Assembly (NCBI RefSeq): GCF_000011385.1
Contig: NC_005125.1
Span: 620,001 to 684,000 of the forward strand
Direction: 5' to 3'
Source: Gloeobacter violaceus PCC 7421
GTDB lineage: Bacteria > Cyanobacteriota > Cyanobacteriia > Gloeobacterales > Gloeobacteraceae
DNA length: 64,000 nt
The translations under genes and the position numbers were made by a program. The notes beneath the pieces are model-generated. The model saw only the letters and a list, made by a program, of their open reading frames with translations, was not told the DNA's origin and did no database searches. Shown piece by piece: positions 1 to 64,000 of this stretch. Within the stretch, counting starts at the first letter, position 1. The number at the start of each line of letters is the position of its first letter.

Positions 1-2
1 GC

Positions 3-1411
<1,409 letters not shown>

Positions 1412-1412
<1 letters not shown>

Positions 1413-1442
1413 AGCGGACCGGACCAACAGTCCGGCACGCTT
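1412..1442 (+). terminator. hairpin after the S9 peptidase gene
   Basis: An inverted repeat starts at the stop codon. Inner arms CCGGAC and GTCCGG enclose a 5-base loop, and outer arms AAGCG and CGCTT add a second stem. No long T-run follows, so termination is inferred from position and stem strength only. Confidence 0.4.
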
Positions 1443-1508
1443 GCCTGTCTGCAGCAGGTCGCCTTACTCTCGATAAAATGGAGCCGTCACTCTGCGGAGG
1501 TACCCGCC

Positions 1509-2072
1509 GTGGCCGGTGTGTCTGTCGGTCCGAGGCCGTTTACAGTCGGCGAGTACCACCGCATGGCCGAAGCCGGTGTGTTCGCTCCGGAAGAAAACGT
1601 CGAATTGCTCGAAGGCCGGATCATTGCTATGCCTCCCCAAGGGCCACTGCACGCCTCCACAGTGCGCCGGTTGCTGAATGCCCTGCTCGCCCTGGGATTG
1701 CGCATGGATCGCCTGCTCATCGAGCAGCCGATTACCCTCGGCGAAAATGGCGAACCCGTCCCGGACATTACCGTCGTCGAGCCGGACCCCGAAAATCGGT
1801 TCTATGCCGGTGGCCATCCGGGCGCAAACCGCGTCCTGCTGGTGATTGAAGTTTCCGATTCGACCCTGGATTACGATCTGGGTGAAAAGCGTGGGGCTTA
1901 CGCCCGTGCCGGCATCGGCGAGTACTGGGTGGTGGATGTGCGCGGTCGCCGCGTTCACCGACACACAGAACCCATCGAAAGCAATTACGCCGACACCTCG
2001 GTGCACTCGCAGACGGATGTCCTGCCTTTGCTCGGTGGAAGTATTCCCCTCCATGAGCTGTTTTCCGATTGA
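1509..2072 (+). CDS. Uma2 family endonuclease (DUF820)
   Basis: A 187-residue protein starting at GTG 1509, preceded by GCGGAGG at 1494-1500. It shows the Uma2/DUF820 pattern: an N-terminal tract with the helix around EYHRMAEAGVF, then ENVELLEGRI, PVPDITVVEP, and LLVIEVSDSTLDYDLGEKR followed by YARAGIGEYWVVD. These blocks form the PD-(D/E)XK nuclease core, with the acidic residue in PDI and the E in IEVS. Such genes occur in many copies in cyanobacteria and their biological role is not established. A second member lies at 25227-25871. It is separated from the upstream peptidase by a hairpin, so it is probably transcribed alone. Confidence 0.9.
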   Translation: MAGVSVGPRPFTVGEYHRMAEAGVFAPEENVELLEGRIIAMPPQGPLHASTVRRLLNALLALGLRMDRLLIEQPITLGENGEPVPDITVVEPDPENRFYAGGHPGANRVLLVIEVSDSTLDYDLGEKRGAYARAGIGEYWVVDVRGRRVHRHTEPIESNYADTSVHSQTDVLPLLGGSIPLHELFSD

Positions 2073-2110
2073 AGGGTAAACCTTCGAAAAAACAACTTTG
2101 TCAAGGGAAT

Positions 2111-4618
2111 TTACGGCGGTACAGAAGCGGGACTTTCCGGGGCCGGGTTGTCGATCGGTTCCGGGACGACGGGAGCCTCGGCGGGCAAAAGCACCTCCGG
2201 GCGGGGCGGGCGCCGGGTGGGCACGGGGCGCCGCTCGCGCAGCGGCACGCGCCGGGAGCAGATATTGTCGGGCAGACGGCCGGTGAAGACCAGTTGCAAA
2301 CTGTCGCGCAGGTTGTTTTCGGCGCGCGTGCGGCAGCGGGACGACAAGCCACCCCCGCGGCTGCAGGGGCAGTCGCTGCGCCGCGGGGTAAGCGCCTCTT
2401 CGCCGGAAGTTTCGGTCTTTTGCTCTGCGAACGCTCGACACTGGCGGCGCTCCCGGTTCTGAGCGCGTTCGAGTTCGACGGTGCGCTCGGTGCAGTTCGG
2501 GCCGCCCACCCGGCTGAGGGGCATCGAGGACTCGCCAAAAAAGCCGACCGGTGAGCCATTGACCAGGGCTGCAATTCCATCCTCCGTCGTAAGATCCCCA
2601 TTTCTCAAAATCAGCATCCCCCGCATGTCAGCCACCTGCGCACCCAGTTCCGCAAGCACGAAGCGCGCCCCTTTCAGGGCAATGCGCCCCTTGGTCGTCC
2701 CGCCGCTGACCTCAAGATCGATGCCGGCGCGGCCTCCCAAATCCCCAAAGCGCGCCGCAAAGTTGCGGCCAAAGGTTTCGCCCAACAGGTTGGAGGCAAG
2801 GATCGGACCGGCGGCGCGCAAATCGAGATCGCGGCTGCGCGCGGTGAACCGGGAAAAAGTATCGCCGAAGCTGTAGCTGTTGAGCACCCCGTCGACGCCG
2901 ACGGTCGAATCGCCCACCCGGGCGCTCAACCCGGCCAGGGTGAGGCGGGCCGGTTCAAAGAGCAACCGGCCGCGCAGCCCTTCGATCGCCCGCGGCCAAC
3001 CCCACTGCTTGATCGAAACCCCCGCCAGTTCGGCCCACCCTCGCAACTCGGGCGCTTTGAGCGTACCGGCGATTTCGAGATCCAGCCCGGCGCGACCCCG
3101 CACCAGCCCCAGCCGTTCGCTGAGCAAGGCCGAAAAGGGCGCCAGTTCGGTGCGCCCGGAGACGATCTTGAGCCTGACCGGCCCGCCCGCCCGCCGGCTG
3201 ACCGTGCCGCTGAGCGTCGCCTCCAGACCGGGTGCTCCCACCCGCAGGCCCCCCATCGAAATGGCCGTCTTTGCCAGCAGCAATTTGCCGTCGAGCCGCT
3301 CGACGGCACTGCGCAACTTCGGGTGGGAAACGGCAAAGTTGGCCGCCTCGATCGTGCCGGTGGTCAGGTAGCGATCGAAGGGGCCGTTCAGCTGTATTTC
3401 CGCCCGCAGTTTGCCGGACCCTCTGCTGCCGGGCAGCCAGTCGCGCACTTCGTAAGGCAATAAAGTCACAGGCAACTTGTCGCGCATAGAAAATGGATCG
3501 AAATAGGCGCTGTTGAGCTTTAAGTCGACCGCGGCTTTGCCCTTTGGGTTGCCCGGAGTGACGACTTTGCCCGCCAACTGCACGTCGATGCCCTCGGTGC
3601 TGACCCGCAGCCGCTCAACGGCCACGGTGGAACCCGTGAGCGAAACGGCCCCTTCAAAGCCCAGGTTGCGCACCTGCCAGATTTTTTTGCCCAGCACCTC
3701 GGGCCACCGCCAGTGGAGCAACCGCGAGAAGAGCTTGCCCTTCAGGGACACCCGATTGTCGGAATCCCGCCGCCAGTCGCCGTCGAAGTCGTAGACGCCC
3801 GCCAGCCCCGAAAGTCCCGCAATTTGCCGGGTGTAGTCGCGCAACAGACGCGGACGGAACTTGCGACAAAGTATTTTTAATTCTCCTTGCGAAGAAAACC
3901 AATCGCCATCGACGGGCCGCAGCAGCCGGCCGTCGGCGCTCAGATCCGCGATGCGCTTACTCCGGTAGTCGGCTGCCGCCCCCTGCACGCTCACCAGCAA
4001 GGTCCGCTCGTCGAGGTCGTCGAGCTTGAGGCTCAAGGGCGCAATCAAAAATTGCTGGGCCGGTCGCGGTTGGGCGTCGGTTATCGCCACACTCGCCCCG
4101 ATAAGCCGCAGTCCCGTGCGGGTCAGATCCGCCTTCAAGGTGCCGCTTGGCCTGTCTGGCGGCTGCAGATCCGCCCAGTTCCAGCGGCCGTCCCGATTGC
4201 GTTTGAGGTCGATGCGCGCTTCGTCGAGTTCGACAAGCCGAACTTTGAGATCCTGCAGAATCAGCGCGAAAAAGTCCAGTTCGATAAACGCCTGGCGGGC
4301 CTTGAGATCGACATTGCCGTCGCTGCCCAACAGTTGCAAATTGTCCACCACGACGCCGAAGCCGCCAAGGGTGCGCAGCCGCACCCGGCTGAGGATCGCC
4401 TCCCGCCGCGTCCAGGTGGACAGTTCCTTTTGCACCAGCGCGTCGAAGCTTTTGTCCTCGACAAAAAAAGGCAGCACCAGCAGGACGCCCCCTGCAATCA
4501 ACCCGACGACAGCCAGGGCACCCAAGGCGCGCCACAACCAAATCCAGGCGCTGCGGACCCATTTTTCGCTTCTCGCTCGATAGCGACGAGGGGCGTCCGG
4601 CTCGATATCGCTGGCCAT
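2111..4618 (-). CDS. AsmA/YhdP-like envelope protein with a Cys-rich C-terminal tail
   Basis: An 835-residue protein from ATG 4618 with an AGAAAG-like ribosome site. One membrane segment at about residues 25-52 anchors a long periplasmic part rich in beta-strand repeats. The blocks resembling VTLLPYEVRDWLPGSRGSG and LSGTVSRRAGGPVRLKI are typical of AsmA/DUF3971-type proteins, a group implicated in lipid transfer between inner and outer membrane. The last 120 or so residues differ: they carry about seven cysteines and many Arg and Glu, then a Pro-rich end. That tail could be a separate disulfide-rich module, or the product of a frameshift near 2500. Function beyond envelope maintenance is inferred from the family only. 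Confidence 0.75.
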   Translation of the reverse strand: MASDIEPDAPRRYRARSEKWVRSAWIWLWRALGALAVVGLIAGGVLLVLPFFVEDKSFDALVQKELSTWTRREAILSRVRLRTLGGFGVVVDNLQLLGSDGNVDLKARQAFIELDFFALILQDLKVRLVELDEARIDLKRNRDGRWNWADLQPPDRPSGTLKADLTRTGLRLIGASVAITDAQPRPAQQFLIAPLSLKLDDLDERTLLVSVQGAAADYRSKRIADLSADGRLLRPVDGDWFSSQGELKILCRKFRPRLLRDYTRQIAGLSGLAGVYDFDGDWRRDSDNRVSLKGKLFSRLLHWRWPEVLGKKIWQVRNLGFEGAVSLTGSTVAVERLRVSTEGIDVQLAGKVVTPGNPKGKAAVDLKLNSAYFDPFSMRDKLPVTLLPYEVRDWLPGSRGSGKLRAEIQLNGPFDRYLTTGTIEAANFAVSHPKLRSAVERLDGKLLLAKTAISMGGLRVGAPGLEATLSGTVSRRAGGPVRLKIVSGRTELAPFSALLSERLGLVRGRAGLDLEIAGTLKAPELRGWAELAGVSIKQWGWPRAIEGLRGRLLFEPARLTLAGLSARVGDSTVGVDGVLNSYSFGDTFSRFTARSRDLDLRAAGPILASNLLGETFGRNFAARFGDLGGRAGIDLEVSGGTTKGRIALKGARFVLAELGAQVADMRGMLILRNGDLTTEDGIAALVNGSPVGFFGESSMPLSRVGGPNCTERTVELERAQNRERRQCRAFAEQKTETSGEEALTPRRSDCPCSRGGGLSSRCRTRAENNLRDSLQLVFTGRLPDNICSRRVPLRERRPVPTRRPPRPEVLLPAEAPVVPEPIDNPAPESPASVPP

Positions 4619-4710
4619 AATCTTTCTGCCGTCCCGGCCAATAATTGCACTGATCGACGAGAACCATCCTATCCACGGCAGGTTAAACTCAGGCGCCCCA
4701 GGCGATAGGA

Positions 4711-4893
4711 GTGGGTGGGAAGCCGGGGCGCTGTCTTTTTTCGTTAGTGATCGGCGTGACCCTCCAGGTCTGTGACGTGCAGGTCACCTCCGGAAGATGG
4801 CGGCGCCTGGTGCTGGTCCAGTCGGTTCTTGCATTTATCTTCGGCACGGTGATCCTGGTCTTCAGCATCAACCTGGTTGCCGGTCTGGTTTGA
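4711..4893 (+). pseudogene. C-terminal relic of a DUF1345-type membrane protein
   Basis: A 60-codon open frame whose last 45 residues match, from memory of the family, the end of DUF1345 membrane proteins: a VCDVQVTS stretch followed by an Arg pair and a hydrophobic helix ending FSINLVAGLV. Full-length members have several transmembrane helices and about 200 residues. Here only the terminal helix is left, and an in-frame TAA at 4684 blocks extension upstream. I read it as a decayed remnant; a functional one-helix peptide is possible but there is no convincing ribosome site. Confidence 0.45.
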
Positions 4894-4913
4894 GGCCGAT
4901 GGGAACTGGGAGA

Positions 4914-7901
4914 TCACAGGTTGGCCACCCGCACCCGCATCGCTTCCACCCGCTGTTCGAGAGCCTTGAGAAGCTGCAAAAATTCGCTGTCGCTGTGCAG
5001 CGAAGCGAAAACCGGCTCCCGCCGCAAAAAGCGGTAATGACAGTAGCCCTCGTCCACGGCCGCGCGCAGCCAGCGCAGGGCTTCGTCGCGCTTACCCTGC
5101 ACCGCGTAGACCGCCGCGAGGTCGAAGCGATAAAACGAATCTTCGTTGCCCCGGGCGATCGCCGCCTTGTCGAGCTTCAAACTGCGCTCAAGCAGAGCCT
5201 TTGCCTCGGTGCGCCGGCTATCGCGCCAGGCGAGCTCACCCAGCACCGTCGTCGGCAGCAGATAGCCCGTGCCGGCCAGCAAATCGCCGGATCCCTGAAG
5301 AATGCGCCGATAATAAGCACGGGCCTGGGACCGGTTCCCCGCGAAGCGTTCGACATCCCCGGCGGCGTATAGACCCGACAACTGCCGCGGTTCGGCTTCG
5401 ATCAGTCGTCGGGCGGTTTGTCTGGCCGCCTCAAAGTTGCCGTTCAGCAAATAAAACTGGCTCCACTTCCAGAGGGCGTAGGCGTCGTCGGGTCGAAGCG
5501 TAACCGCCGCTTCGAGGGCCTGACGCGCCCGGGCGTCGTCGCCCAAAATCGTAAAAAAATCGCCCAAGTTAGTCTGCAGGGGCGTGCTGAGCGGATCGAG
5601 GGCGACCGCCCTGAGGGTCCAGTTCACACCCTCCTCCAATTCGCAGCGGATGAAATTGACCGAACCGTAGCTTCCCAGGGCGGCGGCGTTGTTGGGGGCC
5701 AGGGCGATGGCCCGGCGGTAGGCATCTTGGGCCTTGCGAAAAAAACCCTTGCCGCGCAGACCGTTACCCAGGGCGCGGTGCGCCTCTCCAAGCTGCGGGT
5801 CGATGGCGAGGGCCTTGCGGCTGGCCCCCAGGGACGCCTCCAGCCAGACATCGCCCTGGCTGTAATCGACCGCCTTGCGAAAGTAGGCGTTACCCAAGGC
5901 GGCGTGGGCGAGGGCGTAATTCGGTTCGAGCGCCAGTGCCCGCTTGAACAGTTCGATGGCCAGGTCGTTTTCGGCGTTGCGGCCGCGCTCGAAGTACTCG
6001 CGCCCCTTGAGGTAGTAGTCGTAGGCGGTGATATTGCCGGTGGGTGTCTGGGTGACACGCTCTTTTTCGGCCGGCGACAGTTTTGCCTGCAATCGGCCGG
6101 CAATCTGCTGCGCCACGTCCTCTTGAATCTTAAATACATCGCTCAGTTGTCGGTCGTAATCTCCGGACCACAGCTGCTCGCCGGTGGCGGGGTCGACGAG
6201 TTGACTGACGATGCGCACTTTGTTGCCCTCGCGGCGCACACTGCCGGTCAGCACGCTGCTGACTCCCAGCTCCCGGGCGATTTCACCGAGGCTTTTGGGG
6301 CTCTCGGCGTACTGGGCGGCGGCGGAGCTGGCGATCACCTTCAAGTCGGCAATCTTGCCCAGTTGATTGGTAATATCCACGGCCATCCCGGCGCTAAAGT
6401 AGGCGCTTTGTTTGTCGCCGCCCAGATTGACGAAGGGCAACACCGCAATTGCGTGGTTCGGAGGATTCGACAGCAGGCGCACGAAGGGATTGGCCGCCCA
6501 AAATAGTCCGGCAAGCAACCCCAGTTCCAACAGCACCGTCCCTACCGCCAGTCTCCGCCGCCGCCCGGAGGCGCGCGGCGCCTCGGCAAGCCCGTAGATC
6601 ATCATTCCAGCCAAAAGAGCGAGTCCGGCGGCGGCGAACCACCCGGGTCCGGCAAGCAGACTGCGGGCGGTCAGTTCGTTGGCCACCCAAAAGGCGGCGC
6701 CATTGAGCGCCACCACCGCCACCGCCCGTGCGAGCGCGCCTGCGGGCCAGGGGCGCATCCCCGTCCGCTCGGCTCCATCCAGGTAGCGGCGCACCTCCGT
6801 GAGCAGCTCACCCACCGTCGCGTAGCGCCGGTCGAGTGGTTTGCTAAGTGACCGGAGCACGATGCGGTCGAGGGCACCTTCCAATTGGCGGCTCAGGCCC
6901 TGTGCGCCGCCCTCGGCGGCTGCCGGGGCAAACGCCCGGGTGGGCTGCTCGCCCACCGCCCGGCTCGGCAGTAGTGCTGTCTGATCGCTCAGAGTCCAGG
7001 CCAATTCGTAACTGGCCGCCGCCTGGGCTCCCGCCGGCCGCTGACCGGTGATCAGTTCGTACAGCACCACCCCGAGGGCGTACACATCGCTTGCCGGGGT
7101 CAATTCGGCCCCGGCAATCTGCTCGGGCGAGGCGTAGCGCGGCGTGAGCACCCGCAGATCGGTGCGGGTCGGCTCGGAGGATCGCCCCTGGGGGTCGAGC
7201 AGCTTGGCGATCCCAAAATCGAGCAAGCGCGGCTCGCCTTCGCAGTTGACCAGGATGTTGCTCGGTTTGAGGTCGCGGTGAATGACCCGGCAGGTGTGGG
7301 CGTACTGCACCGCCTGGCAGACTTTGGAAAATAGTTCCAGGCGCGGTCTCAAGCCGAGCTGCTGAGCTTCGCAATAGCGATCGATGGGCATGCCGTCGAC
7401 AAATTCCATCACCAGATAGGGCACCCCCGCCTCGGTGCTGCCGCCGTCGATCAGCCTGGCGATATAGGGATGTTCCAGATTGGCCAGGATCTGCCTTTCG
7501 CTCAAAAAGCGGCCCACCTGCAGCGCTGCTGCCCAACCGGTCTGCAACACCTTGATACAGACTTGTTTTTGGAACTGACCGTCGGCGCGCTCGGCCAGAA
7601 ATACCACCCCCATGCCGCCTCGCCCCAACTCGCGCACCACCCGATAGGCCCCCAGGCGTTGACCGGCGCGCAGCGGAGCACCCACCGGTACTGCCTCATC
7701 TGCGAGCCCGGCGAGCAAACTCAACATTGGCGCGCTCAAAAAATCGGGCTGCTGCTCGTGGATAGTGAGCAACTGGTCGATAAATCGGCGCTGTTCCGCT
7801 TCGAGCTTACAGCCATCGAGAAAGGCAAGCCGTTCGGCTCCCTGGTAGTCCAGGGCATCCCCGAGAATTTCGCTCAGCTGTTGCCACTGCTCGGGCGTCA
7901 T
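4914..7901 (-). CDS. Ser/Thr protein kinase fused to a FlgO/TolB-N-like domain and TPR repeats
   Basis: I place the start at ATG 7901 (995 residues); codons upstream add a non-conserved tail. The kinase domain spans about residues 85-375: glycine loop GRGGMG at 93-98, lysine at 117, HRDLKPSN with the catalytic Asp at 210, and DFG at 228-230. Two hydrophobic segments follow near residues 390-465. Then comes a domain opening with IAVLPFVNLGGDKQSAYFS, the FlgO/TolB-N-like module seen after adenylate cyclases and kinases, and containing a GSVRREGNKVRIVSQLVD strand. The rest is a chain of TPR helices. This PknB-plus-TPR architecture suggests a membrane-anchored signalling kinase that uses the C-terminal half as an interaction or sensing platform. 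Its targets are unknown. Confidence 0.9.
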   Translation of the reverse strand: MTPEQWQQLSEILGDALDYQGAERLAFLDGCKLEAEQRRFIDQLLTIHEQQPDFLSAPMLSLLAGLADEAVPVGAPLRAGQRLGAYRVVRELGRGGMGVVFLAERADGQFQKQVCIKVLQTGWAAALQVGRFLSERQILANLEHPYIARLIDGGSTEAGVPYLVMEFVDGMPIDRYCEAQQLGLRPRLELFSKVCQAVQYAHTCRVIHRDLKPSNILVNCEGEPRLLDFGIAKLLDPQGRSSEPTRTDLRVLTPRYASPEQIAGAELTPASDVYALGVVLYELITGQRPAGAQAAASYELAWTLSDQTALLPSRAVGEQPTRAFAPAAAEGGAQGLSRQLEGALDRIVLRSLSKPLDRRYATVGELLTEVRRYLDGAERTGMRPWPAGALARAVAVVALNGAAFWVANELTARSLLAGPGWFAAAGLALLAGMMIYGLAEAPRASGRRRRLAVGTVLLELGLLAGLFWAANPFVRLLSNPPNHAIAVLPFVNLGGDKQSAYFSAGMAVDITNQLGKIADLKVIASSAAAQYAESPKSLGEIARELGVSSVLTGSVRREGNKVRIVSQLVDPATGEQLWSGDYDRQLSDVFKIQEDVAQQIAGRLQAKLSPAEKERVTQTPTGNITAYDYYLKGREYFERGRNAENDLAIELFKRALALEPNYALAHAALGNAYFRKAVDYSQGDVWLEASLGASRKALAIDPQLGEAHRALGNGLRGKGFFRKAQDAYRRAIALAPNNAAALGSYGSVNFIRCELEEGVNWTLRAVALDPLSTPLQTNLGDFFTILGDDARARQALEAAVTLRPDDAYALWKWSQFYLLNGNFEAARQTARRLIEAEPRQLSGLYAAGDVERFAGNRSQARAYYRRILQGSGDLLAGTGYLLPTTVLGELAWRDSRRTEAKALLERSLKLDKAAIARGNEDSFYRFDLAAVYAVQGKRDEALRWLRAAVDEGYCHYRFLRREPVFASLHSDSEFLQLLKALEQRVEAMRVRVANL

Positions 7902-8296
7902 GGCTCGGGCTCTGTAGGTAGGCGACGGCGAACGGACAGACTTGTCGGGAGGGGATGGAAACCGCAATGCGGCACCCGCCGAGCAAAGACCTGCGCTGGA
8001 CTATGCACAGTGTATCCGTTGATGCAAAGCACTCGCCAGACCTCCCTATCATCCATCGGGAAGGACCTTGCGCATCCAGCGTGTGATTGGCTTGAGAGAC
8101 ATCGGCCGTTAACGACCGGAATATCCGACAGGAGCGTGCCGAAGTCGGGCTCGTTCATAAGCGTGGTCACTGCCACCGTCGCCGCGGGCGAGGACCCCGG
8201 CTTGCCCCTCGGACAGGTCTGGCAACAGACAGGGTGTCCCCCTGCTCCCGCCGCCGCCAACCGCCGAAGAGACTTTGAGCTCGGTCATAAACTAGA
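7902..8296. other. non-coding stretch between the kinase gene and tRNA-Leu
   Basis: No open frame here shows protein-like composition or a usable ribosome site on either strand. It must hold the promoter of the kinase gene, but I could not pick out a convincing -35/-10 pair. Confidence 0.5.
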
Positions 8297-8377
8297 TGCG
8301 GACGGGGAGATTCGAACTCCCACGGGTTGCCCCACAGGTTCCTAAGACCGGCGTGTCTACCATTCCACCACGTCCGC
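8297..8377 (-). tRNA. tRNA-Leu (anticodon TAG)
   Basis: On the minus strand the acceptor arms GCGGACG and CGTCCGC pair over 7 bases with discriminator A at 8297. The D-arm reads GTGGAATGGTAGACAC, the anticodon loop is CTTAGGA (anticodon TAG, reading CTA), and there is a long class II variable arm with a GGGGCAACCC stem-loop. The T-arm contains GTTCGAATC. The CCA end is not encoded. One pair in the anticodon stem (C-T) looks mismatched. Confidence 0.93.
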
Positions 8378-8434
8378 ACGTTCTATCAGTTTGACATCCT
8401 CCCCGGCCTCAAGGCACGGGAATTCCTTCCTGCT

Positions 8435-9667
8435 TCACTGGCCCGGTATTCCGGTGGCCTCCACAGGCTTCTTGACGGCGTATCCCGCCGCCGCAACCAG
8501 GGTCGGGGCCGTTCTCCCAACGGCCCGAGTTGCCCCAACGACCCCCAGACCACGCTGCAAGAGCACTTGGGCGGCTGCCACGTCGCGGTCTGTCGTGTAT
8601 CCACACGCCAGGCACTCGTGTACCCGAACACTCAAGTCTTTCTTGCCCGTATGCACGCCGCACTGCGGGCAGGTCTGGCTCGTACCTTTGGGGTCCACCC
8701 TGGCAAAGAAGACACCGCGCTTGCGGCAGGTCCATTCCAGCGTCGAGAGAAACATCCCCTATCCGGCATCAAGGACGTGTTTGGCCAGCATCGATGCCGC
8801 CAGGGCCTGGCAACCCAAATCTTCCGCGAAGATCGTCCCTGCTCTGTCGCACAGACGATGGGCCGGCTGACGGTGAAACTCTTTGCGCAGATTACCGATG
8901 CGCTCGTGTAGTCGAGCTACTTTTTGTTGTACTTTCCTCCAATTATTGGACCCGCGCTTTTTGCGCGATACCCGGCGTTGCAGCAATTTCAGCTTGCTTT
9001 GGGCATCGACAAAAAACTTGGGCCGGTGGACAAGTTCGCCGTCCGAGAAGGCCGCGAAATGGTGCAACCCCAGATCGATACCGATCGCCTCGCCGTGGGG
9101 TTGGGCCTCGCTCAATGCGGCATCCGACTGAATCGCCATCACCGCGTACCAGCCGGAAGCGCGTCTGAGCACTCTCACCTGCTTGACCCGAAAACCCTCG
9201 GGGATGCTTCGAGACAGGCGCATCCTCACATAGCCGATGGTGGGCACCTTCAAGCGCTCGCCGCGTACCGGAGCGCTCGCAAACTGCGGAAAACAGATAG
9301 AACGCAATCGGCCGGGCTTCTTGAATCTGGGAAAGCCCAAACCACCTTCGCGCATTGAGATGAACGCCTTCTCCAACTGCTGGAGTACCTGTTGCAACAC
9401 CTGGGAGTGGACAGCCTGAAGGTGAGGGTTGTGCTTTCTGGCTAGGGTGAGAGCTTTGCACTGGCGGGCATAGGTGGGCCAGGGTGCATCGGCAGCAATG
9501 ATGAATTCCGAACGTATCGAACAAGCATTGAGCGGAGCCTTGCGAGAGTTAATCCAGTCTTTGCGCTCGGCCAGCACAAAGTTCCAGACGCGCCGAGAAG
9601 TCTCAAACCAGCATTGCAGTGTGCTGGCCTGCTCAGTGGTCGGCTCCAATCGATACTTGAAGTTCAT
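8435..9667 (-). pseudogene. tnpB: tnpB, RNA-guided nuclease of IS605 type, interrupted by an in-frame TAG
   Basis: Reading from ATG 9667 gives MNFKYRLEPT and then the usual TnpB order: helix-rich N-terminal part, RuvC-I in GIDLGLHHFAA, RuvC-II glutamate in IFAEDLG, a four-Cys zinc finger (CPQCG and CLACG) and the RuvC-III aspartate in DRDVAAAQ. A single TAG at 8759-8761 interrupts the frame after HVLDAG; the codons after it (GMFLSTLEW) continue in the same frame. Relatives have a tryptophan-like codon at this place, so TGG to TAG is the simplest explanation. The stop cuts off the zinc finger and the last catalytic residue. The downstream part could restart at ATG 8755 but could not be active alone. 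TTG or ATG codons slightly upstream (9673) are alternative starts. Confidence 0.85.
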
Positions 9668-9725
9668 CAGCATCGTGGGATTACAGCATTTCTTAGAAAG
9701 CAATAAAGCTATTCTAAGCTCATGA

Positions 9726-9750
9726 AAGCCGCCCTCGAAGGGCGGGGCTT
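9726..9750 (-). repeat. left-end hairpin of the TnpB element
   Basis: An imperfect palindrome with arms AAGCC/GGCTT and GCCC/GGGC around TTCG, with a bulged CC. Bulged hairpins like this are the subterminal recognition structures of IS200/IS605 elements. It lies about 60 bp upstream of the tnpB start and just beyond the stop codon of the next gene. Confidence 0.65.
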
Positions 9751-9782
9751 TAAACCCATTCCCAGGGGTAAAAGCCTCACCC

Positions 9783-10346
9783 CTACCCCTGTCGGCCCTC
9801 TCCCTGGAAGGCAATTTCCTCCAATCTTTGCCTGAACCTGGTTCTTGTCTGCAGCTCGGCGAGGTTGTAGCACTCGATGCGCTTCACCTGTGCCAGAGCG
9901 AGGACGGTTCTCGCCGAGCCCTGAACCTTGCCGTCGCCGTCTTCGGGTACGAAGCAGATCACATAGGCACTCGGGCTGTTGAGATCTTCCCCGAGCAGCT
10001 GAAACACCCGCCGGGTGTGCGCCCGCCTCTGAAAATTGTTGTAGGTTTTCCAGTGGGGGTGAACCGATGCCGCCAGCCGTGCCGCCCGGACGATTGTCTC
10101 AGGGTCGCAGACCACCAGCCCATCGCGATAGCCGCCGGCCCCGGAATGGGGCACATAGACTTCGCGCGTCCCTGGCGCTGCGCCGGCGGCAAAGGCGGCG
10201 TCCGTCCCCTTATCGTGCCCAGTGCGCACAACCATGCCTTCGCCTGCCAGGTGCTGCGCTACCGTCATCACCAACGCAGCAACGTCGGGTGGCGGATCGG
10301 TCGAGCCGACGCCTGTGTAGAAGCGGTTGACGGTGAGCAGGTTCAC
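9783..10346 (-). CDS. Rossmann/SLOG-like protein
   Basis: A protein of about 187 residues. Conservation-like blocks begin with RFYTGVGSTDPPPDV, then MVVRTGHDKGTDAAFAAGA and VYVPHSGAGGY. This order, a GxGS loop, a helix, then a strand with an (R/S)(S/T)G..GAD-like turn, is that of phage and bacterial SLOG/DprA-like nucleotide-binding proteins. I chose GTG 10346 because it sits just before the conserved block; the frame stays open to 10565, but the extra residues are hydrophilic and look non-conserved. The TnpB element lies directly downstream of the stop. Biochemical role unknown; SLOG proteins are proposed to bind nucleotide-derived ligands. Confidence 0.6.
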   Translation of the reverse strand: MNLLTVNRFYTGVGSTDPPPDVAALVMTVAQHLAGEGMVVRTGHDKGTDAAFAAGAAPGTREVYVPHSGAGGYRDGLVVCDPETIVRAARLAASVHPHWKTYNNFQRRAHTRRVFQLLGEDLNSPSAYVICFVPEDGDGKVQGSARTVLALAQVKRIECYNLAELQTRTRFRQRLEEIAFQGEGRQG

Positions 10347-10715
10347 CGCCTGGTGCTGCTCGCCGGAAGTGATGTCCGGACGGTCGTCGACACCCTGGTC
10401 TTTAAGTGAGCGGTGATCGACCCGGGCGTCGCTGTCGGCGGCGTTTGCATCTCGACGATTTCCCACTTTCCGGCGTACCTCGGTCATGCTCCTCGAATCG
10501 CCGTGCCCGACTGCGATTGTCCAAAGGCTGGGGGTCCATTCAAGTTCGTATCTTATCTCGGTCATACCCCTAGACTGAAGACTGCTGCATCGCAGGCCAT
10601 CCCCGAAAGCGAGTCAATCCCACTTTTTCTATGGGTTTGCAATTGGCGATGCGCCCCGAAAATCAATGGCCTCCCGCCGGAGCGTTAGGCTGGTCGGGTT
10701 GGCAGGAGAATCCCG

Positions 10716-11171
10716 ATGCACCCGGATGCGCTGCTGTTTTTTGAACAGGACTTCTGGCCCGAACTGGACTGCATTCCGATGGGAGTGCGCTACAAGCTCG
10801 ATCTGTGCGCCACCAAAGTGAGCCTGCGCCACTGGCAGCTCCTCGCAACCGCCGAGCGCGAAGAACTGATCGCCCTGGCCTGCGAAAATGGGGAGCAAGT
10901 CGACCGTTATCGCGAACGGCTGGGCGCGTTGGCCCGTCAGCACGACTTTCCCCTGGTGCCCATCGATCCCGACCCGGCTCCCTGGCAGGCCGAGGTACCC
11001 CGCCTCGCGATGGAAGCGCCCCTTTGGCGGGCGATGAACCCCTTTGAGCGATTCGTCTGCCTCAAGGCCCAGGCCTCGAGCAAACAGGCCGAGTTGCTTC
11101 CCCGGGTGCTGGCCCTTCTTAAAGAGCGCTACCCGGTTCCGGCAGGGCGACCTGGCGGGGAAGCTCGATAA
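10716..11171 (+). CDS. nitrate reductase-associated protein family (NarM-like)
   Basis: A 151-residue protein from ATG 10716 with the ribosome site GGCAGGAGA. The N-terminus FFEQDFWPELDCIPMGVRYKLDLC is the signature of the nitrate reductase-associated family, which in cyanobacteria is needed for or linked to nitrate reductase activity. Other conserved features are SLRHWQLL, an Arg in the helix after CENGEQVD, and W..MNPFERF. No nitrate assimilation genes are seen in this window, so it is an orphan here. Its last 53 bases overlap the 3' end of the convergent phosphoesterase gene. Confidence 0.85.
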   Translation: MHPDALLFFEQDFWPELDCIPMGVRYKLDLCATKVSLRHWQLLATAEREELIALACENGEQVDRYRERLGALARQHDFPLVPIDPDPAPWQAEVPRLAMEAPLWRAMNPFERFVCLKAQASSKQAELLPRVLALLKERYPVPAGRPGGEAR

Positions 11172-11778
11172 GAAATGCCTGGGTGTCGGTGAGGTAGGCC
11201 GCGAGCGGCCCCTCGGGCGCCCCAAAGTCGACGCAGACCGCCTGGGGGGTGACGACGGGCATGTGGTAGTGCCCGAAGACCACCTGGATGCCGGGGGTCC
11301 AGTACTCGGGGACGCTCCACCAGCGGATGCGGTAGATTTTGCCCTGCTTGTCGTGGAAGCGCGGCCCCCACAGGTGCTCGTCGGGCGGGCAGGTGGGGCT
11401 CCAGTAGGCGTGTACGACGGCAATCCCCGGAAAGAGCAGCACCGTCGGCAACTCGGCAAGCCAGACCATCAGCCGCTCGCGCCAGGGGGCGCTCTGGGAG
11501 CGGATGCGCTCCAGCGTGGCGGCCAGACCTCCGCCCACCTGCACCGGATTGCCCTTGAGGGCCCGAAAGAGCTTGTCGTCGTGATTGCCCTTCACAGCCC
11601 GAAAGCGGTTGGCGATCAGGGTATCGAGCACCGCCACCGGATCGGGTCCCCGATCGACAAAATCCCCCACAAAAATCGGTTCGTAACCGGCGGGCAACCG
11701 CGCCAGCAGTGCAGACAACTGCCCGGCACTGCCGTGGACATCGCCGATCACGGCGAGCTTCGGGGCGGAGACGTTCAT
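11119..11778 (-). CDS. calcineurin-like metallophosphoesterase
   Basis: I chose ATG 11778 (219 residues), which puts KLAVIGDVHG near the N-terminus as usual; GGGGAGA lies about 12 bases upstream. Metal-binding motifs are in order: GDVHG, GDFVDRGP, GNHDD, then histidines in VVHAYWSP and FGHYHMP. This is the PPP/serine-threonine phosphatase-like type also found in diadenosine tetraphosphatases. The substrate cannot be read from sequence. The 3' end overlaps the convergent nitrate reductase-associated gene. Confidence 0.9.
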   Translation of the reverse strand: MNVSAPKLAVIGDVHGSAGQLSALLARLPAGYEPIFVGDFVDRGPDPVAVLDTLIANRFRAVKGNHDDKLFRALKGNPVQVGGGLAATLERIRSQSAPWRERLMVWLAELPTVLLFPGIAVVHAYWSPTCPPDEHLWGPRFHDKQGKIYRIRWWSVPEYWTPGIQVVFGHYHMPVVTPQAVCVDFGAPEGPLAAYLTDTQAFLIELPRQVALPEPGSAL

Positions 11779-11826
11779 GATTCTGATCGTCTCCCCGAAG
11801 CCCGACGGCGGCAAGGATCGGCTTCT

Positions 11827-12042
11827 CTAGGTCACACCGACGGTGGCGCGGGGCGCCTGGGGTTCAAGGCCCGCCTCGTCGACCTCGGCGGTGTCGACAA
11901 AGAAAATCGCGGCACAGCAGCAGCAGCGGTGGCTCGACAGACCAAAGAAGGGGGCCAGCCGCTCGATGCCCCGGCGACGCGAGATTCGAATGCTGGTACT
12001 GCCACACTGGGGGCAACGGCCCTGAATAGACTGGCGGTTCAT
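11827..12042 (-). CDS. small zinc-ribbon protein
   Basis: 71 residues from ATG 12042, with the ribosome site GGAGGGTGAG just upstream. CPQCGSTSIRIS near the N-terminus and HRCCCCAAIFF about 25 residues later give the two cysteine pairs of a zinc ribbon, separated by a basic Arg-rich helix (SRRRGIERL). It sits 48 bp upstream of the phosphoesterase gene on the same strand, so they may be co-transcribed. Such ribbons occur in cyanobacterial small hypotheticals; a nucleic-acid or protein-binding role is only a guess. Confidence 0.7.
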   Translation of the reverse strand: MNRQSIQGRCPQCGSTSIRISRRRGIERLAPFFGLSSHRCCCCAAIFFVDTAEVDEAGLEPQAPRATVGVT

Positions 12043-12268
12043 AACTCACCCTCCTCTTTTCTCTGTACGCCCGGTCCACCCGGCCCGGACGCATTCTGAT
12101 TATACTACAAGTGTGCTACAGGCTCAATACACCCCGGAATTCCGGCTGGCAGTGGAATTATAGCCGATTCATGGTCTTTTGTCCATATTAAGTTGCTTTG
12201 CAGCCGAAGATGGAACCGGTCCATCGGCCTACCTGTCTACAATGGGCGACTGTATCCACCGAGGTTCT

Positions 12269-14101
12269 ATGCCCCTGGCTTTGTTGCGCACATCTGCTTT
12301 GACGCTGGTTTTGCTGGCAGGTTTCGGGCCGCTGGCCCCGACAACCACCGCGGCCCAAACAGAGGCCGCCCGGGTGGCGGCGGCCCGGCCCGCCTGGATC
12401 GAGCGCAGCGATGCCGACGCCCGGGTGCTGTTGGAGGTGACGGCGCGCTTTGCTCCGGAGCAGGCGGCATCTTTCGGCCTGGAGGGATTGGACGAGCGAA
12501 TCAGCGATCTGAGCGCCGGGTACGACGAGCGCCAACAAAAGGCGTACACCGAGGCGGCGACCGAGCTGGGGCGGCGGCTCACCGCCGAGAAAGACCCGCT
12601 CGTGCGCCAGGATCTCGAGATTTTGATCGAGGCCGCCCGGGACAACGCCCGCGAACTCGAGCTGAACCGCAAGTACATGCTTCCGTATTTGGACATGTCG
12701 CGGCTGTTGTTTTTCAGTCTGAGCAGCCTGCTCGACGATCAGGTGGCCCCCGCCCGCCGCCCCGCCGCCCTGGTGCGCCTCAAGCGCTACGCCGGGCTGG
12801 AGCCGGGTTACAAACCAATTACCCAGTTGGCCGAGGAGCGCACCCGCGAGCGGCTGAACCAACCGGGGATCCTCTATCCCTTCCGGGCGCAGGTCGAAAA
12901 AGATCTGGCCAACAACGCTTCTTTTGTCGCAGGGATGGGCCAGCTATTTGAGAAGTACAAAATTGCCGGCTACCAGGAACCGCTCGCCCGGCTCAAAACC
13001 GAACTGGCCGCCTACGACGGCTTTTTGCGCAAAGAAGTGCTCCCCAAGGCGCGCGACGATTTTCGCCGGCCGCCGGAGCTGTACGCCTTCGCCCTCAAGC
13101 AGTACGGCGTCGATCTGCCGCCGGCCGAACTGTCGGCTCTGGCGCGCGCTGCCTTTGGCGACATTCAAAAGCAAATGCAGGTACTGGCTCCCCAGGTGGC
13201 CAAGGCCAAGGGCTATCGTTCTACCGACTACCGCGACGTCATCCGCGAGCTGAAAAAAGAACAGCTGGTGGGCGAAGCGATCCTGCCCCATTACCAGGAG
13301 CGCCTCGGTCAGATCGAGCAGATTATCCGCCGCGAAAAGCTCGTCACCTTGCCCGATCGCCCCGCCCGCATCCGTCTGGCCTCCGCCGCCGAGAGTGCCG
13401 CCACCCCGGCTCCCAACATGCGCCCGCCCAGGCTGTTGGGCAACAAGGGCGAGCAGGGCGAATTCGTGCTGCCCCTGAACATCCCGGCCCCGCCGGGTGC
13501 ACCCGCCGGCAAGACCGAGCGGGTCGATGATTTTACCCACGCCGCCGCCTCCTGGACGCTCACCGCCCACGAGGCCCGCCCCGGTCACGAACTGCAGTTT
13601 GCCTCTTTGGTCGAAAAAGGCGTCTCCACGGCTCGGGCCATTTACGCCTTCAACAGCACCAATGCTGAGGGCTGGGCGCTCTACTCCGAGGCCATCACGC
13701 TGCCATTCATGCCCCCTGAAGGCCAACTCATCTCGCTGCAGGCCCGGTTGCAGCGAGCCGCCCGCGCCTTTCTCGATCCAGGCTTGCAGGCCGGCACCGT
13801 GACGCGCGAGGAGGCGATGCGGGTGCTCACCCAGGACGTGGTGCTTTCGGCACCTTTTGCCAACCAGGAAGTCGAGCGCTACACCTTCCGCGCTCCCGGC
13901 CAGGCGACTTCGTACTTCTACGGTTACACGCGGCTCAACGAACTGCGCAAAGACGCCGAGCAGCAGATGGGCAGCCGCTTCGACGCCCAGAAATTCCACG
14001 ACTTCATCCTGGCGCAGGGATTGCTCCCGCCCGCTTTGTTGCGCAAGGCCGTGATGGAGCAGTTCGTCAATTCCGGAACCGTCGGTACAAACTCCCGCTA
14101 A
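12269..14101 (+). CDS. DUF885 family secreted protein (putative metallopeptidase)
   Basis: Start at ATG 12269 with GAGG upstream; this gives 610 residues and places a signal peptide at the N-terminus (MPLALLRTSALTLVLLAGF, cleavage near TTTAAQT). The long frame continues upstream to 12179 but adds no conserved sequence. The DUF885 hallmark HEARPGHELQ lies at about residue 433, followed by NAEGWALYSE, which supplies the third ligand of a gluzincin-like zinc site. The family is thought to hold carboxypeptidase-like enzymes; activity here is inferred. It is likely periplasmic. A TATACT at 12102 could be a -10 box. Confidence 0.88.
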   Translation: MPLALLRTSALTLVLLAGFGPLAPTTTAAQTEAARVAAARPAWIERSDADARVLLEVTARFAPEQAASFGLEGLDERISDLSAGYDERQQKAYTEAATELGRRLTAEKDPLVRQDLEILIEAARDNARELELNRKYMLPYLDMSRLLFFSLSSLLDDQVAPARRPAALVRLKRYAGLEPGYKPITQLAEERTRERLNQPGILYPFRAQVEKDLANNASFVAGMGQLFEKYKIAGYQEPLARLKTELAAYDGFLRKEVLPKARDDFRRPPELYAFALKQYGVDLPPAELSALARAAFGDIQKQMQVLAPQVAKAKGYRSTDYRDVIRELKKEQLVGEAILPHYQERLGQIEQIIRREKLVTLPDRPARIRLASAAESAATPAPNMRPPRLLGNKGEQGEFVLPLNIPAPPGAPAGKTERVDDFTHAAASWTLTAHEARPGHELQFASLVEKGVSTARAIYAFNSTNAEGWALYSEAITLPFMPPEGQLISLQARLQRAARAFLDPGLQAGTVTREEAMRVLTQDVVLSAPFANQEVERYTFRAPGQATSYFYGYTRLNELRKDAEQQMGSRFDAQKFHDFILAQGLLPPALLRKAVMEQFVNSGTVGTNSR

Positions 14102-14262
14102 GTGCGCAGCACCGGCAAAATCCAGTCACCCGACCCTTGACACTGCACCATCCTGGATTTCAGCGCGCGGCCTTGCCGGTGGTGGTCGCGAAGGGCACAA
14201 CGATTGTTCGGTGCCACCGGGTATCGTGAGAGCCGTTCTTTCCTACGAAGGCAAGGTGGGCT

Positions 14263-15678
14263 ATGGGATGTGTACGTGTGGGGTGTCGGTGGAGCCGCGG
14301 GGTGCGCTGGTGGGGTCTGGGGCTGGCGGCGGCACTGGGGGTGTGGGCGTCGCCCGTGGGGGCGCAGGTGGAGTTCCTGCCCGCTCAGAGTGTACCCATT
14401 GGCGACGAGCCCGAGTCTGTGGCGTCGGGGGACATGGACGGTGACGGTGACCTGGACCTCGTCACCGCCAACCCCAACTCCGAGGGCGTGTCGGTGCTGC
14501 TCAACCGCGGCGACGGCAGCTTCGGCCCCGCCTGGTCCTTCGCGGCCGGGGACATTCCCTACTCGGTGGCGTTGGGGGACCTCGACGGCGACGGCGACCT
14601 GGACGTTGCCACCGACAGCTTCTTCTACGTGTTGGTGCTGCTGAACAATGGCGACGGCAGCCTCGCCCCCGCTCAATCGTTTGCGGCCGGTTACCCTCTC
14701 TCCTCTGTGGCCCTGGGGGACCTGGATGGCGACGGCGACCTGGATATCGTTACCACGGCTCCCGGTTTTTATGGGTTGAACAACGCCGACGTGCCGGTGC
14801 TGCTGAACAACGGCGACGGCAGCTTCGCCCCCGCCCAAACCTTTACGGCCGGGGACATTCCCTACTCGGTGGCGTTGGGGGACCTCGACGGCGACGGCGA
14901 CCTCGATATCGCCGTCGGTGGCACCTTTTTGGACACCGTGTCTGTCTTGCTGAACAGCGGCGACGGCAGCTTCGGCCTCGCCCAAACGTTTGCGGCCGGG
15001 GATGGTCCCACTTCGTTGGCGTTGGGGGACCTCGACGGCGACGGCGACCTGGATGTTGTTACCGCCAATGTTTTGGACAACGACGTGTCTGTCTTGCTGA
15101 ACAGCGGCGACGGCAGCTTCGCCCCCGCCCAATCGTTTGCGGCCGGGGATGGTCCCGAATCGGTGGCCCTGGGGGACCTGGACGGCGACGGCGACCTGGA
15201 CGTTGCCACCGCCAACTCAGACTCCAATAACTTGTCTGTGTTGCTGAACAGCGGCACCGGCACTTTCGACCCTGCCCAATCGTTTGCGGTCGGGCGCTCT
15301 CCCCAGTCGGCGGCGTTGGGGGACCTCGACGGCGACGGCGACCTGGACATTGCCACCGCCAACTCAGGCTCCAACAACGTGTCGGTGCTGCAAAACATCA
15401 CGCAGGACGCTTCCTCCTTGACCATTGCCGCCCTCTCGCCCGGTGGCGGCCCCGTCGGCACCGAGGTGATCATCACCGGCACGGGCTTCACCGGCACCAC
15501 CGCCGTCACCTTCCGCCTCGGCTTTCCGCAGCGGCGGATCCCGGCCGAGTTCACCGTCCTCTCCGACACCGAGATCCGGGCGGTGGTGCCGGCGGGGGCC
15601 AAGACCGGCCGCATCACCGTGGAGACGCCGGAGGGACAGGCCGTCAGTCCCACTGTGTTTTTGGTGGTCGGGCCGTGA
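14263..15678 (+). CDS. secreted FG-GAP/VCBS repeat protein with C-terminal IPT/TIG domain
   Basis: 471 residues. The N-terminus is a signal peptide (hydrophobic core LGLAAALGVWASPVGA). The body contains seven copies of a GDLDGDGDLD calcium-binding loop, each in a 49-residue blade unit, which predicts a seven-bladed integrin-alpha-like propeller. The last 90 residues, from LTIAALSPGGGPVGTEV to the end, form an IPT/TIG immunoglobulin-like domain. The architecture fits an extracellular adhesion or carbohydrate-binding protein; no catalytic motif is seen. The repeats are so alike at DNA level that recombination-driven length change is likely. Confidence 0.9.
   Translation: MGCVRVGCRWSRGVRWWGLGLAAALGVWASPVGAQVEFLPAQSVPIGDEPESVASGDMDGDGDLDLVTANPNSEGVSVLLNRGDGSFGPAWSFAAGDIPYSVALGDLDGDGDLDVATDSFFYVLVLLNNGDGSLAPAQSFAAGYPLSSVALGDLDGDGDLDIVTTAPGFYGLNNADVPVLLNNGDGSFAPAQTFTAGDIPYSVALGDLDGDGDLDIAVGGTFLDTVSVLLNSGDGSFGLAQTFAAGDGPTSLALGDLDGDGDLDVVTANVLDNDVSVLLNSGDGSFAPAQSFAAGDGPESVALGDLDGDGDLDVATANSDSNNLSVLLNSGTGTFDPAQSFAVGRSPQSAALGDLDGDGDLDIATANSGSNNVSVLQNITQDASSLTIAALSPGGGPVGTEVIITGTGFTGTTAVTFRLGFPQRRIPAEFTVLSDTEIRAVVPAGAKTGRITVETPEGQAVSPTVFLVVGP
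14431..15351 (+). repeat. seven tandem FG-GAP coding repeats, period 147 bp
   Basis: The codons for the calcium loop begin at 14431, 14578, 14719, 14881, 15028, 15175 and 15322. Spacings are 147, 141, 162, 147, 147 and 147 bp, so the unit is 49 codons with two in-frame length variants. Units 4 to 7 are nearly identical in parts. Confidence 0.9.
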
Positions 15679-15944
15679 GGCGGGTGGACCCTCGGCGAAA
15701 GCACTTCGGCACGGACGGTTCGCGCATCGATTTTTCGTCCGATCCTGGGATTGCCGTTGCATAAACAGCGCCCGATAATACATCCATCCAACGCTGCAAC
15801 TCTGTCTGTCACTCGACTTCGTAAGCGGTGAGCGGGGCCGTTGCGCAATCGGGCTATGTACGTATGGAATAAGCTGCAATTCTGGCCGGCACTATTTGAG
15901 TGCGACCACCTTTGCTGTTCTTGACCTAACAGGAAAAAACACCC

Positions 15945-16775
15945 TTGCCCGACTCACTGGCCAACCTGACCGAGAAGCTGAATAAAAAGTCTCGTAACGC
16001 CGCGGACAGATTCCTCGCTCGTTTGGAGTTGATTCTGGATGGCTTACAGTTCAAAGTGTTTGCGGCAAGGCAGCTCTGGAAAGTTGCTCCCTACATAGAG
16101 CCGCCGGTACCAAGAAGTATCTGGCGCGAGTACCATCTGGTTTATAAGGCTCTGCGTCGATTGGCCCGCAACTGGCAGCCCGATTTTGTTCTTGACATCG
16201 GTGCCTCAACAGGAATCTGGTCCGATGTGGTTCACCACTTATTTCCTGCATCCCGCTTTATCCTGGTCGATCCGCTAGCCCAGGACCACCTGAAGCTGGA
16301 TCGCCGTTACGCCGATCTTCACCCCGAATTCGAATGGGTCCATGCCGCCATTTCCAACCGTGTGGATGAACAAACACTTTTGATTTCTTCAAATTTGTAT
16401 GGCAGCTCTCTAAAGTATGTCGAGGGCAAAAACGAACATTCCCGAAGGAAGGTAAAGGTCACGACCGTGGACGTATTGGCAAAAAAAAAGCAGTTACAGG
16501 GTCGTGGCTTGATGAAAATTGACGTGCAGTTTGGGGAACATCAGGTACTGGAGGGTGCCAAGAATCTGCTGTCTCAAATAGATGCGTTCATCGTCGAATT
16601 GACACTGGACCCCCCACCCAACACGATGCCGTCATTTATTGAAATGCTTCAAATTATCGACAGCCTCGGATTTGTCTACGGCGACGATGTGGGTGGCTGG
16701 CGCTCCGAAACCGGAGGTCTTCTTTTGCAAAAGGATATTCTTTTTGTCAGGCCTTGCCTGCGGCACTACGCTTGA
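15945..16775 (+). CDS. FkbM family methyltransferase
   Basis: 276 residues from TTG 15945, with AGGAAAA about 10 bases upstream and no better start nearby. The SAM-binding motif I is VLDIGASTGIWS at about residue 84, with acidic motif II in FILVDP. The FkbM-type second half shows SNLYGSSLKY, the VTTVDVLAKK block, and MKIDVQFGEHQVLEGAKNLL. The family O-methylates sugars or other small molecules and is common in polysaccharide loci. No glycosyltransferases are adjacent, so the substrate is open. Base composition is slightly less GC-rich than the neighbours. Confidence 0.9.
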   Translation: MPDSLANLTEKLNKKSRNAADRFLARLELILDGLQFKVFAARQLWKVAPYIEPPVPRSIWREYHLVYKALRRLARNWQPDFVLDIGASTGIWSDVVHHLFPASRFILVDPLAQDHLKLDRRYADLHPEFEWVHAAISNRVDEQTLLISSNLYGSSLKYVEGKNEHSRRKVKVTTVDVLAKKKQLQGRGLMKIDVQFGEHQVLEGAKNLLSQIDAFIVELTLDPPPNTMPSFIEMLQIIDSLGFVYGDDVGGWRSETGGLLLQKDILFVRPCLRHYA

Positions 16776-16839
16776 CTTGTGATCAAAAGTCCGGTGACGC
16801 GAACTCCAGAATCTGCCTGCACAAAGATACTACAGCGCT

Positions 16840-17190
16840 TCAACCGGGGTTACCGTTGCCCCGCTCCCGATCTTTGCGGATAAGGTAGTCGTTGATGGCT
16901 TGCTGGCGGCGGTTGAAGCCTCGCAGCTCATCGACTGCTATCTTCAGTTCGGTAACGTTCTGATCGAGTCGGGCGGTGGTGCTGCGCAACTCGGTGACAG
17001 CATCGACCACAACAGTGATAAAGCGCTCACCGATGTTCGCAAGGCGATCGAGGTTTTGACTGTTGACGACGGTGGCCTCCTGCAGTTCGCCGATGCGCCG
17101 GCTGTTGGCAAGGGTCGCCGCGCGCAGCTCCGCTATCAGTTCCCCATGCTGGTCAAGTCGTTGCTCAGAGCGGTCGAGACGTTCTTCCAT
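16840..17190 (-). CDS. small coiled-coil protein
   Basis: 116 residues, almost entirely heptad-like helix: RLDRSEQRLDQHGELIAEL, then repeated short helices with Asn, Leu and Arg. It ends with a charged tail IRKDRERGNG. The style matches the proteins at 45560 and 46084 (RLDRIE.., LEANQAA.., RG.NG ends), suggesting one paralogous family in this genome. There is no signal peptide or catalytic motif. It may oligomerise or act as a scaffold; function unknown. Confidence 0.65.
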   Translation of the reverse strand: MEERLDRSEQRLDQHGELIAELRAATLANSRRIGELQEATVVNSQNLDRLANIGERFITVVVDAVTELRSTTARLDQNVTELKIAVDELRGFNRRQQAINDYLIRKDRERGNGNPG

Positions 17191-17332
17191 CGGGTCATCC
17201 CCATAGCAGGGTTAGTCGGGTATCGCTACACAGGATAAGTCCGAAGGCGCGGGCTGCAAATGTTGTGCCGCCGCCGCTGTACTACAAAGATGCCACACAG
17301 CCGCTACCACTCCTGCCCCGGCGGATCGTGCC

Positions 17333-18400
17333 CTAGCGCACAGCTGCGCCCTGACCAACAAAAAAATCGAATCCGGCGCGGGCGATCTCGGCAATGAGCC
17401 GTTCGCGCTCGGCGGACGGTTGCCCCGGGGTCTGCACGAAGACCGCGACGGCCAGGTGGCCCGCTTTGCCGGGAAGGGTGATGATCCCGGCGTCATTGTT
17501 GCCGCCCGCGTTGGTGCCTGTCTTGTGGGCAACGATGGTTCCGGCGGGCAGATTGCCTGGAATCCGCTGCACTCCCGTGGCACAGCGCTCCATGATGCCT
17601 AGAAGCAGCCGGTTGCTTTCGGGCTTGAGGATGTCACCGCGCTGCAGGCGCACCAGCAGGCGACCAATCGCCTCCGGTGTGGACGTGTCGCGCGGATCAA
17701 GCCGGTACTGCCGCTCGGCTTCTTCGCGGGCGGCAGGCGGGACCGCTGCGAGCAGCCGCTCGAAGCGCTCCAGCGTCAGGTCCGAGGCCGCCGGCAATTG
17801 CCGCACTCCGCCCCCGTCGGCCAGCAATTCCAGTTCCGGGCGATCGACGCGCAGACCAGCGATCTTCAGGGTTTGCAGACGCTTTGTGATCGCTTCCCCG
17901 CCCCCGGCCAGGTCAAACAGCAGATCGCTTGCGGAGTTGTCGCTGTAGATCATCACCAGTTCGATCAATTCGCGCACGCTCAGCACCGAACCGACCGCAT
18001 CCCGGCGCTCGGCGAGGGGACTGCCCGGGCGCAGGTCGCTCGCCTTGACGGTCAATTTGCGGGTCAGATCCAGTTCGCCGCGATCGACCATATCGAGAAT
18101 GGCGATGGCGATCGGGAGCTTATAGACGCTCGCCATCGAAAAGCGCTCGGCTCCCTTGAGGGCTATCGCCCGCCCCGATTCAACATGCACGATGGCAGCA
18201 CCGACCCGCCCACCCAGCCGCTCGGCCAGCCGGGCGATCTGTCTGTGCAATGGCTCCAGGGCCGGATCGCCTGCGAATGGTGCCGAATCGAGGGCGTTGG
18301 GAACGGCAAGAGCCACTGTCGGCCCGTAAACCTGAACACCGAGCCACAGACCAACCGCCCCCAATCCTTGTAGAAGGGGCCAGGCGAGGGATATGCGCAT
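17333..18400 (-). CDS. class A beta-lactamase-like serine hydrolase
   Basis: 355 residues with a signal peptide (MRISLAWPLLQGLGAVGLW, cleavage near VALA). The penicillin-recognising motifs are in order: SVYK at residues 91-94 with the nucleophile Ser91, SDN at 153-155, and KTG at 293-295. RDTSTPEAI near residue 237 matches the class A block after the omega loop. The usual E..LN motif that holds the deacylating glutamate is not obvious in the segment before it (about residues 210-235). The enzyme may therefore be a penicillin-binding or slow hydrolase relative rather than an efficient beta-lactamase. It is periplasmic and monocistronic. Confidence 0.85.
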   Translation of the reverse strand: MRISLAWPLLQGLGAVGLWLGVQVYGPTVALAVPNALDSAPFAGDPALEPLHRQIARLAERLGGRVGAAIVHVESGRAIALKGAERFSMASVYKLPIAIAILDMVDRGELDLTRKLTVKASDLRPGSPLAERRDAVGSVLSVRELIELVMIYSDNSASDLLFDLAGGGEAITKRLQTLKIAGLRVDRPELELLADGGGVRQLPAASDLTLERFERLLAAVPPAAREEAERQYRLDPRDTSTPEAIGRLLVRLQRGDILKPESNRLLLGIMERCATGVQRIPGNLPAGTIVAHKTGTNAGGNNDAGIITLPGKAGHLAVAVFVQTPGQPSAERERLIAEIARAGFDFFVGQGAAVR

Positions 18401-18597
18401 GCTGCACTCCTTGAAATCTCTGGTCGCATCGTAAAAGAATGCCCACCCGACTGCCTAAAACTCCCTTCACAAAAGGGTTATCTTCCCCGCTACAGGGGAC
18501 TCATATCGAATTCCTCGCCGCAGTCGCCTACCTTTCCAACCTGCGCCAGGCCCACACCGAGCCGGTTTCCCGCCTCACCCATCCCTGGTCCGGGGGG

Positions 18598-18677
18598 TGT
18601 CGGGGGGGTGGCACCCCCTCGACGCGGGGAGGCTGGAGAGCGCGAGAGGGGAACCCGAAGGGGGTTCCGCCTCTCGC
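18598..18677. repeat. two strong GC-rich hairpins in the 379-bp gap upstream of the beta-lactamase-like gene
   Basis: The first (18598-18622) has arms GTCG-GGGGG and CCCCC-TCGAC. The second (18642-18677) has arms GCGAGAGG/CCTCTCGC continued by GGAACCC/GGGTTCC around GAAG. They lie about 100 bp past the selO stop, on the minus-strand exit side, so they could end selO transcription; the symmetry also fits a dispersed repeat. No gene is supported in 18401-18779. Confidence 0.6.
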
Positions 18678-18779
18678 TCCACAGACCCTCGTGCCAACCC
18701 AATCCACCCAGACCCAGGCAAAGAGCAGCCGGAAGGACGGTGTCTCATATAAACCCTGCCGCTTCACCCGGATTCGATA

Positions 18780-20219
18780 TCACGCAATGGCATAGGGCTT
18801 TCGCAGCCGCCCAATCAGATCGTAAAAGGGTTGCCAGTCGTCGTTCTGGTCGATGGCGGCCCAGACCGCTTCGATGGCCGGGCGCAGCAGCACCGTCGTC
18901 GGATTGTGACGGTTGAGCCTCTCACCCACGCGCAGCAATTCCGAGTCCGACAGGCTCGCTAGAGCCCGAAAGTAACTCTCCCGCCACAGCTCAAAAGCTT
19001 CTGGCGCCCCGACCACGGGGGCGGGGATCGCCCCTTGATCGCTTTGCCAGCTGCGGTCGAACGAAGCGGCGAGCGCCTGGAAAAAACCGTGATAACCGGC
19101 CTGAGCCGCTTCCAGGTAGTTCAGCGTCGCCTTGACAAGTTCGGGACCCAGCACCGGACCGAGCGCCCCAAAACCCAGTTTGGCGAGCATCCGGGCGGTG
19201 TAGTGGGCGGCGTAGTGGGTATCAAAAATCGCCAGACCCGCCTCCAGGTCCGCGATCGGGATCACCATCGACAGCGGTAGCTGCAGTGCCTCCAGGTTGA
19301 TCCGGCAGACGAGCGGCTGGTTGCCGTAGCTGTAGCGGCCGTAGTGGTCGAAGTAGGCGGCGGTAAAGCCCGGATCGAACCTGTCTATAAATGCGTAGGG
19401 GCCGTAGTCGAAGCTCTCGGCGGTGATCGACATGTTGTCGGTGTTGAGCACGGCGTGGGTAAAGCCCACCGCCATCCACTGGGCGGCCAACTCCGCCGTC
19501 CGTCCCACCAGTTCGCGGTAGAACAGCGCGTAGCGCTCGGGCTCCGCCCCGTAGTGCGGGTAATAGACCGCGATCACATAATCGAGCAACTTCTGGATCA
19601 AATCCTTGCGCTTGAAGTGATGGAGCCGCTCGAAGGTGCCGAAGCGGACGTGGGAGCGGCTCGTGCGCACCAGCACCGCGGAGCGCGTGGGCGAAGGTTC
19701 GTCGCCGCGCCAGAGCGCCTCGCCCGTTTCGATCAGACTCAAGCTGCGGGAGGTGCGCACCCCCAGATGGTGCAGCGCCTCGGAGGCCAGTACCTCGCGC
19801 ACGCCGCCTTTGAGGGTGAGCCGCCCGTCGCCGCCGCGCGAATAAGGCGTGGTGCCCGAACCCTTGGTGCCAAAGTCGTACAGCTCACCGTCCAGACCGC
19901 GCACCTGGCCGTACAAAAAGCCGCGCCCATCGCCCAGGTAGGGGTTGTACTCGCCGAACTGGTAGCCGTGGTAGCGCATCGCCAGAAACGGCCCGCGCCC
20001 GGCGAAGCGGCCGAACGCTTCGATAAAGTGCTCCTCGCCGACGGTGGCCGGGTCGAGGCCCAATAGGCGCAAAACCCCGTCGCCCCGAAAGCGCAGCCGG
20101 TGCTCGGGAAAAGGGGCGGCGGCCACCAGGTCGTAATAGTCGTCTCCGAGCGAGGCGAAGGCCGGCTCGTAGTCCAGTTGCAACAGCGGATTATTGTGGA
20201 CGCTCGCATCGGTATCCAA
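18780..20219 (-). CDS. selO: protein adenylyltransferase SelO (YdiU/UPF0061)
   Basis: SelO is a pseudokinase-fold enzyme that transfers AMP to Ser, Thr or Tyr. Family blocks seen: [12 protein letters not shown] at the N-terminus, [46 protein letters not shown] (in parts), [26 protein letters not shown] with the metal-binding Asn/Asp, and [10 protein letters not shown] chose TTG 20219 because GGAGGGCGGT sits just before it and the resulting 479 residues equal the usual family length. The frame is open to 20450, but that extra part overlaps the divergent ABC-F gene and is not conserved. The C-terminus ends in a short [10 protein letters not shown] tail. Confidence 0.92.
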
Positions 20220-20325
20220 ACCGCCCTCCAAAATCGGGTCCGACTTCCAGCCTAAGCACTCCTGCGCGCACCGACTGTGCTTACAGGAGTAGCTAGCATG
20301 GGGCGGACACCCGCTGTTGACCCAT

Positions 20326-22245
20326 ATGAGCCTGATTTCGCTGCAATCGGTACACAAGAGCCTCGGCCTGAAGGTACTCCTGCAGGGTGCCACCTTCAGC
20401 CTGGAGGCCGGGGACAAGGTGGGGCTGATCGGCACCAACGGCTCGGGCAAATCGACGCTGCTGAAGATTTTGGCCGGTCTCGAAGCGGTCGACGCGGGCC
20501 AGATCCAAATGGGCCACGGGGCGCGGGTGGTCTATTTGCCCCAGCAGCCGGAACTAGACCCCGAGCGCACAGTAATCGAGCAGGTATTCGCCGACAGCGG
20601 CGAGCGGATGGACCTGGTGCGCGAGTACGAGCAGTTGGTGGCCAAACTCGCCCACCACGCGGATGACCCGGTACTGAACACCCGCCTGGCCAGCCTCATG
20701 CAGCGGATGGAGACCGGTGGAGCCTGGGAGTTGGAGACCCAGGCGAAGATCGTCCTCACCAAACTCGGCATCGTCGATTTTGAGGCCAAAGTCGGCACCC
20801 TCTCGGGGGGCTACCGTCGGCGTATAGCCCTCGCCACCGCGCTACTTGCCGAGCCGGACGTGCTGTTGCTCGATGAACCCACCAACCACCTCGACGCGCT
20901 CTCGGTGGAGTGGCTGCAAAGCTACCTGGGCCGCTTCCGTGGTGCAGTGGTGCTGGTCACCCACGACCGCTACTTTCTCGACAAAGTCACCGGCCGCATT
21001 CTGGAATTGGATCGGGGTGAACTAACCGCCTACAGCGGCAACTACGCCTACTATCTGGAGAAAAAGGCGCTTGCCGAGGAGGCCGAAGCGAGCAGCCAGC
21101 GCAAACACCGCGGGGTATTGCGCCGCGAACTCGAATGGCTCAAGCGCGGACCCAAGGCCCGCTCCACCAAGCAAAAAGCCCGCATCGAGCGCGCGCGCGC
21201 CCTGCAGGATCAGCAATTTCGCCAGGCCAAGGGCAAAGTCGAAATCGCCACCCCCGGCCGCCGCATCGGCAGCAAAGTGATCGAACTGGAAAACGTCAGC
21301 AAAGCCCACAACGGCCGGACGCTCATCGACCGCTTCAGCTACAAATTCACCCCGGAGGATCGCCTCGGCATCATCGGCGGCAACGGCGCCGGCAAATCGA
21401 CCCTGACGGACATCATCACCGGCCGCCAGAGTGCGGACGCGGGCACCGTCGAGATCGGTTCCACCGTCCACATCGGCTACTTCGACCAGCACTCGGAAGC
21501 GTTGCTCGCCGCCATGGACAACAACCAGCGGGTGATCGACTACATCAAGGCGGCGGGCGAACTGGTCAAGCTGGAGGGCGGCGCGGTGATCACCGCCTCG
21601 CAGATGCTGGAGCGCTTTCTTTTTGCGCCCAACCAGCAGTACGTTCCGCTGGAGCAACTCTCAGGCGGTGAGAAGCGCCGGTTGTTTCTGCTGCGCGAGT
21701 TGATGGCTGCCCCCAACGTGCTGATCCTCGACGAGCCGACCAACGATCTGGACGTGCCCACCCTGGCGGTGCTCGAAGAGTACCTCGAAGATTTCAGCGG
21801 CTGTGTGATCGCCGTCTCCCACGACCGCTACTTTCTAGATCGGGTGGTGGACACGATTTTTGCCTTTGAGGAGAACGGACAGATCCGCCAGTACCCCGGC
21901 AATTACAGCGTCTATTTGGAGCACAAAAAAGCCGAAGAAGACGCCCAGGCGGCAATGGCAAAATTCGCCAAACCCTCTCCAGCGGCCAAACCCAAATCGA
22001 CCGAAATGCCGTCCCTCGACCGGCCGCGCAAGCTTTCATCCAAAGAAAAGCGCGAGCTGCAGACCCTGGAAGCCAAAATCGCCCAGATGGAAGATGAGCG
22101 CACCCAACTGGAACAGAGCCTGGGCAGCACCGATCCTGGCAATTTTACCCAGGCCAACGCCGTCTACGAGCGCATGGGTGAATTGACCCGGCATCTCGAC
22201 GAAGCGACCGAGCGGTGGATGCACCTAGCCGAACTCGATTCCTGA
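20326..22245 (+). CDS. ABC-F family ATPase (Uup/EttA-like)
   Basis: From ATG 20326, 639 residues with two ABC domains and no membrane segments. Domain 1: GTNGSGKST (36-44), [19 protein letters not shown]. Domain 2: GGNGAGKST (about 351), [19 protein letters not shown]. The linker between them is basic and helical, as in ribosome-binding ABC-F proteins, and the C-terminus has a coiled-coil ([19 protein letters not shown]) of the Uup type. ABC-F proteins act on the ribosome or on DNA repair intermediates. A TTG at 20317 is the only other nearby start. It is divergent from selO and 51 bp upstream of the MgtC gene. Confidence 0.92.
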
Positions 22246-22296
22246 GCGCTTCTGCCACCTAAAATGGAAGTAGATTGAATAACCGGGCTTGTTGCT

Positions 22297-22806
22297 TTGA
22301 ACATTGCCCTGCAGGAAGTGCTTTTGCGCCTTGGTGCGGCCGTGCTGGCCGGAGGCGTGCTGGGCCTCAACCGCAATCTGAGCGGCAAGTCCGCCGGATT
22401 GCGGACCAATGCCCTGGTCTGTTTGGGAGCGGCGCTGGTCACCCTGGTCGCCCTTGAAATCGCTGGGGCGGACGGCAGTGGGGCGCTGCGGGTTGTTCAG
22501 GGGGTGATTACCGGCATCGGCTTTTTGGGGGGCGGCGTCATCCTCCACCCCCAGACCCGCAAAAAAGTCTCAGGCCTGACGACGGCCGCCACGATCTGGG
22601 TGGCGGCAAGCCTTGGGATCGCCTGCGGCGCCGGTTTGTGGCCGGTGTTGCTGTGCGGGTTGCTGCTGACGCTGTTGGTGCTGCTCGTAGGCGGTCCCTT
22701 CGAGCAACTGAGCATCGCCCTGGCCGCCCACTGGCGAGGGCGACCACCTGTCGAGCCTGACGCTTCGCCGCCCGCACTGCCTGCCAATGGCAGAGCAAGC
22801 CCCTAA
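22297..22806 (+). CDS. MgtC/SapB family membrane protein
   Basis: 169 residues from TTG 22297. The MgtC core is clear: RLGAAVLAGGVLGLNRNLSGKSAGLRTNALVCLGAALVTL (read in pieces), then VVQGVITGIGFLGGGVIL and GLTTAATIWVAASLGIACG. There are about four transmembrane helices, then a Pro-rich cytoplasmic tail. MgtC proteins help growth at low magnesium and can modulate the F-type ATPase; specific function here is inferred. It follows the ABC-F gene by 51 bp and may be co-transcribed. Confidence 0.9.
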   Translation: MNIALQEVLLRLGAAVLAGGVLGLNRNLSGKSAGLRTNALVCLGAALVTLVALEIAGADGSGALRVVQGVITGIGFLGGGVILHPQTRKKVSGLTTAATIWVAASLGIACGAGLWPVLLCGLLLTLLVLLVGGPFEQLSIALAAHWRGRPPVEPDASPPALPANGRASP

Positions 22807-22835
22807 CTCGAACTGGCAAACGTTATTGGCTGCCG

Positions 22836-23585
22836 TCAAAGCAGCGGCGGATCCGGCGTGTAGGTGAAGGGGATGTTGGGCAGGTTGTGAAAGGCGTTTT
22901 GCAGCGACTGCTGCCAGGCGCGGCGCATCTCGACCCAGAAAGGATCGTTTTCCTGCAGGCGGCAACACTGGGCGATCTGAAAAGTGTCGCGTTCGTAGAC
23001 CAGCAGGTCCACCGGTGAACCCACCGAAAGGTTGGAGATCATTGTCGAATCCATCGACAACAGCGAACAGAGGGCCGCGATCTTGAGGCTGCTGCGGTAG
23101 TTGAAGGCCCGATCGAGAATTGGTTTGCCGTACTTGGTCTCGCCGATTTGGACAAAGGGCGTCTCCTCGGTCGCCTGGATGAAGTTGCCCTGGGTATAGA
23201 CCAGATAGAGAGCCGGCTCTTCGCCCTTGATTTGCCCCGCCACGATCAAACTGACGTGAAAATCGATGCGATCCTTTTCGAGGACAGGCCGATCTTGCTG
23301 TTCGACCTGGCGGACTTTGTGGCCGATATAGCGGCAGACGCTGAACATCGTGGGCATCGTGTGCAGGCTCTCGCCTTCTTTGTGCAGGTCCTGGCGCAGC
23401 AGGTTGATGACCGATTGGGTGATGGACAAATTGCCGGAGGTCAAAATAAACACCACCCGTTCTCCGGGCATCGAAAAATCAAACACTTTGCGATAGCTGG
23501 AGACATAATCGACGCCCGCGTTGGTGCGCGAGTCGGCGGCCAGCACCAACCCCGCTTCCATCAGCAGTCCCAGGCAATAGGTCAC
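22836..23585 (-). CDS. proteasome-type protease, Anbu (HslV-like) family
   Basis: The block TYCLGLLMEAGLVLAADSRTNAG, followed by VDYVSSYRKVF, is the N-terminal nucleophile region of Anbu, a bacterial relative of HslV and the 20S proteasome. The catalytic residue should be the N-terminal Thr exposed after Met removal. GTG 23585 directly precedes that Thr codon, so I chose it (249 residues). The ATG at 23618 would add 11 residues before Thr and need processing. Lys in the RKVF block is the expected catalytic lysine. No ATPase partner is nearby, which is normal for Anbu. Confidence 0.85.
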   Translation of the reverse strand: MTYCLGLLMEAGLVLAADSRTNAGVDYVSSYRKVFDFSMPGERVVFILTSGNLSITQSVINLLRQDLHKEGESLHTMPTMFSVCRYIGHKVRQVEQQDRPVLEKDRIDFHVSLIVAGQIKGEEPALYLVYTQGNFIQATEETPFVQIGETKYGKPILDRAFNYRSSLKIAALCSLLSMDSTMISNLSVGSPVDLLVYERDTFQIAQCCRLQENDPFWVEMRRAWQQSLQNAFHNLPNIPFTYTPDPPLL

Positions 23586-23824
23586 ATCTGTGGGTTCCGT
23601 AGCCCCAAACACACTCATCTTGCCACCCAGGGGGCGAGAATGACCAGCAACGCGGGGTCGGCCACTGCACCACAACCCGCCCTGGGGGCGGATTGTCCAT
23701 CGATTGCGGCTCTAGGACAAAAGCCGCTTGTACGGTACAGTGTGATCCAGGTATAGCCGCAGATAATCAATCGGTTCGGGAGATAGAATGCAAGCCCTTG
23801 GGAGTGTGGTTGGTCTTTGTCCGC

Positions 23825-23855
23825 TTGAGCGCGCCCGTTTGTGTTCTGCTAGGAT
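23825..23855 (+). promoter_or_regulatory. possible promoter of the 23887 gene
   Basis: TTGAGC at 23825-23830 and TAGGAT at 23850-23855 are spaced 19 bp apart, about 30 bp upstream of the start codon. The -35 match is moderate and the spacing is long. Confidence 0.3.
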
Positions 23856-23886
23856 CCGGGCAAGCATCGACAGCAAGGGCTGAAAG

Positions 23887-24270
23887 ATGAAAGATTTACT
23901 GCTGTGCGAGCGAACCATCGGCGAGCTGAAGCTGCGGGGCTATCTGCTGCAGGAGCACCACCTGATCGCTGTCTGGGGGTTGCCGCAGTCGCCCGAGCGG
24001 CCCAGGCGCTTGATTTGCCATAACTTCGAGCACCTCAACGATCTGTGGCGCACCTGGCAGCAGATGGAACCGGAAGCGCTCAAAGCCGAGTTGCTGGGGT
24101 TGCCCGAGGGCGTGCTGCCCAAGCCAAAACCGAAGATCTTCAAAAAAGCGGGAGCGGACGAGCAGGGCGGTGGACTGCTCAAAAAGCCGTTTCGCCCCAG
24201 AACCCAGGACGCCCCCAGCAGCGGTCCACCGCGTCTTGAGCGTGCCCCGCGTCCCCGGCGCCCTTTATAA
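23887..24270 (+). CDS. conserved-looking hypothetical protein with basic Pro-rich tail
   Basis: 127 residues from ATG 23887, with AAGGGCTGAAAG upstream. The first 70 residues look folded (LCERTIGELKLRGYLLQEH, then HNFEHLNDLWRTWQQM). The tail is a Lys/Pro/Arg-rich, probably disordered segment (PKPKPKIFKK and RAPRPRRPL). No family is recognised. A strong hairpin follows immediately, so the gene is probably a single unit convergent with the oxidase gene. Confidence 0.65.
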   Translation: MKDLLLCERTIGELKLRGYLLQEHHLIAVWGLPQSPERPRRLICHNFEHLNDLWRTWQQMEPEALKAELLGLPEGVLPKPKPKIFKKAGADEQGGGLLKKPFRPRTQDAPSSGPPRLERAPRPRRPL

Positions 24271-24273
24271 GCA

Positions 24274-24300
24274 AAGCGGGTGGCGCAATGCCACCCGCTT
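24274..24300. terminator. bidirectional terminator hairpin
   Basis: A perfect 11-bp stem, AAGCGGGTGGC and its complement, encloses a 5-base loop. It lies between the ends of two convergent genes (stops at 24270 and 24321), so it can serve both strands. No T-run longer than two follows. Confidence 0.75.
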
Positions 24301-24320
24301 GATTGAGGCGCGACCCGTCG

Positions 24321-25037
24321 TTACTCCAGGGCACCCCGGCCGGTTGCCCGCGGTTGGGGTGCGGCGATGGGGGGCTCGGATTTGGCTTCAGGAAGAGCGC
24401 TGTGGGGACTTTTGAAGGTGAGCTGGGCGTTCTCGGCCTTGCAGGCGGCCATCGTTTTGACGTGCTCGGCTTCGTCGTCGCGGATGTTGACAAATACGTC
24501 GTAGAGGGTGTCACAGGCCGGGCGGCGTTCCTCGGGGCGGCGGCTGGTCTGAAACTCGTCGAACATGTACAGATCGCCAGTCAGGTAATAGCTCACCGCC
24601 ACCACCGGGGCAGGCTGGAGTTTGAGCCGCTCGCCGTCGGATTTGAGAAACTCGTCGTAGGTGTGGAAGGCGTGCTCTTCGACCTGGCGCATAAATTCGT
24701 AGGCCGAGCGGGGCGAGATCATGTATAGAACCACGATCACCCAGTAGTAGACAAGGGCCGAGCTTTTGGCGAGCAGACGGTCGTACCACCGGTCGTTGCC
24801 GCCAAGGGACTCCATGATGAGCAGGTGGTGCAGTTCGTTCCAGGTTTCGGCGAAGTGGACCTTCAGCCAGTCGGACTTGCGCCACAGGCCCAGGGTTTCG
24901 TAGAGGTGCAACACCGACAGGTACGAAAAATACGGCACCCTCGCCACGGTCTCCAGCACATAGAAGCGCGGGTAAGGGCGGTTCTTATAAAGAACGTCGA
25001 TCACAAAAACGAGAATACTGACCAAAAATCGAATCAT
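24321..25037 (-). CDS. alternative oxidase / plastid terminal oxidase-type di-iron quinol oxidase
   Basis: 238 residues. The AOX ligand blocks are in order: VLETVARVPYFSYL with Glu30, WNELHHLLIM with Glu68 and His71, QVEEHAFHTY with Glu120, and IRDDEAEHVKTM near the C-terminus. Between blocks 2 and 3 is a hydrophobic hairpin (ALVYYWVIVVLYM) that docks the enzyme to one membrane leaflet. The enzyme oxidises quinol and reduces oxygen to water without pumping protons, relieving over-reduction of the electron chain. Blocks 2 to 4 deviate from the textbook NERMHL, LEEEA and RADEAHH, but E..H spacing is kept. It ends at a shared terminator. Confidence 0.9.
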   Translation of the reverse strand: MIRFLVSILVFVIDVLYKNRPYPRFYVLETVARVPYFSYLSVLHLYETLGLWRKSDWLKVHFAETWNELHHLLIMESLGGNDRWYDRLLAKSSALVYYWVIVVLYMISPRSAYEFMRQVEEHAFHTYDEFLKSDGERLKLQPAPVVAVSYYLTGDLYMFDEFQTSRRPEERRPACDTLYDVFVNIRDDEAEHVKTMAACKAENAQLTFKSPHSALPEAKSEPPIAAPQPRATGRGALE

Positions 25038-25226
25038 CGCATCTTCCTCCGATGCTGAGCTGCCGGGGATGCCACGCTTCCACCCGACACCTCCATGCTA
25101 GTCGTGGAAGGCGTCCTGCCTTTTAAACTTAAGGTTGGCTTATGCTGCGTGAACTGTGATGCCGCCACACAAGCCGCGTCGCCGTTTTGTTGAACCTAGA
25201 CTTGTCGTATAAACCCTGATCGTTCT

Positions 25227-25871
25227 ATGACTCCCAGCTCGACCGTTCTTGATTCTGAAGCCACCCAGCGGCTGCTCCTGCAAAACGTCAGCTGGGACAC
25301 CTACCGCAACTTGCTCCGGGATCTGGGTGATCATCGCTCGGTGCGGCTGAGCTACGACCGGGGCATCCTTGAGCTCATGAGCCCTTCTTTTGCCCATGAG
25401 AACCTCAACCGCGTTTTGAACTATCTCGTGGTCGCACTGGCCAGACGGTTCAAGCCCGATTTCGTCAGCGCCGGCTCTACCACCTTTGCGCGCGAGGGCA
25501 CCAGCGGCGTAGAACCGGCCTCTTCGTTTTACTTTGAGAATGCTGCCCGAATCCGCGGCAAAAAGACCATCGATCTGGCCACCGACCCGCCACCGGAACT
25601 GGTCATCGAGGTTGACATCACCAGTCCCTCGCTGCGGCGATTCTCGATCTATGCCGCGCTGGGGGTTGCCGAAATCTGGCGCTACGACGGCAGCACTTTG
25701 GACATCTGGCACCTCCAACCGGAGGGCCGCTATCTCCAGCAACCGCAGAGCCTGAGCTTTCCCGTACTGTCTGAGATCGAAGCGACACAGTTGCTGCAGC
25801 AGGCCGCTATTTTACCGGAGCCGCAATTGCTCGATTTGTTCGACACTTGGGCAAGAGAGCGCTCCAAATGA
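25227..25871 (+). CDS. Uma2 family endonuclease (DUF820)
   Basis: 214 residues, second Uma2 member of the window. Motifs: WDTYRNLLRDLGDHR, LSYDRGILELMSPS with HE and N in FAHENLNR, EPASSFYFEN, the PELVIEVDITSPS core strand with Glu, and YAALGVAEIWRYDG. These form a PD-(D/E)XK nuclease fold. It differs from the 1509 gene in carrying the long LELMSP-type N-terminal subdomain. No partner gene is obvious. The stop overlaps a startless open frame that continues to 26109. Confidence 0.9.
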   Translation: MTPSSTVLDSEATQRLLLQNVSWDTYRNLLRDLGDHRSVRLSYDRGILELMSPSFAHENLNRVLNYLVVALARRFKPDFVSAGSTTFAREGTSGVEPASSFYFENAARIRGKKTIDLATDPPPELVIEVDITSPSLRRFSIYAALGVAEIWRYDGSTLDIWHLQPEGRYLQQPQSLSFPVLSEIEATQLLQQAAILPEPQLLDLFDTWARERSK

Positions 25872-26109
25872 GGAGCAAGGCGGCAAACTGGTTTATGAAG
25901 GAGCCCGCCGCTACCACCTCGAAGAAGGCGAAGACTCCACGGTGAGCGCCAAGAACGAGGTGCTCTGCCGCGTCGAGAACTGGCGGGTGCAGACATTCGA
26001 GCTGAGCGACGCGGACGTGGATCGCTTCGGGCAGACCATCCGGAATTGGGAAAAGCAGGTGGCCGAGCGACAAAAGAAAAACGAGCGGGACCGGGGCATG
26101 AAGCGCTGA
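25867..26109 (+). pseudogene. gene fragment without a start codon
   Basis: This frame reads as a well-composed protein end: GGKLVYEGARRYHLEEGED, then NEVLCRVENWRVQTFELSDADVD and a Lys/Arg-rich coiled end (EKQVAERQKKNERDRG) to TGA 26109. It begins inside the stop region of the Uma2 gene, and I find no ATG, GTG or TTG before the conserved-looking part. I read it as the 3' end of a gene whose beginning was replaced. Family unknown. Confidence 0.4.
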
Positions 26110-26300
26110 GTGGCCGTACCCCCTCGCCCAGTTGCTTGCGCCGTACCGTCGACGCAGCGATTGAGAATCTGCTGACGACGGATCCCCCAGTGCCGCGGGC
26201 GGTACTGTGCGAATCGCGGATACGCGGACGGCCCAAAAGCAATATCCCCCATGCGGAATTCTCCTGCCCTTTCCTCTTTTTAGTCCTTTTGAGATACTAG

Positions 26301-26397
26301 AGCGGTTCTCGCTCGGACGTGATACGTCCCGACTGGCAGATTCCTCTGTGTACGAGTTCTGGACAAAGATCCGTCACACTTCCATCTGCAAACCGCT
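26301..26397. mobile_element. MITE-like element with AGCGGTT inverted ends
   Basis: The ends AGCGGTTCTCGC and GCAAACCGCT are inverted repeats over 7-8 bases. They are flanked by CTAG on the left (26297-26300) and CTAA on the right (26398-26401), a near-perfect 4-bp duplication. The 97-bp core has no open frame. Ends and flank resemble the element at 30994-31120. Together with 26110-26300, where I see no gene, it fills the gap before the next gene. Confidence 0.6.
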
Positions 26398-26434
26398 CTA
26401 AGATTTTTCTGAGTACAGAAACTTGCCAGTTAGG

Positions 26435-27569
26435 TTAGCGTATTGGACATTTGGCATCGGAGATCGGCTGTTCAGAAGAATTTGAAGAGAAGTTTTTCAA
26501 CGAAGATGTTGAGGCGCTAGTAATGAAAATGATATCCCAAGCCCATCTTCCAATCTGTTCTCCTGAAAAATCCTCGACTCGCGCACGGTATCGAAATTGG
26601 TTTCCGTGCTGATCAGTTTGAAGAGATGTTTTATAGTCCAATCCTATAGCTGCAACCCCCAAAGATGATAGCGTAAAGATTTCGACTGATTCCGATATTC
26701 CATTATGGTTTAAGTCTTTCCAAAGCAGTAGCGAAGAGAAAATCGCATCTTGTGCAGAAATGACTCTGTCCTCATTACCACCATTCTCTGAACTATCAAA
26801 TTCAGCTAAAGCGATAAAGCCATTTGGACGCCGAGATAGTGGCTGTTGTGTATAATTGCCAAATAATTCTGTTGCGTTATCTATAACACCGTTGTAGTTA
26901 CGATCTAGAGCAAGAAAAGCATCGTCAGAATTGATGCTAGTCCAAGAAGTCTGCATGTTATTCCCTTGGCCGCTGTAGTCAAATTCAACTCCGTTAGCTA
27001 AGTCAGTCAAAGAAAATCCATTTCCAATCGTATCGATCAAAATTGGTGTGCCACAATTTTCTGAGCCACCGCCTGCTACTATATTTGTAATAGCTCCACT
27101 GGAATTGACGGTGTACTTTATAGTGCTATCTTGATTTACCGTTATTGGATTTGGTGTACCACCTCCAAAGGTAGTGGTAATTGTACCTGTGAAGCGTACA
27201 GTGTAGTCGCCAGCACCCTGAACGCAGTTAAAGGCACCAAGCACTGCACTATTAGGTACGCCCTTGCCAACTGGATAAAAAACTATAGGAGGCGTAGTCG
27301 ATGTGGTTCCACAGGCACCCTTCGGGCCACTGACAGTCCCTGTGGCGTTGTATACGGAATTAAGTACAGTTCCAACTATGCTTATGTATACTATTGTAAC
27401 TGAAGATTTCAGCCCTGATAGCTGGCCATTTGCCGGAACAATTCCACTTGCTTGAAACGGGTCATCATAGACGACAGCATTCGGAGGTGGAGCAGCATCA
27501 CAGAGGCGTTTGAACAAGTGCAAACGCGAATGGTAGTGCTAAGGACAGTAAAGCTTTATTGTTGAGCAT
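26435..27569 (-). pseudogene. secreted calcium-binding repeat protein, frameshifted after its signal peptide
   Basis: The mature part (from about 27523) is rich in Asp, Asn and Gly. It has EF-hand-like turns [16 protein letters not shown] and [16 protein letters not shown], the pattern found in large cyanobacterial extracellular proteins with VCBS or RTX-like modules. In another frame, just upstream, lies an ideal start: GGGAG 7 bases before ATG 27569 and a signal peptide [19 protein letters not shown]. That frame ends at a TGA near 27500, so a one-base shift between about 27495 and 27523 separates secretion signal and protein. The coordinates cover both parts. Composition is much more AT-rich than the neighbourhood. 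It could be a sequencing error or a true inactivation. Confidence 0.7.
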
Positions 27570-27830
27570 ACTCTACTCCCTTCTGGAATTTGTCCAGTTT
27601 TGTGTCGATCAGCAAGTTTGCTATGCACTCACGAATATACAGGACTATTCTCAGTTTCTTTGCATACTATTCTAAATTATTCTAAAGATTTGATAAGATG
27701 CAACATTTGTATTTACTGCATTAGTTCTAAAGTAGGTGAGCAGCGGTAAGCATAAGGGCCAAAATGCTAAAATTGGCTCGCTGTACCGATCCTGCAGCTC
27801 TGAGAGTTCAGGTTTTTTAGGGCTACCTAC

Positions 27831-27929
27831 TTAGCCCTGATCTGTCACATAGGGATTTTTCAACGAAAGCACGGCCTTTCAGCTCACGAAGATTCAACGT
27901 TTCGCCCGTGTTTGACAGATCAGGGTTAG
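27831..27929. mobile_element. short inverted-repeat element (CCCTGATCTGTCA ends)
   Basis: The left end reads TTAGCCCTGATCTGTCACA and the right end is the complement of CTAACCCTGATCTGTCAAA, about 99 bp apart, with further partial symmetry inward (CAACG). No coding potential. The size and long ends fit a MITE or an internally deleted IS. The rest of the gap 27570-28020 is AT-rich with nothing recognisable. Confidence 0.55.
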
Positions 27930-28020
27930 TGTGTTCCATAGAAGTCAGTAAATTTGAAGTTCTTGTCAGCACTTAATTCTCGACTAAAATCGATGTGTAG
28001 AAGTGTTTGAAGTGTTTTCA

Positions 28021-28698
28021 ATGTTTGATCGCCGCACTACTCTCAAAGGCTTGCTACTGCTTGTCTTTTTACACATTGCGCAACATATCTTGCTTTCCTC
28101 TGTACAAGCAGAGGAGACTGAGTCAGAACTATTTCCTTTGAAAGCGCCAGTAGAGTTTGGACGAGGCCTCATGGTTGCGAGTCAGAAACCCGTTCTGTTT
28201 AACGAAAGAAGTTTTTCAATCAAATTTTATGGTGATGCAAATCATTTGCTATTCGAACGTACTATAAACAGAACTGATCAACAGCAACTTCAAACTTTAG
28301 TACATGTTTTGAATACGGAAAAACACCCTCGTATCGCAACAGGAATAGATAAACTGCGTATCTGTGATTTTCAGACGGCTCAAGCTATTTTCATAGATGT
28401 TGCCGAAAAGTATCCTGATGACAGTGTTGCGCAGGCAAACTCTGCTGCAATTCGGCATATTGTGGGTGACGACTTGGGTGCAATCAAGGCTTCAAACGCA
28501 GCTATATTTGTCAACTCTACTAACCCTTTTGGATTTGCTAATCGAGCAGCGGCCCACTACTACTTAGGTAACCGAGAGAGTGCCATAACTGATCTCGAAG
28601 AGTGTATTGAGCTCCTTAGTTCTAACCAAAATTATCAACTTTGGCGCATCTCAGACTATTTATCTAAATTGTTGAAGCAAAAGCTTACGACTGAATAG
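28021..28698 (+). CDS. secreted TPR-like hypothetical protein
   Basis: 225 residues from ATG 28021; GTG 28003 would add six. The N-terminus is a signal peptide or anchor (basic start, then LKGLLLLVFLHIAQHILL, cleavage near VQA). The second half contains TPR-like helices: AQANSAAIRHIVGDDLGAI, then FANRAAAHYYLGNRESAITDLEECI. The codon use is AT-rich, unlike the main genome, and it sits in the accessory island. Likely periplasmic; partner unknown. Confidence 0.7.
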   Translation: MFDRRTTLKGLLLLVFLHIAQHILLSSVQAEETESELFPLKAPVEFGRGLMVASQKPVLFNERSFSIKFYGDANHLLFERTINRTDQQQLQTLVHVLNTEKHPRIATGIDKLRICDFQTAQAIFIDVAEKYPDDSVAQANSAAIRHIVGDDLGAIKASNAAIFVNSTNPFGFANRAAAHYYLGNRESAITDLEECIELLSSNQNYQLWRISDYLSKLLKQKLTTE

Positions 28699-28994
28699 GG
28701 ATGTGAGCCGGTAATAAGGTAGTCCCCGACTAGATTTTCTGCATCATATTGTCTCCGGAAATTCGCACTCCTCCATATATGGTATGCAGGTGGATCCGAG
28801 CAGCGTACCCTCTAGGCGCGGCCAATTTTTTCAGCGTGTAGTTCCCCGATGTTGTAACCCGCAGGATGGAGTGCAGCCGAGATACAGACAAAAATAGGAC
28901 TTGGTGGATATGCCTGGTCAGATTGCGTAGAAGACCTTACAAAAGTTCTGTAAGAAACTCCATAACACTCTATGGTAGACCTTTTAGGCGACAG

Positions 28995-29288
28995 CTATAT
29001 TTTCCGAAGATCGGCTTCGCCACAAGACTGCTTCGGCTTCCAAAATGGCGGGGTGTAGTAGTGCCCGGCGTTTTTTGGTGGGTAGTCCGAGAGGATGAGG
29101 TAGCGATCGACGGAAGAGACTTTGCGGCCGGTGACCTCGCGTCCACGATCGACGCCAGGGGGCAGGTAGTCCAAAAGCGAGTGCTCCTTGGGTATCAAAC
29201 AAACGATATAGCCAGAGCGGAATTTGTCAGGCCGCTTGAAAGGTTGCTAGCGGACATGGGTACCGGTATCGAAAATGGTGACAAGCAT
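28995..29288 (-). pseudogene. small gene interrupted by an early in-frame TAG
   Basis: ATG 29288 is preceded by GCGGAGGTGGTT, an excellent ribosome site. The frame reads LVTIFDTGTHVR, then TAG at 29247-29249, then continues coherently (RPDKFRSGYIVCLIPKEHS to YLILSDYPPKNAGHYYTP) to a stop at 28995. Total about 97 codons. No family recognised. The plus-strand frame over the same bases lacks a ribosome site. It lies 40 bp from the IS1182-type element. The 296 bp between 28699 and 28994 hold no supported gene. Confidence 0.45.
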
Positions 29289-29327
29289 AACCACCTCCGC
29301 TACAGACCGTCAACGAAAGACACCTAG

Positions 29328-30989
29328 AGCATCGGTCCAGAACCTAAGCCGCCTGTGAACGCCCAGCGGCTTCCTGTCGGGCTAGCACATGCAGATTGTG
29401 CACCACCGCCACCCGACGCAAATCGAATAGATTCTTGCGCACGCCCAGGTAACGGGCTCGGCGTCCCTGCCACTGACCGATGTGCGCCAAACTGTGCTCG
29501 ACACTCACGCGCTCACGCAACTTCGCTCGACCCTCCTTTGTCTGCTGGCGTTCGCGCAACTCGACCAGCAGAAGTTCGTCCGGATGGATCGAGACACTGC
29601 GACCTTTGGGGCTGGTCGTGCAGCGTTCCTGTAGGGGACAGCGCCGACAGCGCGCGGCCGGAAACCGCACTTTCCCACCCACCTCAAAAGGCTGGGTGAC
29701 GCCCTGTGGACAACGAATCCGCATCGCCTCCCAGTCGAGCACGAAGGCCGTCTTCTGGAAGTACGGCCCATTTCTAACCGGCCAGGCTTTGCAGTAAATA
29801 CGCAAGTCTTCTGGACGAAGTCTGACCCACTCGCTGCTCAGATACGCCCGGTCGATGTGCAGTTCAATCAACTTCACCCGCTGAGGCTCCAGGTCCGCCT
29901 CGATGTCCCTTGTCACCGCCGCTTCCGGTCGGTTGGCCGCAGTAATGCCCACTGCGCGCACCAGGCCGCTGTCGATGTCTTTGAGCACGTGGCGCTTGTA
30001 GCCATCGATGCGCACCGCCCGGCTTTTGCGGCCGTGGCGCATCGCGGGGTCTTCGATGCTGATGCGCCGCTCGCGGCTGACTCCACGCCGAAGGACAAAC
30101 TGTCCGCGCGAGTTGAGTTGTACGTCCTGCTGGTGGACTTGCTCGGCCGCTTGCAGACACCGTGCGACCCCAGCCTGAGGGGGTTGAGTTTGCCCGTCCA
30201 AGTAACTTTCCAGCGATTCGAGCGCCCCGAGCAGCCTTCCCAGAGCTTCGGCACATTCGTCCGGTTGACTCCAATCGATGTCCAGGGCAGCCTTCAAACT
30301 GCTGCCCGCGACGAGTGTGGTGCCTGTCTGCTCAGCCCATTGCGCCAGTCCCACCCCCGTCTGGCACACCATGATCCTCAATGCCTTGCGCATTGCATGG
30401 CCCAACAAATTAAAAGAATCCTCGACTCTCCCGGCTCCCCACAAAGGGCTCGAATCGAGGGCCGCCCGCAACGCCCGTGAGCCGAACCCGCCGTCGCTGG
30501 TGGCCAACTCGATGGTCCGCTCAATCAGGCGACGGTCGAGGCCGTGGGCGATGAGCGCTTGGCGGAAGCGTATCAGGGTGGCTTTGCCGAAGGGGGCTTC
30601 CTCGCAATCGAGGCAGTCGAGCACCATCTGCCACCGGCGGTCCATGGTGAGCACTTCAATGGTCTCGTCGTCGGAGATACCGGTGTAGGCCTGCAAGACA
30701 GTGGCCAGGGCCAGTTGAGCCGGTGGGATGGGCGGCTGACCGCAAGGGCTGTCTTTGTAGATGCCGGCCAGTTCGCTCTGGAAGGCGGCGTCGAAGAGTT
30801 GATGGCGGATGCGGCGCAGGAAAACGAACAGCTTGGCGCGACGGATACGCTTGAGGATAGCCTGCTCAGCGGGTGAGGGTTCCACTGGCGGCTGCCAGAC
30901 AGAAGGCTGCATAGGCGAAGGAGGTAGAGGTCGTCTCCAGAAAAGAGGATGCGGCTTCTACCGTCAACTGCTGGTTCTGGACCGATGCT
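29328..30989 (-). mobile_element. IS1182-type insertion sequence, 1662 bp
   Basis: The terminal inverted repeats are perfect over 17 bases: AGCATCGGTCCAGAACC at the left, its complement at the right. Both ends are flanked by CTAG (29324-29327 and 30990-30993), which fits a 4-bp target duplication. One full-length transposase gene fills the element. It appears intact and recent. Confidence 0.9.
29344..30912 (-). CDS. IS1182 family transposase
   Basis: 522 residues, the full family length. N-terminal DUF772-type domain with FDAAFQSELAGIYKD and PPAQLALATVLQAYTGISDDE, then a DDE core: first Asp in ALDSSPLWGAGRVEDS, second in VGITAANRPEAAVTRDIEADL and YLSSEWVRL, and a Cys cluster CRRCPLQERC near the C-terminus before the conserved RVSVEHSLAHIGQWQGRRARYLG. 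The stop lies 16 bp inside the left inverted repeat. No frameshift or stop is seen, so it is probably active. Confidence 0.93.
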   Translation of the reverse strand: MQPSVWQPPVEPSPAEQAILKRIRRAKLFVFLRRIRHQLFDAAFQSELAGIYKDSPCGQPPIPPAQLALATVLQAYTGISDDETIEVLTMDRRWQMVLDCLDCEEAPFGKATLIRFRQALIAHGLDRRLIERTIELATSDGGFGSRALRAALDSSPLWGAGRVEDSFNLLGHAMRKALRIMVCQTGVGLAQWAEQTGTTLVAGSSLKAALDIDWSQPDECAEALGRLLGALESLESYLDGQTQPPQAGVARCLQAAEQVHQQDVQLNSRGQFVLRRGVSRERRISIEDPAMRHGRKSRAVRIDGYKRHVLKDIDSGLVRAVGITAANRPEAAVTRDIEADLEPQRVKLIELHIDRAYLSSEWVRLRPEDLRIYCKAWPVRNGPYFQKTAFVLDWEAMRIRCPQGVTQPFEVGGKVRFPAARCRRCPLQERCTTSPKGRSVSIHPDELLLVELRERQQTKEGRAKLRERVSVEHSLAHIGQWQGRRARYLGVRKNLFDLRRVAVVHNLHVLARQEAAGRSQAA

Positions 30990-30993
30990 CTAG

Positions 30994-31120
30994 AGCGGGT
31001 GTTGGGTGCGATACGCATCTGCAGAGAATAGAGCGCTGACGGACTGGCTGGAGAGGTTGGCGGTTGCACAGGCAACGGCAGGCAGGCTGGAAAGGAACGA
31101 TTTCAGTCCTGACACCCGCT
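30994..31120. mobile_element. MITE-like element abutting the IS, AGCGGGTGT ends
   Basis: The 127-bp segment begins AGCGGGTGTTGGG and ends with the complement of AGCGGGTGTCAGG. It lies between two CTAG copies (30990-30993 and 31121-31124). The left CTAG is shared with the end of the IS1182-type element, so the two elements are directly joined. It has no open frame of its own. Its right CTAG supplies the TAG stop of the next gene. Confidence 0.7.
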
Positions 31121-32425
31121 CTAGCCGCGGCTTGAGACCCCGAGCCCGGCAAAGGCGATCGTGGGGAGGCACGCCGAGCCGAACACCCATTCGGTCTCCG
31201 TCGAAAGCCCGGCCAGTTGCGCGTTGAACGCTTCAAAGATGTTGCCCGCCACCATCGTGTTTTTAAGACGGCCGACAATTTCGCCGTGCTCGATTTTGTA
31301 GCCCAGATCCAGATTGACCGAGAACTCGCCCGCGAACTGGTTGGATTGACCTGCTCCCAGCACCTGCTCGACCAAAATGCCTTCGTCGATCGAGCGAATC
31401 AGTTCCGCCGCCGACACCCGCCCGCCAGCCATGCACAGATTCACCAGTCCCGGCGAGGGCCGCCCGAGGCCGCCGCGAAAACCGTTGCCGCCCAGCGGTT
31501 GCCCGGAGCGCGACGCCCAGGTGCGATCCCAATAAAACTCGCGCACGGTGCCCTGCTCGATGAAGCACTTGGGCCGCGTCGGGGTACCCTCATCGTCAAA
31601 CGGCACCGCCGCTGTTCCCGCAGACGGATCTTCGCAGAGAGTCAGCTGTTCGCTAAAGAGTGTTTGGCCGATTTTGTCCGCCAGAGGCGAGGTTTTTTGC
31701 ACCACCGTCTGCCCGGAAAGGGCTGTCTGGAAGAGTCCCCCGAGCGCAAAAGCCGCCGCCCTGGGAGAAAAGACCACCGGCAGGCTGCCGCCTGCGACTT
31801 GGGCGTTGCGCTCGGCGCGGCGGAACTTGGTAAGCACTTCTTCGACCAACCGGTCGTAGTCGGGCTCTGCGTCGCGGCCCACCCCGTAGCCGTAGGCTTC
31901 GAGCAAGTCTTCGCCGCGCACCAGATTGCCTGAGAGGGAGGCCGTTACCGTGACGCGCTCGCGCTCGCCGTGGGCGCCGCCGGTGGTGGCGATTTCGACG
32001 CGCGAGCGGCGCAAAGCAAACGTAGCACTCACCAGAATGTCGGGGTTGTAGGCGCGCACGCGCTCCACCAGTGCTTCACCGCGCTCGACGAAGCGAGCGG
32101 TGGGGGGCACCTCGAAAGCGGAACGCGCCGTGGGCAACTCTCCAGAACCGGCAAAATCGAATTCGGCCTCGTTGCCACTCGCGGCCGTCTCGACGGCCGC
32201 CTCCAGTAAACCTTCGATGCGGCTTAAGTCGGTAGAACTGGCAAAACCGAGCCTTCCATCGGCAATCACCCGCACGGCCAACCCTGCGGTCGCCTTGGTC
32301 TGGAGACTCTTGAGACGGTTGGTCTCAAATTCGACCGGGGTCTCGTCGACTCGCAGATAGAAAACCTCGGCACTGACCCCGCGCCTTTCGGCGAGGCCGA
32401 GGATATTATCGACAACGGCGCTCAC
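31121..32425 (-). CDS. TldD/PmbA family metalloprotease-like protein (PmbA-type)
   Basis: I chose GTG 32425 because it overlaps the TGA of the upstream gene by 4 bp (GTGA) and gives 434 residues, the usual length. Family blocks: SAEVFYLRVDETPVEFE near the N-terminus, AVRVIADGRLGFAS, and in the second half GGSLPVVFSPRAAAFAL and the C-terminal TMVAGNIFEAF. PmbA and TldD together process peptides such as microcin precursors and CcdA. The HExxxH zinc site belongs to TldD, and I do not see it here. The TAG stop comes from a MITE target duplication, so the original C-terminus may have been longer. Confidence 0.85.
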   Translation of the reverse strand: MSAVVDNILGLAERRGVSAEVFYLRVDETPVEFETNRLKSLQTKATAGLAVRVIADGRLGFASSTDLSRIEGLLEAAVETAASGNEAEFDFAGSGELPTARSAFEVPPTARFVERGEALVERVRAYNPDILVSATFALRRSRVEIATTGGAHGERERVTVTASLSGNLVRGEDLLEAYGYGVGRDAEPDYDRLVEEVLTKFRRAERNAQVAGGSLPVVFSPRAAAFALGGLFQTALSGQTVVQKTSPLADKIGQTLFSEQLTLCEDPSAGTAAVPFDDEGTPTRPKCFIEQGTVREFYWDRTWASRSGQPLGGNGFRGGLGRPSPGLVNLCMAGGRVSAAELIRSIDEGILVEQVLGAGQSNQFAGEFSVNLDLGYKIEHGEIVGRLKNTMVAGNIFEAFNAQLAGLSTETEWVFGSACLPTIAFAGLGVSSRG

Positions 32426-32676
32426 GGCAACTTCGGCAGATAAATGGGCCGACGGTGCAATCGGGGTTCGGGGACGGCTTGCACACGGGTGGGATTGATA
32501 ACGCGGCCTGCCACATCGAGATGCCAGATCTGCTGGCTTTTGAGGTTTCTGAGGCGGCGGGCCTGACCGTCCCAATGGAAAGTACCATCCCACTCGCAAT
32601 GGAGCAGGCCATCCTCAATCACCGCCACGGAGCGCAACAGGCGGGTACACAGTGGGCAGTGGCGAGGCTGGATCAT
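32422..32676 (-). CDS. small hypothetical protein, translationally coupled to the PmbA-like gene
   Basis: 84 residues from ATG 32676, with AGGAGAG 6 bases upstream; earlier starts in the frame lack a ribosome site. It has one Cys pair (HCPLCTRLL), then a beta-rich HCEWDGTFHWDG stretch. It overlaps the next gene by 4 bp, so the two products probably work together or are made in fixed ratio. No family recognised. Confidence 0.65.
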   Translation of the reverse strand: MIQPRHCPLCTRLLRSVAVIEDGLLHCEWDGTFHWDGQARRLRNLKSQQIWHLDVAGRVINPTRVQAVPEPRLHRRPIYLPKLP

Positions 32677-32889
32677 ATCTCTCCTGAGTAAACAACCAAT
32701 CTGAATTGAGAATAGCAAACCTGCCGGTTCAAACAAAGCTTTTTCAGGCATCAAGCATCAGATTCCCCAGCGACAACACTGCCGCCCTCCAACTGCTCGA
32801 ATTACAAGCACACGGATCATTGACGAAAAAGACGGCGCGGCCCAACCGTCGATCCGTGGCCAAAGCCATATATTCGTTCCGATTGGGAT

Positions 32890-32987
32890 GCCCCTTTGCC
32901 TAGCACCGATGCTCCGAAGTCCACCCCGTTACACACACTTCTTTACAGGATGACCGAGGGCCTGTGACGGCCTCCAGGCAAAGGGGC
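32890..32987. repeat. inverted-repeat pair GCCCCTTTGCCT, 98 bp apart
   Basis: The 12-base ends are perfect complements and enclose a non-coding core, the layout of a short MITE. No target duplication could be confirmed. It occupies part of the 448-bp gap 32677-33124, where I support no gene. Confidence 0.4.
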
Positions 32988-33124
32988 CAACCGCAAGGCG
33001 GCCGAGGTAAATTGACGGCGATCCTGCGCACTTGCGAATATGAACAATTCCTAAAAATCCAGGCGCATCGAATAATTTTCTGGAACTCTGGAAGTGAAAA
33101 AGTGTCGCCCAAAGAAGTGAGCCC

Positions 33125-33622
33125 GTGGACACCGGTGGCAAGTCCCTTTCATCCAAGCACCGCCTTTCGTACCAGGATGTCTATCCCTGCCCAATCTGCC
33201 GCCATGGAGAGATCAGCTGCTTGGTGCTCACTGAGGCCTTTGCCTGCAACTTTTGCCGTCACATTTTTACTGCCGACCTCGAAGAAAACACCCTGCGCGT
33301 CGAGGACAGCTCCCAGCCGCTCAGTTGGCGGTGGAACGGCCGCCACTGGCAATCGATCCACCGCGAAGACTTCGATCTGACTCTGGTCATCTGGATTGTC
33401 GGTCTGGCCCTGGTGATTTTTCCGCCGACACTGGTCTGGTTTTCCTATCGTTCGCTACCGGAGCCGCCGCTGCTGTTTCCGCTTATCTGGACGGTTCTGA
33501 CACTGGTTGCGCATCTGGGGCTGGTGGGCTGGCTGCTGGCGGAGCACTATCAGTTTCCGCCCTACATTGCAGGCAAGATCCGGTTGCGCACCTGGATGGA
33601 GCACCGCGAGTCAAAAACGTAG
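33125..33622 (+). CDS. membrane protein with N-terminal zinc-ribbon
   Basis: 165 residues from GTG 33125. The N-terminal part has two Cys pairs (YPCPICRHG and FACNFCRHIF) that form a zinc-ribbon. After a Trp-rich strand (SWRWNGRHWQSI) come two transmembrane segments, LVIWIVGLALVIFPPTLVW and LFPLIWTVLTLVAHLGLVGWLL, and a basic cytoplasmic tail. It looks like one of the conserved cyanobacterial small membrane proteins of unknown function. Monocistronic. Confidence 0.75.
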   Translation: MDTGGKSLSSKHRLSYQDVYPCPICRHGEISCLVLTEAFACNFCRHIFTADLEENTLRVEDSSQPLSWRWNGRHWQSIHREDFDLTLVIWIVGLALVIFPPTLVWFSYRSLPEPPLLFPLIWTVLTLVAHLGLVGWLLAEHYQFPPYIAGKIRLRTWMEHRESKT

Positions 33623-33916
33623 GCATTGGGAAAACCTGATTTTAAAAGCTTCGAATGGTCTACATCCGGGGGCCTACTTGCCCATAGGCAAGGAAAAAGG
33701 ACCGAGCGGACAGGCAACGGTCCCTGGCTTCGGGATCCCCGATATGATCCGCCCTGTTCCCTTGGACCATAGCGGGAATACCCCCCTTCCAAGGGCACAG
33801 TGTAGCACGAGCCATAATCAGAGTTCTGCACGGAAGTTACCAGTGTTGCAATAGGTGCAAATGCAGTAAAGACCGTACTGGTAGAGTAAGGATGAGGTTT
33901 GCTGGAGAGACATTCC

Positions 33917-34552
33917 GTGGAGCCAGTCCTGGATTTTTTTCGTTACCTGGGCAACTTTGAGGAACTGATCCGCGCCGGGGGGTACGTGGCGCTGACGGCC
34001 ATCATCTTCGTGGAGACGGGGCTGCTCATTGGGTTTTTTCTGCCGGGCGACTCGTTGCTCGTCGCTGCGGGTGTATTGATCGCCGCCACCGGTCTGCTCA
34101 ACATCTGGGTGCTGGCGGCCCTTTTGTGCACAGCGGCCATCGTCGGCGACACCGTCGGCTACTGGATTGGGGCAAAGGCGGGGCCGCGGTTGTTCTCGCG
34201 GGAGAAATCCCTGCTTTTTGCCAAGGACCACCTGATCAAAGCTGAGCGCTTCTATACCAAGTACGGCGCCAAGACCATTTTGCTGGCGCGCTGGGTGCCT
34301 ATCGTGCGCACGTTTGCGCCGGTGGTGGCCGGGGCGGCGAGGATGCACTATCCGACGTTTTTGCTCTTCAACGTCGTGGGCGGGGTCACCTGGATCGGTT
34401 CGCTGCTGATTGGCAGTTACTTTTTGGGCCAGCTCATCCCAGATCTCGAAAAAAACGTCCACATCGTCGTAGCGGTGGTAGTTTTGCTGTCGATTCTGCC
34501 GCCGATTATTGAGTATCTCAAAGCCCGCCGCGAGCCGGACGCTTCCCGATAA
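33917..34552 (+). CDS. DedA family membrane protein (VTT domain)
   Basis: I chose GTG 33917 since CTGGAGAG lies 9 bases upstream; the frame opens at TTG 33899. 211 residues. Family blocks: IFVETGLLIGFFLPGDSLL with the membrane-embedded Glu/Gly, GDTVGYWIGAKAG, then FYTKYGAKTILLARWVPIVRTFAPVVAG and NVVGGVTWIGSLLIGSYFLG. DedA proteins act as lipid flippases or proton-dependent transporters in envelope maintenance. Four to five helices are predicted. Confidence 0.93.
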   Translation: MEPVLDFFRYLGNFEELIRAGGYVALTAIIFVETGLLIGFFLPGDSLLVAAGVLIAATGLLNIWVLAALLCTAAIVGDTVGYWIGAKAGPRLFSREKSLLFAKDHLIKAERFYTKYGAKTILLARWVPIVRTFAPVVAGAARMHYPTFLLFNVVGGVTWIGSLLIGSYFLGQLIPDLEKNVHIVVAVVVLLSILPPIIEYLKARREPDASR

Positions 34553-34664
34553 AAAAGTGCGGGCGGGGGCAACCACCACCCCGGCTGTCCCGGTTCCAAC
34601 TGCCCCTGCGCGGGATCTGTAGCCGGTAGTACCATTGATCATTGAGCGTAAGAGAGAGGTTTCC

Positions 34665-34910
34665 ATGACGCAGAGAAACTGCGCCGAGGTCTGCCAGAGC
34701 GGCTGCATCGAGGCCGCCAACGGCACCCCCGAAAAGTGTCCCCACTACGAAAGCATGCTGCAGGCCCGCGCTTCCGTCGAGAACACCCCCTTCGAGCGGC
34801 TGATGGAACTGGCCGAGGAGGGGGCTGCCGAATCGCGCCTGCGCGGCATCGGTGCCACTCCAAAGTTCGAAGATCTCCCGGAGGACTTGCGCCGGAGTCT
34901 GGGTGGCTAA
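34665..34910 (+). CDS. small Cys-containing hypothetical protein
   Basis: 81 residues from ATG 34665, preceded by AGAGAGG. An N-terminal four-Cys cluster (CAEVCQSGCIEA..KCPHY) could bind a metal; the C-terminal half is acidic and helical. No family is recognised with certainty. The short gap to the DedA gene and same strand allow co-transcription. Confidence 0.6.
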   Translation: MTQRNCAEVCQSGCIEAANGTPEKCPHYESMLQARASVENTPFERLMELAEEGAAESRLRGIGATPKFEDLPEDLRRSLGG

Positions 34911-34998
34911 AAACGTCTGTTTTTTGTTGGCTAGATAACCTCGCCCAGCCGTGAGAAGCACCCTACCTCGGGCACCTTCTGCGCTTGCGGAAGCGTCC

Positions 34999-35157
34999 AT
35001 GGCCCGCGCCAGTGCCCGCTGCCACAACCGCGGGCAACTCAAACGCCAACTGGGTGGCCGCAGCGCAGCCGACGACTTTCTAAGCGCTGCCGATCTCTAC
35101 AGCAAGCTTGGCGACGCGCACCGCGAGCAGATCAGCCGTCACCTCAGCCGTCGATAG
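34999..35157 (+). CDS. possible small TPR-like protein
   Basis: 52 residues from ATG 34999, with GGAAG about 8 bases upstream. The sequence is a basic start then RSAADDFLSAADLYSKLGDAHREQ, which resembles one TPR hairpin. The last 14 bases overlap the convergent nuclease gene. Short length makes this uncertain. Confidence 0.4.
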   Translation: MARASARCHNRGQLKRQLGGRSAADDFLSAADLYSKLGDAHREQISRHLSRR

Positions 35158-35785
35158 GCGATTGAACAATTTCGTGCCCCAGACGCTTGAGAACCCGCAG
35201 GACGTCGTACAGGTCGTTTCCAGGATTGATGAGCGTGTACATTCTGGAAAGTGCATAGCGGGGCTGATCGTCTCGAAGCAGTTTGACGAACACGAAGTCC
35301 ATCCCAGTGGTGACCAAACCGTAGGCGGGTTGCTGGCTTTTGGGACTGCAGAACATGTAAAAAAGTCCCTGGGGCAATGCGGCGGAAACTCCGTAATCAC
35401 TGCGCTTCGATTCGATCACCAGTGCCCACAAAAGCTCGTTGAAAACCAACACATCGATCCGTCCGCGCACCAACCGTCCATCATCCTCGGTCAGCAGTTC
35501 CACGGACTGCTCCGTACGAAGGCGAAAAGGCGGCTCGTAGAAGCCTGCTAGATCCAGCAGCGGCGAGAGAACAACCATCTTTACAATCTCTTCGAGCGCA
35601 CCGAACTTGACAATATAGAGAAACTGATTCCTGACGCGATCGAGCGCCTTTTGTTCTACCTCGGTAATTGCTGGAAGACCGCCCTGCCATTCGGGAAATA
35701 CGCTGTTATCGAAAGTGCGAGCCAGGCCAAATTTTGTTTCAAGATCGATGAATTCCAGATCTCCTGCCGCAACGACTTGCACCAT
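35144..35785 (-). CDS. PD-(D/E)XK-type nuclease-like protein
   Basis: 213 residues. The central block GRIDVLVFNELLWALVIESKRS contains an Asp strand and an E-S-K turn, the D..(E/Q)xK signature of the restriction endonuclease fold. The N-terminal helices (RVRNQFLYIVKFGALEEIVKMVV) and the block after, QGLFYMFCSPKSQQPAYGLVT, resemble the N-terminal nuclease domains of type I restriction subunits, as found free-standing in many cyanobacteria. It follows the helicase gene by 31 bp on the same strand, so a joint transcript is likely. The target is unknown. Confidence 0.7.
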   Translation of the reverse strand: MVQVVAAGDLEFIDLETKFGLARTFDNSVFPEWQGGLPAITEVEQKALDRVRNQFLYIVKFGALEEIVKMVVLSPLLDLAGFYEPPFRLRTEQSVELLTEDDGRLVRGRIDVLVFNELLWALVIESKRSDYGVSAALPQGLFYMFCSPKSQQPAYGLVTTGMDFVFVKLLRDDQPRYALSRMYTLINPGNDLYDVLRVLKRLGHEIVQSPIDG

Positions 35786-35816
35786 CGCTTTACCCGCGGT
35801 ATGTCATCATCACAGT

Positions 35817-37793
35817 TTAGATGCCCAAACCAAAATCCTGCACCCATAGCTCGTCGTCCTCGACGCTGACGCCGGTGCCGGCTGGGTCGATGAACGCACG
35901 AAACAGCCGCGGGTCGAAGCGACGGCTCACCTGCATCGGCGGCAGCGACTTGAGAATGGTCTTGCCGTAGGCTTTGCGATGCATGCGCGGGTCGAGAATG
36001 GCGACGATGCCTTTGTCGGTGCGGGTACGGACGAGGCGGCCCGCTCCCTGTTTGAGCCGCAACTGGGCATAGGGCAGGGCGAGCCGGTCGAACCAGGCCC
36101 ACCGATCGCCGCTGGTGCGCGAGAGCAGCTCGCAGCGCGCGTCGTAGACGATGTCGCCGGGCGACTGAAACGGAATGCGGTCGATAACCACCAGGCTCAA
36201 TTGCGGTCCTTCGACGCTCACCCCTTCCCAGAAACTTGCCGTGGCAAAGAGCACCGGGTTTTTGACCGTGCGGAACCATTCGACCAGGCGGCGCTTGGGC
36301 ATTTGCTCCTGGTGCTGCGCGGGCCAGAGCAACTTCGCTTCGAGCAGGGCATATACCTGCTTCATCTGCTGGAGGCTGGTAAAGAGCACAAAGGCGCGGC
36401 CCTCCGAGAAATTGACCAGCTTCTCAATTTCGGCGGCGATGGCGTTTGCGTAACTGGCGTCATTCGGGTCAGGCAGATGGGTGGGCAGGTATAGCAAACC
36501 CTGGCTCGGGTAATCGAAGGGGCTGGCAAAGATGCGCTCCTCGGCGGTTCCAGCCGGTAGCCCCACCTGGCGGCGAAAAAAATCGAACGGGTCCGCCCCG
36601 GCGGTGCTGAGGGTGGCCGACATCCAGACGGCGGTCGGTCCGTCCGGGTGACTGAACCACTGACCCAACGGCGGTGCCACATCCAGGGGCGTGCAGTTGA
36701 GTGCGACATTGGTCCCGCCGCCGCGCGTCGTCTGATATTCGACCCAGTTGACCCAGTTTTCTCCTGGCTCAGCAAGGACACGCAAATTGCCCTCGTAGCC
36801 GGTGAGCGTCTCCACCAGCCGGTCGCGGCGCATGCGCGCCACGTTCGTTTCGAGGTTGTCCTCGCTTCCCAGGTTCAGTTCCTTGAGCGATTGCAACAGC
36901 CGCACGACGGCCGCCGACAGATCGTCGGCCATCGCCGGGTCGAGATTGTAGCGGCGCGTCTGGTGCGCTTCGGTAAGCAGCACTTCGAAGAAGGCGTTCG
37001 CCTCCGCCTCCGCCCGCGCCAGGGCGATGCCCAGGTTGGGAAACTGCTTTTTGATTCGGCTCAGGGTGCGGCCCATGCCGAAGTTGCTGAGGGTGAGCGT
37101 CAGGGCACGGGTGGCGTACTCGGCAAATTGATGGGCCTCGTCGATGACCAGCAAGTCGAAGTCGGGGAGGATCTGCCCGTGGCTTGCCCGATCAATCAGC
37201 AATAGCGCGTGGTTGGTGATCAAAATCTGTGCCTGCCCGAGCGAGCGGCGCGACTCGAAATAAAAGCAGCTATCAAAGTGAGGACACTTCTCGCGCAGGC
37301 AATCGTCTTTGTCGGAGCGGATGTCGTCCCAGATTTCGGAAGGCGGACTGGTGGGCAGGTCGGCCAGATCGCCGCTTTCGGTCTGCTCGTACCACTCGCG
37401 CAACCAGGTGATCCCCGGAGCGAGCAGCGATTCTGACCAGCGCCGCTTCGAGACATAGTGGCTGCGGCCTTTGACCAGCCGCGCCTCGAAGCGCACCGGG
37501 AGCGCCTTTTGCAGCAAAGGAATGTCTTTGTAGAGATACTGCTCCTGCAGGGCGATGGTGGCCGTCGAAATCACCACCCGCTTGCCGCTGAGGATGGCCG
37601 GGACAAGGGCGCTAAAACTCTTGCCGGTGCCGGTGCCCGCCTCCGCCACCACCGCGATGCGTTCGGCGAAGCCCCGCTCGACGGCGCGGGCCATATCCAG
37701 CTGGGGCTGGCGCACCTCGTAGCCCGGCAGCACCCGGGCCACGTCCTCGAAGGCATCGCTGAGGCTAATCATTTGTCTAGTGTAGGGGCTCAT
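35817..37793 (-). CDS. DinG-like superfamily 2 DNA helicase
   Basis: Start taken at ATG 37793 (658 residues); AAGGTAG lies upstream, and the frame upstream is not conserved. Motifs: EAGTGTGKS (Walker A), TATIALQEQYL, ITNHALLL, LLVIDEAHQFAEYA (DEAH), late motifs SATLST, FVLFTSLQQM, FATASFWEGVSVEG and QGAGRLVRT. DinG/XPD helicases hold a 4Fe-4S cluster with four cysteines. Three are present in CLREKCPHFDSC, but the first, expected in the KGRSHYV. segment, is Ser at about residue 115. The protein unwinds damaged or R-loop DNA in relatives. Confidence 0.88.
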   Translation of the reverse strand: MSPYTRQMISLSDAFEDVARVLPGYEVRQPQLDMARAVERGFAERIAVVAEAGTGTGKSFSALVPAILSGKRVVISTATIALQEQYLYKDIPLLQKALPVRFEARLVKGRSHYVSKRRWSESLLAPGITWLREWYEQTESGDLADLPTSPPSEIWDDIRSDKDDCLREKCPHFDSCFYFESRRSLGQAQILITNHALLLIDRASHGQILPDFDLLVIDEAHQFAEYATRALTLTLSNFGMGRTLSRIKKQFPNLGIALARAEAEANAFFEVLLTEAHQTRRYNLDPAMADDLSAAVVRLLQSLKELNLGSEDNLETNVARMRRDRLVETLTGYEGNLRVLAEPGENWVNWVEYQTTRGGGTNVALNCTPLDVAPPLGQWFSHPDGPTAVWMSATLSTAGADPFDFFRRQVGLPAGTAEERIFASPFDYPSQGLLYLPTHLPDPNDASYANAIAAEIEKLVNFSEGRAFVLFTSLQQMKQVYALLEAKLLWPAQHQEQMPKRRLVEWFRTVKNPVLFATASFWEGVSVEGPQLSLVVIDRIPFQSPGDIVYDARCELLSRTSGDRWAWFDRLALPYAQLRLKQGAGRLVRTRTDKGIVAILDPRMHRKAYGKTILKSLPPMQVSRRFDPRLFRAFIDPAGTGVSVEDDELWVQDFGLGI

Positions 37794-37993
37794 CTGTCTA
37801 CCTTGCGACCCACCGACATTGGCATTTAGCTGTACGGTAGCGGGTGATGGCCAGGGCGATACCGGTACTGGCGCATTCAGTCTTCCGCCAATCGCGCACT
37901 GTGGCTCGAGTGGCCGCTCGTCGGGGGTGGGAGCTGTCAGCTTGATGAGCATCTTGGCTAAAGTAGCTAGCAACACTTCTGGCGGAAGCTCCA

Positions 37994-38245
37994 ATGCCCG
38001 ACGTTACCCTGTCGCTCCCGGATGAAATTTTACTGGCGCTCAAACTCACCCCGAATCAACTTGGCGATGAAATGCGCTTTGCGGCGGCTGTCAAACTTTA
38101 TGAACTGGAACGGCTTTCTTCCGGTGCCGCTGCGAACCTCGCCGGAGTACCGCGTACTGTATTTCTGAGCAAACTGGCCGACTATGGTGTCAGTTCCTTT
38201 CGCCTCGGCAAAGAGGAATTGAGCGAGGATATGCGTAGTGCCTGA
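37994..38245 (+). CDS. UPF0175 family antitoxin-like protein
   Basis: 83 residues from ATG 37994 with GGCGGAAG upstream. UPF0175 signature: RFAAAVKLYELERLSSGAAANLAGVPRTVFLSKLADYG (read in two parts), a helix-turn-helix-like DNA-binding module. It overlaps the next gene by 8 bp. UPF0175/DUF3368 pairs are recognised toxin-antitoxin modules, in which this protein neutralises and represses. Confidence 0.88.
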   Translation: MPDVTLSLPDEILLALKLTPNQLGDEMRFAAAVKLYELERLSSGAAANLAGVPRTVFLSKLADYGVSSFRLGKEELSEDMRSA

Positions 38246-38723
38246 GGTGATTGCTGACACCTCACCGCTTCAATACCTTTACCAAGCTGAGATATTGGAT
38301 CTGCTCAGGCTCCTGTACGGGTATATCGTTCTTCCCCAAGCGGTAGCTGACGAACTGGCAGCAGGCCGGACCCGGAGGGTCACGCTTCCTGATCCCGCTT
38401 CGATCCTGTGGATGAGTGTTCGGCGAGTTTTGCCCACTAAATTGCTTCAAATGACAAGCGATCTGGGTGCGGGTGAAAGGGAAGTGCTGGCTTTGGCGGT
38501 GGAGATGCCGGGCTCGTTGGTATTGCTCGACGATGGCCTGGCAAGACGGTATGCTCGTCTGCTCAATCTTCAGTTGGCCGGAACGCTAGGAGTCCTGCTT
38601 AAGGCTAAGCAAGAGAAACACATCAATGCAGTCAAACCAGCCGTCGACCGTCTCGAAGCGCTTGGGTTCCGGCTTGCTCCGTCCACCCGTGCCGCTGTGC
38701 TTGAACTTGCCGAAGAGGTGTGA
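38238..38723 (+). CDS. DUF3368 PIN-like toxin
   Basis: 161 residues from GTG 38238, overlapping the antitoxin gene. PIN-type acidic residues: Asp in IADTSPLQYLY, Glu in GAGEREVLALA and Asp in VLLDDGLARRYA, followed by the DUF3368 hallmark LAGTLGVLLKAKQEKHI. PIN toxins cut RNA. Translation coupling by overlap fits a stoichiometric toxin-antitoxin pair. Its end lies 17 bp from the convergent end of the VirB4-like gene. Confidence 0.88.
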   Translation: MPEVIADTSPLQYLYQAEILDLLRLLYGYIVLPQAVADELAAGRTRRVTLPDPASILWMSVRRVLPTKLLQMTSDLGAGEREVLALAVEMPGSLVLLDDGLARRYARLLNLQLAGTLGVLLKAKQEKHINAVKPAVDRLEALGFRLAPSTRAAVLELAEEV

Positions 38724-38739
38724 CTGTTCTCGGCGCTGA

Positions 38740-41433
38740 TTAACCGGGCTCATCTCTGAGCATCCGAAGATAATGCTCGGTGAAGGCGGACAGAGCACTT
38801 AAGCGGTCAGGATAGCGTCTGCCGACTTCGGCCAGAAACGCTTCGCGCTCGCGCTGCTCGTCGGGGTTGTTGGCCACTACCGCAAGGGAACGAAAACTCG
38901 GGTAATAGCGCACCGGCGTGAGCAAGCCGCCGTCGTCCAGCAGCCAGCGCGAAAAAACTTCGCGGGCGTTGGGAAAGAACTGGGCGCTCGCGTTGCGCGC
39001 CAAACTGGCCGGGGTGTACCCGAACACACGGGCAAAGGAAGGAATCGCACTCGCTTCGATGCGGCCAATCAGCCGGGTGCGGAGGTTCTGGAAGATCTTG
39101 GAACTATTGGGGGCTTTTTCGATCGTGTCGGGATCTTGGGCGCTGATGATCACCCGCACACCGGCCTTGGCGCCGTTGGCGCACAGCCTGCCCACCAGAT
39201 TGGCGATCTCGGCGCATTCAAAAAGAATCGGTGCCTCATCGAGGATAAACAGCGACGCCGGGGTGGCAAGCGCCCGGCGCAGGGCGGCGGCGTAGTTGGC
39301 GAGGGCAAGCACGGTCATGTCCTCGGCGTTGCTCACATTGCGCAGGGCGAAGACCAACAGGGCCGCGTCGGCGCGGATCGTGGAAGGCGAACTCAGACGG
39401 GCGCCCACCCGCGAACCCATCCAGTAGGTCAGCCGCAGGCGGATGTGCTCGAAGGCGGGCCGCAGGCTGCTCTGGTCGGTATCGATGCCCAGGCGGCCCG
39501 CTTCAAGAAACGGCAGCAAATCCGGCAGCGAGGGGTAATCGCGCCAGGGGGTGGTGAAGGGGCCGGCGCGGGTGGCCGCTTCGTAGCGCCGCCGGATGGC
39601 GGGGTCTTTGAAAAATGCTCCTGCCGCCAGTTGCAACAGCGAACGCACCGTCTGGGACAGCAACGGATCTTGCACGTCTCTGCCCAGCACCATGACCAGC
39701 AGCGCCGAGACCAAAAATTCTTGAAACTCTTCGAGCCGCTCGGCGCGCACCCGTTCCTCCAGACCGGCCAGATCCGGCAATTCGAACAGGTTGAGGGCGT
39801 GGCGGCCGACATCAAAATACGCCCCTTCGACAAAGGCCGTCAGGTCAGAAAAAGTCGAACTACCGTCGGGCTTGGGAAAATCCATCGCCACCACCGGCAC
39901 CCGGCGGGCGAGGGCGTGGCGCATCAGCACTTCCAAAAGCACGGACTTTCCTGAGCGGGTCGTCCCAAATAGCGCCAGGTTGCGGTGGCGCCGGTAAAGA
40001 TCGAGCCACAGCGGGGTTTGGCCCTCTTCGCTCAATAGCTCGACGCCCTCTCGATCGATGCTCGCAAGGCGCACCAGCGGCAAAAATCCGGGTGCTTCTT
40101 CATCTAATAGTTCGAGGCGGCGGTCGAAGGGGGCGACCAGCAACCCCTCCCAGACAAAAGGCAAACTCTGAAAAAAGACTTTCCAGGCGTAGGAGACCTC
40201 GCGCACCACCCGGGCCGGGCGGTTGAAAAAGCCCGAGATAAACCGGCAGCCCTCGGCCAACAGCAACGGGTCAGACCGCCAGACCAGCACGCAGACCGCC
40301 AGGTACACCGGCCGGGCGCCCTCGATAAACGATTTTTCGAGTTCGGCTGCTTCTTCGAGTTTGAGTTGTTGGGGTACATCGACGAGCTTGCCCTGGCGCT
40401 GGCTTGTCTTCAAGCCCGCCGAAGCCTGCCGCTGGAGACGCACGGCGTTGTCGCGGCTGGTGCGTTCGTTGACGGTCGAAATTTCGACGACGATCTCGGT
40501 GTCGACCACCTCCTGGCGGGCCATCAGGTTCCAGAGATAGCGCAGTTGGGCGGCCGGGTCCGCGAAGCCCGAGGGTTTTTCGTCCCAAACTAGTACCGCG
40601 CAGTGGCGCATCCCCGCTTCCGGGGTGCCGATGCTCACTTTCTCCGCACTCAGGCGCGGGGGGGACTCGAACAGGGCACTGCGAAAATCGAGATCGCCAT
40701 GCGACTGCTCGCACAGTCCGCCCCCGCTCAGGCGCAACAGCCGCGGGGGCGGCGGCGGCGATCCGGTATTGAACTGCTTCCAGGCCCAGGCCATCAACTC
40801 CTCGGCCCCAAGGGGCACTACCGCGAGCCGGGCGGTGAGGTTGAGCAGGTGCAACCACTGGCGGCAGTGGGCATAGGCGTGGCTGACCAGCCGGTGCAGC
40901 CGGGCTTGCGATTCGGCGGCCCCCTCCCCCAGATAGCTCAACCACCACTCCTGCACTCCCAATGCCACCCGGTCGATCCAGTCGCGCGAAGCAGCCTGGG
41001 CAGACCATTCTCCCCAGCAGGCAAACAGGAGCAATTCGCTCACCTTGCGCCGCCCGTCGGCGGCGAGCCCCTGCACGCGCTGCTGCTCCCCGGCGATGAG
41101 CCAGTCGACCGGTTCGCCTACCTCCCTGCCGCGCAATTGCTCGAGTTGTGCCAGGCGACTCTCGCTTTCAGCAAAGCTCGAAAGCCGCACCGAGAGACGC
41201 CCCCCGGTCGGCAGATCCCGGCAGAGGGCGACCAGACCGGCGCAGGCGTCCGCCATCGCCTCCGGCGACTGGCAGGCGTGGATGCCCGGGGTGCGCAGGG
41301 CAAACACACAGCGAAACGCCTGCTTGCGCTGGAGGATATAGAAGCCGCAACTCAGTTGCGGGTGGTCCACCTGGCCGATGGCGACGATATCGACCAGGTG
41401 TTCGACCGGGGTGAAACCGTCTTTTTTCTTCAT
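38740..41433 (-). CDS. VirB4/TraC-like type IV secretion ATPase
   Basis: 897 residues from ATG 41433, which overlaps the upstream TGA by 4 bp (ATGA). The N-terminal half lacks motifs but fits a VirB4 N-domain. The C-terminal half is a FtsK/HerA-like ATPase: Walker A GTTRSGKS at about residue 490, a strand VPVVAMDFPKPDG, then Walker B LFILDEAPILFE at about residue 728 and a sensor region IISAQDPDTIEKA. The segment between carries VirB4-typical LFELPD and QLAAGAFF blocks. It would power pilus assembly or substrate export at the inner membrane. No coupling protein or relaxase is seen in this window. Last gene of a seven-gene operon. Confidence 0.82.
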   Translation of the reverse strand: MKKKDGFTPVEHLVDIVAIGQVDHPQLSCGFYILQRKQAFRCVFALRTPGIHACQSPEAMADACAGLVALCRDLPTGGRLSVRLSSFAESESRLAQLEQLRGREVGEPVDWLIAGEQQRVQGLAADGRRKVSELLLFACWGEWSAQAASRDWIDRVALGVQEWWLSYLGEGAAESQARLHRLVSHAYAHCRQWLHLLNLTARLAVVPLGAEELMAWAWKQFNTGSPPPPPRLLRLSGGGLCEQSHGDLDFRSALFESPPRLSAEKVSIGTPEAGMRHCAVLVWDEKPSGFADPAAQLRYLWNLMARQEVVDTEIVVEISTVNERTSRDNAVRLQRQASAGLKTSQRQGKLVDVPQQLKLEEAAELEKSFIEGARPVYLAVCVLVWRSDPLLLAEGCRFISGFFNRPARVVREVSYAWKVFFQSLPFVWEGLLVAPFDRRLELLDEEAPGFLPLVRLASIDREGVELLSEEGQTPLWLDLYRRHRNLALFGTTRSGKSVLLEVLMRHALARRVPVVAMDFPKPDGSSTFSDLTAFVEGAYFDVGRHALNLFELPDLAGLEERVRAERLEEFQEFLVSALLVMVLGRDVQDPLLSQTVRSLLQLAAGAFFKDPAIRRRYEAATRAGPFTTPWRDYPSLPDLLPFLEAGRLGIDTDQSSLRPAFEHIRLRLTYWMGSRVGARLSSPSTIRADAALLVFALRNVSNAEDMTVLALANYAAALRRALATPASLFILDEAPILFECAEIANLVGRLCANGAKAGVRVIISAQDPDTIEKAPNSSKIFQNLRTRLIGRIEASAIPSFARVFGYTPASLARNASAQFFPNAREVFSRWLLDDGGLLTPVRYYPSFRSLAVVANNPDEQREREAFLAEVGRRYPDRLSALSAFTEHYLRMLRDEPG

Positions 41434-41693
41434 CGCAACTGTCGGGTGCGGGCGAGGGCGGGCGGGTCGAGCATCTGTCCGAAGAAACGGTGGGGGCGGC
41501 GGCCGGCCAGCAACAGCCACAGCGCGCAGGCCCAGACGACGAAGGTGCCCGTCCAGATCCAGTTGAGGCCGAGGATGCCGCTCAGCACGAAGTAACCGCC
41601 AATCACCGTGAGCAGCCAGGGAAAGACCAGATCTCCGGGCACCAGGTTCAAAAAGTCGGCCTTCTGACCGAGCCTGCGGTTGAGCTTGCGCAT
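41430..41693 (-). CDS. small two-helix membrane protein, VirB3-like position
   Basis: 87 residues from ATG 41693, preceded by GAGGAGACACCG. A basic N-terminus (MRKLNRRLGQK) is followed by two adjacent transmembrane segments, VFPWLLTVIGGYFVLSGIL and WTGTFVVWACALWLLLAG, and a basic tail with FFGQML. The topology, length and location directly before virB4 match VirB3/TrbD/TraL proteins. Its TGA overlaps the VirB4-like start. Sequence similarity is not claimed. Confidence 0.6.
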   Translation of the reverse strand: MRKLNRRLGQKADFLNLVPGDLVFPWLLTVIGGYFVLSGILGLNWIWTGTFVVWACALWLLLAGRRPHRFFGQMLDPPALARTRQLR

Positions 41694-41703
41694 CGGTGTC
41701 TCC

Positions 41704-42066
41704 TCAGGCGCTGGGGATGATGAGGCTCGTGATTACATCGCCCACCACGATGCTGATCGTGGCGAGGATGGGCACGCGGGCGGTGGTCTGCCAGTCTTCA
41801 TCGTTTCGAGCAGCCTGTACGGTTCGCACAATGCCCAGGGCGATCCAGACCAGCAGCACGGCGCGCAGGACGTTGACGGTCATGTCCACTCCGAAGGCGG
41901 CCGTCAAGTTGCCGGTGCTCAAAAATAGCTCGTTGAGCCAGACGCGGGCGTTCTCGAAGAAAACGGCGTGGGCGGGCCGGGGATGAATGAGCCCGTCGGC
42001 CACCGGCAGCAGAGCGGCGAGGACGGCGCGCAGCAGCCAGGCAGGCAGGGAAAGATATTTGCGCAT
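41704..42066 (-). CDS. pilin-like small membrane protein, VirB2/TrbC-like
   Basis: 120 residues from ATG 42066, with AGGATACATCCC upstream. An N-terminal signal peptide (LLRAVLAALLPVADGLI, cleavage near HPRPAHA) precedes a short segment and two hydrophobic helices (NVLRAVLLVWIALGIVRTV and VPILATISIVVGDVITSLII). Long signal peptide plus two helices is the layout of T4SS major pilins. Order before the VirB3-like and VirB4-like genes supports this. Confidence 0.6.
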   Translation of the reverse strand: MRKYLSLPAWLLRAVLAALLPVADGLIHPRPAHAVFFENARVWLNELFLSTGNLTAAFGVDMTVNVLRAVLLVWIALGIVRTVQAARNDEDWQTTARVPILATISIVVGDVITSLIIPSA

Positions 42067-42076
42067 GGGATGTATC

Positions 42077-42292
42077 CTATAGGGTTTGGGCTAGGCGGGC
42101 GGCACTGGTGAGCAGTTTCAGACAGGTCTCGGCGCCGAGGGTGCCGAACAGGCGATCGCGCTGGTGGGTATAGGCCGTCTGTCGGGCCGGGCCATAGCGG
42201 CCGGCGGTGACCAGGTCCAGCAGGCCGGGAACCAGTGTGCTCATGTAGGGTTGCAGGCGAAAAAAAGCGGGCGGCGGAAAATTGAAGGACAT
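42077..42292 (-). CDS. short hypothetical protein of the T4SS-like operon
   Basis: 71 residues from ATG 42292 with GTGAGGCC upstream. Starts with MSFNFPPPAFFRLQPY, then LVPGLLDLVTAGRYGP and a helix ending LLTSAARLAQTL. No signal peptide or clear transmembrane helix. It sits 9 bp after the muramidase stop and 10 bp before the pilin-like gene, so it is surely part of the transcript. Function unknown. Confidence 0.65.
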   Translation of the reverse strand: MSFNFPPPAFFRLQPYMSTLVPGLLDLVTAGRYGPARQTAYTHQRDRLFGTLGAETCLKLLTSAARLAQTL

Positions 42293-42301
42293 GGCACGGC
42301 C

Positions 42302-43576
42302 TCACAGCGATGGAGTAGGGGGTTCGACCGATAGAGGTATGCGGGGTGCGGGTGTGTCGAAAAGCTGCAAGCGGGAGCGCGCGTAGGCAGACTTGCGCGC
42401 TTCGGCAAACGGGTCTTGTGTGGACAGACCAACGGCGGCGCCCGGTAAGCGATCTTGCTCCGATTGCTCGTACTCGCGGGCGAAGCGGTTCAGGTTGAGG
42501 GCGTACCCGGGATTGTAGGTTCGCCAGGCAGCACCGTTGTGGGAAGCAGCCATCTGCTCGCAGTTGCCCGATTGCATGGCGGTCAGCAGCCCGCCGTGGC
42601 GGCCCCGGGCATCCTCGCCGTGGCGGACGAAACTTGCGAGGGTATCGAGTTGCACCTTCGGGTCCGGCGATTGCAACGCCTGCAGCAGCTGTGGGCCGCT
42701 CCGGCCCGCTTGCTGCTGCCAGTGGCGATCGAGGGTCTGAAAGCCGGCAATCTGGCCATAGCCGAAGGTGGTGGACAACTCGCGCAATTGGCCAGATTCG
42801 AAAGCCGCGAAGGTGCGCATCGCTTCGAGTTTGGCGCGGCTGTCGGGCTTATCTCCGGCCATCCGGGCAAGCACCCCCGGCAGGCGACGGGAACTGGCCC
42901 CGGCGCGTTCGAACAGCTCGTCGATTTGTACCTGGTTGCGCTCGGGGTCGAGGTTGTCGAGGGTGGGTCTGTGCCCTTGCAACTCGCGCTGCATCGCCCC
43001 AAGCGACCCGGCAAAACTCCCCTCCCACCGCGGGCGGCTGAAGGTGCCGCCGGTGCTTTCCTGCTGCACCAGTGCGTAGAGAAATTTCGCGGGGATCACA
43101 GGCTCTTTGCCGTCGCCCTGGGCCGCCGCCTCCAGGTGGGACCGGTGGTCGATTCCCAAATGGGTGCGCCGATCGAGATTGCCGTCAAGAATAGCGGTGT
43201 GCTGAGCAAGGGTGGTGGCAGGCAGCTGAGTCGCGCGCTCTGCGACTGCCTGTACCAGCGATTGAGCGGTCTTGCGGTCGAAATTTCCGACCGCCAGGCC
43301 GTGCTCGCGCTGGAAGGTGTGTACCGCCCGCTCGGTGCCGGGGCCGAAACGCCCGTCGATGGTCGCTCCCGAGGACGGCCCCGCGCCAGTGGTGTAGCCC
43401 AAAAAAACCAGCTGGCGCTGCAGAGAGCGCACCGCCTCGCGGTTGCGGACAAAGGTTCCTTGTGTCTCCTCTGCATCCCTCAGCTCGTCCCAGCCCGTCT
43501 GGGCGCGCTCGGCCCGCTCCGGTGGTGCGTTGCCCAGGGCGACGGCGCGCAAAGCGAGATCGCGGGATAGGTCCAT
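42302..43576 (-). CDS. peptidoglycan-binding N-acetylmuramidase, VirB1-like role
   Basis: 424 residues from ATG 43576 with CGGAG upstream. Residues around 50-105 form a PG_binding_1 domain: LQRQLVFLGYTTG, then DGRFGPGTERAVHTFQREHGL. A muramidase-type lysozyme domain follows: ALVQQESTGGTF (probable catalytic Glu), FESGQLRELSTTFGYGQIAGF, and the C-terminal NPGYALNLNRFAREYE block of N-acetylmuramidase enzymes. Such enzymes make a local gap in the wall for secretion machines. No signal peptide is visible, so export may use another route. Third gene of the operon. Confidence 0.82.
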   Translation of the reverse strand: MDLSRDLALRAVALGNAPPERAERAQTGWDELRDAEETQGTFVRNREAVRSLQRQLVFLGYTTGAGPSSGATIDGRFGPGTERAVHTFQREHGLAVGNFDRKTAQSLVQAVAERATQLPATTLAQHTAILDGNLDRRTHLGIDHRSHLEAAAQGDGKEPVIPAKFLYALVQQESTGGTFSRPRWEGSFAGSLGAMQRELQGHRPTLDNLDPERNQVQIDELFERAGASSRRLPGVLARMAGDKPDSRAKLEAMRTFAAFESGQLRELSTTFGYGQIAGFQTLDRHWQQQAGRSGPQLLQALQSPDPKVQLDTLASFVRHGEDARGRHGGLLTAMQSGNCEQMAASHNGAAWRTYNPGYALNLNRFAREYEQSEQDRLPGAAVGLSTQDPFAEARKSAYARSRLQLFDTPAPRIPLSVEPPTPSL

Positions 43577-43619
43577 AGCCGATACTCCGTGTCGAAGGAT
43601 AGATGGTGGCTAAAAGGCT

Positions 43620-44015
43620 TTAGAAGCTGTAGCCCCGCTGGGCCAACTCCTCGCTCAGAGCCTGGTGGATGGCCTGAAAGAGCGTCTCCGAGCCACGCTT
43701 GTCGGTTTGTAATTCCAGATTGAGCAGGCTTCTGATCGCAAGTTCCAGCCCATCGAGGCGGGCGGCCAGGTAAGCGCCCTGGTTCATTTGTTCAGCAAGC
43801 AGCAAATCGCGCACATCGCCAAGCCGGACAGGCCGGGCTTCCTCCGGCAATGCCCCAGGCTCCACCGCTTCGGGATCGATGGGATCGAGCTGTTGGGTAA
43901 GGCACCAATCGAGGGCCGCCAGGACGTACTCCTGCGGGGTGCACTCGCTCTGTCGGCTGGCGGCAAGCAAGCGCTGGGCCAGGTGTTCCGGGATTTGAAC
44001 ATTCAGGGTGTCCAT
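43620..44015 (-). CDS. RHH-type DNA-binding-like protein of the T4SS-like operon
   Basis: 131 residues from ATG 44015. The N-terminus MDTLNVQIPEHLAQRLLAAS followed by helix TPQEYVLAALDWCL resembles a ribbon-helix-helix. The rest is acidic, then helical (LEQMNQGAYLAARLDGLEL). It begins 4 bases after the TGA of the first gene, so it is coupled. It may act in regulation or plasmid-like partition; inferred only. Confidence 0.6.
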   Translation of the reverse strand: MDTLNVQIPEHLAQRLLAASRQSECTPQEYVLAALDWCLTQQLDPIDPEAVEPGALPEEARPVRLGDVRDLLLAEQMNQGAYLAARLDGLELAIRSLLNLELQTDKRGSETLFQAIHQALSEELAQRGYSF

Positions 44016-44019
44016 GGTT

Positions 44020-45219
44020 TCAGGCCGCGCTCAGCTGCAGATGCACCACCTGCTCGCGGGGACGACCGCCCTCCTGCCAGAGAACCCGCAGGCGCTCCAC
44101 ATCAAGGTGAGCGGCGGCAATCTGCCAGAAGAGTTTGGCTGTGCGCTGGCGCAGGCATCCAAGGGTGAAGTCTGCCTGGTACGAGTCGTCGCACCGGATA
44201 CACCACTCGCCTGCTTGGACCTCGCAGGCCAGTTGGCCCAAAAAGTCCTGAAATTCCTGGGGCGGAGCAACTTCGTTAAATAGCCGGCGCCAGAAGGGCT
44301 TGAGGCGGACAGGACGCGACTGGCGGCCCCGGGCCAACTGGGCGTTCAGGTAGCCTTGATCGGTGTTGAAGTGCCAGTCGCGCCCGGCCAGGATCTTCTC
44401 CACCGCGGCGCAGGCGGAGTGGATCTGGACGTAATAGTCGCGGCGGCCGGCGTCGCGCCGGCACAAATCCAGGTAGAACACGGCCCGTTCCCATGCCTCG
44501 ATGGGCTGGCGCAGCCGCTGCAGCAGTGCCGCCGCCTTCGCCGGGTTGCCCCCAAGGGCGCGCTCCAGCCCTTCAAGGTGGGCAGTGAGCGCTACCCACC
44601 GCTGGGGTACCCCCCGCCGGGTATCGGGCCAGAAAGCTTCCAAAGGCGCACCGCTCTGGACGGGAGTGGCTCTGCCTTGCAGCAGCACTTGCACCCGGGC
44701 AAGATCCTGGCCGAACTGCTGCTCGAGCAATAAATTCAACAACACCTCGCGGGCCTGGCCGTCGCAGCGCTCGATCACCTGCTGCGGACACACCGTGGAT
44801 TCATCGCCCACCGGCACGGAGATCCGCGCCGCCGAACGCCCCTGCATCTGCAAGATATAGCGGCGCAACACCCGCACCGAGACGGCTTCGAGGCGTCCTG
44901 CGGGGATGCCCTGGGTGAGCAGGCAGGTTGTCGCCTCCGGCTGCAGCCGCATCAGCTCGGTAAGCCGCCCGACCCCCAGCTCGAGTGCGCCGTGCAAATC
45001 CGTCCGTTCCGCCAGGCGCATGGCGTGGCGGCAAACGGTGTGCCCGAATGGACATTCCCGCGAATCGAGAAAACTTTCGAAGCGCGCAAATCCGAGTCGC
45101 TGGTAAATCCGCTGCGCCTTAATCGCCAGCAGAGCCTTACCCAGACTCAACCGTTCTGCAGCGTCCGGGTCGCTGCGGTGACGCAGGTCGGCAAGAACCT
45201 GCAAATGTGAGATGCTCAT
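44020..45219 (-). CDS. unrecognised protein, first gene of the T4SS-like operon
   Basis: 399 residues from ATG 45219, preceded by GGAGGAGCGCCG. The first 100 residues contain helical blocks that look DNA-binding: ADLRHRSDPDAAERLSLGKALLAIKAQ, then ECPFGHTVCRHAMRLAERT. The C-terminal half is rich in Trp, Arg and charged helices, with FWRRLFNEVAPPQEFQDFLG. I do not recognise a family. The position behind a palindromic operator and ahead of transfer genes suggests a regulator or replication protein, but this is a guess. Confidence 0.7.
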   Translation of the reverse strand: MSISHLQVLADLRHRSDPDAAERLSLGKALLAIKAQRIYQRLGFARFESFLDSRECPFGHTVCRHAMRLAERTDLHGALELGVGRLTELMRLQPEATTCLLTQGIPAGRLEAVSVRVLRRYILQMQGRSAARISVPVGDESTVCPQQVIERCDGQAREVLLNLLLEQQFGQDLARVQVLLQGRATPVQSGAPLEAFWPDTRRGVPQRWVALTAHLEGLERALGGNPAKAAALLQRLRQPIEAWERAVFYLDLCRRDAGRRDYYVQIHSACAAVEKILAGRDWHFNTDQGYLNAQLARGRQSRPVRLKPFWRRLFNEVAPPQEFQDFLGQLACEVQAGEWCIRCDDSYQADFTLGCLRQRTAKLFWQIAAAHLDVERLRVLWQEGGRPREQVVHLQLSAA

Positions 45220-45269
45220 CGGCGCTCCTCCAACGCTGTGCTGGAGGCAGCATATCAAAACGGCATAAT

Positions 45270-45299
45270 TCCCACAAGTGGGAGATGTCGTTTGTGGGA
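45270..45299. promoter_or_regulatory. palindromic operator upstream of the T4SS-like operon
   Basis: TCCCACAAGTGGGA at 45270-45283 is a perfect inverted repeat with a 2-base centre. TTTGTGGGA at 45291-45299 repeats one half-site 21 bp further on. It lies 50-80 bp upstream of the operon's first ATG, between it and the divergent tRNA-Ser, a good place for a repressor. Confidence 0.6.
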
Positions 45300-45364
45300 T
45301 CTGTAGGGTGCCGGACACCGGCTCTGGAGGGAGTAAGCGGGCCGGATGGTAGACTGGGGTTGCT

Positions 45365-45449
45365 GGAGAGGTGGTAGAGCGGTCTATTGCGTCGGTCTTG
45401 AAAACCGAAGAGGCGCAAGCCTCCGTGGGTTCGAATCCCACCCTCTCCG
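45365..45449 (+). tRNA. tRNA-Ser (anticodon TGA)
   Basis: Acceptor arms GGAGAGG and CCTCTCC pair over 7 bases, discriminator G. Anticodon loop CTTGAAA gives anticodon TGA. The anticodon stem CGGT/ACCG is intact, the variable arm is long (AGAGGCGCAAGCCTCC), and the T-arm carries GGTTCGAATCC. CCA not encoded. It is divergent from the T4SS-like operon, and a decayed 3' copy lies about 520 bp downstream. Confidence 0.95.
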
Positions 45450-45559
45450 CTCAATTGACAGCCTCCGTCATTTGTCGGCAGGGTTTTCTGGGGAACGACC
45501 GGCGGACTGCGGACCAACAGAGAGGATCTTCCGCGTGGTGTTCAGTCTGTCCAAGTGAT

Positions 45560-45889
45560 ATGCATGTAGGAAACCGTCCTGCCATCGACATGACCACCAA
45601 CAACGGACTACCCCCGGACGTCTCTGCCAGGCTCGATCGCATCGAGGTGCTCGTCGCGGCCAACAGTGAGCAGATCACCGCTAACTCGACAGCGATCGCC
45701 CGCCTCGAAGCCAATCAGGCGGCGATGAGCGAACGGGTCAACATCATCGCCGAACGGGTCGATACCCTGGCGGAGTCGATCCGCGTGTTGGTGCCAATTA
45801 TCCAGTCGATCCAGTCGGACGTTCGCGGCCTACAGCTGGAGAATCGCCGCATCCTCGATATCCTGCAGCAGCGCGGGGGAAATGGGTAA
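45560..45889 (+). CDS. coiled-coil hypothetical protein, copy 1
   Basis: 109 residues from ATG 45560 (weak ribosome site); ATG 45590 is an alternative. A helical repeat body (RLDRIEVLVAANSEQITANS, then RLEANQAAMSERVNIIAERVDTL) ends in DVRGLQLENRRILDILQQRG. Related to the gene at 46084 and, more loosely, to 16840. The upstream 160 bp are duplicated before copy 2. Function unknown; trimer-like coiled-coil is likely. Confidence 0.6.
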   Translation: MHVGNRPAIDMTTNNGLPPDVSARLDRIEVLVAANSEQITANSTAIARLEANQAAMSERVNIIAERVDTLAESIRVLVPIIQSIQSDVRGLQLENRRILDILQQRGGNG

Positions 45890-45906
45890 ATTTCTCCTGA
45901 TAGACA

Positions 45907-45973
45907 TTCTTGCCGGTCTTGAAAATCGAAGAGGCGAGAGCCCGCGTAGATTCGAATCCCAACCTCTGCACTC
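45907..45973 (+). pseudogene. decayed partial tRNA-Ser copy
   Basis: The anticodon arm CGGTCTTGAAAATCG, a variable-arm remnant (AGAGGCGAGAGCCC), a T-arm with GATTCGAATCC and a damaged acceptor end ACCTCTG are recognisable. The 5' acceptor and D-arm are missing. It cannot fold into a functional tRNA. Confidence 0.75.
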
Positions 45974-46083
45974 AAGCGAGAACACCGTTATTTATGGACA
46001 GGGTTTGCTGGGGACCAACCGCCGCACACCTGCGCAAAAAACAAAGAGCATCCCGCGCGTGGTGTTCAGTCTGTCCAAGTGAT

Positions 46084-46581
46084 ATGCATGTAGGAAACCG
46101 CCCTGCCATCGACATGACCACCAACAACGGCCAACCACCCGAATACTCCAGTAGGTTGGATCGCATCGAGGCTATCGTCGCGGCCACCAGCGAACAGATT
46201 GCCGCCAATGCCATCGCTCTTTCCCGCCTGGAGGAGTCGGTTGCCAGGCACGACTCGGTCCTGGAGCGCCTGGAGGAGTCGGTTGCCAGGCACGACTCGG
46301 TTATGGGTGCAATACAAACGTCAATTGCCGCCAATGCCGCTGCCATAGACCGACTTGAAGCTAACCAGGCCGCCGGCAGCGAGCGGCTGAATATTCTCAC
46401 CGAGCGTGTAAACACAGTGTCGGAGTCTGTGAACCAGGTTTCCCGTATCGCCTTCGCTACGTTTCAACGCTTCGACGCGATGCAGGTGGAGATCCACGAT
46501 CTGCGGACGGACGTGCGCGGGCTGCAACTGGAAAATCGCCGCATCCTCAATATTTTGGAGCAGCGCGGCAACAACGGGTAA
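46084..46581 (+). CDS. coiled-coil hypothetical protein, copy 2 with internal repeat
   Basis: 165 residues from ATG 46084. It shares start (HVGNRPAIDMTTNNG) and end (DVRGLQLENRRILNILEQRG) with copy 1 but is longer in the middle. The extra part includes a duplicated 14-residue block RLEESVARHDSVLE and an additional helix AIQTSIAANAAAIDRLEANQ. Expansion by slippage or recombination of heptad repeats is evident. Role unknown. Confidence 0.6.
   Translation: MHVGNRPAIDMTTNNGQPPEYSSRLDRIEAIVAATSEQIAANAIALSRLEESVARHDSVLERLEESVARHDSVMGAIQTSIAANAAAIDRLEANQAAGSERLNILTERVNTVSESVNQVSRIAFATFQRFDAMQVEIHDLRTDVRGLQLENRRILNILEQRGNNG
46225..46301 (+). repeat. 42-bp in-frame direct repeat
   Basis: Unit 1 at 46225-46266 and unit 2 from 46267 are identical over about 34 bases. 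They add 14 codons to the coiled-coil of the copy 2 gene. Confidence 0.85.
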
Positions 46582-46612
46582 AAGGGCGATCGCAGCATCG
46601 CGGCGCCCGCCG

Positions 46613-48673
<2,061 letters not shown>

Positions 48674-48888
48674 AGCAAAGTCCTGAATGCTAGAGACGGC
48701 CAGCCGATCGTAACTTGCTGGTCAGCCAAGCCAGTACGCTATTGAGCAGCACCGGGCCGACCGACAGCATTAGGGGATTGAACTTGGCCTTGTGTAGAGG
48801 GATTGGTGTGTAGAACAAAGACATTTGGATAGTCTATACGGTATGGTTCATTTCCACGGCTACCCTGCCCCACCCGCAGGAAAATGCG

Positions 48889-49207
48889 ATGACCTGCACC
48901 CGCCGCGGCCTGTTTGCAGGAGCCGCCACCGCCGCGGCCTTTGCCGTCCCCTGGGCGGCGGCAAAGGCCGCACCTTCCGCTCCAGACGACTTAGCACCTT
49001 TTGCGGTAGTGCCTTCAAAGTGTTCGCGCTTAGCGAATTTTTGGCCGTAGACCCTACACAGGACTACGCCCTGCACCTTGCGGACGGCATGTATGTCGGC
49101 GGCCGCCGGGTCTACTTCGCCATGCTCTCGAACTCGTGCAGGCAGGGTTCGCGTAAGCAAGTCGGCGCCGGACGGTTTGCAGGGGCGACAGCCCAACCCA
49201 GCGACCG
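48889..49207 (+). pseudogene. broken Tat-exported hypothetical protein
   Basis: ATG 48889, preceded by CAGGAAAA, opens a 53-codon frame that is a textbook twin-arginine signal: TRRGLFAGAATAAAFAVPWA ending AAKA. The frame stops at 49048. In the next frame a coherent continuation appears (FKVFALSEFLAVDPTQDYALH, then LADGMYVGGRRVYFAMLS). A one-base shift around 48990-49020 would join them. The right border is approximate. Confidence 0.4.
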
Positions 49208-49318
49208 TTGGGCATGCCGCTCCGAAAGATTCATGCAATCCGCAGGAAATTACCCTTTACAATTTGGGTGGCTTCCAGTTTTTTCGCTTTGCGGCCGTCT
49301 CGCTTCCAGGGGGTGTCT

Positions 49319-49975
49319 GTGCGCTTTTCCAGCATCGGTTTGTGGGTTGTCACCGTGGCGCTCGGCCTGAGCAGTGCCACTTCCGGTGGGGCACAGACCC
49401 CCACCTGCCCCCAGCGGGAGCCCCAGCGCTTTTCGGGTGTCGGTCTGGAGATGGGCTTCGATCCGGCAGGCTCGATGTCGGTACTGCGTGCCATAGAAAA
49501 TAGCCCTGCCGCCCGCTCCGGTCTGCAGGCCGGGGACCGCGTCGTCGCCGTCGACGGTGTGCCGGTCGCCAAACTCAAAGGCGAAGCGGCTGCTCGCATC
49601 CGTGGTGAAATGGGCAGTTCGGTCAACCTGACGGTCCGCCGCGGCGAGAGCGACTTCGACGCGGTGCTGACGCGCGAAGAGATTACGGTGCCGCCGCGCT
49701 CAGTAGTGGGCATCGGCGTCACCCTGGGTGCCTCCAAAAAGGGCGAACCGATGATCCAGACGGTATTTCCCAACTCCCCAGCCTCCGAGGCCGCTTTGCG
49801 CAGTGGGGATGTGATCGTCTCTGTGGACGGCAAACCCGCGGGCAAAGCTGCGGACGGTGCGCTCCAGGGTCTGCTGCGCGGCGAAGAGGGCGTTGCCGTC
49901 TTGGTTGGCATTCGCCGTAACCGCCTGGTGACCGATTACAGCATCACTCGCCTGCGGTTCATCCCGGGCTGCTGA
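49319..49975 (+). CDS. secreted protein with two PDZ domains
   Basis: I chose GTG 49319, with AGGGGGTG upstream, because it puts a signal peptide at the N-terminus (SSIGLWVVTVALGLSSA); 218 residues. PDZ 1: SPAARSGLQAGDRVVAVDGVPV; PDZ 2: SPASEAALRSGDVIVSVDGKPAG. There is no protease domain, so it differs from CtpA and HtrA and may act as a periplasmic adaptor or substrate binder. A single Cys near each end could pair. Confidence 0.85.
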   Translation: MRFSSIGLWVVTVALGLSSATSGGAQTPTCPQREPQRFSGVGLEMGFDPAGSMSVLRAIENSPAARSGLQAGDRVVAVDGVPVAKLKGEAAARIRGEMGSSVNLTVRRGESDFDAVLTREEITVPPRSVVGIGVTLGASKKGEPMIQTVFPNSPASEAALRSGDVIVSVDGKPAGKAADGALQGLLRGEEGVAVLVGIRRNRLVTDYSITRLRFIPGC

Positions 49976-49981
49976 TGCGTC

Positions 49982-50764
49982 CTACGAGCGCAGCGACGCT
50001 TCTTCTTCGACGTCGCTTTCAACATTTTTTTTTGTAAAACCCCAGGCGAAGATGGCCGCCACGACGCCGAGCACTACCCACTCCGGCGTCTCGAAGTGGA
50101 GCTTGGGAAGCAGCTGGTTTGCCACTACCTCGGTCATCATCTTGAAGCCGATAAAGCCCACCGCCAGAAAGGCCGCCGTCTCCAGACGCACGTAGCGGTC
50201 GATGAGCTTGATGAACAATTCCGCCACAAAGCGCATCGTGACAATACCCAGAATGCCGCCGACGATTACCACCCAGGCTTTGTCGCTGAAGGCCACCGCT
50301 GCGGTGATCGAATCGACCGAAAAGGCGATGTCGGTCAGTTCCACCAGCACGATCACCCGCCAGAAGGGCGACAGACGCCCGAGCGTCGCTCGAAAGAGCG
50401 GATTGCTCAGAAGCTTTTTCTCCTCGGCCACCACGTCCTCGTCTTCGTCTTTGCCTTTGAGAAAGTGGCTGACCGCCAGATAAATCAAATACAGGGCACC
50501 AGCCAACTTGAGCGGCCAGTTGTCGATCAGCCAGGCTGCGAACAGTACTGCAAAAAAACGAAAGACAAAGGCGCCGATGATCCCGTAGCGCAGCGAGCGA
50601 CGGCGTTCTTCGTCGGTGGGCAGGGTGCGGGTGAGGGCGGCGAGCACCGCGGCGTTGTCCGCACTGAGAGCACCTTCCACGAAAACCAGGGCAAAGATAA
50701 TGGCAAAATCCCAAGGCTCAACTCCGAGATCAAAGCCCAGGTGGTCGTAGAGGAATTCCCACAT
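49982..50764 (-). CDS. TerC family integral membrane protein
   Basis: 260 residues with about seven helices. TerC signatures: FVEGALSADNAAVLAAL in helix 1 region and VELTDIAFSVDSITAA in the middle, both with membrane-embedded acidic residues, and RFVAELFIKLID. TerC/Alx-type proteins export manganese and help metalate secreted proteins. I looked for a manganese (yybP-ykoY) riboswitch upstream and did not find one. Ends 7 bp from the convergent PDZ gene. Confidence 0.92.
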   Translation of the reverse strand: MWEFLYDHLGFDLGVEPWDFAIIFALVFVEGALSADNAAVLAALTRTLPTDEERRRSLRYGIIGAFVFRFFAVLFAAWLIDNWPLKLAGALYLIYLAVSHFLKGKDEDEDVVAEEKKLLSNPLFRATLGRLSPFWRVIVLVELTDIAFSVDSITAAVAFSDKAWVVIVGGILGIVTMRFVAELFIKLIDRYVRLETAAFLAVGFIGFKMMTEVVANQLLPKLHFETPEWVVLGVVAAIFAWGFTKKNVESDVEEEASLRS

Positions 50765-50884
50765 CAGCAGTACCCTAAGCCTCCAGAAGATGACGCGAAT
50801 TACAATGTGCTATGTCAATTATCTGCGCTATTGCAGGTCCGAGACATCACACTTCAACAGATATTCCGAGCATAGCGCCGCGCC

Positions 50885-51304
50885 ATGATGCACCACCAGC
50901 AGATACTCAAGCTGCAGACCCGAGGCCAGTCTCTCTACCCTATCACCGGGGCAGTGGGCGAAGTGGTGAATCAATCCGGTGTACAGATGGGCTTATGCAC
51001 CTTGTTTTTGCGCCACACTTCCGCCAGCCTGCTTATCCAGGAGAACGCCGATCCCGATGTACTGGCCGATCTGGAGAGCTTTTTGGCCAAGCTCGTGCCG
51101 GAGGACGCCCGGTCCTACCGCCACAACGCCGAGGGGCCGGACGATATGCCCGCCCATATTCGCACCGCCCTCACCCACACCAGCGAGAACATTCCGGTGA
51201 GCGACGGCCGACTGGTACTGGGCACCTGGCAGGGCATCTATATCTGGGAGCACCGCCGCCACCGCCAACTGCGCGAGGTCGTGGTGCACATCGCCGGAAA
51301 TTAA
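50885..51304 (+). CDS. yjbQ: YjbQ family protein (UPF0047)
   Basis: 139 residues from ATG 50885. UPF0047 blocks: GLCTLFLRHTSASLLIQENADPDV, then SYRHNAEGPDDMPAHIR, ISEN-like HTSENIPVSDGRLVLGTWQGIYIWEHR. Conserved His residues may bind metal. YjbQ has weak thiamine phosphate synthase activity in enteric bacteria; the true role is unclear. It precedes recD2 by 34 bp. Confidence 0.95.
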   Translation: MMHHQQILKLQTRGQSLYPITGAVGEVVNQSGVQMGLCTLFLRHTSASLLIQENADPDVLADLESFLAKLVPEDARSYRHNAEGPDDMPAHIRTALTHTSENIPVSDGRLVLGTWQGIYIWEHRRHRQLREVVVHIAGN

Positions 51305-51338
51305 GGCCGGATGTCCTCAAGCGGTTAAAATTGGGGGC

Positions 51339-53576
51339 ATGGGACTGGCGATGCAGCGATCGATCGAAGGGCTGGCAGGCGGGGAGCGCGACGAGATGCT
51401 CCAGGGTGTCGTCGAGCGCGTCACCTTTCACAACCCCCAGAACGGCTACACGATCGCCCGGGTAGCGGTGCGCGGACTGGCGGATCTGGCGACGGTGGTG
51501 GGCAATTTTGCTCAGCTGCAGCCGGGCCAGACGATGCAATTTTGGGGTTGCTGGAAAGATCATCCCCAGTACGGTCCCCAGTTTCTGGCCCATCGCCACG
51601 AGGAGACCCGCCCCGCCACCATTGGCGGCCTCGAAAAATATCTCGGATCGGGCCTGATCAAGGGCGTGGGGCCGGTGACCGCCCGGCGCATCGTTGCTCA
51701 CTTCGGCCTGGCGTCTCTCGAAATTATCGAAAGCGACTGCAGCCGGCTCGCCGAGGTGCCGGGGGTGGGTGCCCACCGCATCCGGCTCATTCAGGCGGCC
51801 TGGCAGGAGCAAAAGGCGATCAAAGAAGTGATGCTCTTTTTGCAGTCGCACCAGGTGAACACCACCCACGCCGTCAAAATTTTCAAGACTTACGGCGACG
51901 AGGCGATCGAGCGGGTGCGCACCAACCCCTACCAGCTGGCCCAGGACATCTGGGGCATCGGCTTTCGCACCGCCGATCAGATCGCTCAGAACCTTGGGGT
52001 GGCCCCCGACAGCGACGAGCGTCTCAAAGCCGGGATCCTCTACGCGCTCATCACCGCCACCGAGGAGGGGCACTGCTACTTGCCGCTGGAGGAGATGCTC
52101 GATCAGGCCGTGGCACTGCTGCGCCTGGAGGAAGTGGCCGAATCGGTCCGGCCGCGCCTGGTTGAGATGGCCCGCGCGTTGGTGCGCGAAGGGCAGATCA
52201 AAGCGGAGCGGCCGTCAGGCGGGGCGGAGGCGCCCGTGGTCTGCTTCCAGCCGTCGCTGTGGCAGTGCGAGGTGGGCCTGGCGCGGCGGCTGTGCGAGCG
52301 CCCCCCTGCCCCGGTGGACACCGGCCGCGTCGAGGCGTGGCTCGAAAGATACACCCACCACCACGGCCTGCAACTTTCTGCCGAGCAGCGCCAGGCGGTT
52401 ATGCTGGCCGCCCGCGAACCGGTGACCGTCCTTACCGGCGGGCCGGGAACGGGCAAAACGCTCACCACCCGGGCGGTCGCCGCTCTGTGGAAGGCGATGG
52501 GCAAAAAGGTCCTGCTCGCTTCTCCCACCGGCCGGGCCGCCCAGCGCCTGGCGGAGGTGAGCGGCCAGGAAGCGAAAACCATTCATCGGTTGCTCGAATT
52601 CGATCCGAGCACGATGGGCTTCAAGCGCTGTGCCGAAAATCCCCTCGACGCCCAAGCGTTTGTGATCGACGAAGCTTCGATGATCGACGTGGTGCTCGCC
52701 TACAACCTGCTCAAGGCCATCCCTGCGGGGGCGCAGGTGCTGCTGGTGGGCGACCAGGACCAGTTGCCCAGCGTCGGCCCCGGCAACGTGCTGGCCGATC
52801 TGGTGCGCTCACCGGCCATCCCCACCGCCCGGCTCACCCAGGTCTTTCGCCAGGCCGCCGCGAGCCGCATCATCACCAACGCCCACCGCATCAACTCGGG
52901 CCAGATGCCGGATCTGGCGGGCGAAGGGTCCGACTGCCTGTTTATCGAAGCCCACGAGCCTGCGCAGGTGGTCGAGCGCGTTCGCGAATTCGTCGTGCAA
53001 GAGTTGCCCCGGCGGGGATTTCGCTCCCTGGCCGATGCCCAGGTGCTCTGCCCGATGAACCGGGGACTGGTGGGCTCCAACCACCTCAACACCGTCCTGC
53101 AGGAAGCCCTCAACCCCCTGCCTCCCGACGGCGGCGAGCTCGATCGCGGCAGGCGACTATTTCGAGTGGGCGACCGGGTGATTCAGCTGCGCAACAATTA
53201 CGACCTGGGGGTCTTCAACGGCGATCTGGGCACGATCGCGGGGATTGACTTTGAGAACCAAAAGCTTCAGGTGCAATTTTTCGAGCGCACCATGGGCTAC
53301 GACTTCGCCGATTTGAACGAACTGTCGCTTGCCTACGCGATCAGCATCCACCGCAGCCAGGGCAGCGAGTATCCGGTGGCGATTATCCCGGTGCACACCC
53401 AGCACTTTCCGATGCTCAGCCGCAACCTGCTCTATACCGGTCTGACCCGGGCACGCAAACTGGCGGTGCTGGTGGGTACCCGCAAGGCCATTGCCATCGC
53501 CGTGCGCGAAGTGAAGGCCATGCAGCGCTACACGCGGTTGTCCGAAAGGCTCTCGCCTTTGCAGGCAGACGAGTAG
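51339..53576 (+). CDS. recD2: RecD2-type SF1B DNA helicase
   Basis: 745 residues from ATG 51339. N-terminal OB-like region (GVVERVTFHNPQNGYTIARV), then helix-hairpin-helix segments typical of RecD2. Helicase motifs: GGPGTGKT at about 367, LASPTGRAAQRL, FVIDEASMID, LLVGDQDQLPSVGPG, LTQVFRQA, and late YAISIHRSQGSEYP with LLYTGLTRARKL. RecD2 unwinds DNA 5'-3' and works without RecBC in repair and fork stability. Confidence 0.95.
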   Translation: MGLAMQRSIEGLAGGERDEMLQGVVERVTFHNPQNGYTIARVAVRGLADLATVVGNFAQLQPGQTMQFWGCWKDHPQYGPQFLAHRHEETRPATIGGLEKYLGSGLIKGVGPVTARRIVAHFGLASLEIIESDCSRLAEVPGVGAHRIRLIQAAWQEQKAIKEVMLFLQSHQVNTTHAVKIFKTYGDEAIERVRTNPYQLAQDIWGIGFRTADQIAQNLGVAPDSDERLKAGILYALITATEEGHCYLPLEEMLDQAVALLRLEEVAESVRPRLVEMARALVREGQIKAERPSGGAEAPVVCFQPSLWQCEVGLARRLCERPPAPVDTGRVEAWLERYTHHHGLQLSAEQRQAVMLAAREPVTVLTGGPGTGKTLTTRAVAALWKAMGKKVLLASPTGRAAQRLAEVSGQEAKTIHRLLEFDPSTMGFKRCAENPLDAQAFVIDEASMIDVVLAYNLLKAIPAGAQVLLVGDQDQLPSVGPGNVLADLVRSPAIPTARLTQVFRQAAASRIITNAHRINSGQMPDLAGEGSDCLFIEAHEPAQVVERVREFVVQELPRRGFRSLADAQVLCPMNRGLVGSNHLNTVLQEALNPLPPDGGELDRGRRLFRVGDRVIQLRNNYDLGVFNGDLGTIAGIDFENQKLQVQFFERTMGYDFADLNELSLAYAISIHRSQGSEYPVAIIPVHTQHFPMLSRNLLYTGLTRARKLAVLVGTRKAIAIAVREVKAMQRYTRLSERLSPLQADE

Positions 53577-53602
53577 CAGCCCGCAGCCAGGACGGCTGTA
53601 TA

Positions 53603-53622
53603 CTAAACTGTGCACAGCTTAG
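53603..53622. promoter_or_regulatory. palindromic operator of the PemK/MazF-type module
   Basis: A 20-bp near-perfect palindrome, CTAAACTGTGCACAGCTTAG, ends 6 bp upstream of the antitoxin start. Autoregulation by antitoxin binding is usual. Confidence 0.55.
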
Positions 53623-53628
53623 TGGATT

Positions 53629-53880
53629 ATGCAGGGACCGACGGTCAGAATCAGCGCCTCAGCGCACCGGACATTGAAGGAACTGGCAGCCCGCTCGGGC
53701 GAATCGATGCAGACGGTTCTCGACCGTGCCGTCGAGGAGTACCGGCGCGGGCAATTTTTGGAGGAGGCCAACCGGGCATTTGCCGCTTTGCGCGACGACC
53801 CGGAGGCGTGGCAGGCGGAGCTTGCAGAGCGTGAAATTTGGGACCATGCCCTGGCAGACGATCTTGGGGAGGAGCATTGA
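53629..53880 (+). CDS. antitoxin with ribbon-helix-helix N-terminus
   Basis: 83 residues from ATG 53629. VRISASAHRTLKELAARSGES with helix MQTVLDRAVEEYRR is an RHH DNA-binding module, followed by an acidic tail (DDPEAWQAELAEREIW) that would wrap the toxin. It overlaps the toxin start by 4 bp (TTGA). Confidence 0.85.
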   Translation: MQGPTVRISASAHRTLKELAARSGESMQTVLDRAVEEYRRGQFLEEANRAFAALRDDPEAWQAELAEREIWDHALADDLGEEH

Positions 53881-54215
53881 AGCCGGGGCGCGGCGAAGTG
53901 TGGCTGGCCGATCTTGATCCCACCCGGGGACGTGAGCAGGCAGGGCGTCGTCCCTGCCTGGTGGTTTCTGCCGATCCACTTAACCGGGGACCGGCGCAGC
54001 TGGTGGTCGTACTGCCCATCACCAGCCGCGACAAAGGCATCCCGTTTCACGTGGGTCTTGAGCCTCCGGAAGGCGGAGTGACGGTGCGCAGCTTTATCAA
54101 GTGTGAGGATGTCCGCTCGATCAGCACGCAGCGGTTGACGGAAAAATGGGGCGCTGTCCGCAACGAAACGCTTTTGGCCGTGGAGGATCGGCTACGGATT
54201 TTGCTGTCGCTCTGA
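53877..54215 (+). CDS. PemK/MazF family toxin
   Basis: 112 residues from TTG 53877, with GGGGAGGAGC just before it, overlapping the antitoxin stop. Family blocks: RGEVWLADLDPTRGREQAGRRPCLVVS, VVVLPITSRDKG, and SFIKCEDVRSISTQRL. MazF-type toxins are endoribonucleases. The upstream TTG/ATG codons lack a ribosome site. Confidence 0.92.
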   Translation: MKPGRGEVWLADLDPTRGREQAGRRPCLVVSADPLNRGPAQLVVVLPITSRDKGIPFHVGLEPPEGGVTVRSFIKCEDVRSISTQRLTEKWGAVRNETLLAVEDRLRILLSL

Positions 54216-54235
54216 CTGTCTGTGAGTCGCCGTTT

Positions 54236-54652
54236 TCATACACCCAGCAGCTCCACGCCGAGCTTCGCGGCGGTCTGCCGGAGTTCGGCATCTTTGGTTG
54301 CGAGCGGCACCCCCAGGCGCATGGCCAGTTCCAGGTAAGCAGCATCGTAGGTGGTTAGCCGCTCGTTGCGGGCGAGAGCAAGAATGTCCGACAGCACCCG
54401 GTAAGGCGTTTGTTCATCGACTGTGATGGCGAGGGTATCGATCAAAGCCACGAATTCGGCAAGGCGTGCGGCGGTGATCCGGCGTTTGCGCTCTGCAAGC
54501 GCCAGGATGTTCCCAGTCTCCAGGTGCCACAGCGACGGCACCGCAGCCTCCTCGGTTTCCAGGCGATCCAGCACTGCCCAGGAGGCACTGGTCGCTTCGT
54601 CGTGGAAACACCAGGCAAGCGCTACAGAAACATCGAGCACAAAAGTGCTCAC
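54236..54652 (-). CDS. VapC-like PIN domain toxin
   Basis: 138 residues from ATG 54652. PIN residues: Asp in FVLDVSVALAWCF, Glu in LWHLETGNIL, Asp in LTTYDAAYLELA, and the last Asp in LATKDAELRQTA. It overlaps the antitoxin gene by 4 bp (ATGA). RNase toxin of VapBC type. Confidence 0.93.
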   Translation of the reverse strand: MSTFVLDVSVALAWCFHDEATSASWAVLDRLETEEAAVPSLWHLETGNILALAERKRRITAARLAEFVALIDTLAITVDEQTPYRVLSDILALARNERLTTYDAAYLELAMRLGVPLATKDAELRQTAAKLGVELLGV

Positions 54653-54891
54653 TGCCGTCCCTCTTCCCGCAAGGCACGGATGGAAAGCCCTTCAAGAGTT
54701 TGCCCCCGGCTGAATTCTTTCAACCGGGTGATCGTCTGCTTCGCCCGCTCGCGGTCGTTGCCGGAAATCGGCACGAGTCGAGCCACTGGCGTTCCATGGC
54801 GGGTGATGACGATTTGCTCACCCCGAGCGACACGCTCAAGCAGGTTGGCAAAATGGGTTTTGGCTTCGAAAGCACCGACGGTGAAGATCAT
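54649..54891 (-). CDS. Phd/YefM family antitoxin
   Basis: 80 residues from ATG 54891; TTG 54906 is an alternative start. VGAFEAKTHFANLLERVARGEQIVITRHGTPVARLVPI (read in parts) is the Phd/YefM fold. The C-terminus is the toxin-binding tail. Coupled to the VapC-like gene. Confidence 0.92.
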   Translation of the reverse strand: MIFTVGAFEAKTHFANLLERVARGEQIVITRHGTPVARLVPISGNDRERAKQTITRLKEFSRGQTLEGLSIRALREEGRQ

Positions 54892-54978
54892 GGTAAGAAA
54901 GTTCAACCAGTTGCCAACCAGTATAACTGCCGGAAGCTTGCTTCGTCTTGAGCCGGTTGGGCCGGTCTGGATCCGATA

Positions 54979-56997
54979 TCAGGTCGCTTTGCGGTTGCGC
55001 GAGAGGCTGGCGATGGCGCTCACCAATTGGGCGATCTCGACGGGTTTGGGCACGTGGCACTGAAAACCGGCCTGCAGGGCGTCTTTGAGATCTTCGCCGC
55101 GGGCGTAGGCGGTGAAGGCGATGGCGGGGAGGGTATTGCCGCGGGAGCGCAACTCGCGGATAAGCGCGTAACCGTCCTCGCCGGGCATGCCGATGTCGCT
55201 GACCAACACGTCCGTTTTTTGGGCCGCGAGGGCGCTTAGGGCTTCTCGGACCGAACCGACCGTCACCACCTGCACGCCGTACTCGCCCAGGGCGGTAGCG
55301 ACAAATTCGCGCGCGTCCACCTCGTCGTCGACGACCAGCACCCGCAATCCCGCCAGCCACTGTACCAACTCGGTCAGCGCCTCGGTGCGGCCATTGGCCT
55401 GGACGAGCTTCCCCTCGTCCTGAATGGGGGTGCCGTCGGCCAACAGCGGCAGGCGCACCGTAAAAGTAGCCCCCTGCCCTTTGCCCGCGCTCTCGGCCGC
55501 AGCGGTGCCGCCGTGCAGCTCGACCAGGTGGCGGACAATCGACAAGCCGAGGCCGAGGCCGCCGTGCACCCGGGTGCTGGTGCTGTCGGCCTGTCGGAAG
55601 CGCTCGAAGATCTGGTCCAAAAACGCAGGCGAGATGCCGATCCCGTTGTCGCGGACCACCAGTTGCGCGTGGATTTCGCCCTGGGCGAGGTCGACTTCGA
55701 CGGTGCCGCCTTGGGGGGTAAACTTGACGGCGTTGGCAAGCAAATTCCAGGCGATTTGGTGCAGGCGGTCGACGTCGCCCAACACCGGGCCGACGGCGGC
55801 ATCGATGCGGCAGCGCAGCTGGATTTGCTTGACGGCGGCGGCGGGCTGCACCGCCTCGACGGCCGATGCGATCACCCCGGACAGTTCGAGCGGCTGGAGC
55901 TCCAGGCGCATCTGGCCGGTGACGACACGCGAGATGTCCAACAAATCTTCGATCAACCGGTTCTGCATGCGGGCGTTGCGCTCGATCGATTCGAGGGCGC
56001 CCGTGGCGGCCTTCTCGTCGATGCGGCGGGCGCGCAACAGTTGCGCCCAACCCAAGATCGAATTGAGCGGGGTGCGCAGCTCATGGGAGACCATCGCCAG
56101 AAACTCGTCCTTCATACGGCTGGCTTCCTCCGCCTGCTGGCGGGCTACCTGCTCGCGCAGAATCTCGACGCGGACCTGCTCGGCCTGCCGACGCTCGGTG
56201 ATGTCGCGGAAGATGCAACGGATAGCCTGGGGCACACCTTTGTCGAATTGGCAGTTGAGGGAACCTTCGACGGCGATCTCCCGGCCGCCCATGGCCAAAA
56301 AGGCGACCTCCAGCCGCTCGGAGCGCTGGGATTGCTGCACGCGCTCGAGGGCTTCGGCCAGCAGGGGCCGGTCGGCAGGGGCGACGACGTCGAAACAGGT
56401 CATCTTCTCCAGGTCATCTGCCGGATACGCGAGCGTCTCGCGCCAGGTGCGGTTGACGTAGAGCAGGCGGCCTTCGGGAGAGACGATCTCGATGAGATCG
56501 CTGGCGTTGTCCAAAAAGTCCTGCAGCCGCTGTTCGCTTGAGCGCAATTGCCGGTTGACGGCGACGAGGGCCCCGGCCTGCCGCTCGATTTCGGCGCTTT
56601 TGCGAAACAGGTCGATAAAGACGACCACCTTCGAGATCAAGATGCTCGGGTTAATCGGTTTGAGTAGATAATCCACCGCTCCCAGGGCGTAACCCTTGAA
56701 GATCAGACTGTCGTTGGCGCTGTAGGCGGTCAGGAAGATGATCGGTGTGTGGCGCGAGCGCTCGCGTTGGCGGATGAGCTGGGCGGTCTCGAAGCCATCC
56801 ATCCCCGGCATCTGCACATCGAGCAAGATCACGGCGAAATCCTGACGCAGCAGGTGGCGCAGAGCCTCCGGGCCTGAGCGGGCTTTGACCAGGTTCTGGC
56901 CCAACTCCCCGAGAACCGCTTCGAGGGCGAGCAAGTTCTCGAAGCGGTCGTCGACCAGCAGGATGGTGACGGGTTCAGCGGTACCGGGGGCGGGCAT
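54979..56997 (-). CDS. hybrid histidine kinase REC-PAS-HisKA-HATPase-REC
   Basis: 672 residues, no transmembrane segment. Order: REC 1 with phosphoacceptor Asp60 (LLDVQMPGMDG), a PAS domain at about 155-270 (FLDNASDLIEIVSPEGRLLYVN), HisKA with His305 ([11 protein letters not shown]), HATPase with DNGIGI and GLGLSI, then REC 2 with VSDIGMPGEDGYAL. It follows the larger kinase gene by 3 bp (TAG-CCC-ATG), so they are one operon and probably one phosphorelay. REC 1 at the N-terminus suggests input from a partner kinase. Confidence 0.94.
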   Translation of the reverse strand: MPAPGTAEPVTILLVDDRFENLLALEAVLGELGQNLVKARSGPEALRHLLRQDFAVILLDVQMPGMDGFETAQLIRQRERSRHTPIIFLTAYSANDSLIFKGYALGAVDYLLKPINPSILISKVVVFIDLFRKSAEIERQAGALVAVNRQLRSSEQRLQDFLDNASDLIEIVSPEGRLLYVNRTWRETLAYPADDLEKMTCFDVVAPADRPLLAEALERVQQSQRSERLEVAFLAMGGREIAVEGSLNCQFDKGVPQAIRCIFRDITERRQAEQVRVEILREQVARQQAEEASRMKDEFLAMVSHELRTPLNSILGWAQLLRARRIDEKAATGALESIERNARMQNRLIEDLLDISRVVTGQMRLELQPLELSGVIASAVEAVQPAAAVKQIQLRCRIDAAVGPVLGDVDRLHQIAWNLLANAVKFTPQGGTVEVDLAQGEIHAQLVVRDNGIGISPAFLDQIFERFRQADSTSTRVHGGLGLGLSIVRHLVELHGGTAAAESAGKGQGATFTVRLPLLADGTPIQDEGKLVQANGRTEALTELVQWLAGLRVLVVDDEVDAREFVATALGEYGVQVVTVGSVREALSALAAQKTDVLVSDIGMPGEDGYALIRELRSRGNTLPAIAFTAYARGEDLKDALQAGFQCHVPKPVEIAQLVSAIASLSRNRKAT

Positions 56998-57000
56998 GGG

Positions 57001-60000
57001 CTAGTTCTCCCGGCGCGACAGCCAGACCCGCAGCAGCGACAACAACTGCTCGGTGTCGACGGGTTTGGTGATGTAGTCCGAAGCGCCCGCCTCCAGGCAT
57101 TTCTCGCGGTCGCCGCGCATCGCCTTGGCGGTGAGCGCCACGATGGGCAGCTCTTTAAATCGCACCTGACGGCGGATGGCCGCCGTCGCCTCGTAGCCGT
57201 CCATCCCGGGCATCATCACGTCCATCAGGACCATGTCGATGCCGGGAGTGCGCTCCAGAAGCGCGATGCCGTCGCTGCCGTTCTCGGCGTAGAGCACCTG
57301 CATGCCCTCCCGTTCGAGCGCGCTGGTGAGGGCAAAAATATTGCGCACGTCGTCGTCGACGATGAGCACTTTCCTGGCCGCCAGAATCGACCCCGAGTGG
57401 CGCAGCTGCTCGATGATCTGCCGCTGGGGCGCGGGCAACTCCGCCTGCACCCGGTGCATGAAGCGGGCCGTCTCGTCGAGCAAGCGTTCGGCGGAGCGTT
57501 CGCCCTTGACGATCACCGCTTCGACCCGACGCTTGAGGTCGCGCTCCTGCTGGGGGGTAAGATCTCTGCCGGTGTAGACGATGACGGGCAGGTTCCAGGG
57601 GTCGGCAGAGCCCTTGATTTGCCCGAGCAGCGCCTGGCCGTCCGCGTCGGGCAGCCCCAAATCGAGCACCACGCAGTCGAACGGTTCGCTTTGCAACAGG
57701 GCGAGCGCCTCCTGGGCGGTGGCGACCGCCTGCGAACGCACATCGCCGCCGCCGATCAGCTCGACGATGCTCGTGCGCTGCGCCTCGTCGTCCTCGATTA
57801 CCAGCAGATTCTTCACCTTGCGGTCGGCAAAGGCATGCATGCGGGCAAAGATGGCTGCCATCTGCTCGCTGTCCACCGGTTTTTTCAAACAGGCGACCGC
57901 CCCGGATTGCAGGCCGCGCTGTCCGGCATCGTCCACCGACAACAGATGCACCGGGATGTGGCGGGTCTCAGGATCGTGCTTGAGCCGGTCGAGCACCGTC
58001 CAGCCGTCCATCCCGGGCAGGTGGATGTCGAGCAAGACAGCGTGGGGCTGCAAGTCGCGGACGGCGGCCAGCCCCGTCTCGCTGCCGAGGGCGACCACCG
58101 CCTTGAAACCGTGGGTGCGGGCCAGATCGCCTAGGATGCGCGCAAAGTTCGCGTCGTCCTCGATGATGAGCAGCACCCGGTCCTCCGGCTCAAGGTTGTC
58201 GCGATCGTCGTTCAACTCGGCCCGCGAGCGCCATCCCCCCTCCATGGCCGCGGCGGGTGTCCGCTCGCGGGTAGCGCCGACCGGTTCGGGAAGGGAAAAC
58301 AGCGCCCAGTCGCCCGCGGAATAGCCGGGTAGCGGGGCGTCGAGGGGCAAAAAGAGCGTAAAGGTGCTGCCGCGACCCGGTTCGCTCTCCAGCTGGATTT
58401 CACCCCCCAGCAGCCGAGCGATCTCGCGGCTGATCGAAAGCCCGAGCCCGGTGCCGCCGTACTTGCGGCTGGTGCTGCCGTCGGCCTGCTGGAAAGCCTC
58501 GAAGATCACCCGCTGTTTGTCCGGGGCAATGCCGATGCCGGTGTCGATCACCGAGAAGGCCACCACGCCGCTCGCGCGATTGAGCGATTCGCTTGCAGGA
58601 TCCCAGCCGCCCGTAGCCATCTCGACGCGCAGGGTGACCGAGCCGAGGGCCGTGAACTTGAAGGCGTTGGACAAGAGGTTCTTGAGCACCTGCTGCAGGC
58701 GCTTGGGATCGGTGAGCATCGCCCTGGGCAGATTGGCGGCGCACTCGACGGCAAATTCGAGCCCCCGGTCGTTGGCCACCTGCCGGAAGATGCGCTCCAT
58801 CTGGCTGCGCAGGTCCCCAAAGTGCATCTGCTCGATTTCGACCGACATCGTTCCCGACTCGATCTTGGCCAGATCGAGGATGTCGTTGATCAGCCCCAAT
58901 AAGTCGGCACCCGCCGAGTGGATTGTGCGGCCATACTCCACCTGCTTCTCCGAAAGGTTGCCCTCGGCGTTGTCCGAGAGCAACCGCGCCAGGATGAGCA
59001 GGCTGTTGAGCGGCGTGCGCAGCTCGTGGGACATGTTGGCCAGAAACTCGGACTTGTACTTGGAGGTGAGGGCCAACTGCCGCGCTTTTTCTTCGACCGA
59101 CTGGCGAGCCTGTTCGATCTCGCGGTTCTTGCGCTCGACTTCTTTGTTTTGTATTGACAGCAAGCGCGCCTTTTCCTGCAGCTGCTCGTTGGTCTGCTGC
59201 AGTTCTTCTTGCTGGCTTTTGAGGCGCTCTTCGGAGGCCTGCAGCGAGTTGGCCTGCTGCTCCAGGCGCTTGTTGGTGTCGGTGAGTTCGGTCTGCTGGC
59301 TTTGCAGTTCTTCGGCGAGCGACTGCGACTGCTTGAGCAATTGTTCGGTGCGCATGCTGGCGGCGATCGTGTTGAGCACGATCGCGATGCTCTCGGTGAG
59401 CTGATCGAGAAAGGTGAGGTGAATTTCGCTAAAGGAGCGGAACGAAGCCAGTTCGATCACCGCCGTCACCTGCCCTTCAAAGAGCACCGGCAGCACGACG
59501 ATGTTGAAGGGTGCCGCCTCGCCGAGGCCGGAGCTGATCTTGATGTAATCGCCCGGCACGTCGGTGAGCAAGATGCGCTCTTTTTCGAGGGCGCACTGGC
59601 CCACCAGCCCCTCGCCCAGGAAAAACCAGTTGGCCAGACGCTTGCGCTCGCGGTAGGCGTAAGTGCTCAAGAGCTTGAGGCAGGGCCGGTTCTCGGCGCT
59701 GTCCATCAGATAAAACACCCCGTGCTGGGCGCTGACCAGCGGCGCCAACTCCGAGAGGATGAGCCGGGAGACCGCTTCGAGGTCGCGTTGCCCCTGCAGC
59801 ACGCGGGTAAACTTGGCCAGGTTGGTCTTCAGCCAGTCCTGCTCGGTGTTCTTCTGGGTGGTCTCGCGCAGATTGGCGATCATCTGGTTGATGTTGTCCT
59901 TGAGGATCGCCACCTCGCCCTGGGCTTCGACGGCGATCGAGCGGGTGAGATCGCCCTTGGTCACCGCCGTGGCCACCTCGGCGATGGCGCGCACCTGGGT

Positions 60001-61164
60001 GGTGAGGTTGGCCGCCAGTTCGTTGACGTTGTCGGTCAGATCGCGCCAGGTGCCCGAGGCGCCGGGCACGCGCGCCTGGCCGCCCAGTTTTCCTTCGATG
60101 CCCACCTCGCGCGCCACAGTGGTGACTTGATCGGCAAAGGTGGCGAGCGTGTCGATCATCTCGTTGATCGTCTCTGCCAGCGTCTCGATTTCGCCTTTGG
60201 CCTCCAGGACGAGCTTGCGCTTAAGATCGCCCCCCGCCACCGCCGTCACGATCCGGGCGATGCCGCGCACCTGCGAAGTCAGGTTGCCCGCCATCGAGTT
60301 GACGTTGTCGGTCAGATCCTTCCAGGTACCCGCCACGCCGGTCACCTGCGCCTGGCCGCCCAGTTTGCCCTCGGAGCCCACCTCGCGCGCCACGCGGGTG
60401 ACTTCTGAAGCAAACGAATTGAGCTGGTCGACCATCGTGTTGATCGTGTTTTTGAGATCGAGGATCTCGCCTTTGACCTCGACGGTGATTTTCTTGGATA
60501 GATCGCCGCTCGCCACCGCCGTGGTCACTTCTGCGATGTTGCGCACCTGGGCGGTCAGCGAGCCGGCCATCGAGTTGACGTTGTCGGTCAGATCCTTCCA
60601 GGTGCCCGCCACGCCGCGCACTTCGGCCTGCACGCCGAGTTTGCCTTCGGTGCCCACCTCGCGCGCCACGCGGGTGACCTCCGAAGCGAAAGAACCAAGT
60701 TGCTCAACCATGACATTGACGATCTGCGCTGTCTGCAAAAACTCGCCCTGCAGCGGCCGGCCGTCCAGTTCGGTAGGAATGCGCTGCGAGAGATCGCCGT
60801 TGGCCACCGCCCGGATGACGCGGGTGGTCTCGGTGGTAGGTTGGGCCAGATCGGTAATCAGCGTGTTGATGGACTCGACGCAGAATGTCCAGGCGCCCGC
60901 AGCATCACCGAGAGCAACGCGCTGGTTGACCTTGCCTTCCTTGCCGACCGCATTGCCCACCCGGCTCAATTCGACGCTCAAGTGCTCGTTGAGGGCAATG
61001 ATCCCATTGAGTGTGGCGGCGATTTCGCTGCCGATGCCTGTCCCTGCTGTGGGCAGGCGCACCGAAAAATTGCCGCTTCTGACCGCAGCAAGCGTTTCGA
61101 GCAGTTGATCGAGATCCAGGAAGGCCGCATCGGCCTTGGCTTTTTTGCGACTGACGGCGGTCAT
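57001..61164 (-). CDS. soluble tandem-HAMP hybrid histidine kinase with GAF and three receiver domains
   Basis: I chose ATG 61164, preceded by AAGGAGAG; 1387 residues. The first 420 or so residues are tandem HAMP units with blocks such as [15 protein letters not shown] and [13 protein letters not shown] recurring about every 90 residues. Then a GAF domain ([14 protein letters not shown]), a long coiled-coil, HisKA ([12 protein letters not shown]), HATPase (DTGIGI, GLGLSI), and three REC domains ([33 protein letters not shown]). No membrane segment. The layout is that of Nik1-type group III kinases, known from fungal osmosensing and also found in bacteria. Likely a cytoplasmic stress kinase. 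Confidence 0.94.
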
Positions 61165-61374
61165 GGCTCTCCTTCGTCGTCCTGAGGCGACCAATAGCAA
61201 CAGTGCGTAGCAAGCCGGCAAAGTACCCGCGACTTATGAGCGTTGTGCCGAAGTCAGGCGACCGTCCAGGTTGCGAAAAACGCTACAAGCTCACAGAGCT
61301 TACTGACGATCGATCCGGCTGAAATCCGTCCCTGGATAGAAATTTTAGACATTCGGCCGTTTGGGCCGCGTATG

Positions 61375-64000
61375 TTACTTCGCCTCCAGCCAGTTGGGAC
61401 CGGCGTTGAGTTCGACTTTGAGCGGCACCAGCAGATCGAGGGCATTTTCCATCCCGGAGCGGATCAAAGGTTCGACCTCGGGGCGCTCCTCGGGGGGCAT
61501 CTCGAAGACCAGTTCGTCGTGCACCTGCAGTAGCAGCCGGGTGCGGCGGCCTGCGAGGGTTTGCTCAAGGCGCACCATGGCGATTTTGATGATGTCGGCG
61601 GCGGTGCCCTGGATGGGGGCGTTGAAGGCGGCGCGCAAAGCCCCCTCGCGGTCGCGCTGATTGAGTTGGCCGAGCCCTCGAAAATAGCGCCGCCGCCCCA
61701 ACAGAGTCTCGACGTAGCCTTGCTCGACGGCCATCCGGCGGGTCTGCTCCATGAAGCCAAACACCGCCGGGTAGCGCCGATAGAAAGCCTTGATAAAATC
61801 CTCCGCCTCGGTGGCGCTCACCCCTGTCTCGCGGGCGAAGCGGCGCGCTCCCATCCCGTAGACGACGCCGTAGTTGATGATCTTGGCGAGGCGCCGCTCT
61901 TCGGAGGTGACCTCCTCGCGGCCCAGCAGCAGCCGGGCGGTGAGGGTGTGCACGTCGCCCCCGGTCTGGAACGCTTCGAGGAGCACCGGCTCCTGCGTCA
62001 GGTGCGCCAGGATGCGTAGCTCAATTTGTGAGTAGTCGGCCGCCACCAGCAGCCACCCCGGCTCCGGGACAAACGCCCGGCGGATGCGCCGCGAAAAGGA
62101 CGTGCGCACCGGAATATTCTGCAAGTTGGGGTTGGAACTGGAGAGGCGACCGGTGGTAGTCACCGTCTGGTTGAAGTCGGTGTGCACCCGGTCGGTGCGC
62201 GGGTCGACCAGCAAAGGCAGGGCGTCGACGTAGGTAGATTTGAGCTTGGCGAGGGTGCGATAGCTCAAAATTGCTTCGACGATGGGGTGGTCGTCGCGCA
62301 GCTTCTCGAGCACCGCCGCGTCGGTGGAGTAGCCCAGCGAGGTCTTGCGGCTTTTTTTGGCACTGAGGCCAAGTTTGTTAAAGAGCAAGTCGCTCAGTTG
62401 TTTGGGAGAACCGAGGTTGAATTTGCTGCCCGCCAGGGTGTAAGCCTCCTGCTCAAGCGACTCCAGGTCGCGGTCAAGTTCTTGGGCCAACTCGCCCAGG
62501 TAGGCTTTGTCGATGCGGATGCCCCGCTCCTCCATGCGCGCGAGCACCGGCTCCAGGGGCACCTCGATCTCCTTGAAGATGCCCGCCAGGCGCGGGTCTT
62601 CGTCGAGCTTCGCCTGCAGCACCGGCACCAGCCGCAGGGTGACGGCGGCGTCCTCGCCGCAGTAGCGGCTCACCGCCGCGATCTCCACCGCGTCGATGGT
62701 CTGGCCCTTGGGCACGAGCGCCTCGTAGGAGCCCATGGTGATTTGCAAGTGATTCTGGGCGAGGGTCATAAGATTGTGCTTGCCCTCCGGGTCGAGGACG
62801 TAGCTGGCGAGCATCGGATCGAAGGCGATGCCCGCAAGGGCGACCCCGTAGTTGCGCAGCACCAGCCAGTCGTACTTGGCGTTCTGCAGCACCTTGGGCC
62901 GCTCGCGGTCCTGCCAGTAAGGCGTCAGCGCCGCCACGACCGCGTCGGTCTCGAGGTTGGAGCCTTGCTGGTGGGCTAGGGGCAAATAGTAAGCCACTCC
63001 CGGCTCCCAGGCGCAACCGATCCCCACCAATCGGGCGTGGCGCGGATCGAGGTTGTTGGTCTCGGTATCCCAGGCCACCAGCCCATCCTGGGCAAGTAGC
63101 GCGTCGAGAAAAGCCTGAAAGTCTTCGGCAGTCTGCACGACGCGCACCTCCAGATCCATGGGGACGCTCGGGGCAAAGTCGAACCACAGCTCGTCCTCGC
63201 TGGCGGTGCCGATCCCGGCTAGCGGATTATCAGCATCTTCGTTGAGTGCGGTCGGACGCGCTGACGGGGTGCCGCCGAAACTGCGCTGCAACCGCTGCAA
63301 CTGGCGCAAAAACGACCGAAATTCGAGTTTCTCGAGCAGCGGCGCCACGCGCTCGGCGTCGAAACCGACCAGCCGGCAGGCCTCAAAATCGACGACCAGC
63401 GGCACGTTCGTCTCGATGGTGGCCATCCAGTAGGAGTGGCGGGCGTCCTCGACCCCTTCTTTGAGCTTTTTGCCCAGCGCGCCGGGGATCGTGTCCACCG
63501 CTTCGATGAGCTGGGCAAGCGAGCCGTACTCTTCGAGCAACTTGACGGCGCTCTTGGCACCGATGCCGCGTACCCCGGGGATGCGGTCGGAACTGTCGCC
63601 GCACAGGGCCTTGTAATCGACCACCTGCCGGGGGGCGATCCCGAGCTTCTCTTTGACCTGGGCGGGGCCGAATTCTTCGGTGCCGGTGCGCGTATTCTGG
63701 TGCAGTACGCGGATCGAGCCACCCGGAGCGCCCTCGTCGGTGATGAGCTGAAATAAATCTTGATCGCCGCTTAAGATCTTGACGTCATAACCCTGGCCGG
63801 CTCCATGCACCGCCAGAGTCCCGATCAGATCGTCCGCTTCGTAGCCCGGCAACTCGAACTGGGGCAGGTCGAGGGCGGTAAGAATCTCGCGCAAATTCTG
63901 CAGATCGTCGATAAATTCATCCGGGGTCTCGGCGCGGCCGGACTTGTAGGTGGCATCGACTTCGTGGCGAAAAGTCGGCATGCGCGTGTCGAAGGTCACC
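61375..64000 (-). CDS. polA: DNA polymerase I, N-terminus beyond the window
   Basis: About 875 residues visible; the frame is open through the window edge and the family needs a few dozen more residues upstream. 5'-3' exonuclease domain: TFRHEVDATYKSGRAETP, PGYEADDLIGTLA, GDQDLFQL, GVRGIGAKSAVKLLEEYG. 3'-5' exonuclease: DTETNNLDP keeps the Asp-x-Glu of Exo I, so proofreading is likely. Polymerase: YSQIELRILAHL, RRLAKIINYGVVYGMG (O-helix), and QVHDELVFE (motif C). It repairs DNA and removes RNA primers. The 210 bp between this stop and the kinase start carry no gene. Confidence 0.96.
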   Translation of the reverse strand, partial: VTFDTRMPTFRHEVDATYKSGRAETPDEFIDDLQNLREILTALDLPQFELPGYEADDLIGTLAVHGAGQGYDVKILSGDQDLFQLITDEGAPGGSIRVLHQNTRTGTEEFGPAQVKEKLGIAPRQVVDYKALCGDSSDRIPGVRGIGAKSAVKLLEEYGSLAQLIEAVDTIPGALGKKLKEGVEDARHSYWMATIETNVPLVVDFEACRLVGFDAERVAPLLEKLEFRSFLRQLQRLQRSFGGTPSARPTALNEDADNPLAGIGTASEDELWFDFAPSVPMDLEVRVVQTAEDFQAFLDALLAQDGLVAWDTETNNLDPRHARLVGIGCAWEPGVAYYLPLAHQQGSNLETDAVVAALTPYWQDRERPKVLQNAKYDWLVLRNYGVALAGIAFDPMLASYVLDPEGKHNLMTLAQNHLQITMGSYEALVPKGQTIDAVEIAAVSRYCGEDAAVTLRLVPVLQAKLDEDPRLAGIFKEIEVPLEPVLARMEERGIRIDKAYLGELAQELDRDLESLEQEAYTLAGSKFNLGSPKQLSDLLFNKLGLSAKKSRKTSLGYSTDAAVLEKLRDDHPIVEAILSYRTLAKLKSTYVDALPLLVDPRTDRVHTDFNQTVTTTGRLSSSNPNLQNIPVRTSFSRRIRRAFVPEPGWLLVAADYSQIELRILAHLTQEPVLLEAFQTGGDVHTLTARLLLGREEVTSEERRLAKIINYGVVYGMGARRFARETGVSATEAEDFIKAFYRRYPAVFGFMEQTRRMAVEQGYVETLLGRRRYFRGLGQLNQRDREGALRAAFNAPIQGTAADIIKIAMVRLEQTLAGRRTRLLLQVHDELVFEMPPEERPEVEPLIRSGMENALDLLVPLKVELNAGPNWLEAK

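Follow-up and report, generated by a model that had tools for sequence, protein, structure and literature searches.

A single amber codon interrupts the tnpB of an orphan IS200/IS605 element in Gloeobacter violaceus PCC 7421

Introduction

What has become of a transposon nuclease gene whose frame is complete except for one stop codon in its interior? A tnpB frame in the genome of Gloeobacter violaceus PCC 7421 raises this question. The genome is a single contig of 4,659,019 bases with a completeness of 99.96, and the stretch analysed here, referred to as the window, comprises its positions 620001-684000 (64,000 nucleotides). The initial annotation of the window reported an amber codon between RuvC-II and the zinc finger of an otherwise intact TnpB, and proposed a very recent loss, readthrough or a sequence error as explanations. 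Decaying elements have been described before: a Halanaerobium study reports progressed stages of decay as well as elements that had initially been annotated as pseudogenes (PMC7290912). A literature search on TnpB stops, TnpB splits, TldR and Gloeobacter, covering titles and the beginnings of abstracts, returned no paper on this locus or on a comparable TnpB that is naturally split; one paper containing the words "split tnpB" concerns a plasmid (PMC6737455).

Results

One stop in an otherwise intact tnpB frame

Translated on the minus strand, 8435-9667 gives 410 codons. The only internal stop is a TAG at codon 303, and there is no frameshift (Table 1). The amber codon and its coordinates in the initial annotation are thus correct, and its statement that the frame is otherwise intact also holds, with D198, E282, D362 and the four zinc-finger cysteines all present. 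Upstream of the stop the frame matches HTH_OrfB_IS605 and OrfB_IS605, and downstream of it the zinc-finger domain Cas12f1-like_TNB, each over its Pfam cut-off. Read through the stop, it reaches 281 bits with the NCBIfam model guided_TnpB, whose cut-off is 100, and matches the solved TnpB structure PDB 8bf8 with an E value of 1.8e-32. The read-through frame therefore carries the domains, the D/E/D triad and the CxxC-CxxC arrangement of a TnpB, but no single open reading frame encodes the entire protein; because of the TAG at codon 303, we class it as an interrupted tnpB, not a working TnpB.

Table 1. Features of the interrupted tnpB, its element and the adjoining tRNA gene (window coordinates)
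Feature	Coordinates	Strand	Basis
tnpB frame (410 codons including an internal stop)	8435..9667	-	translation, homology, Pfam, NCBIfam
TAG stop, codon 303 (W/F/L/H in homologues)	8759..8761	-	alignment
Upstream open segment, 302 aa (HTH, RuvC-I, RuvC-II)	8762..9667	-	Pfam
Downstream open segment, 106 aa starting at ATG codon 305 (zinc finger, RuvC-III)	8435..8755	-	Pfam
RuvC-I Asp, D198	9074..9076	-	alignment; motif GIDLGL at 196
RuvC-II Glu, E282	8822..8824	-	alignment; motif AEDLG at 281
Zinc finger C333, C336, C352, C355	8603..8671	-	CPQC 333-336, CLAC 352-355
RuvC-III Asp, D362	8582..8584	-	alignment; motif TTDRD at 358
IS200/IS605 element, IS608-like ends; left end 9767, right-end TCAA 8391-8394	8391..9767	-	relatives, empty site
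TTAC at left junction, likely target / transposon-adjacent motif	9768..9771	-	relatives' left ends
Left-end hairpin	9728..9748	-	inverted repeat read by eye
Right-end hairpin, end of presumed omega RNA	8400..8421	-	pairing in relatives
Presumed guide, adjoining the right end and running into the 5' end of tRNA-Leu	8371..8390	-	analogy
tRNA-Leu, anticodon TAG (leucine codons, not amber)	8295..8378	-	tRNA annotation

The closest relative found is the TnpB of ES-bin-141, a Gloeobacterales MAG (JACMIX010000323.1; L005, the same locus as L077), with 70-73% amino acid identity: tblastn aligns it with the frame at 70% over codons 1-407, and another comparison gives 73% over codons 1-380. Since this homology of 70% to an open relative runs along codons 1-407, chance does not explain the frame, which is genuine both before and after the stop. 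At the DNA level, the two elements are 74% identical across about 1,200 bases and have the right end GGATGTCAA in common. The ES-bin-141 tnpB is open, with tryptophan at codon 303 and glycine at 305, whereas the window copy has TAG and Met305; the left junction reads CTAC in ES-bin-141 and TTAC in the window element. A search for a closer copy, which could date the stop, yielded none: by DNA, ES-bin-141 (G005) passed E 1e-30 among 388 genomes of the class, and the one other match at this threshold, in G293, spans 246 bases. In a search of genome contigs (21 loci), ES-bin-141 alone exceeded 40%; six viral loci reached 26-36%, and five plasmid records gave partial matches, none covering more than 18% of the element.

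Codon 303 is a sense codon in the other homologues examined. TnpB matches at E 1e-10 were obtained at 96 loci, of which 93 span codon 303, three of them being the window itself. The other 90 have tryptophan (48), phenylalanine (30), leucine (8) or histidine (4) and no stop; the corresponding counts for 81 distinct homologous sequences are 41, 28, 8 and 4, again with no stop, some distant loci having been retrieved with a query peptide that contained the codon-303 tryptophan. A codon alignment of 16 homologues shows ten tryptophans, all TGG, four phenylalanines, two histidines and no stop. The motif around the stop, DAG-stop-GMF, aligns with DAGWGEF in PDB 8bf8 and 8h1j.

Interrupted tnpB copies in the genome and the class

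Three TnpB zinc-finger matches occur in the source genome: the window tnpB, an open one (L145), and a fragment (L144) that matches codons 194-375 only and carries a stop. A whole-genome search found no second full-length copy of the tnpB, so the comparison with other copies that the initial annotation proposed has no counterpart for codon 303 in this genome. The L145 tnpB (1268-2635) lies about 50 bases from a tRNA-Arg(CCT) gene (2683-2755), and two of the three tnpB places in the genome adjoin tRNA genes. Two short remnants elsewhere in the genome lack codon 303: L029 1331-1600 (G000:C1:192963-193232) retains a left and a right end, and L142 1562-1639 (G000:C1:77961-78038) a right end alone. 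Both are remnants of a sister element; they retain the right end, the presumed omega RNA, at 90-91% identity and have identical sequence beyond the hairpin in common.

We also surveyed 291 genomes of the class, 176 of them with a match, scoring at most six candidates per genome. Among the matches listed, 9 of 150 tnpB candidates, counted by hand, contain an in-frame stop. Three of these stops are interior, namely the window stop at codon 303, one in G132 at codon 20 and one in G025 at codon 165; the others, again among the matches listed, lie in the tail (four copies in G237 at codon 402, and two in G103 at codon 380, beyond the catalytic part). The G237 stop at 402 is probably the natural end there; a fifth G237 copy also stops at that codon. 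In G007, which belongs to the same order, L006 1437-2617 and L030 1437-2506 both shift frame near codon 168-172, a change that may reflect shared decay or a frameshift, and L030 also has two stops, at codons 20 and 92. With stops and frameshifts in other copies of the class, broken tnpB copies are a regular sight.

These counts bear on the possibility that the TAG is a sequencing or assembly error and that the organism has a sense codon and an intact TnpB. Such an error would look identical to a recent nonsense mutation: a single base distinguishes codon 303 from the TGG that the closest relative has there, the remainder of the frame is intact, and a single assembly of the genome is the basis of the call. 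However, the assembly is one contig with near-total completeness, finished genomes have low error rates, and interior single stops are also present in the tnpB of two other genomes among the matches listed, so that nothing unusual has to be invoked for a genuine mutation. We consider an error unlikely.

Possible readthrough of the TAG

Programmed or suppressor readthrough would restore a full-length protein from a frame that is open on both sides of the stop. Omega downstream of the stop is low (0.035-0.047) and neutrality is rejected there, as readthrough would have it, although this mostly reflects the time before the stop arose. Against it, no anticodon CTA, TTA or TCA is present among the 44 tRNA genes found with the Rfam tRNA model and read with ARAGORN, a set from which tRNAs outside the model would be missed, and none of the homologues examined has a stop at codon 303. 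The adjoining tRNA-Leu was considered as an amber suppressor and rejected, its anticodon TAG reading leucine codons. The locus thus shows neither a suppressor tRNA among the 44 nor a conserved stop, the marks of a recoded gene, and we know of no case of readthrough in TnpB. The readthrough proposed in the initial annotation is accordingly extremely unlikely.

Possible restart downstream of the stop

In the sequence TAG GGG ATG, three bases separate the stop from an in-frame ATG, which raises the possibility of a two-piece TnpB: translation would end at the TAG and restart at codon 305, and the resulting chains of 302 and 106 residues would together form an RNA-guided nuclease. Both halves retain their domains and catalytic residues. 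In the predicted model, which is of moderate confidence (mean pLDDT 71.2, pTM 0.49), codon 303 begins helix 303-317, and the break falls between this helix and helix 295-301. None of the 16 closer homologues has Met305, which makes the start, like the stop, particular to the window copy. The coincidence is nonetheless mild, because an in-frame ATG follows within two codons at 10 of the 410 codons, and it was noticed after the fact. The ATG lacks a Shine-Dalgarno sequence (-3.3 kcal/mol, with 43% of positions as good); the start of tnpB itself also lacks one (-1.1). None of the examined homologues is split at codon 303, and Met305 is common in distant TnpBs, partly since the search peptide included that stretch. 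Taken together, a functional two-piece TnpB is very unlikely, though somewhat less so than readthrough.

The element and its insertion site

The boundaries of the element, 9767-8391 on the minus strand, were set by the TTAC directly before its left end and the TCAA at its right end. IS608 inserts 3' of TTAC and has the right end TCAA. TTAC also precedes the left end of L006, L030 and L029, with CTAC in L005, TCAC in L014 and TGAC in L018. The right end GGATGTCAA is found in the window element, L005, L006, L030 and L007; L010 has GGATGTCAC and L046 GGATATCAG, and both remnants differ. Pairing of the right-end hairpin is kept with different letters in the window element, L029, L142 and L005, and is harder to make out in L046 and L033. 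The fold of the 180-nt right end is not significant (z -1.28; 19 of 200 shuffles equally good). No Rfam match reaches its cut-off at the element (Cyano-2, 15.2 bits versus a cut-off of 40), whereas Rfam does reach cut-off at the adjoining tRNA.

A search of the genome for Y1_Tnp returned no match at E 0.001. With no Y1 transposase found in the element or the genome, the element is an orphan tnpB element. TTAC, TCAA, subterminal hairpins and an empty site in relatives, the features that mark IS608-like elements, are all present, and judged by its sequence this is an orphan IS200/IS605 element with tnpB only and IS608-like ends.

The empty site, TTAC/ACTG before tRNA-Leu, is preserved in three genomes of the same genus (G001, G002 and G003). 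G001 and G003 read TTAC followed by ACTGG, and G002 does likewise with more divergence further on; in the source genome, ACTGA directly follows the right end. There, the ancestral TTAC/ACTG junction is split: its tRNA side lies at the right end of the element (8390/8391), and its left part, ending in TTAC, is now 2 Mb away, near G000:C1:2666929. This own-genome copy of the left flank aligns with G003 and G001 to the base just before the tRNA-side match. From these alignments, the rearrangement breakpoint appears to be exactly the left junction of the element (9767/9768), as would be expected if two copies had recombined or a transposase had acted there. The gene at 4914-7967 looks kinase-like by eye, and its flank in G001 matches window positions 7900-8323. 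This match takes in 29 bases of the tRNA-Leu 3' end (8295-8323), where ARAGORN detects no tRNA in G001, and is perhaps the trace of an integration event.

The 20 bases next to the right end presumably occupy the place of a guide, by analogy with TnpB systems, and run into the tRNA-Leu gene. This arrangement calls to mind a TldR-like domestication, in which the stop would be the inactivating step towards a nuclease-dead RNA-guided regulator; TldRs are reported to have arisen by repeated loss of nuclease function in TnpB (PMC13418256). However, the RuvC residues are kept in the frame here, and the truncation is present in no other homologue examined. A TldR is marked by an inactivated RuvC in a conserved clade; here the triad is kept, and no clade of truncated tnpB was found among the homologues examined. 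No TTAC+guide target was found elsewhere in the genome at up to three mismatches, the two hits being the right junction of the element itself and a TTGCCCTG site, which two relatives have as well. The presumed guide is simply the insertion flank, and domestication is, like readthrough, a highly improbable account of the locus.

Age of the stop and selection on the frame

The age of the stop was estimated over 378 codons, with kappa 2 assumed. If neutral divergence is 0.05 per site, 2.1 further stops are expected and the probability of finding none is 0.117; if it is 0.08, the values are 3.4 and 0.032. Because the frame contains no further stop, neutral divergence since the loss is at most about 0.07 per site, an upper bound.

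Branch models depend on the base frequencies used, and their omega values are rough, since synonymous sites are near saturation. With pooled frequencies, the window branch shows an omega of 0.43 versus 0.053 (2dlnL 14.4); for codons 1-302 it is not distinguishable from 1, the effect being strongest before the stop. As a control, we set the open relative as foreground, which gave an omega of 0.28 (2dlnL 9.8), and of 0.35 for codons 1-302 (2dlnL 9.3). With the frequencies of the two GC-rich sequences, the rise is gone (branch omega 0.104 versus 0.108). Relaxed selection along the whole branch was therefore rejected as an artefact of base composition: the open relative rises too, and matched frequencies abolish the effect. 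With matched frequencies, neutrality is rejected for all 378 codons (2dlnL 11.2), for codons 1-302 (5.6) and for codons 304-378 (10.0). Rejection in both parts of the frame indicates that constraint acted for most of the branch and that the stop arose late. At 87 sites that are otherwise invariant, the window copy departs at four, all before the stop, the second highest number of 17 sequences; the 16 others depart at 0-7 of these sites, and the ES-bin-141 relative at none. These departures may be a mild hint of a longer relaxation.

Discussion

Collectively, our findings point to a recent nonsense mutation at codon 303 in the tnpB of an orphan element, a gene that nothing maintains, and we regard this as very probably the correct reading of the locus. 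Recent loss is also the best supported of the three explanations in the initial annotation: there is one stop and no frameshift, the catalytic residues are kept, relatives are open and no transposase was found. Translation would end after 302 residues, and the product is predicted to keep RuvC-I and RuvC-II but to be without the zinc finger and RuvC-III, so it is predicted to be unable to cut DNA. With neither a transposase found nor any sign that the host uses it, tnpB would have nothing to maintain it and would stand at the beginning of its decay.

The locus may thus capture the state of a transposon nuclease gene shortly after its inactivation, in a genome without a detected transposase. 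In practical terms, this reading guards against annotating the locus as a pair of genes or as a functional nuclease. The locus matters little in itself; it would matter more if the two halves were made and worked together, as a natural split TnpB.

Three known systems set the window tnpB in context. It shares the RuvC triad and the zinc finger with ISDra2 TnpB (PDB 8bf8, 8ex9, 8exa and 8h1j), whose DAGWG motif aligns at the stop, but ISDra2 TnpB is uninterrupted, and the ISDra2 element carries TnpA. With IS608, the element shares insertion at TTAC and the right-end TCAA, yet here no tnpA was found and tnpB is interrupted. TldRs, finally, resemble the window tnpB in being TnpB relatives that should not cut DNA, which for the window copy is a prediction; in TldRs, RuvC is reported to be inactivated, and many have new partner genes (PMC13418256), whereas the window tnpB has kept its RuvC residues.

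Follow-up and report, generated by a model that had tools for sequence, protein, structure and literature searches.

Three chromosomal operons of Gloeobacter violaceus that very probably belong to one split, conjugation-derived type IV secretion system

The window analysed here, a stretch of 64,000 nucleotides of the Gloeobacter violaceus PCC 7421 chromosome (NC_005125.1, positions 620,001 to 684,000), contains seven consecutive open reading frames on the minus strand, orf1 to orf7, all of which were confirmed between window positions 38740 and 45219. They are separated by 4, 43, 9, 10 and 10 bp from orf1 to orf6, with a 4 bp overlap between orf6 and orf7, and their order is kept in relatives, which bears out the tightly spaced seven-gene operon proposed by the sequence-only reading, hereafter operon A. 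In terms of composition, operon A (62-66% G+C) is close to the window (61.4%); an island of foreign composition was thus rejected, as there is no sign of recent acquisition.

The last gene, orf7 (38740..41433, minus strand), encodes a VirB4 ATPase of 897 aa, counted from its ATG. Its best curated family is TIGR00929 VirB4_CagE (9.3e-8), followed by TraC (1.4e-6); neither reaches its curated cut-off, and both rank ahead of FtsK_SpoIIIE (0.004) and DUF87/HerA (0.026), which likewise fall short of theirs. The top 15 Foldseek matches of its predicted fold in the PDB are all VirB4 proteins, for a model of low overall confidence (pLDDT 58) that reaches a Z of 21.5 against 4AG5, as compared with 17.7 against HerA and 16.9 against FtsK. 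Grouping with these last two ATPases, the alternative raised for this protein, was therefore found neither in profiles nor in fold, and the initial description as VirB4-like holds. The best structural matches, TrwK (the VirB4 of the R388 Trw system; 8RTD/7O43) and the Thermoanaerobacter VirB4 (4AG5), have 12-14% sequence identity to orf7, in which the Walker A residues R493, G495, K496 and S497 and the Walker B pair D732-E733 are invariant. The protein is related to the VirB4 of cyanobacterial plasmids; VirB4 proteins from plasmids and from Nostocales are approximately 40-44% identical to it. It has no match among 50,697 phage records that would point to a phage origin, and the genome carries no second VirB4 copy.

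Upstream of orf7 lie orf6 (41430..41693), for a VirB3-like protein of 87 aa, and orf5 (41704..42066), for a VirB2-like pilin of 120 aa, both on the minus strand and assigned by HMM and alignment. The former matches an HMM of cyanobacterial VirB3-position proteins at E 5e-18 and the latter an HMM of cyanobacterial T4SS pilins at E 2.2e-30, and members of the two families have no match to the Pfam VirB2 and VirB3 models. The orf5 product shows a hydrophobic N-terminus, an AxA-F cleavage-like site and then helices, placed at residues 33-50, 62-88 and 97-116 in a low-confidence model (pLDDT 65) that has no PDB match. By their HMM matches, the two products fall within the families found at the VirB2 and VirB3 positions of cyanobacterial T4SS. 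The VirB1-B2-B3-B4 order read from the DNA is thereby upheld in part, through the HMM families and the wall enzyme ahead of them.

This candidate VirB1-like wall enzyme is the peptidoglycan-binding muramidase encoded by orf3 (42302..43576, minus strand, 424 aa), which matches PG_binding_1 in Pfam at 1.1e-13 and Muramidase PF11860 at 22.5 bits, for a cut-off of 22.3. It has no visible N-terminal signal sequence and is kept in the genus and in the relative G390, and no homologue was found in the relative G389. On the same strand, orf4 (42077..42292) encodes a genus-restricted protein of 71 aa with 93-96% and 55% identity in relatives. That orf3 and orf4 form an effector/immunity pair is unsupported, with orf4 lacking a visible signal sequence and orf3 not found in G389. 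The small protein of orf2 (43620..44015, minus strand, 131 aa), with 62-93% identity within the genus and 48% in G390, had been called RHH-like, a label left unconfirmed by searches that gave no match in Pfam or NCBIfam and no convincing one among PHROGs. The first gene of the operon, orf1 (44020..45219, minus strand, 399 aa), lies directly upstream of the T4SS genes in all Gloeobacteraceae examined, with identities of 97%, 65% and 54% in relatives and 57% in G390, and adjoins VirB2 even where orf2 to orf4 are missing; from the look of its sequence, it may possibly encode a regulator. Neither orf1 nor orf4 has a usable match in Pfam, NCBIfam or PHROGs, and PDB sequence searches with profiles of orf1, orf3, VirB4 and VirB10 gave weak or short matches at best, or none.

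Ahead of orf1, a two-part operator-like element is found on the minus strand. Its first half, the palindrome TCCCACTTGTGGGA (45270..45283), is conserved in relatives and overlaps a possible -35 box, TTGTGG (45272-45277), located 17 bp from TATGCT (45249-45254). The second half, GTCCGGCACC (45302..45319), is also conserved and appears in G389 as the palindrome TGTCCGGCGCCGGACA. This composite element recurs upstream of a second operon of the same chromosome, operon C, which includes genes for a VirB8-like protein and a coupling protein (T4CP). When the two sites are combined into one motif, the whole genome yields exactly two occurrences, one ahead of operon A and one ahead of operon C; a PWM trained on the operon A sites only recovers the operon C sites as the top untrained palindrome matches in 255 kb. 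Operons A and C thus share a candidate regulatory site; in a third operon, operon B, the composite element is not present in full.

A six-frame scan of the window with family HMMs detected no VirB5, VirB6, VirB8, VirB9, VirB10 or T4CP and two Pfam relaxase models found no relaxase genome-wide, as the sequence-only reading had stated for coupling protein, VirB6-B10 and relaxase within the window. The missing parts are carried at two further loci of the chromosome (4,659,019 bp). Operon B, at ~131.3-133.2 kb, contains VirB5-like and VirB6-like genes, and operon C, at ~2186.8-2192.2 kb and 1.5 Mb from operon A, contains VirB8-, VirB10- and VirB9-like genes, one for a conserved T4SS-linked protein and one for a VirD4-type T4CP. 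The T4CP was found at 1.3e-174 and the VirB8-like protein at 9e-45, with VirB10 and VirB6 also present, so that VirB3, B4, B6, B8, B9 and B10 occur in one genome as homologues of cyanobacterial plasmid families. From outside the cyanobacterial set, family support extends to VirB4, VirB10 and T4CP: the T4CP exceeds three Pfam cut-offs (TrwB_AAD_bind 9e-28, TraG-D_C 3e-26 and T4SS-DNA_transf 6e-24), and the VirB10-like protein matches TrbI at 1.5e-6, below cut-off. The VirB2/3/5/6/8/9-like proteins have no match to Pfam VirB models, and the putative VirB5, 6, 8 and 9 are named after position, topology and homology to plasmid T4SS. Of the two possibilities initially offered, a device of its own and the start of a split locus, the second is therefore correct, since the missing parts lie at ~132 kb and ~2.19 Mb of the same chromosome.

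The three-operon arrangement is common to four relatives, in which VirB4 identity is 98, 97, 78 and 70% (70-98% for VirB4, 77-98% for VirB2 and 70-100% for VirB3). The order from orf1 to orf7 is identical in three other Gloeobacter-clade genomes; G390 has orf1-orf2-orf3-VirB2 and then a contig end, and G389 has orf1-VirB2-VirB3-VirB4, with orf2 to orf4 absent and no VirB9-like protein detected. Such conservation of gene order and identity is therefore far beyond chance clustering of open reading frames. In the VirB4 tree, Gloeobacteraceae form a clade with 100% support and species-like branching, separate from the copy on a plasmid of G. morelensis, which carries its own T4SS. The sister lineage G392 has the same genes together within ~19 kb.

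Altogether, operon A is very probably a module of one near-complete chromosomal T4SS that is split into three operons, derived from conjugation and resident, and we infer that the products of the three operons assemble into one machine. VirB4, with VirB3, VirB6 and VirB8 in the inner membrane, would power pilin extraction and machine assembly, VirB9 and VirB10 would form the core spanning the envelope, the orf3 muramidase would open the wall, the VirB2-like protein would build a pilus or channel and the T4CP would recruit the substrate, with operons A and C under the shared candidate site. The system probably goes back to a conjugative element that became fixed prior to the divergence of Gloeobacteraceae. 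Because a T4CP but no relaxase was found, and because the genes are inherited and remain intact across the family, the machine has probably given up gene transfer for a different role, for example the delivery of proteins. With no relaxase found, protein is the foremost candidate substrate, at an even chance, and DNA a possible one; membership of a protein-secretion class is suggested by just these two features, a T4CP present and a relaxase not found, and a T4CP of this type is also able to serve conjugation.

The most probable rival, itself unlikely, holds that the split system still moves DNA, fed through the T4CP by a relaxase that belongs to another family or is provided in trans from a plasmid, for chromosomal DNA transfer or plasmid mobilisation. 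In its favour, purifying selection maintains the T4CP, whose Pfam matches are to DNA-transfer families; conjugative plasmids often carry this VirB4 family, and the T4SS plasmid of G. morelensis fits the same view. Against it, no PF01076 or PF03432 relaxase was detected genome-wide at E <= 1, in a search of these two families for which, as a control, the relaxase of a related Trichormus plasmid matches PF03432 at 6e-11; no recognisable relaxase gene lies beside operon C, and a single chromosomal copy with species-like inheritance does not speak of mobility. Considerably less probable is a machine for DNA uptake or release, or merely an adhesive pilus. T4SS of the former kind are known, and the Gloeobacter system includes a pilin and a wall enzyme, but the known DNA-uptake T4SS works without a T4CP, whereas all five family members with operon C have kept theirs. 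That an integrated conjugative element has been broken up by rearrangement and is now decaying and non-functional is very improbable. Its parts are dispersed and relaxase-free, and operons A and C adjoin tRNA genes, the usual target of integrative elements; yet no T4SS gene exceeds a dN/dS of ~0.36, reading frames are intact in five genomes, G+C resembles the genome and a common regulatory element is present, so that conservation largely refutes this reading. Recent integration of a live element was likewise not accepted on the strength of the tRNA adjacency: each operon sits 5' of the tRNA and divergent from it, and no flanking repeat was found beyond a local tRNA-Ser duplication. Finally, a minimal self-sufficient VirB1-B2-B3-B4 device, suggested by a window that holds no other T4SS part, can be dismissed almost entirely, as the VirB5-, 6-, 8-, 10- and 9-like proteins and the T4CP are encoded and co-conserved elsewhere in the genome and operon C has the same regulatory element.

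The split, resident T4SS can be set beside several known systems. Cyanobacterial conjugative MPF_C systems, for example those of plasmid A of Trichormus variabilis ATCC 29413 and pMIC7113.01 of Allocoleopsis franciscana, share with Gloeobacter the same VirB2-, 3-, 4-, 5-, 6-, 8-, 10-, 9-like and T4CP families (VirB4 identity ~40-42%). Unlike them, the Gloeobacter system occupies three chromosomal loci, has no relaxase found, follows family inheritance, has a shared operator-like element and carries the muramidase and orf1, orf2 and orf4 upstream. The T4SS of Nostocales (for example in PCC 7702, Nostoc and Calothrix) is likewise chromosomal, with 42-44% VirB4 identity, but forms one cluster, B2-B3-B4-B5-B6-B8-B8-B10-B9, with a duplicated VirB8-like gene. 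Six of the six searched Nostocales genomes with a single chromosomal system lack a T4CP genome-wide. The R388 system is conjugative and, in contrast to that of Gloeobacter, encoded at a single locus. The rvh T4SS of Rickettsiales, which has a VirD4-type coupling protein and exports proteins, is also chromosomal, dispersed and vertically inherited; it differs in its VirB4 lineage, obligate intracellular hosts, multiplied VirB6 and lost VirB5. It has been described as an archipelago of islets (PMC2653234), and a single regulator of all T4SS islets, EcxR, is reported for Ehrlichia in work cited there. Somewhat short of an even chance is the full scenario, in which a T4SS of the cyanobacterial lineage, derived from conjugation, took up residence before Gloeobacteraceae diverged and turned into a transcriptionally coordinated, three-operon protein-delivery machine, with a parallel domestication without coupling protein in Nostocales.

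Surveys that require clustered genes would rate the Gloeobacter T4SS as incomplete or missing. In a 2011 survey, T4SS without a relaxase are noted for cyanobacteria, Gloeobacter not among them (PMC3158045), and a 2016 survey of secretion systems associates protein secretion with MPF_I and MPF_T only (PMC4793230). No effector proteins were identified here; if protein delivery is true, the system would be the first of this cyanobacterial class to secrete protein and among the few dispersed T4SS outside Rickettsiales, with Gloeobacter as a free-living example of such a system under common control. With such a system conserved and coordinated in the cyanobacteria that branch earliest, the question of protein (or DNA) delivery by cyanobacterial T4SS would become testable.

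The seven minus-strand genes at window positions 38740-45219 (operon A: orf1 to orf4, VirB2-like orf5, VirB3-like orf6 and VirB4 orf7) do form an operon, with intergenic gaps of 4, 43, 9, 10 and 10 bp and a closing 4-bp overlap. For orf7, the ATG at 41433, giving 897 aa, is the best placed start; an alternative longer ORF from a GTG would run into orf6. Its identification as a VirB4-like ATPase is borne out by both profiles and fold. It matches TIGR00929 (VirB4_CagE) at 9.3e-8 and TraC at 1.4e-6, with weaker matches to the FtsK and HerA families. In a structure search with its AlphaFold model, which is only moderately reliable (mean pLDDT 58), the first 15 chains are all VirB4, including R388 TrwK (nearly full length) and Thermoanaerobacter VirB4, while HerA, TrwB and FtsK rank below; VIA-align Z scores are 21.5 for VirB4 4AG5, 17.7 for HerA and 16.9 for FtsK. 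The Walker A and Walker B residues are unchanged across 25 relatives. Convergent with VirB4 lies a toxin-antitoxin-like pair on the plus strand, in which a UPF0175 gene (37994-38245) overlaps that of a 161-aa PIN/DUF3368-like protein (38238-38723), whose copy in G. morelensis lacks codons 33-130.

Against a background of 904 reading frames from the window, orf5 is matched at 2.2e-30 by an HMM of pilin-position proteins from 22 cyanobacterial T4SS loci, and orf6 at 5e-18 by one of VirB3-position proteins of such loci. The pilin-like and VirB3-like assignments are upheld by these HMMs but not by the Pfam VirB2 and VirB3 models, which match neither protein family, so the names come from where the genes sit, how large the proteins are, their membrane topology and their homology within cyanobacterial T4SS. 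In orf3, a domain for peptidoglycan binding is accompanied by a muramidase domain whose match is marginal. Pfam, NCBIfam and PHROGs give no usable match for orf1, orf2 or orf4, so the RHH-like label for orf2 is not upheld by them.

The sequence-only reading offered a minimal VirB1-B2-B3-B4 module or the start of a split locus; the former fails, as other subunits lie in two further operons, and the latter stands. The genome is a single contig of 4,659,019 bases, with the window at 620001-684000, and was searched whole with alignments of downstream plasmid and Nostocales T4SS proteins. This located VirB6-like (132126-133097), VirB8-like (2186929-2187612), VirB10 (2187735-2189006) and VirD4-type coupling protein (T4CP; 2190721-2192217) genes on the chromosome. 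Reading of these regions reveals two compact operons, operon B (B5-B6; 131296-133190) and operon C (B8-B10-B9-c7-T4CP, c7 being a conserved T4SS-linked protein; 2186848-2192241), so that the T4SS is split over three places, ~0.53 Mb and 1.5 Mb apart. The putative VirB5-, VirB6-, VirB8- and VirB9-like proteins are named by homology to plasmid systems; VirB10 matches TrbI at 1.5e-6, and the T4CP passes the cut-off of three Pfam families, the stronger of these two pieces of outside support.

Synteny, proposed earlier as a check, holds: all three modules are kept, and are chromosomal, in the Gloeobacteraceae relatives G386, G387, G388 (G. morelensis) and G389. The sister lineage G392 has these genes clustered in a single stretch of ~19 kb, where the T4CP sits between VirB6 and VirB8; dispersal therefore seems derived within Gloeobacteraceae. 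That stretch also encodes a 933-aa protein (L089 15603-18404) that has domains for peptidoglycan binding and weakly matches M23 peptidase, a further wall enzyme associated with this T4SS. In a quick VirB4 tree with long branches, Gloeobacteraceae form one clade with species-like branching, and the additional T4SS that G. morelensis carries on a plasmid is distinct from it. The second contig of G388 (172,328 bp) matches plasmid pGMOR1 (172 kb; L085 / L207), which bears a full plasmid-type T4SS including a T4CP; MOB-suite types it as non-mobilizable, and its relaxase, if any, is unrecognised. The dN/dS values are 0.10-0.36 for every gene against G387 and 0-0.31 against G388, except orf2 (0.60, few changes), a pattern that, at the sequence level, is a working system's signature rather than one of decay.

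VirB4 relatives occur in 44/386 cyanobacterial genomes and 114 plasmid records, and in no phage records. The plasmid order is B2-B3-B4-B5-B6-B8-B10-B9-c7-T4CP, adjoined in some by a relaxase. Among the best 80 loci of a GTDB-wide collection, only 4 show a plasmid-like order including the T4CP, and 60 show B2-B3-B4-B5-B6-B8-B8-B10 without a T4CP in the locus (49 of these 60 also with B9). The T4CP is absent genome-wide from six Nostocales genomes whose sole system is chromosomal. Nostocales chromosomal systems (L033-L040, L105-L184) are conserved as one cluster with a duplicated VirB8-like gene, and their VirB4s form a single clade (100% support).

Upstream of operon A, TCCCACTTGTGGGA (window 45270-45283) shares bases with a possible -35 box that is spaced 17 bp from TATGCT; the match is weak and unlisted by the consensus scan. 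GTCCGGCACC follows ~20 bp beyond; operon C has the same two-part arrangement. The composite GTCCGNCRCC-N(24-34)-TGTGGGA has exactly two genome sites, one before operon A and one before operon C. Among the relatives, all four (G386, G387, G388 and G389) carry it ahead of A but just one, G386, ahead of C; it turns up nowhere else in them, and 0/6 other genomes have it. The reversed composite, as control, gives three matches in all. Since the composite was drawn from both sites, matrices were also trained on A sites alone, and when the palindrome matrix was run over 255 kb, the C sites of G. violaceus, G387 and G388 ranked first among its untrained matches. At operon B, all that is seen is a GTCCGG half-element, present in some of the genomes, so its co-regulation with A and C is at most possible. 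Operon A is divergent from tRNA-Ser(TGA) (window 45365-45450) in Gloeobacter only, and operon C from tRNA-Asn(GTT) (L078 8673-8745) in all five Gloeobacteraceae genomes having it; this adjacency may be left over from an ancient integration targeted at tRNA genes. The 3' part of tRNA-Ser recurs at 45914-45975 as a degraded 84% copy, and similar coiled-coil ORFs (45371-45889, 45910-46581) follow the tRNA and its partial copy, a local tandem duplication that is single-copy in the two nearest relatives.

Neither relaxase family searched, PF01076 or PF03432, finds anything in the G. violaceus genome at E <= 1, while the relaxase beside a related Trichormus plasmid T4SS, the positive control, matches PF03432 at 6e-11. 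A conserved T4CP with no relaxase detected argues for protein as the substrate; DNA may be transferred instead, supplied by another relaxase. By analogy with R388 and Agrobacterium, the system probably works with VirB4, VirB3, VirB6 and VirB8 as inner-membrane engine and VirB9-VirB10 as core channel; the VirB2-like pilin would form a pilus or line the channel, the orf3 muramidase would clear space in the wall, and the T4CP would pass substrates to the machine.

Surveys have reported relaxase-less T4SS in cyanobacteria in general, with ICEs only in Cyanothece (2011; PMC3158045), MPF_I and MPF_T as the only protein-secretion T4SS classes (2016; PMC4793230) and Gloeobacterales without mobile plasmids (2021; PMC8600333). 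No description of a Gloeobacter T4SS was found in the open-access literature, which is weak as evidence of absence. The nearest parallel in organisation is the Rickettsiales T4SS, a vertically inherited archipelago of islets, all under a single regulator in Ehrlichia (PMC2653234). The Gloeobacter system is a near-complete, T4CP-bearing cyanobacterial T4SS with no relaxase of the two families searched; its genes are dispersed among three operons that are conserved together, and operons A and C have an operator-like element in common.
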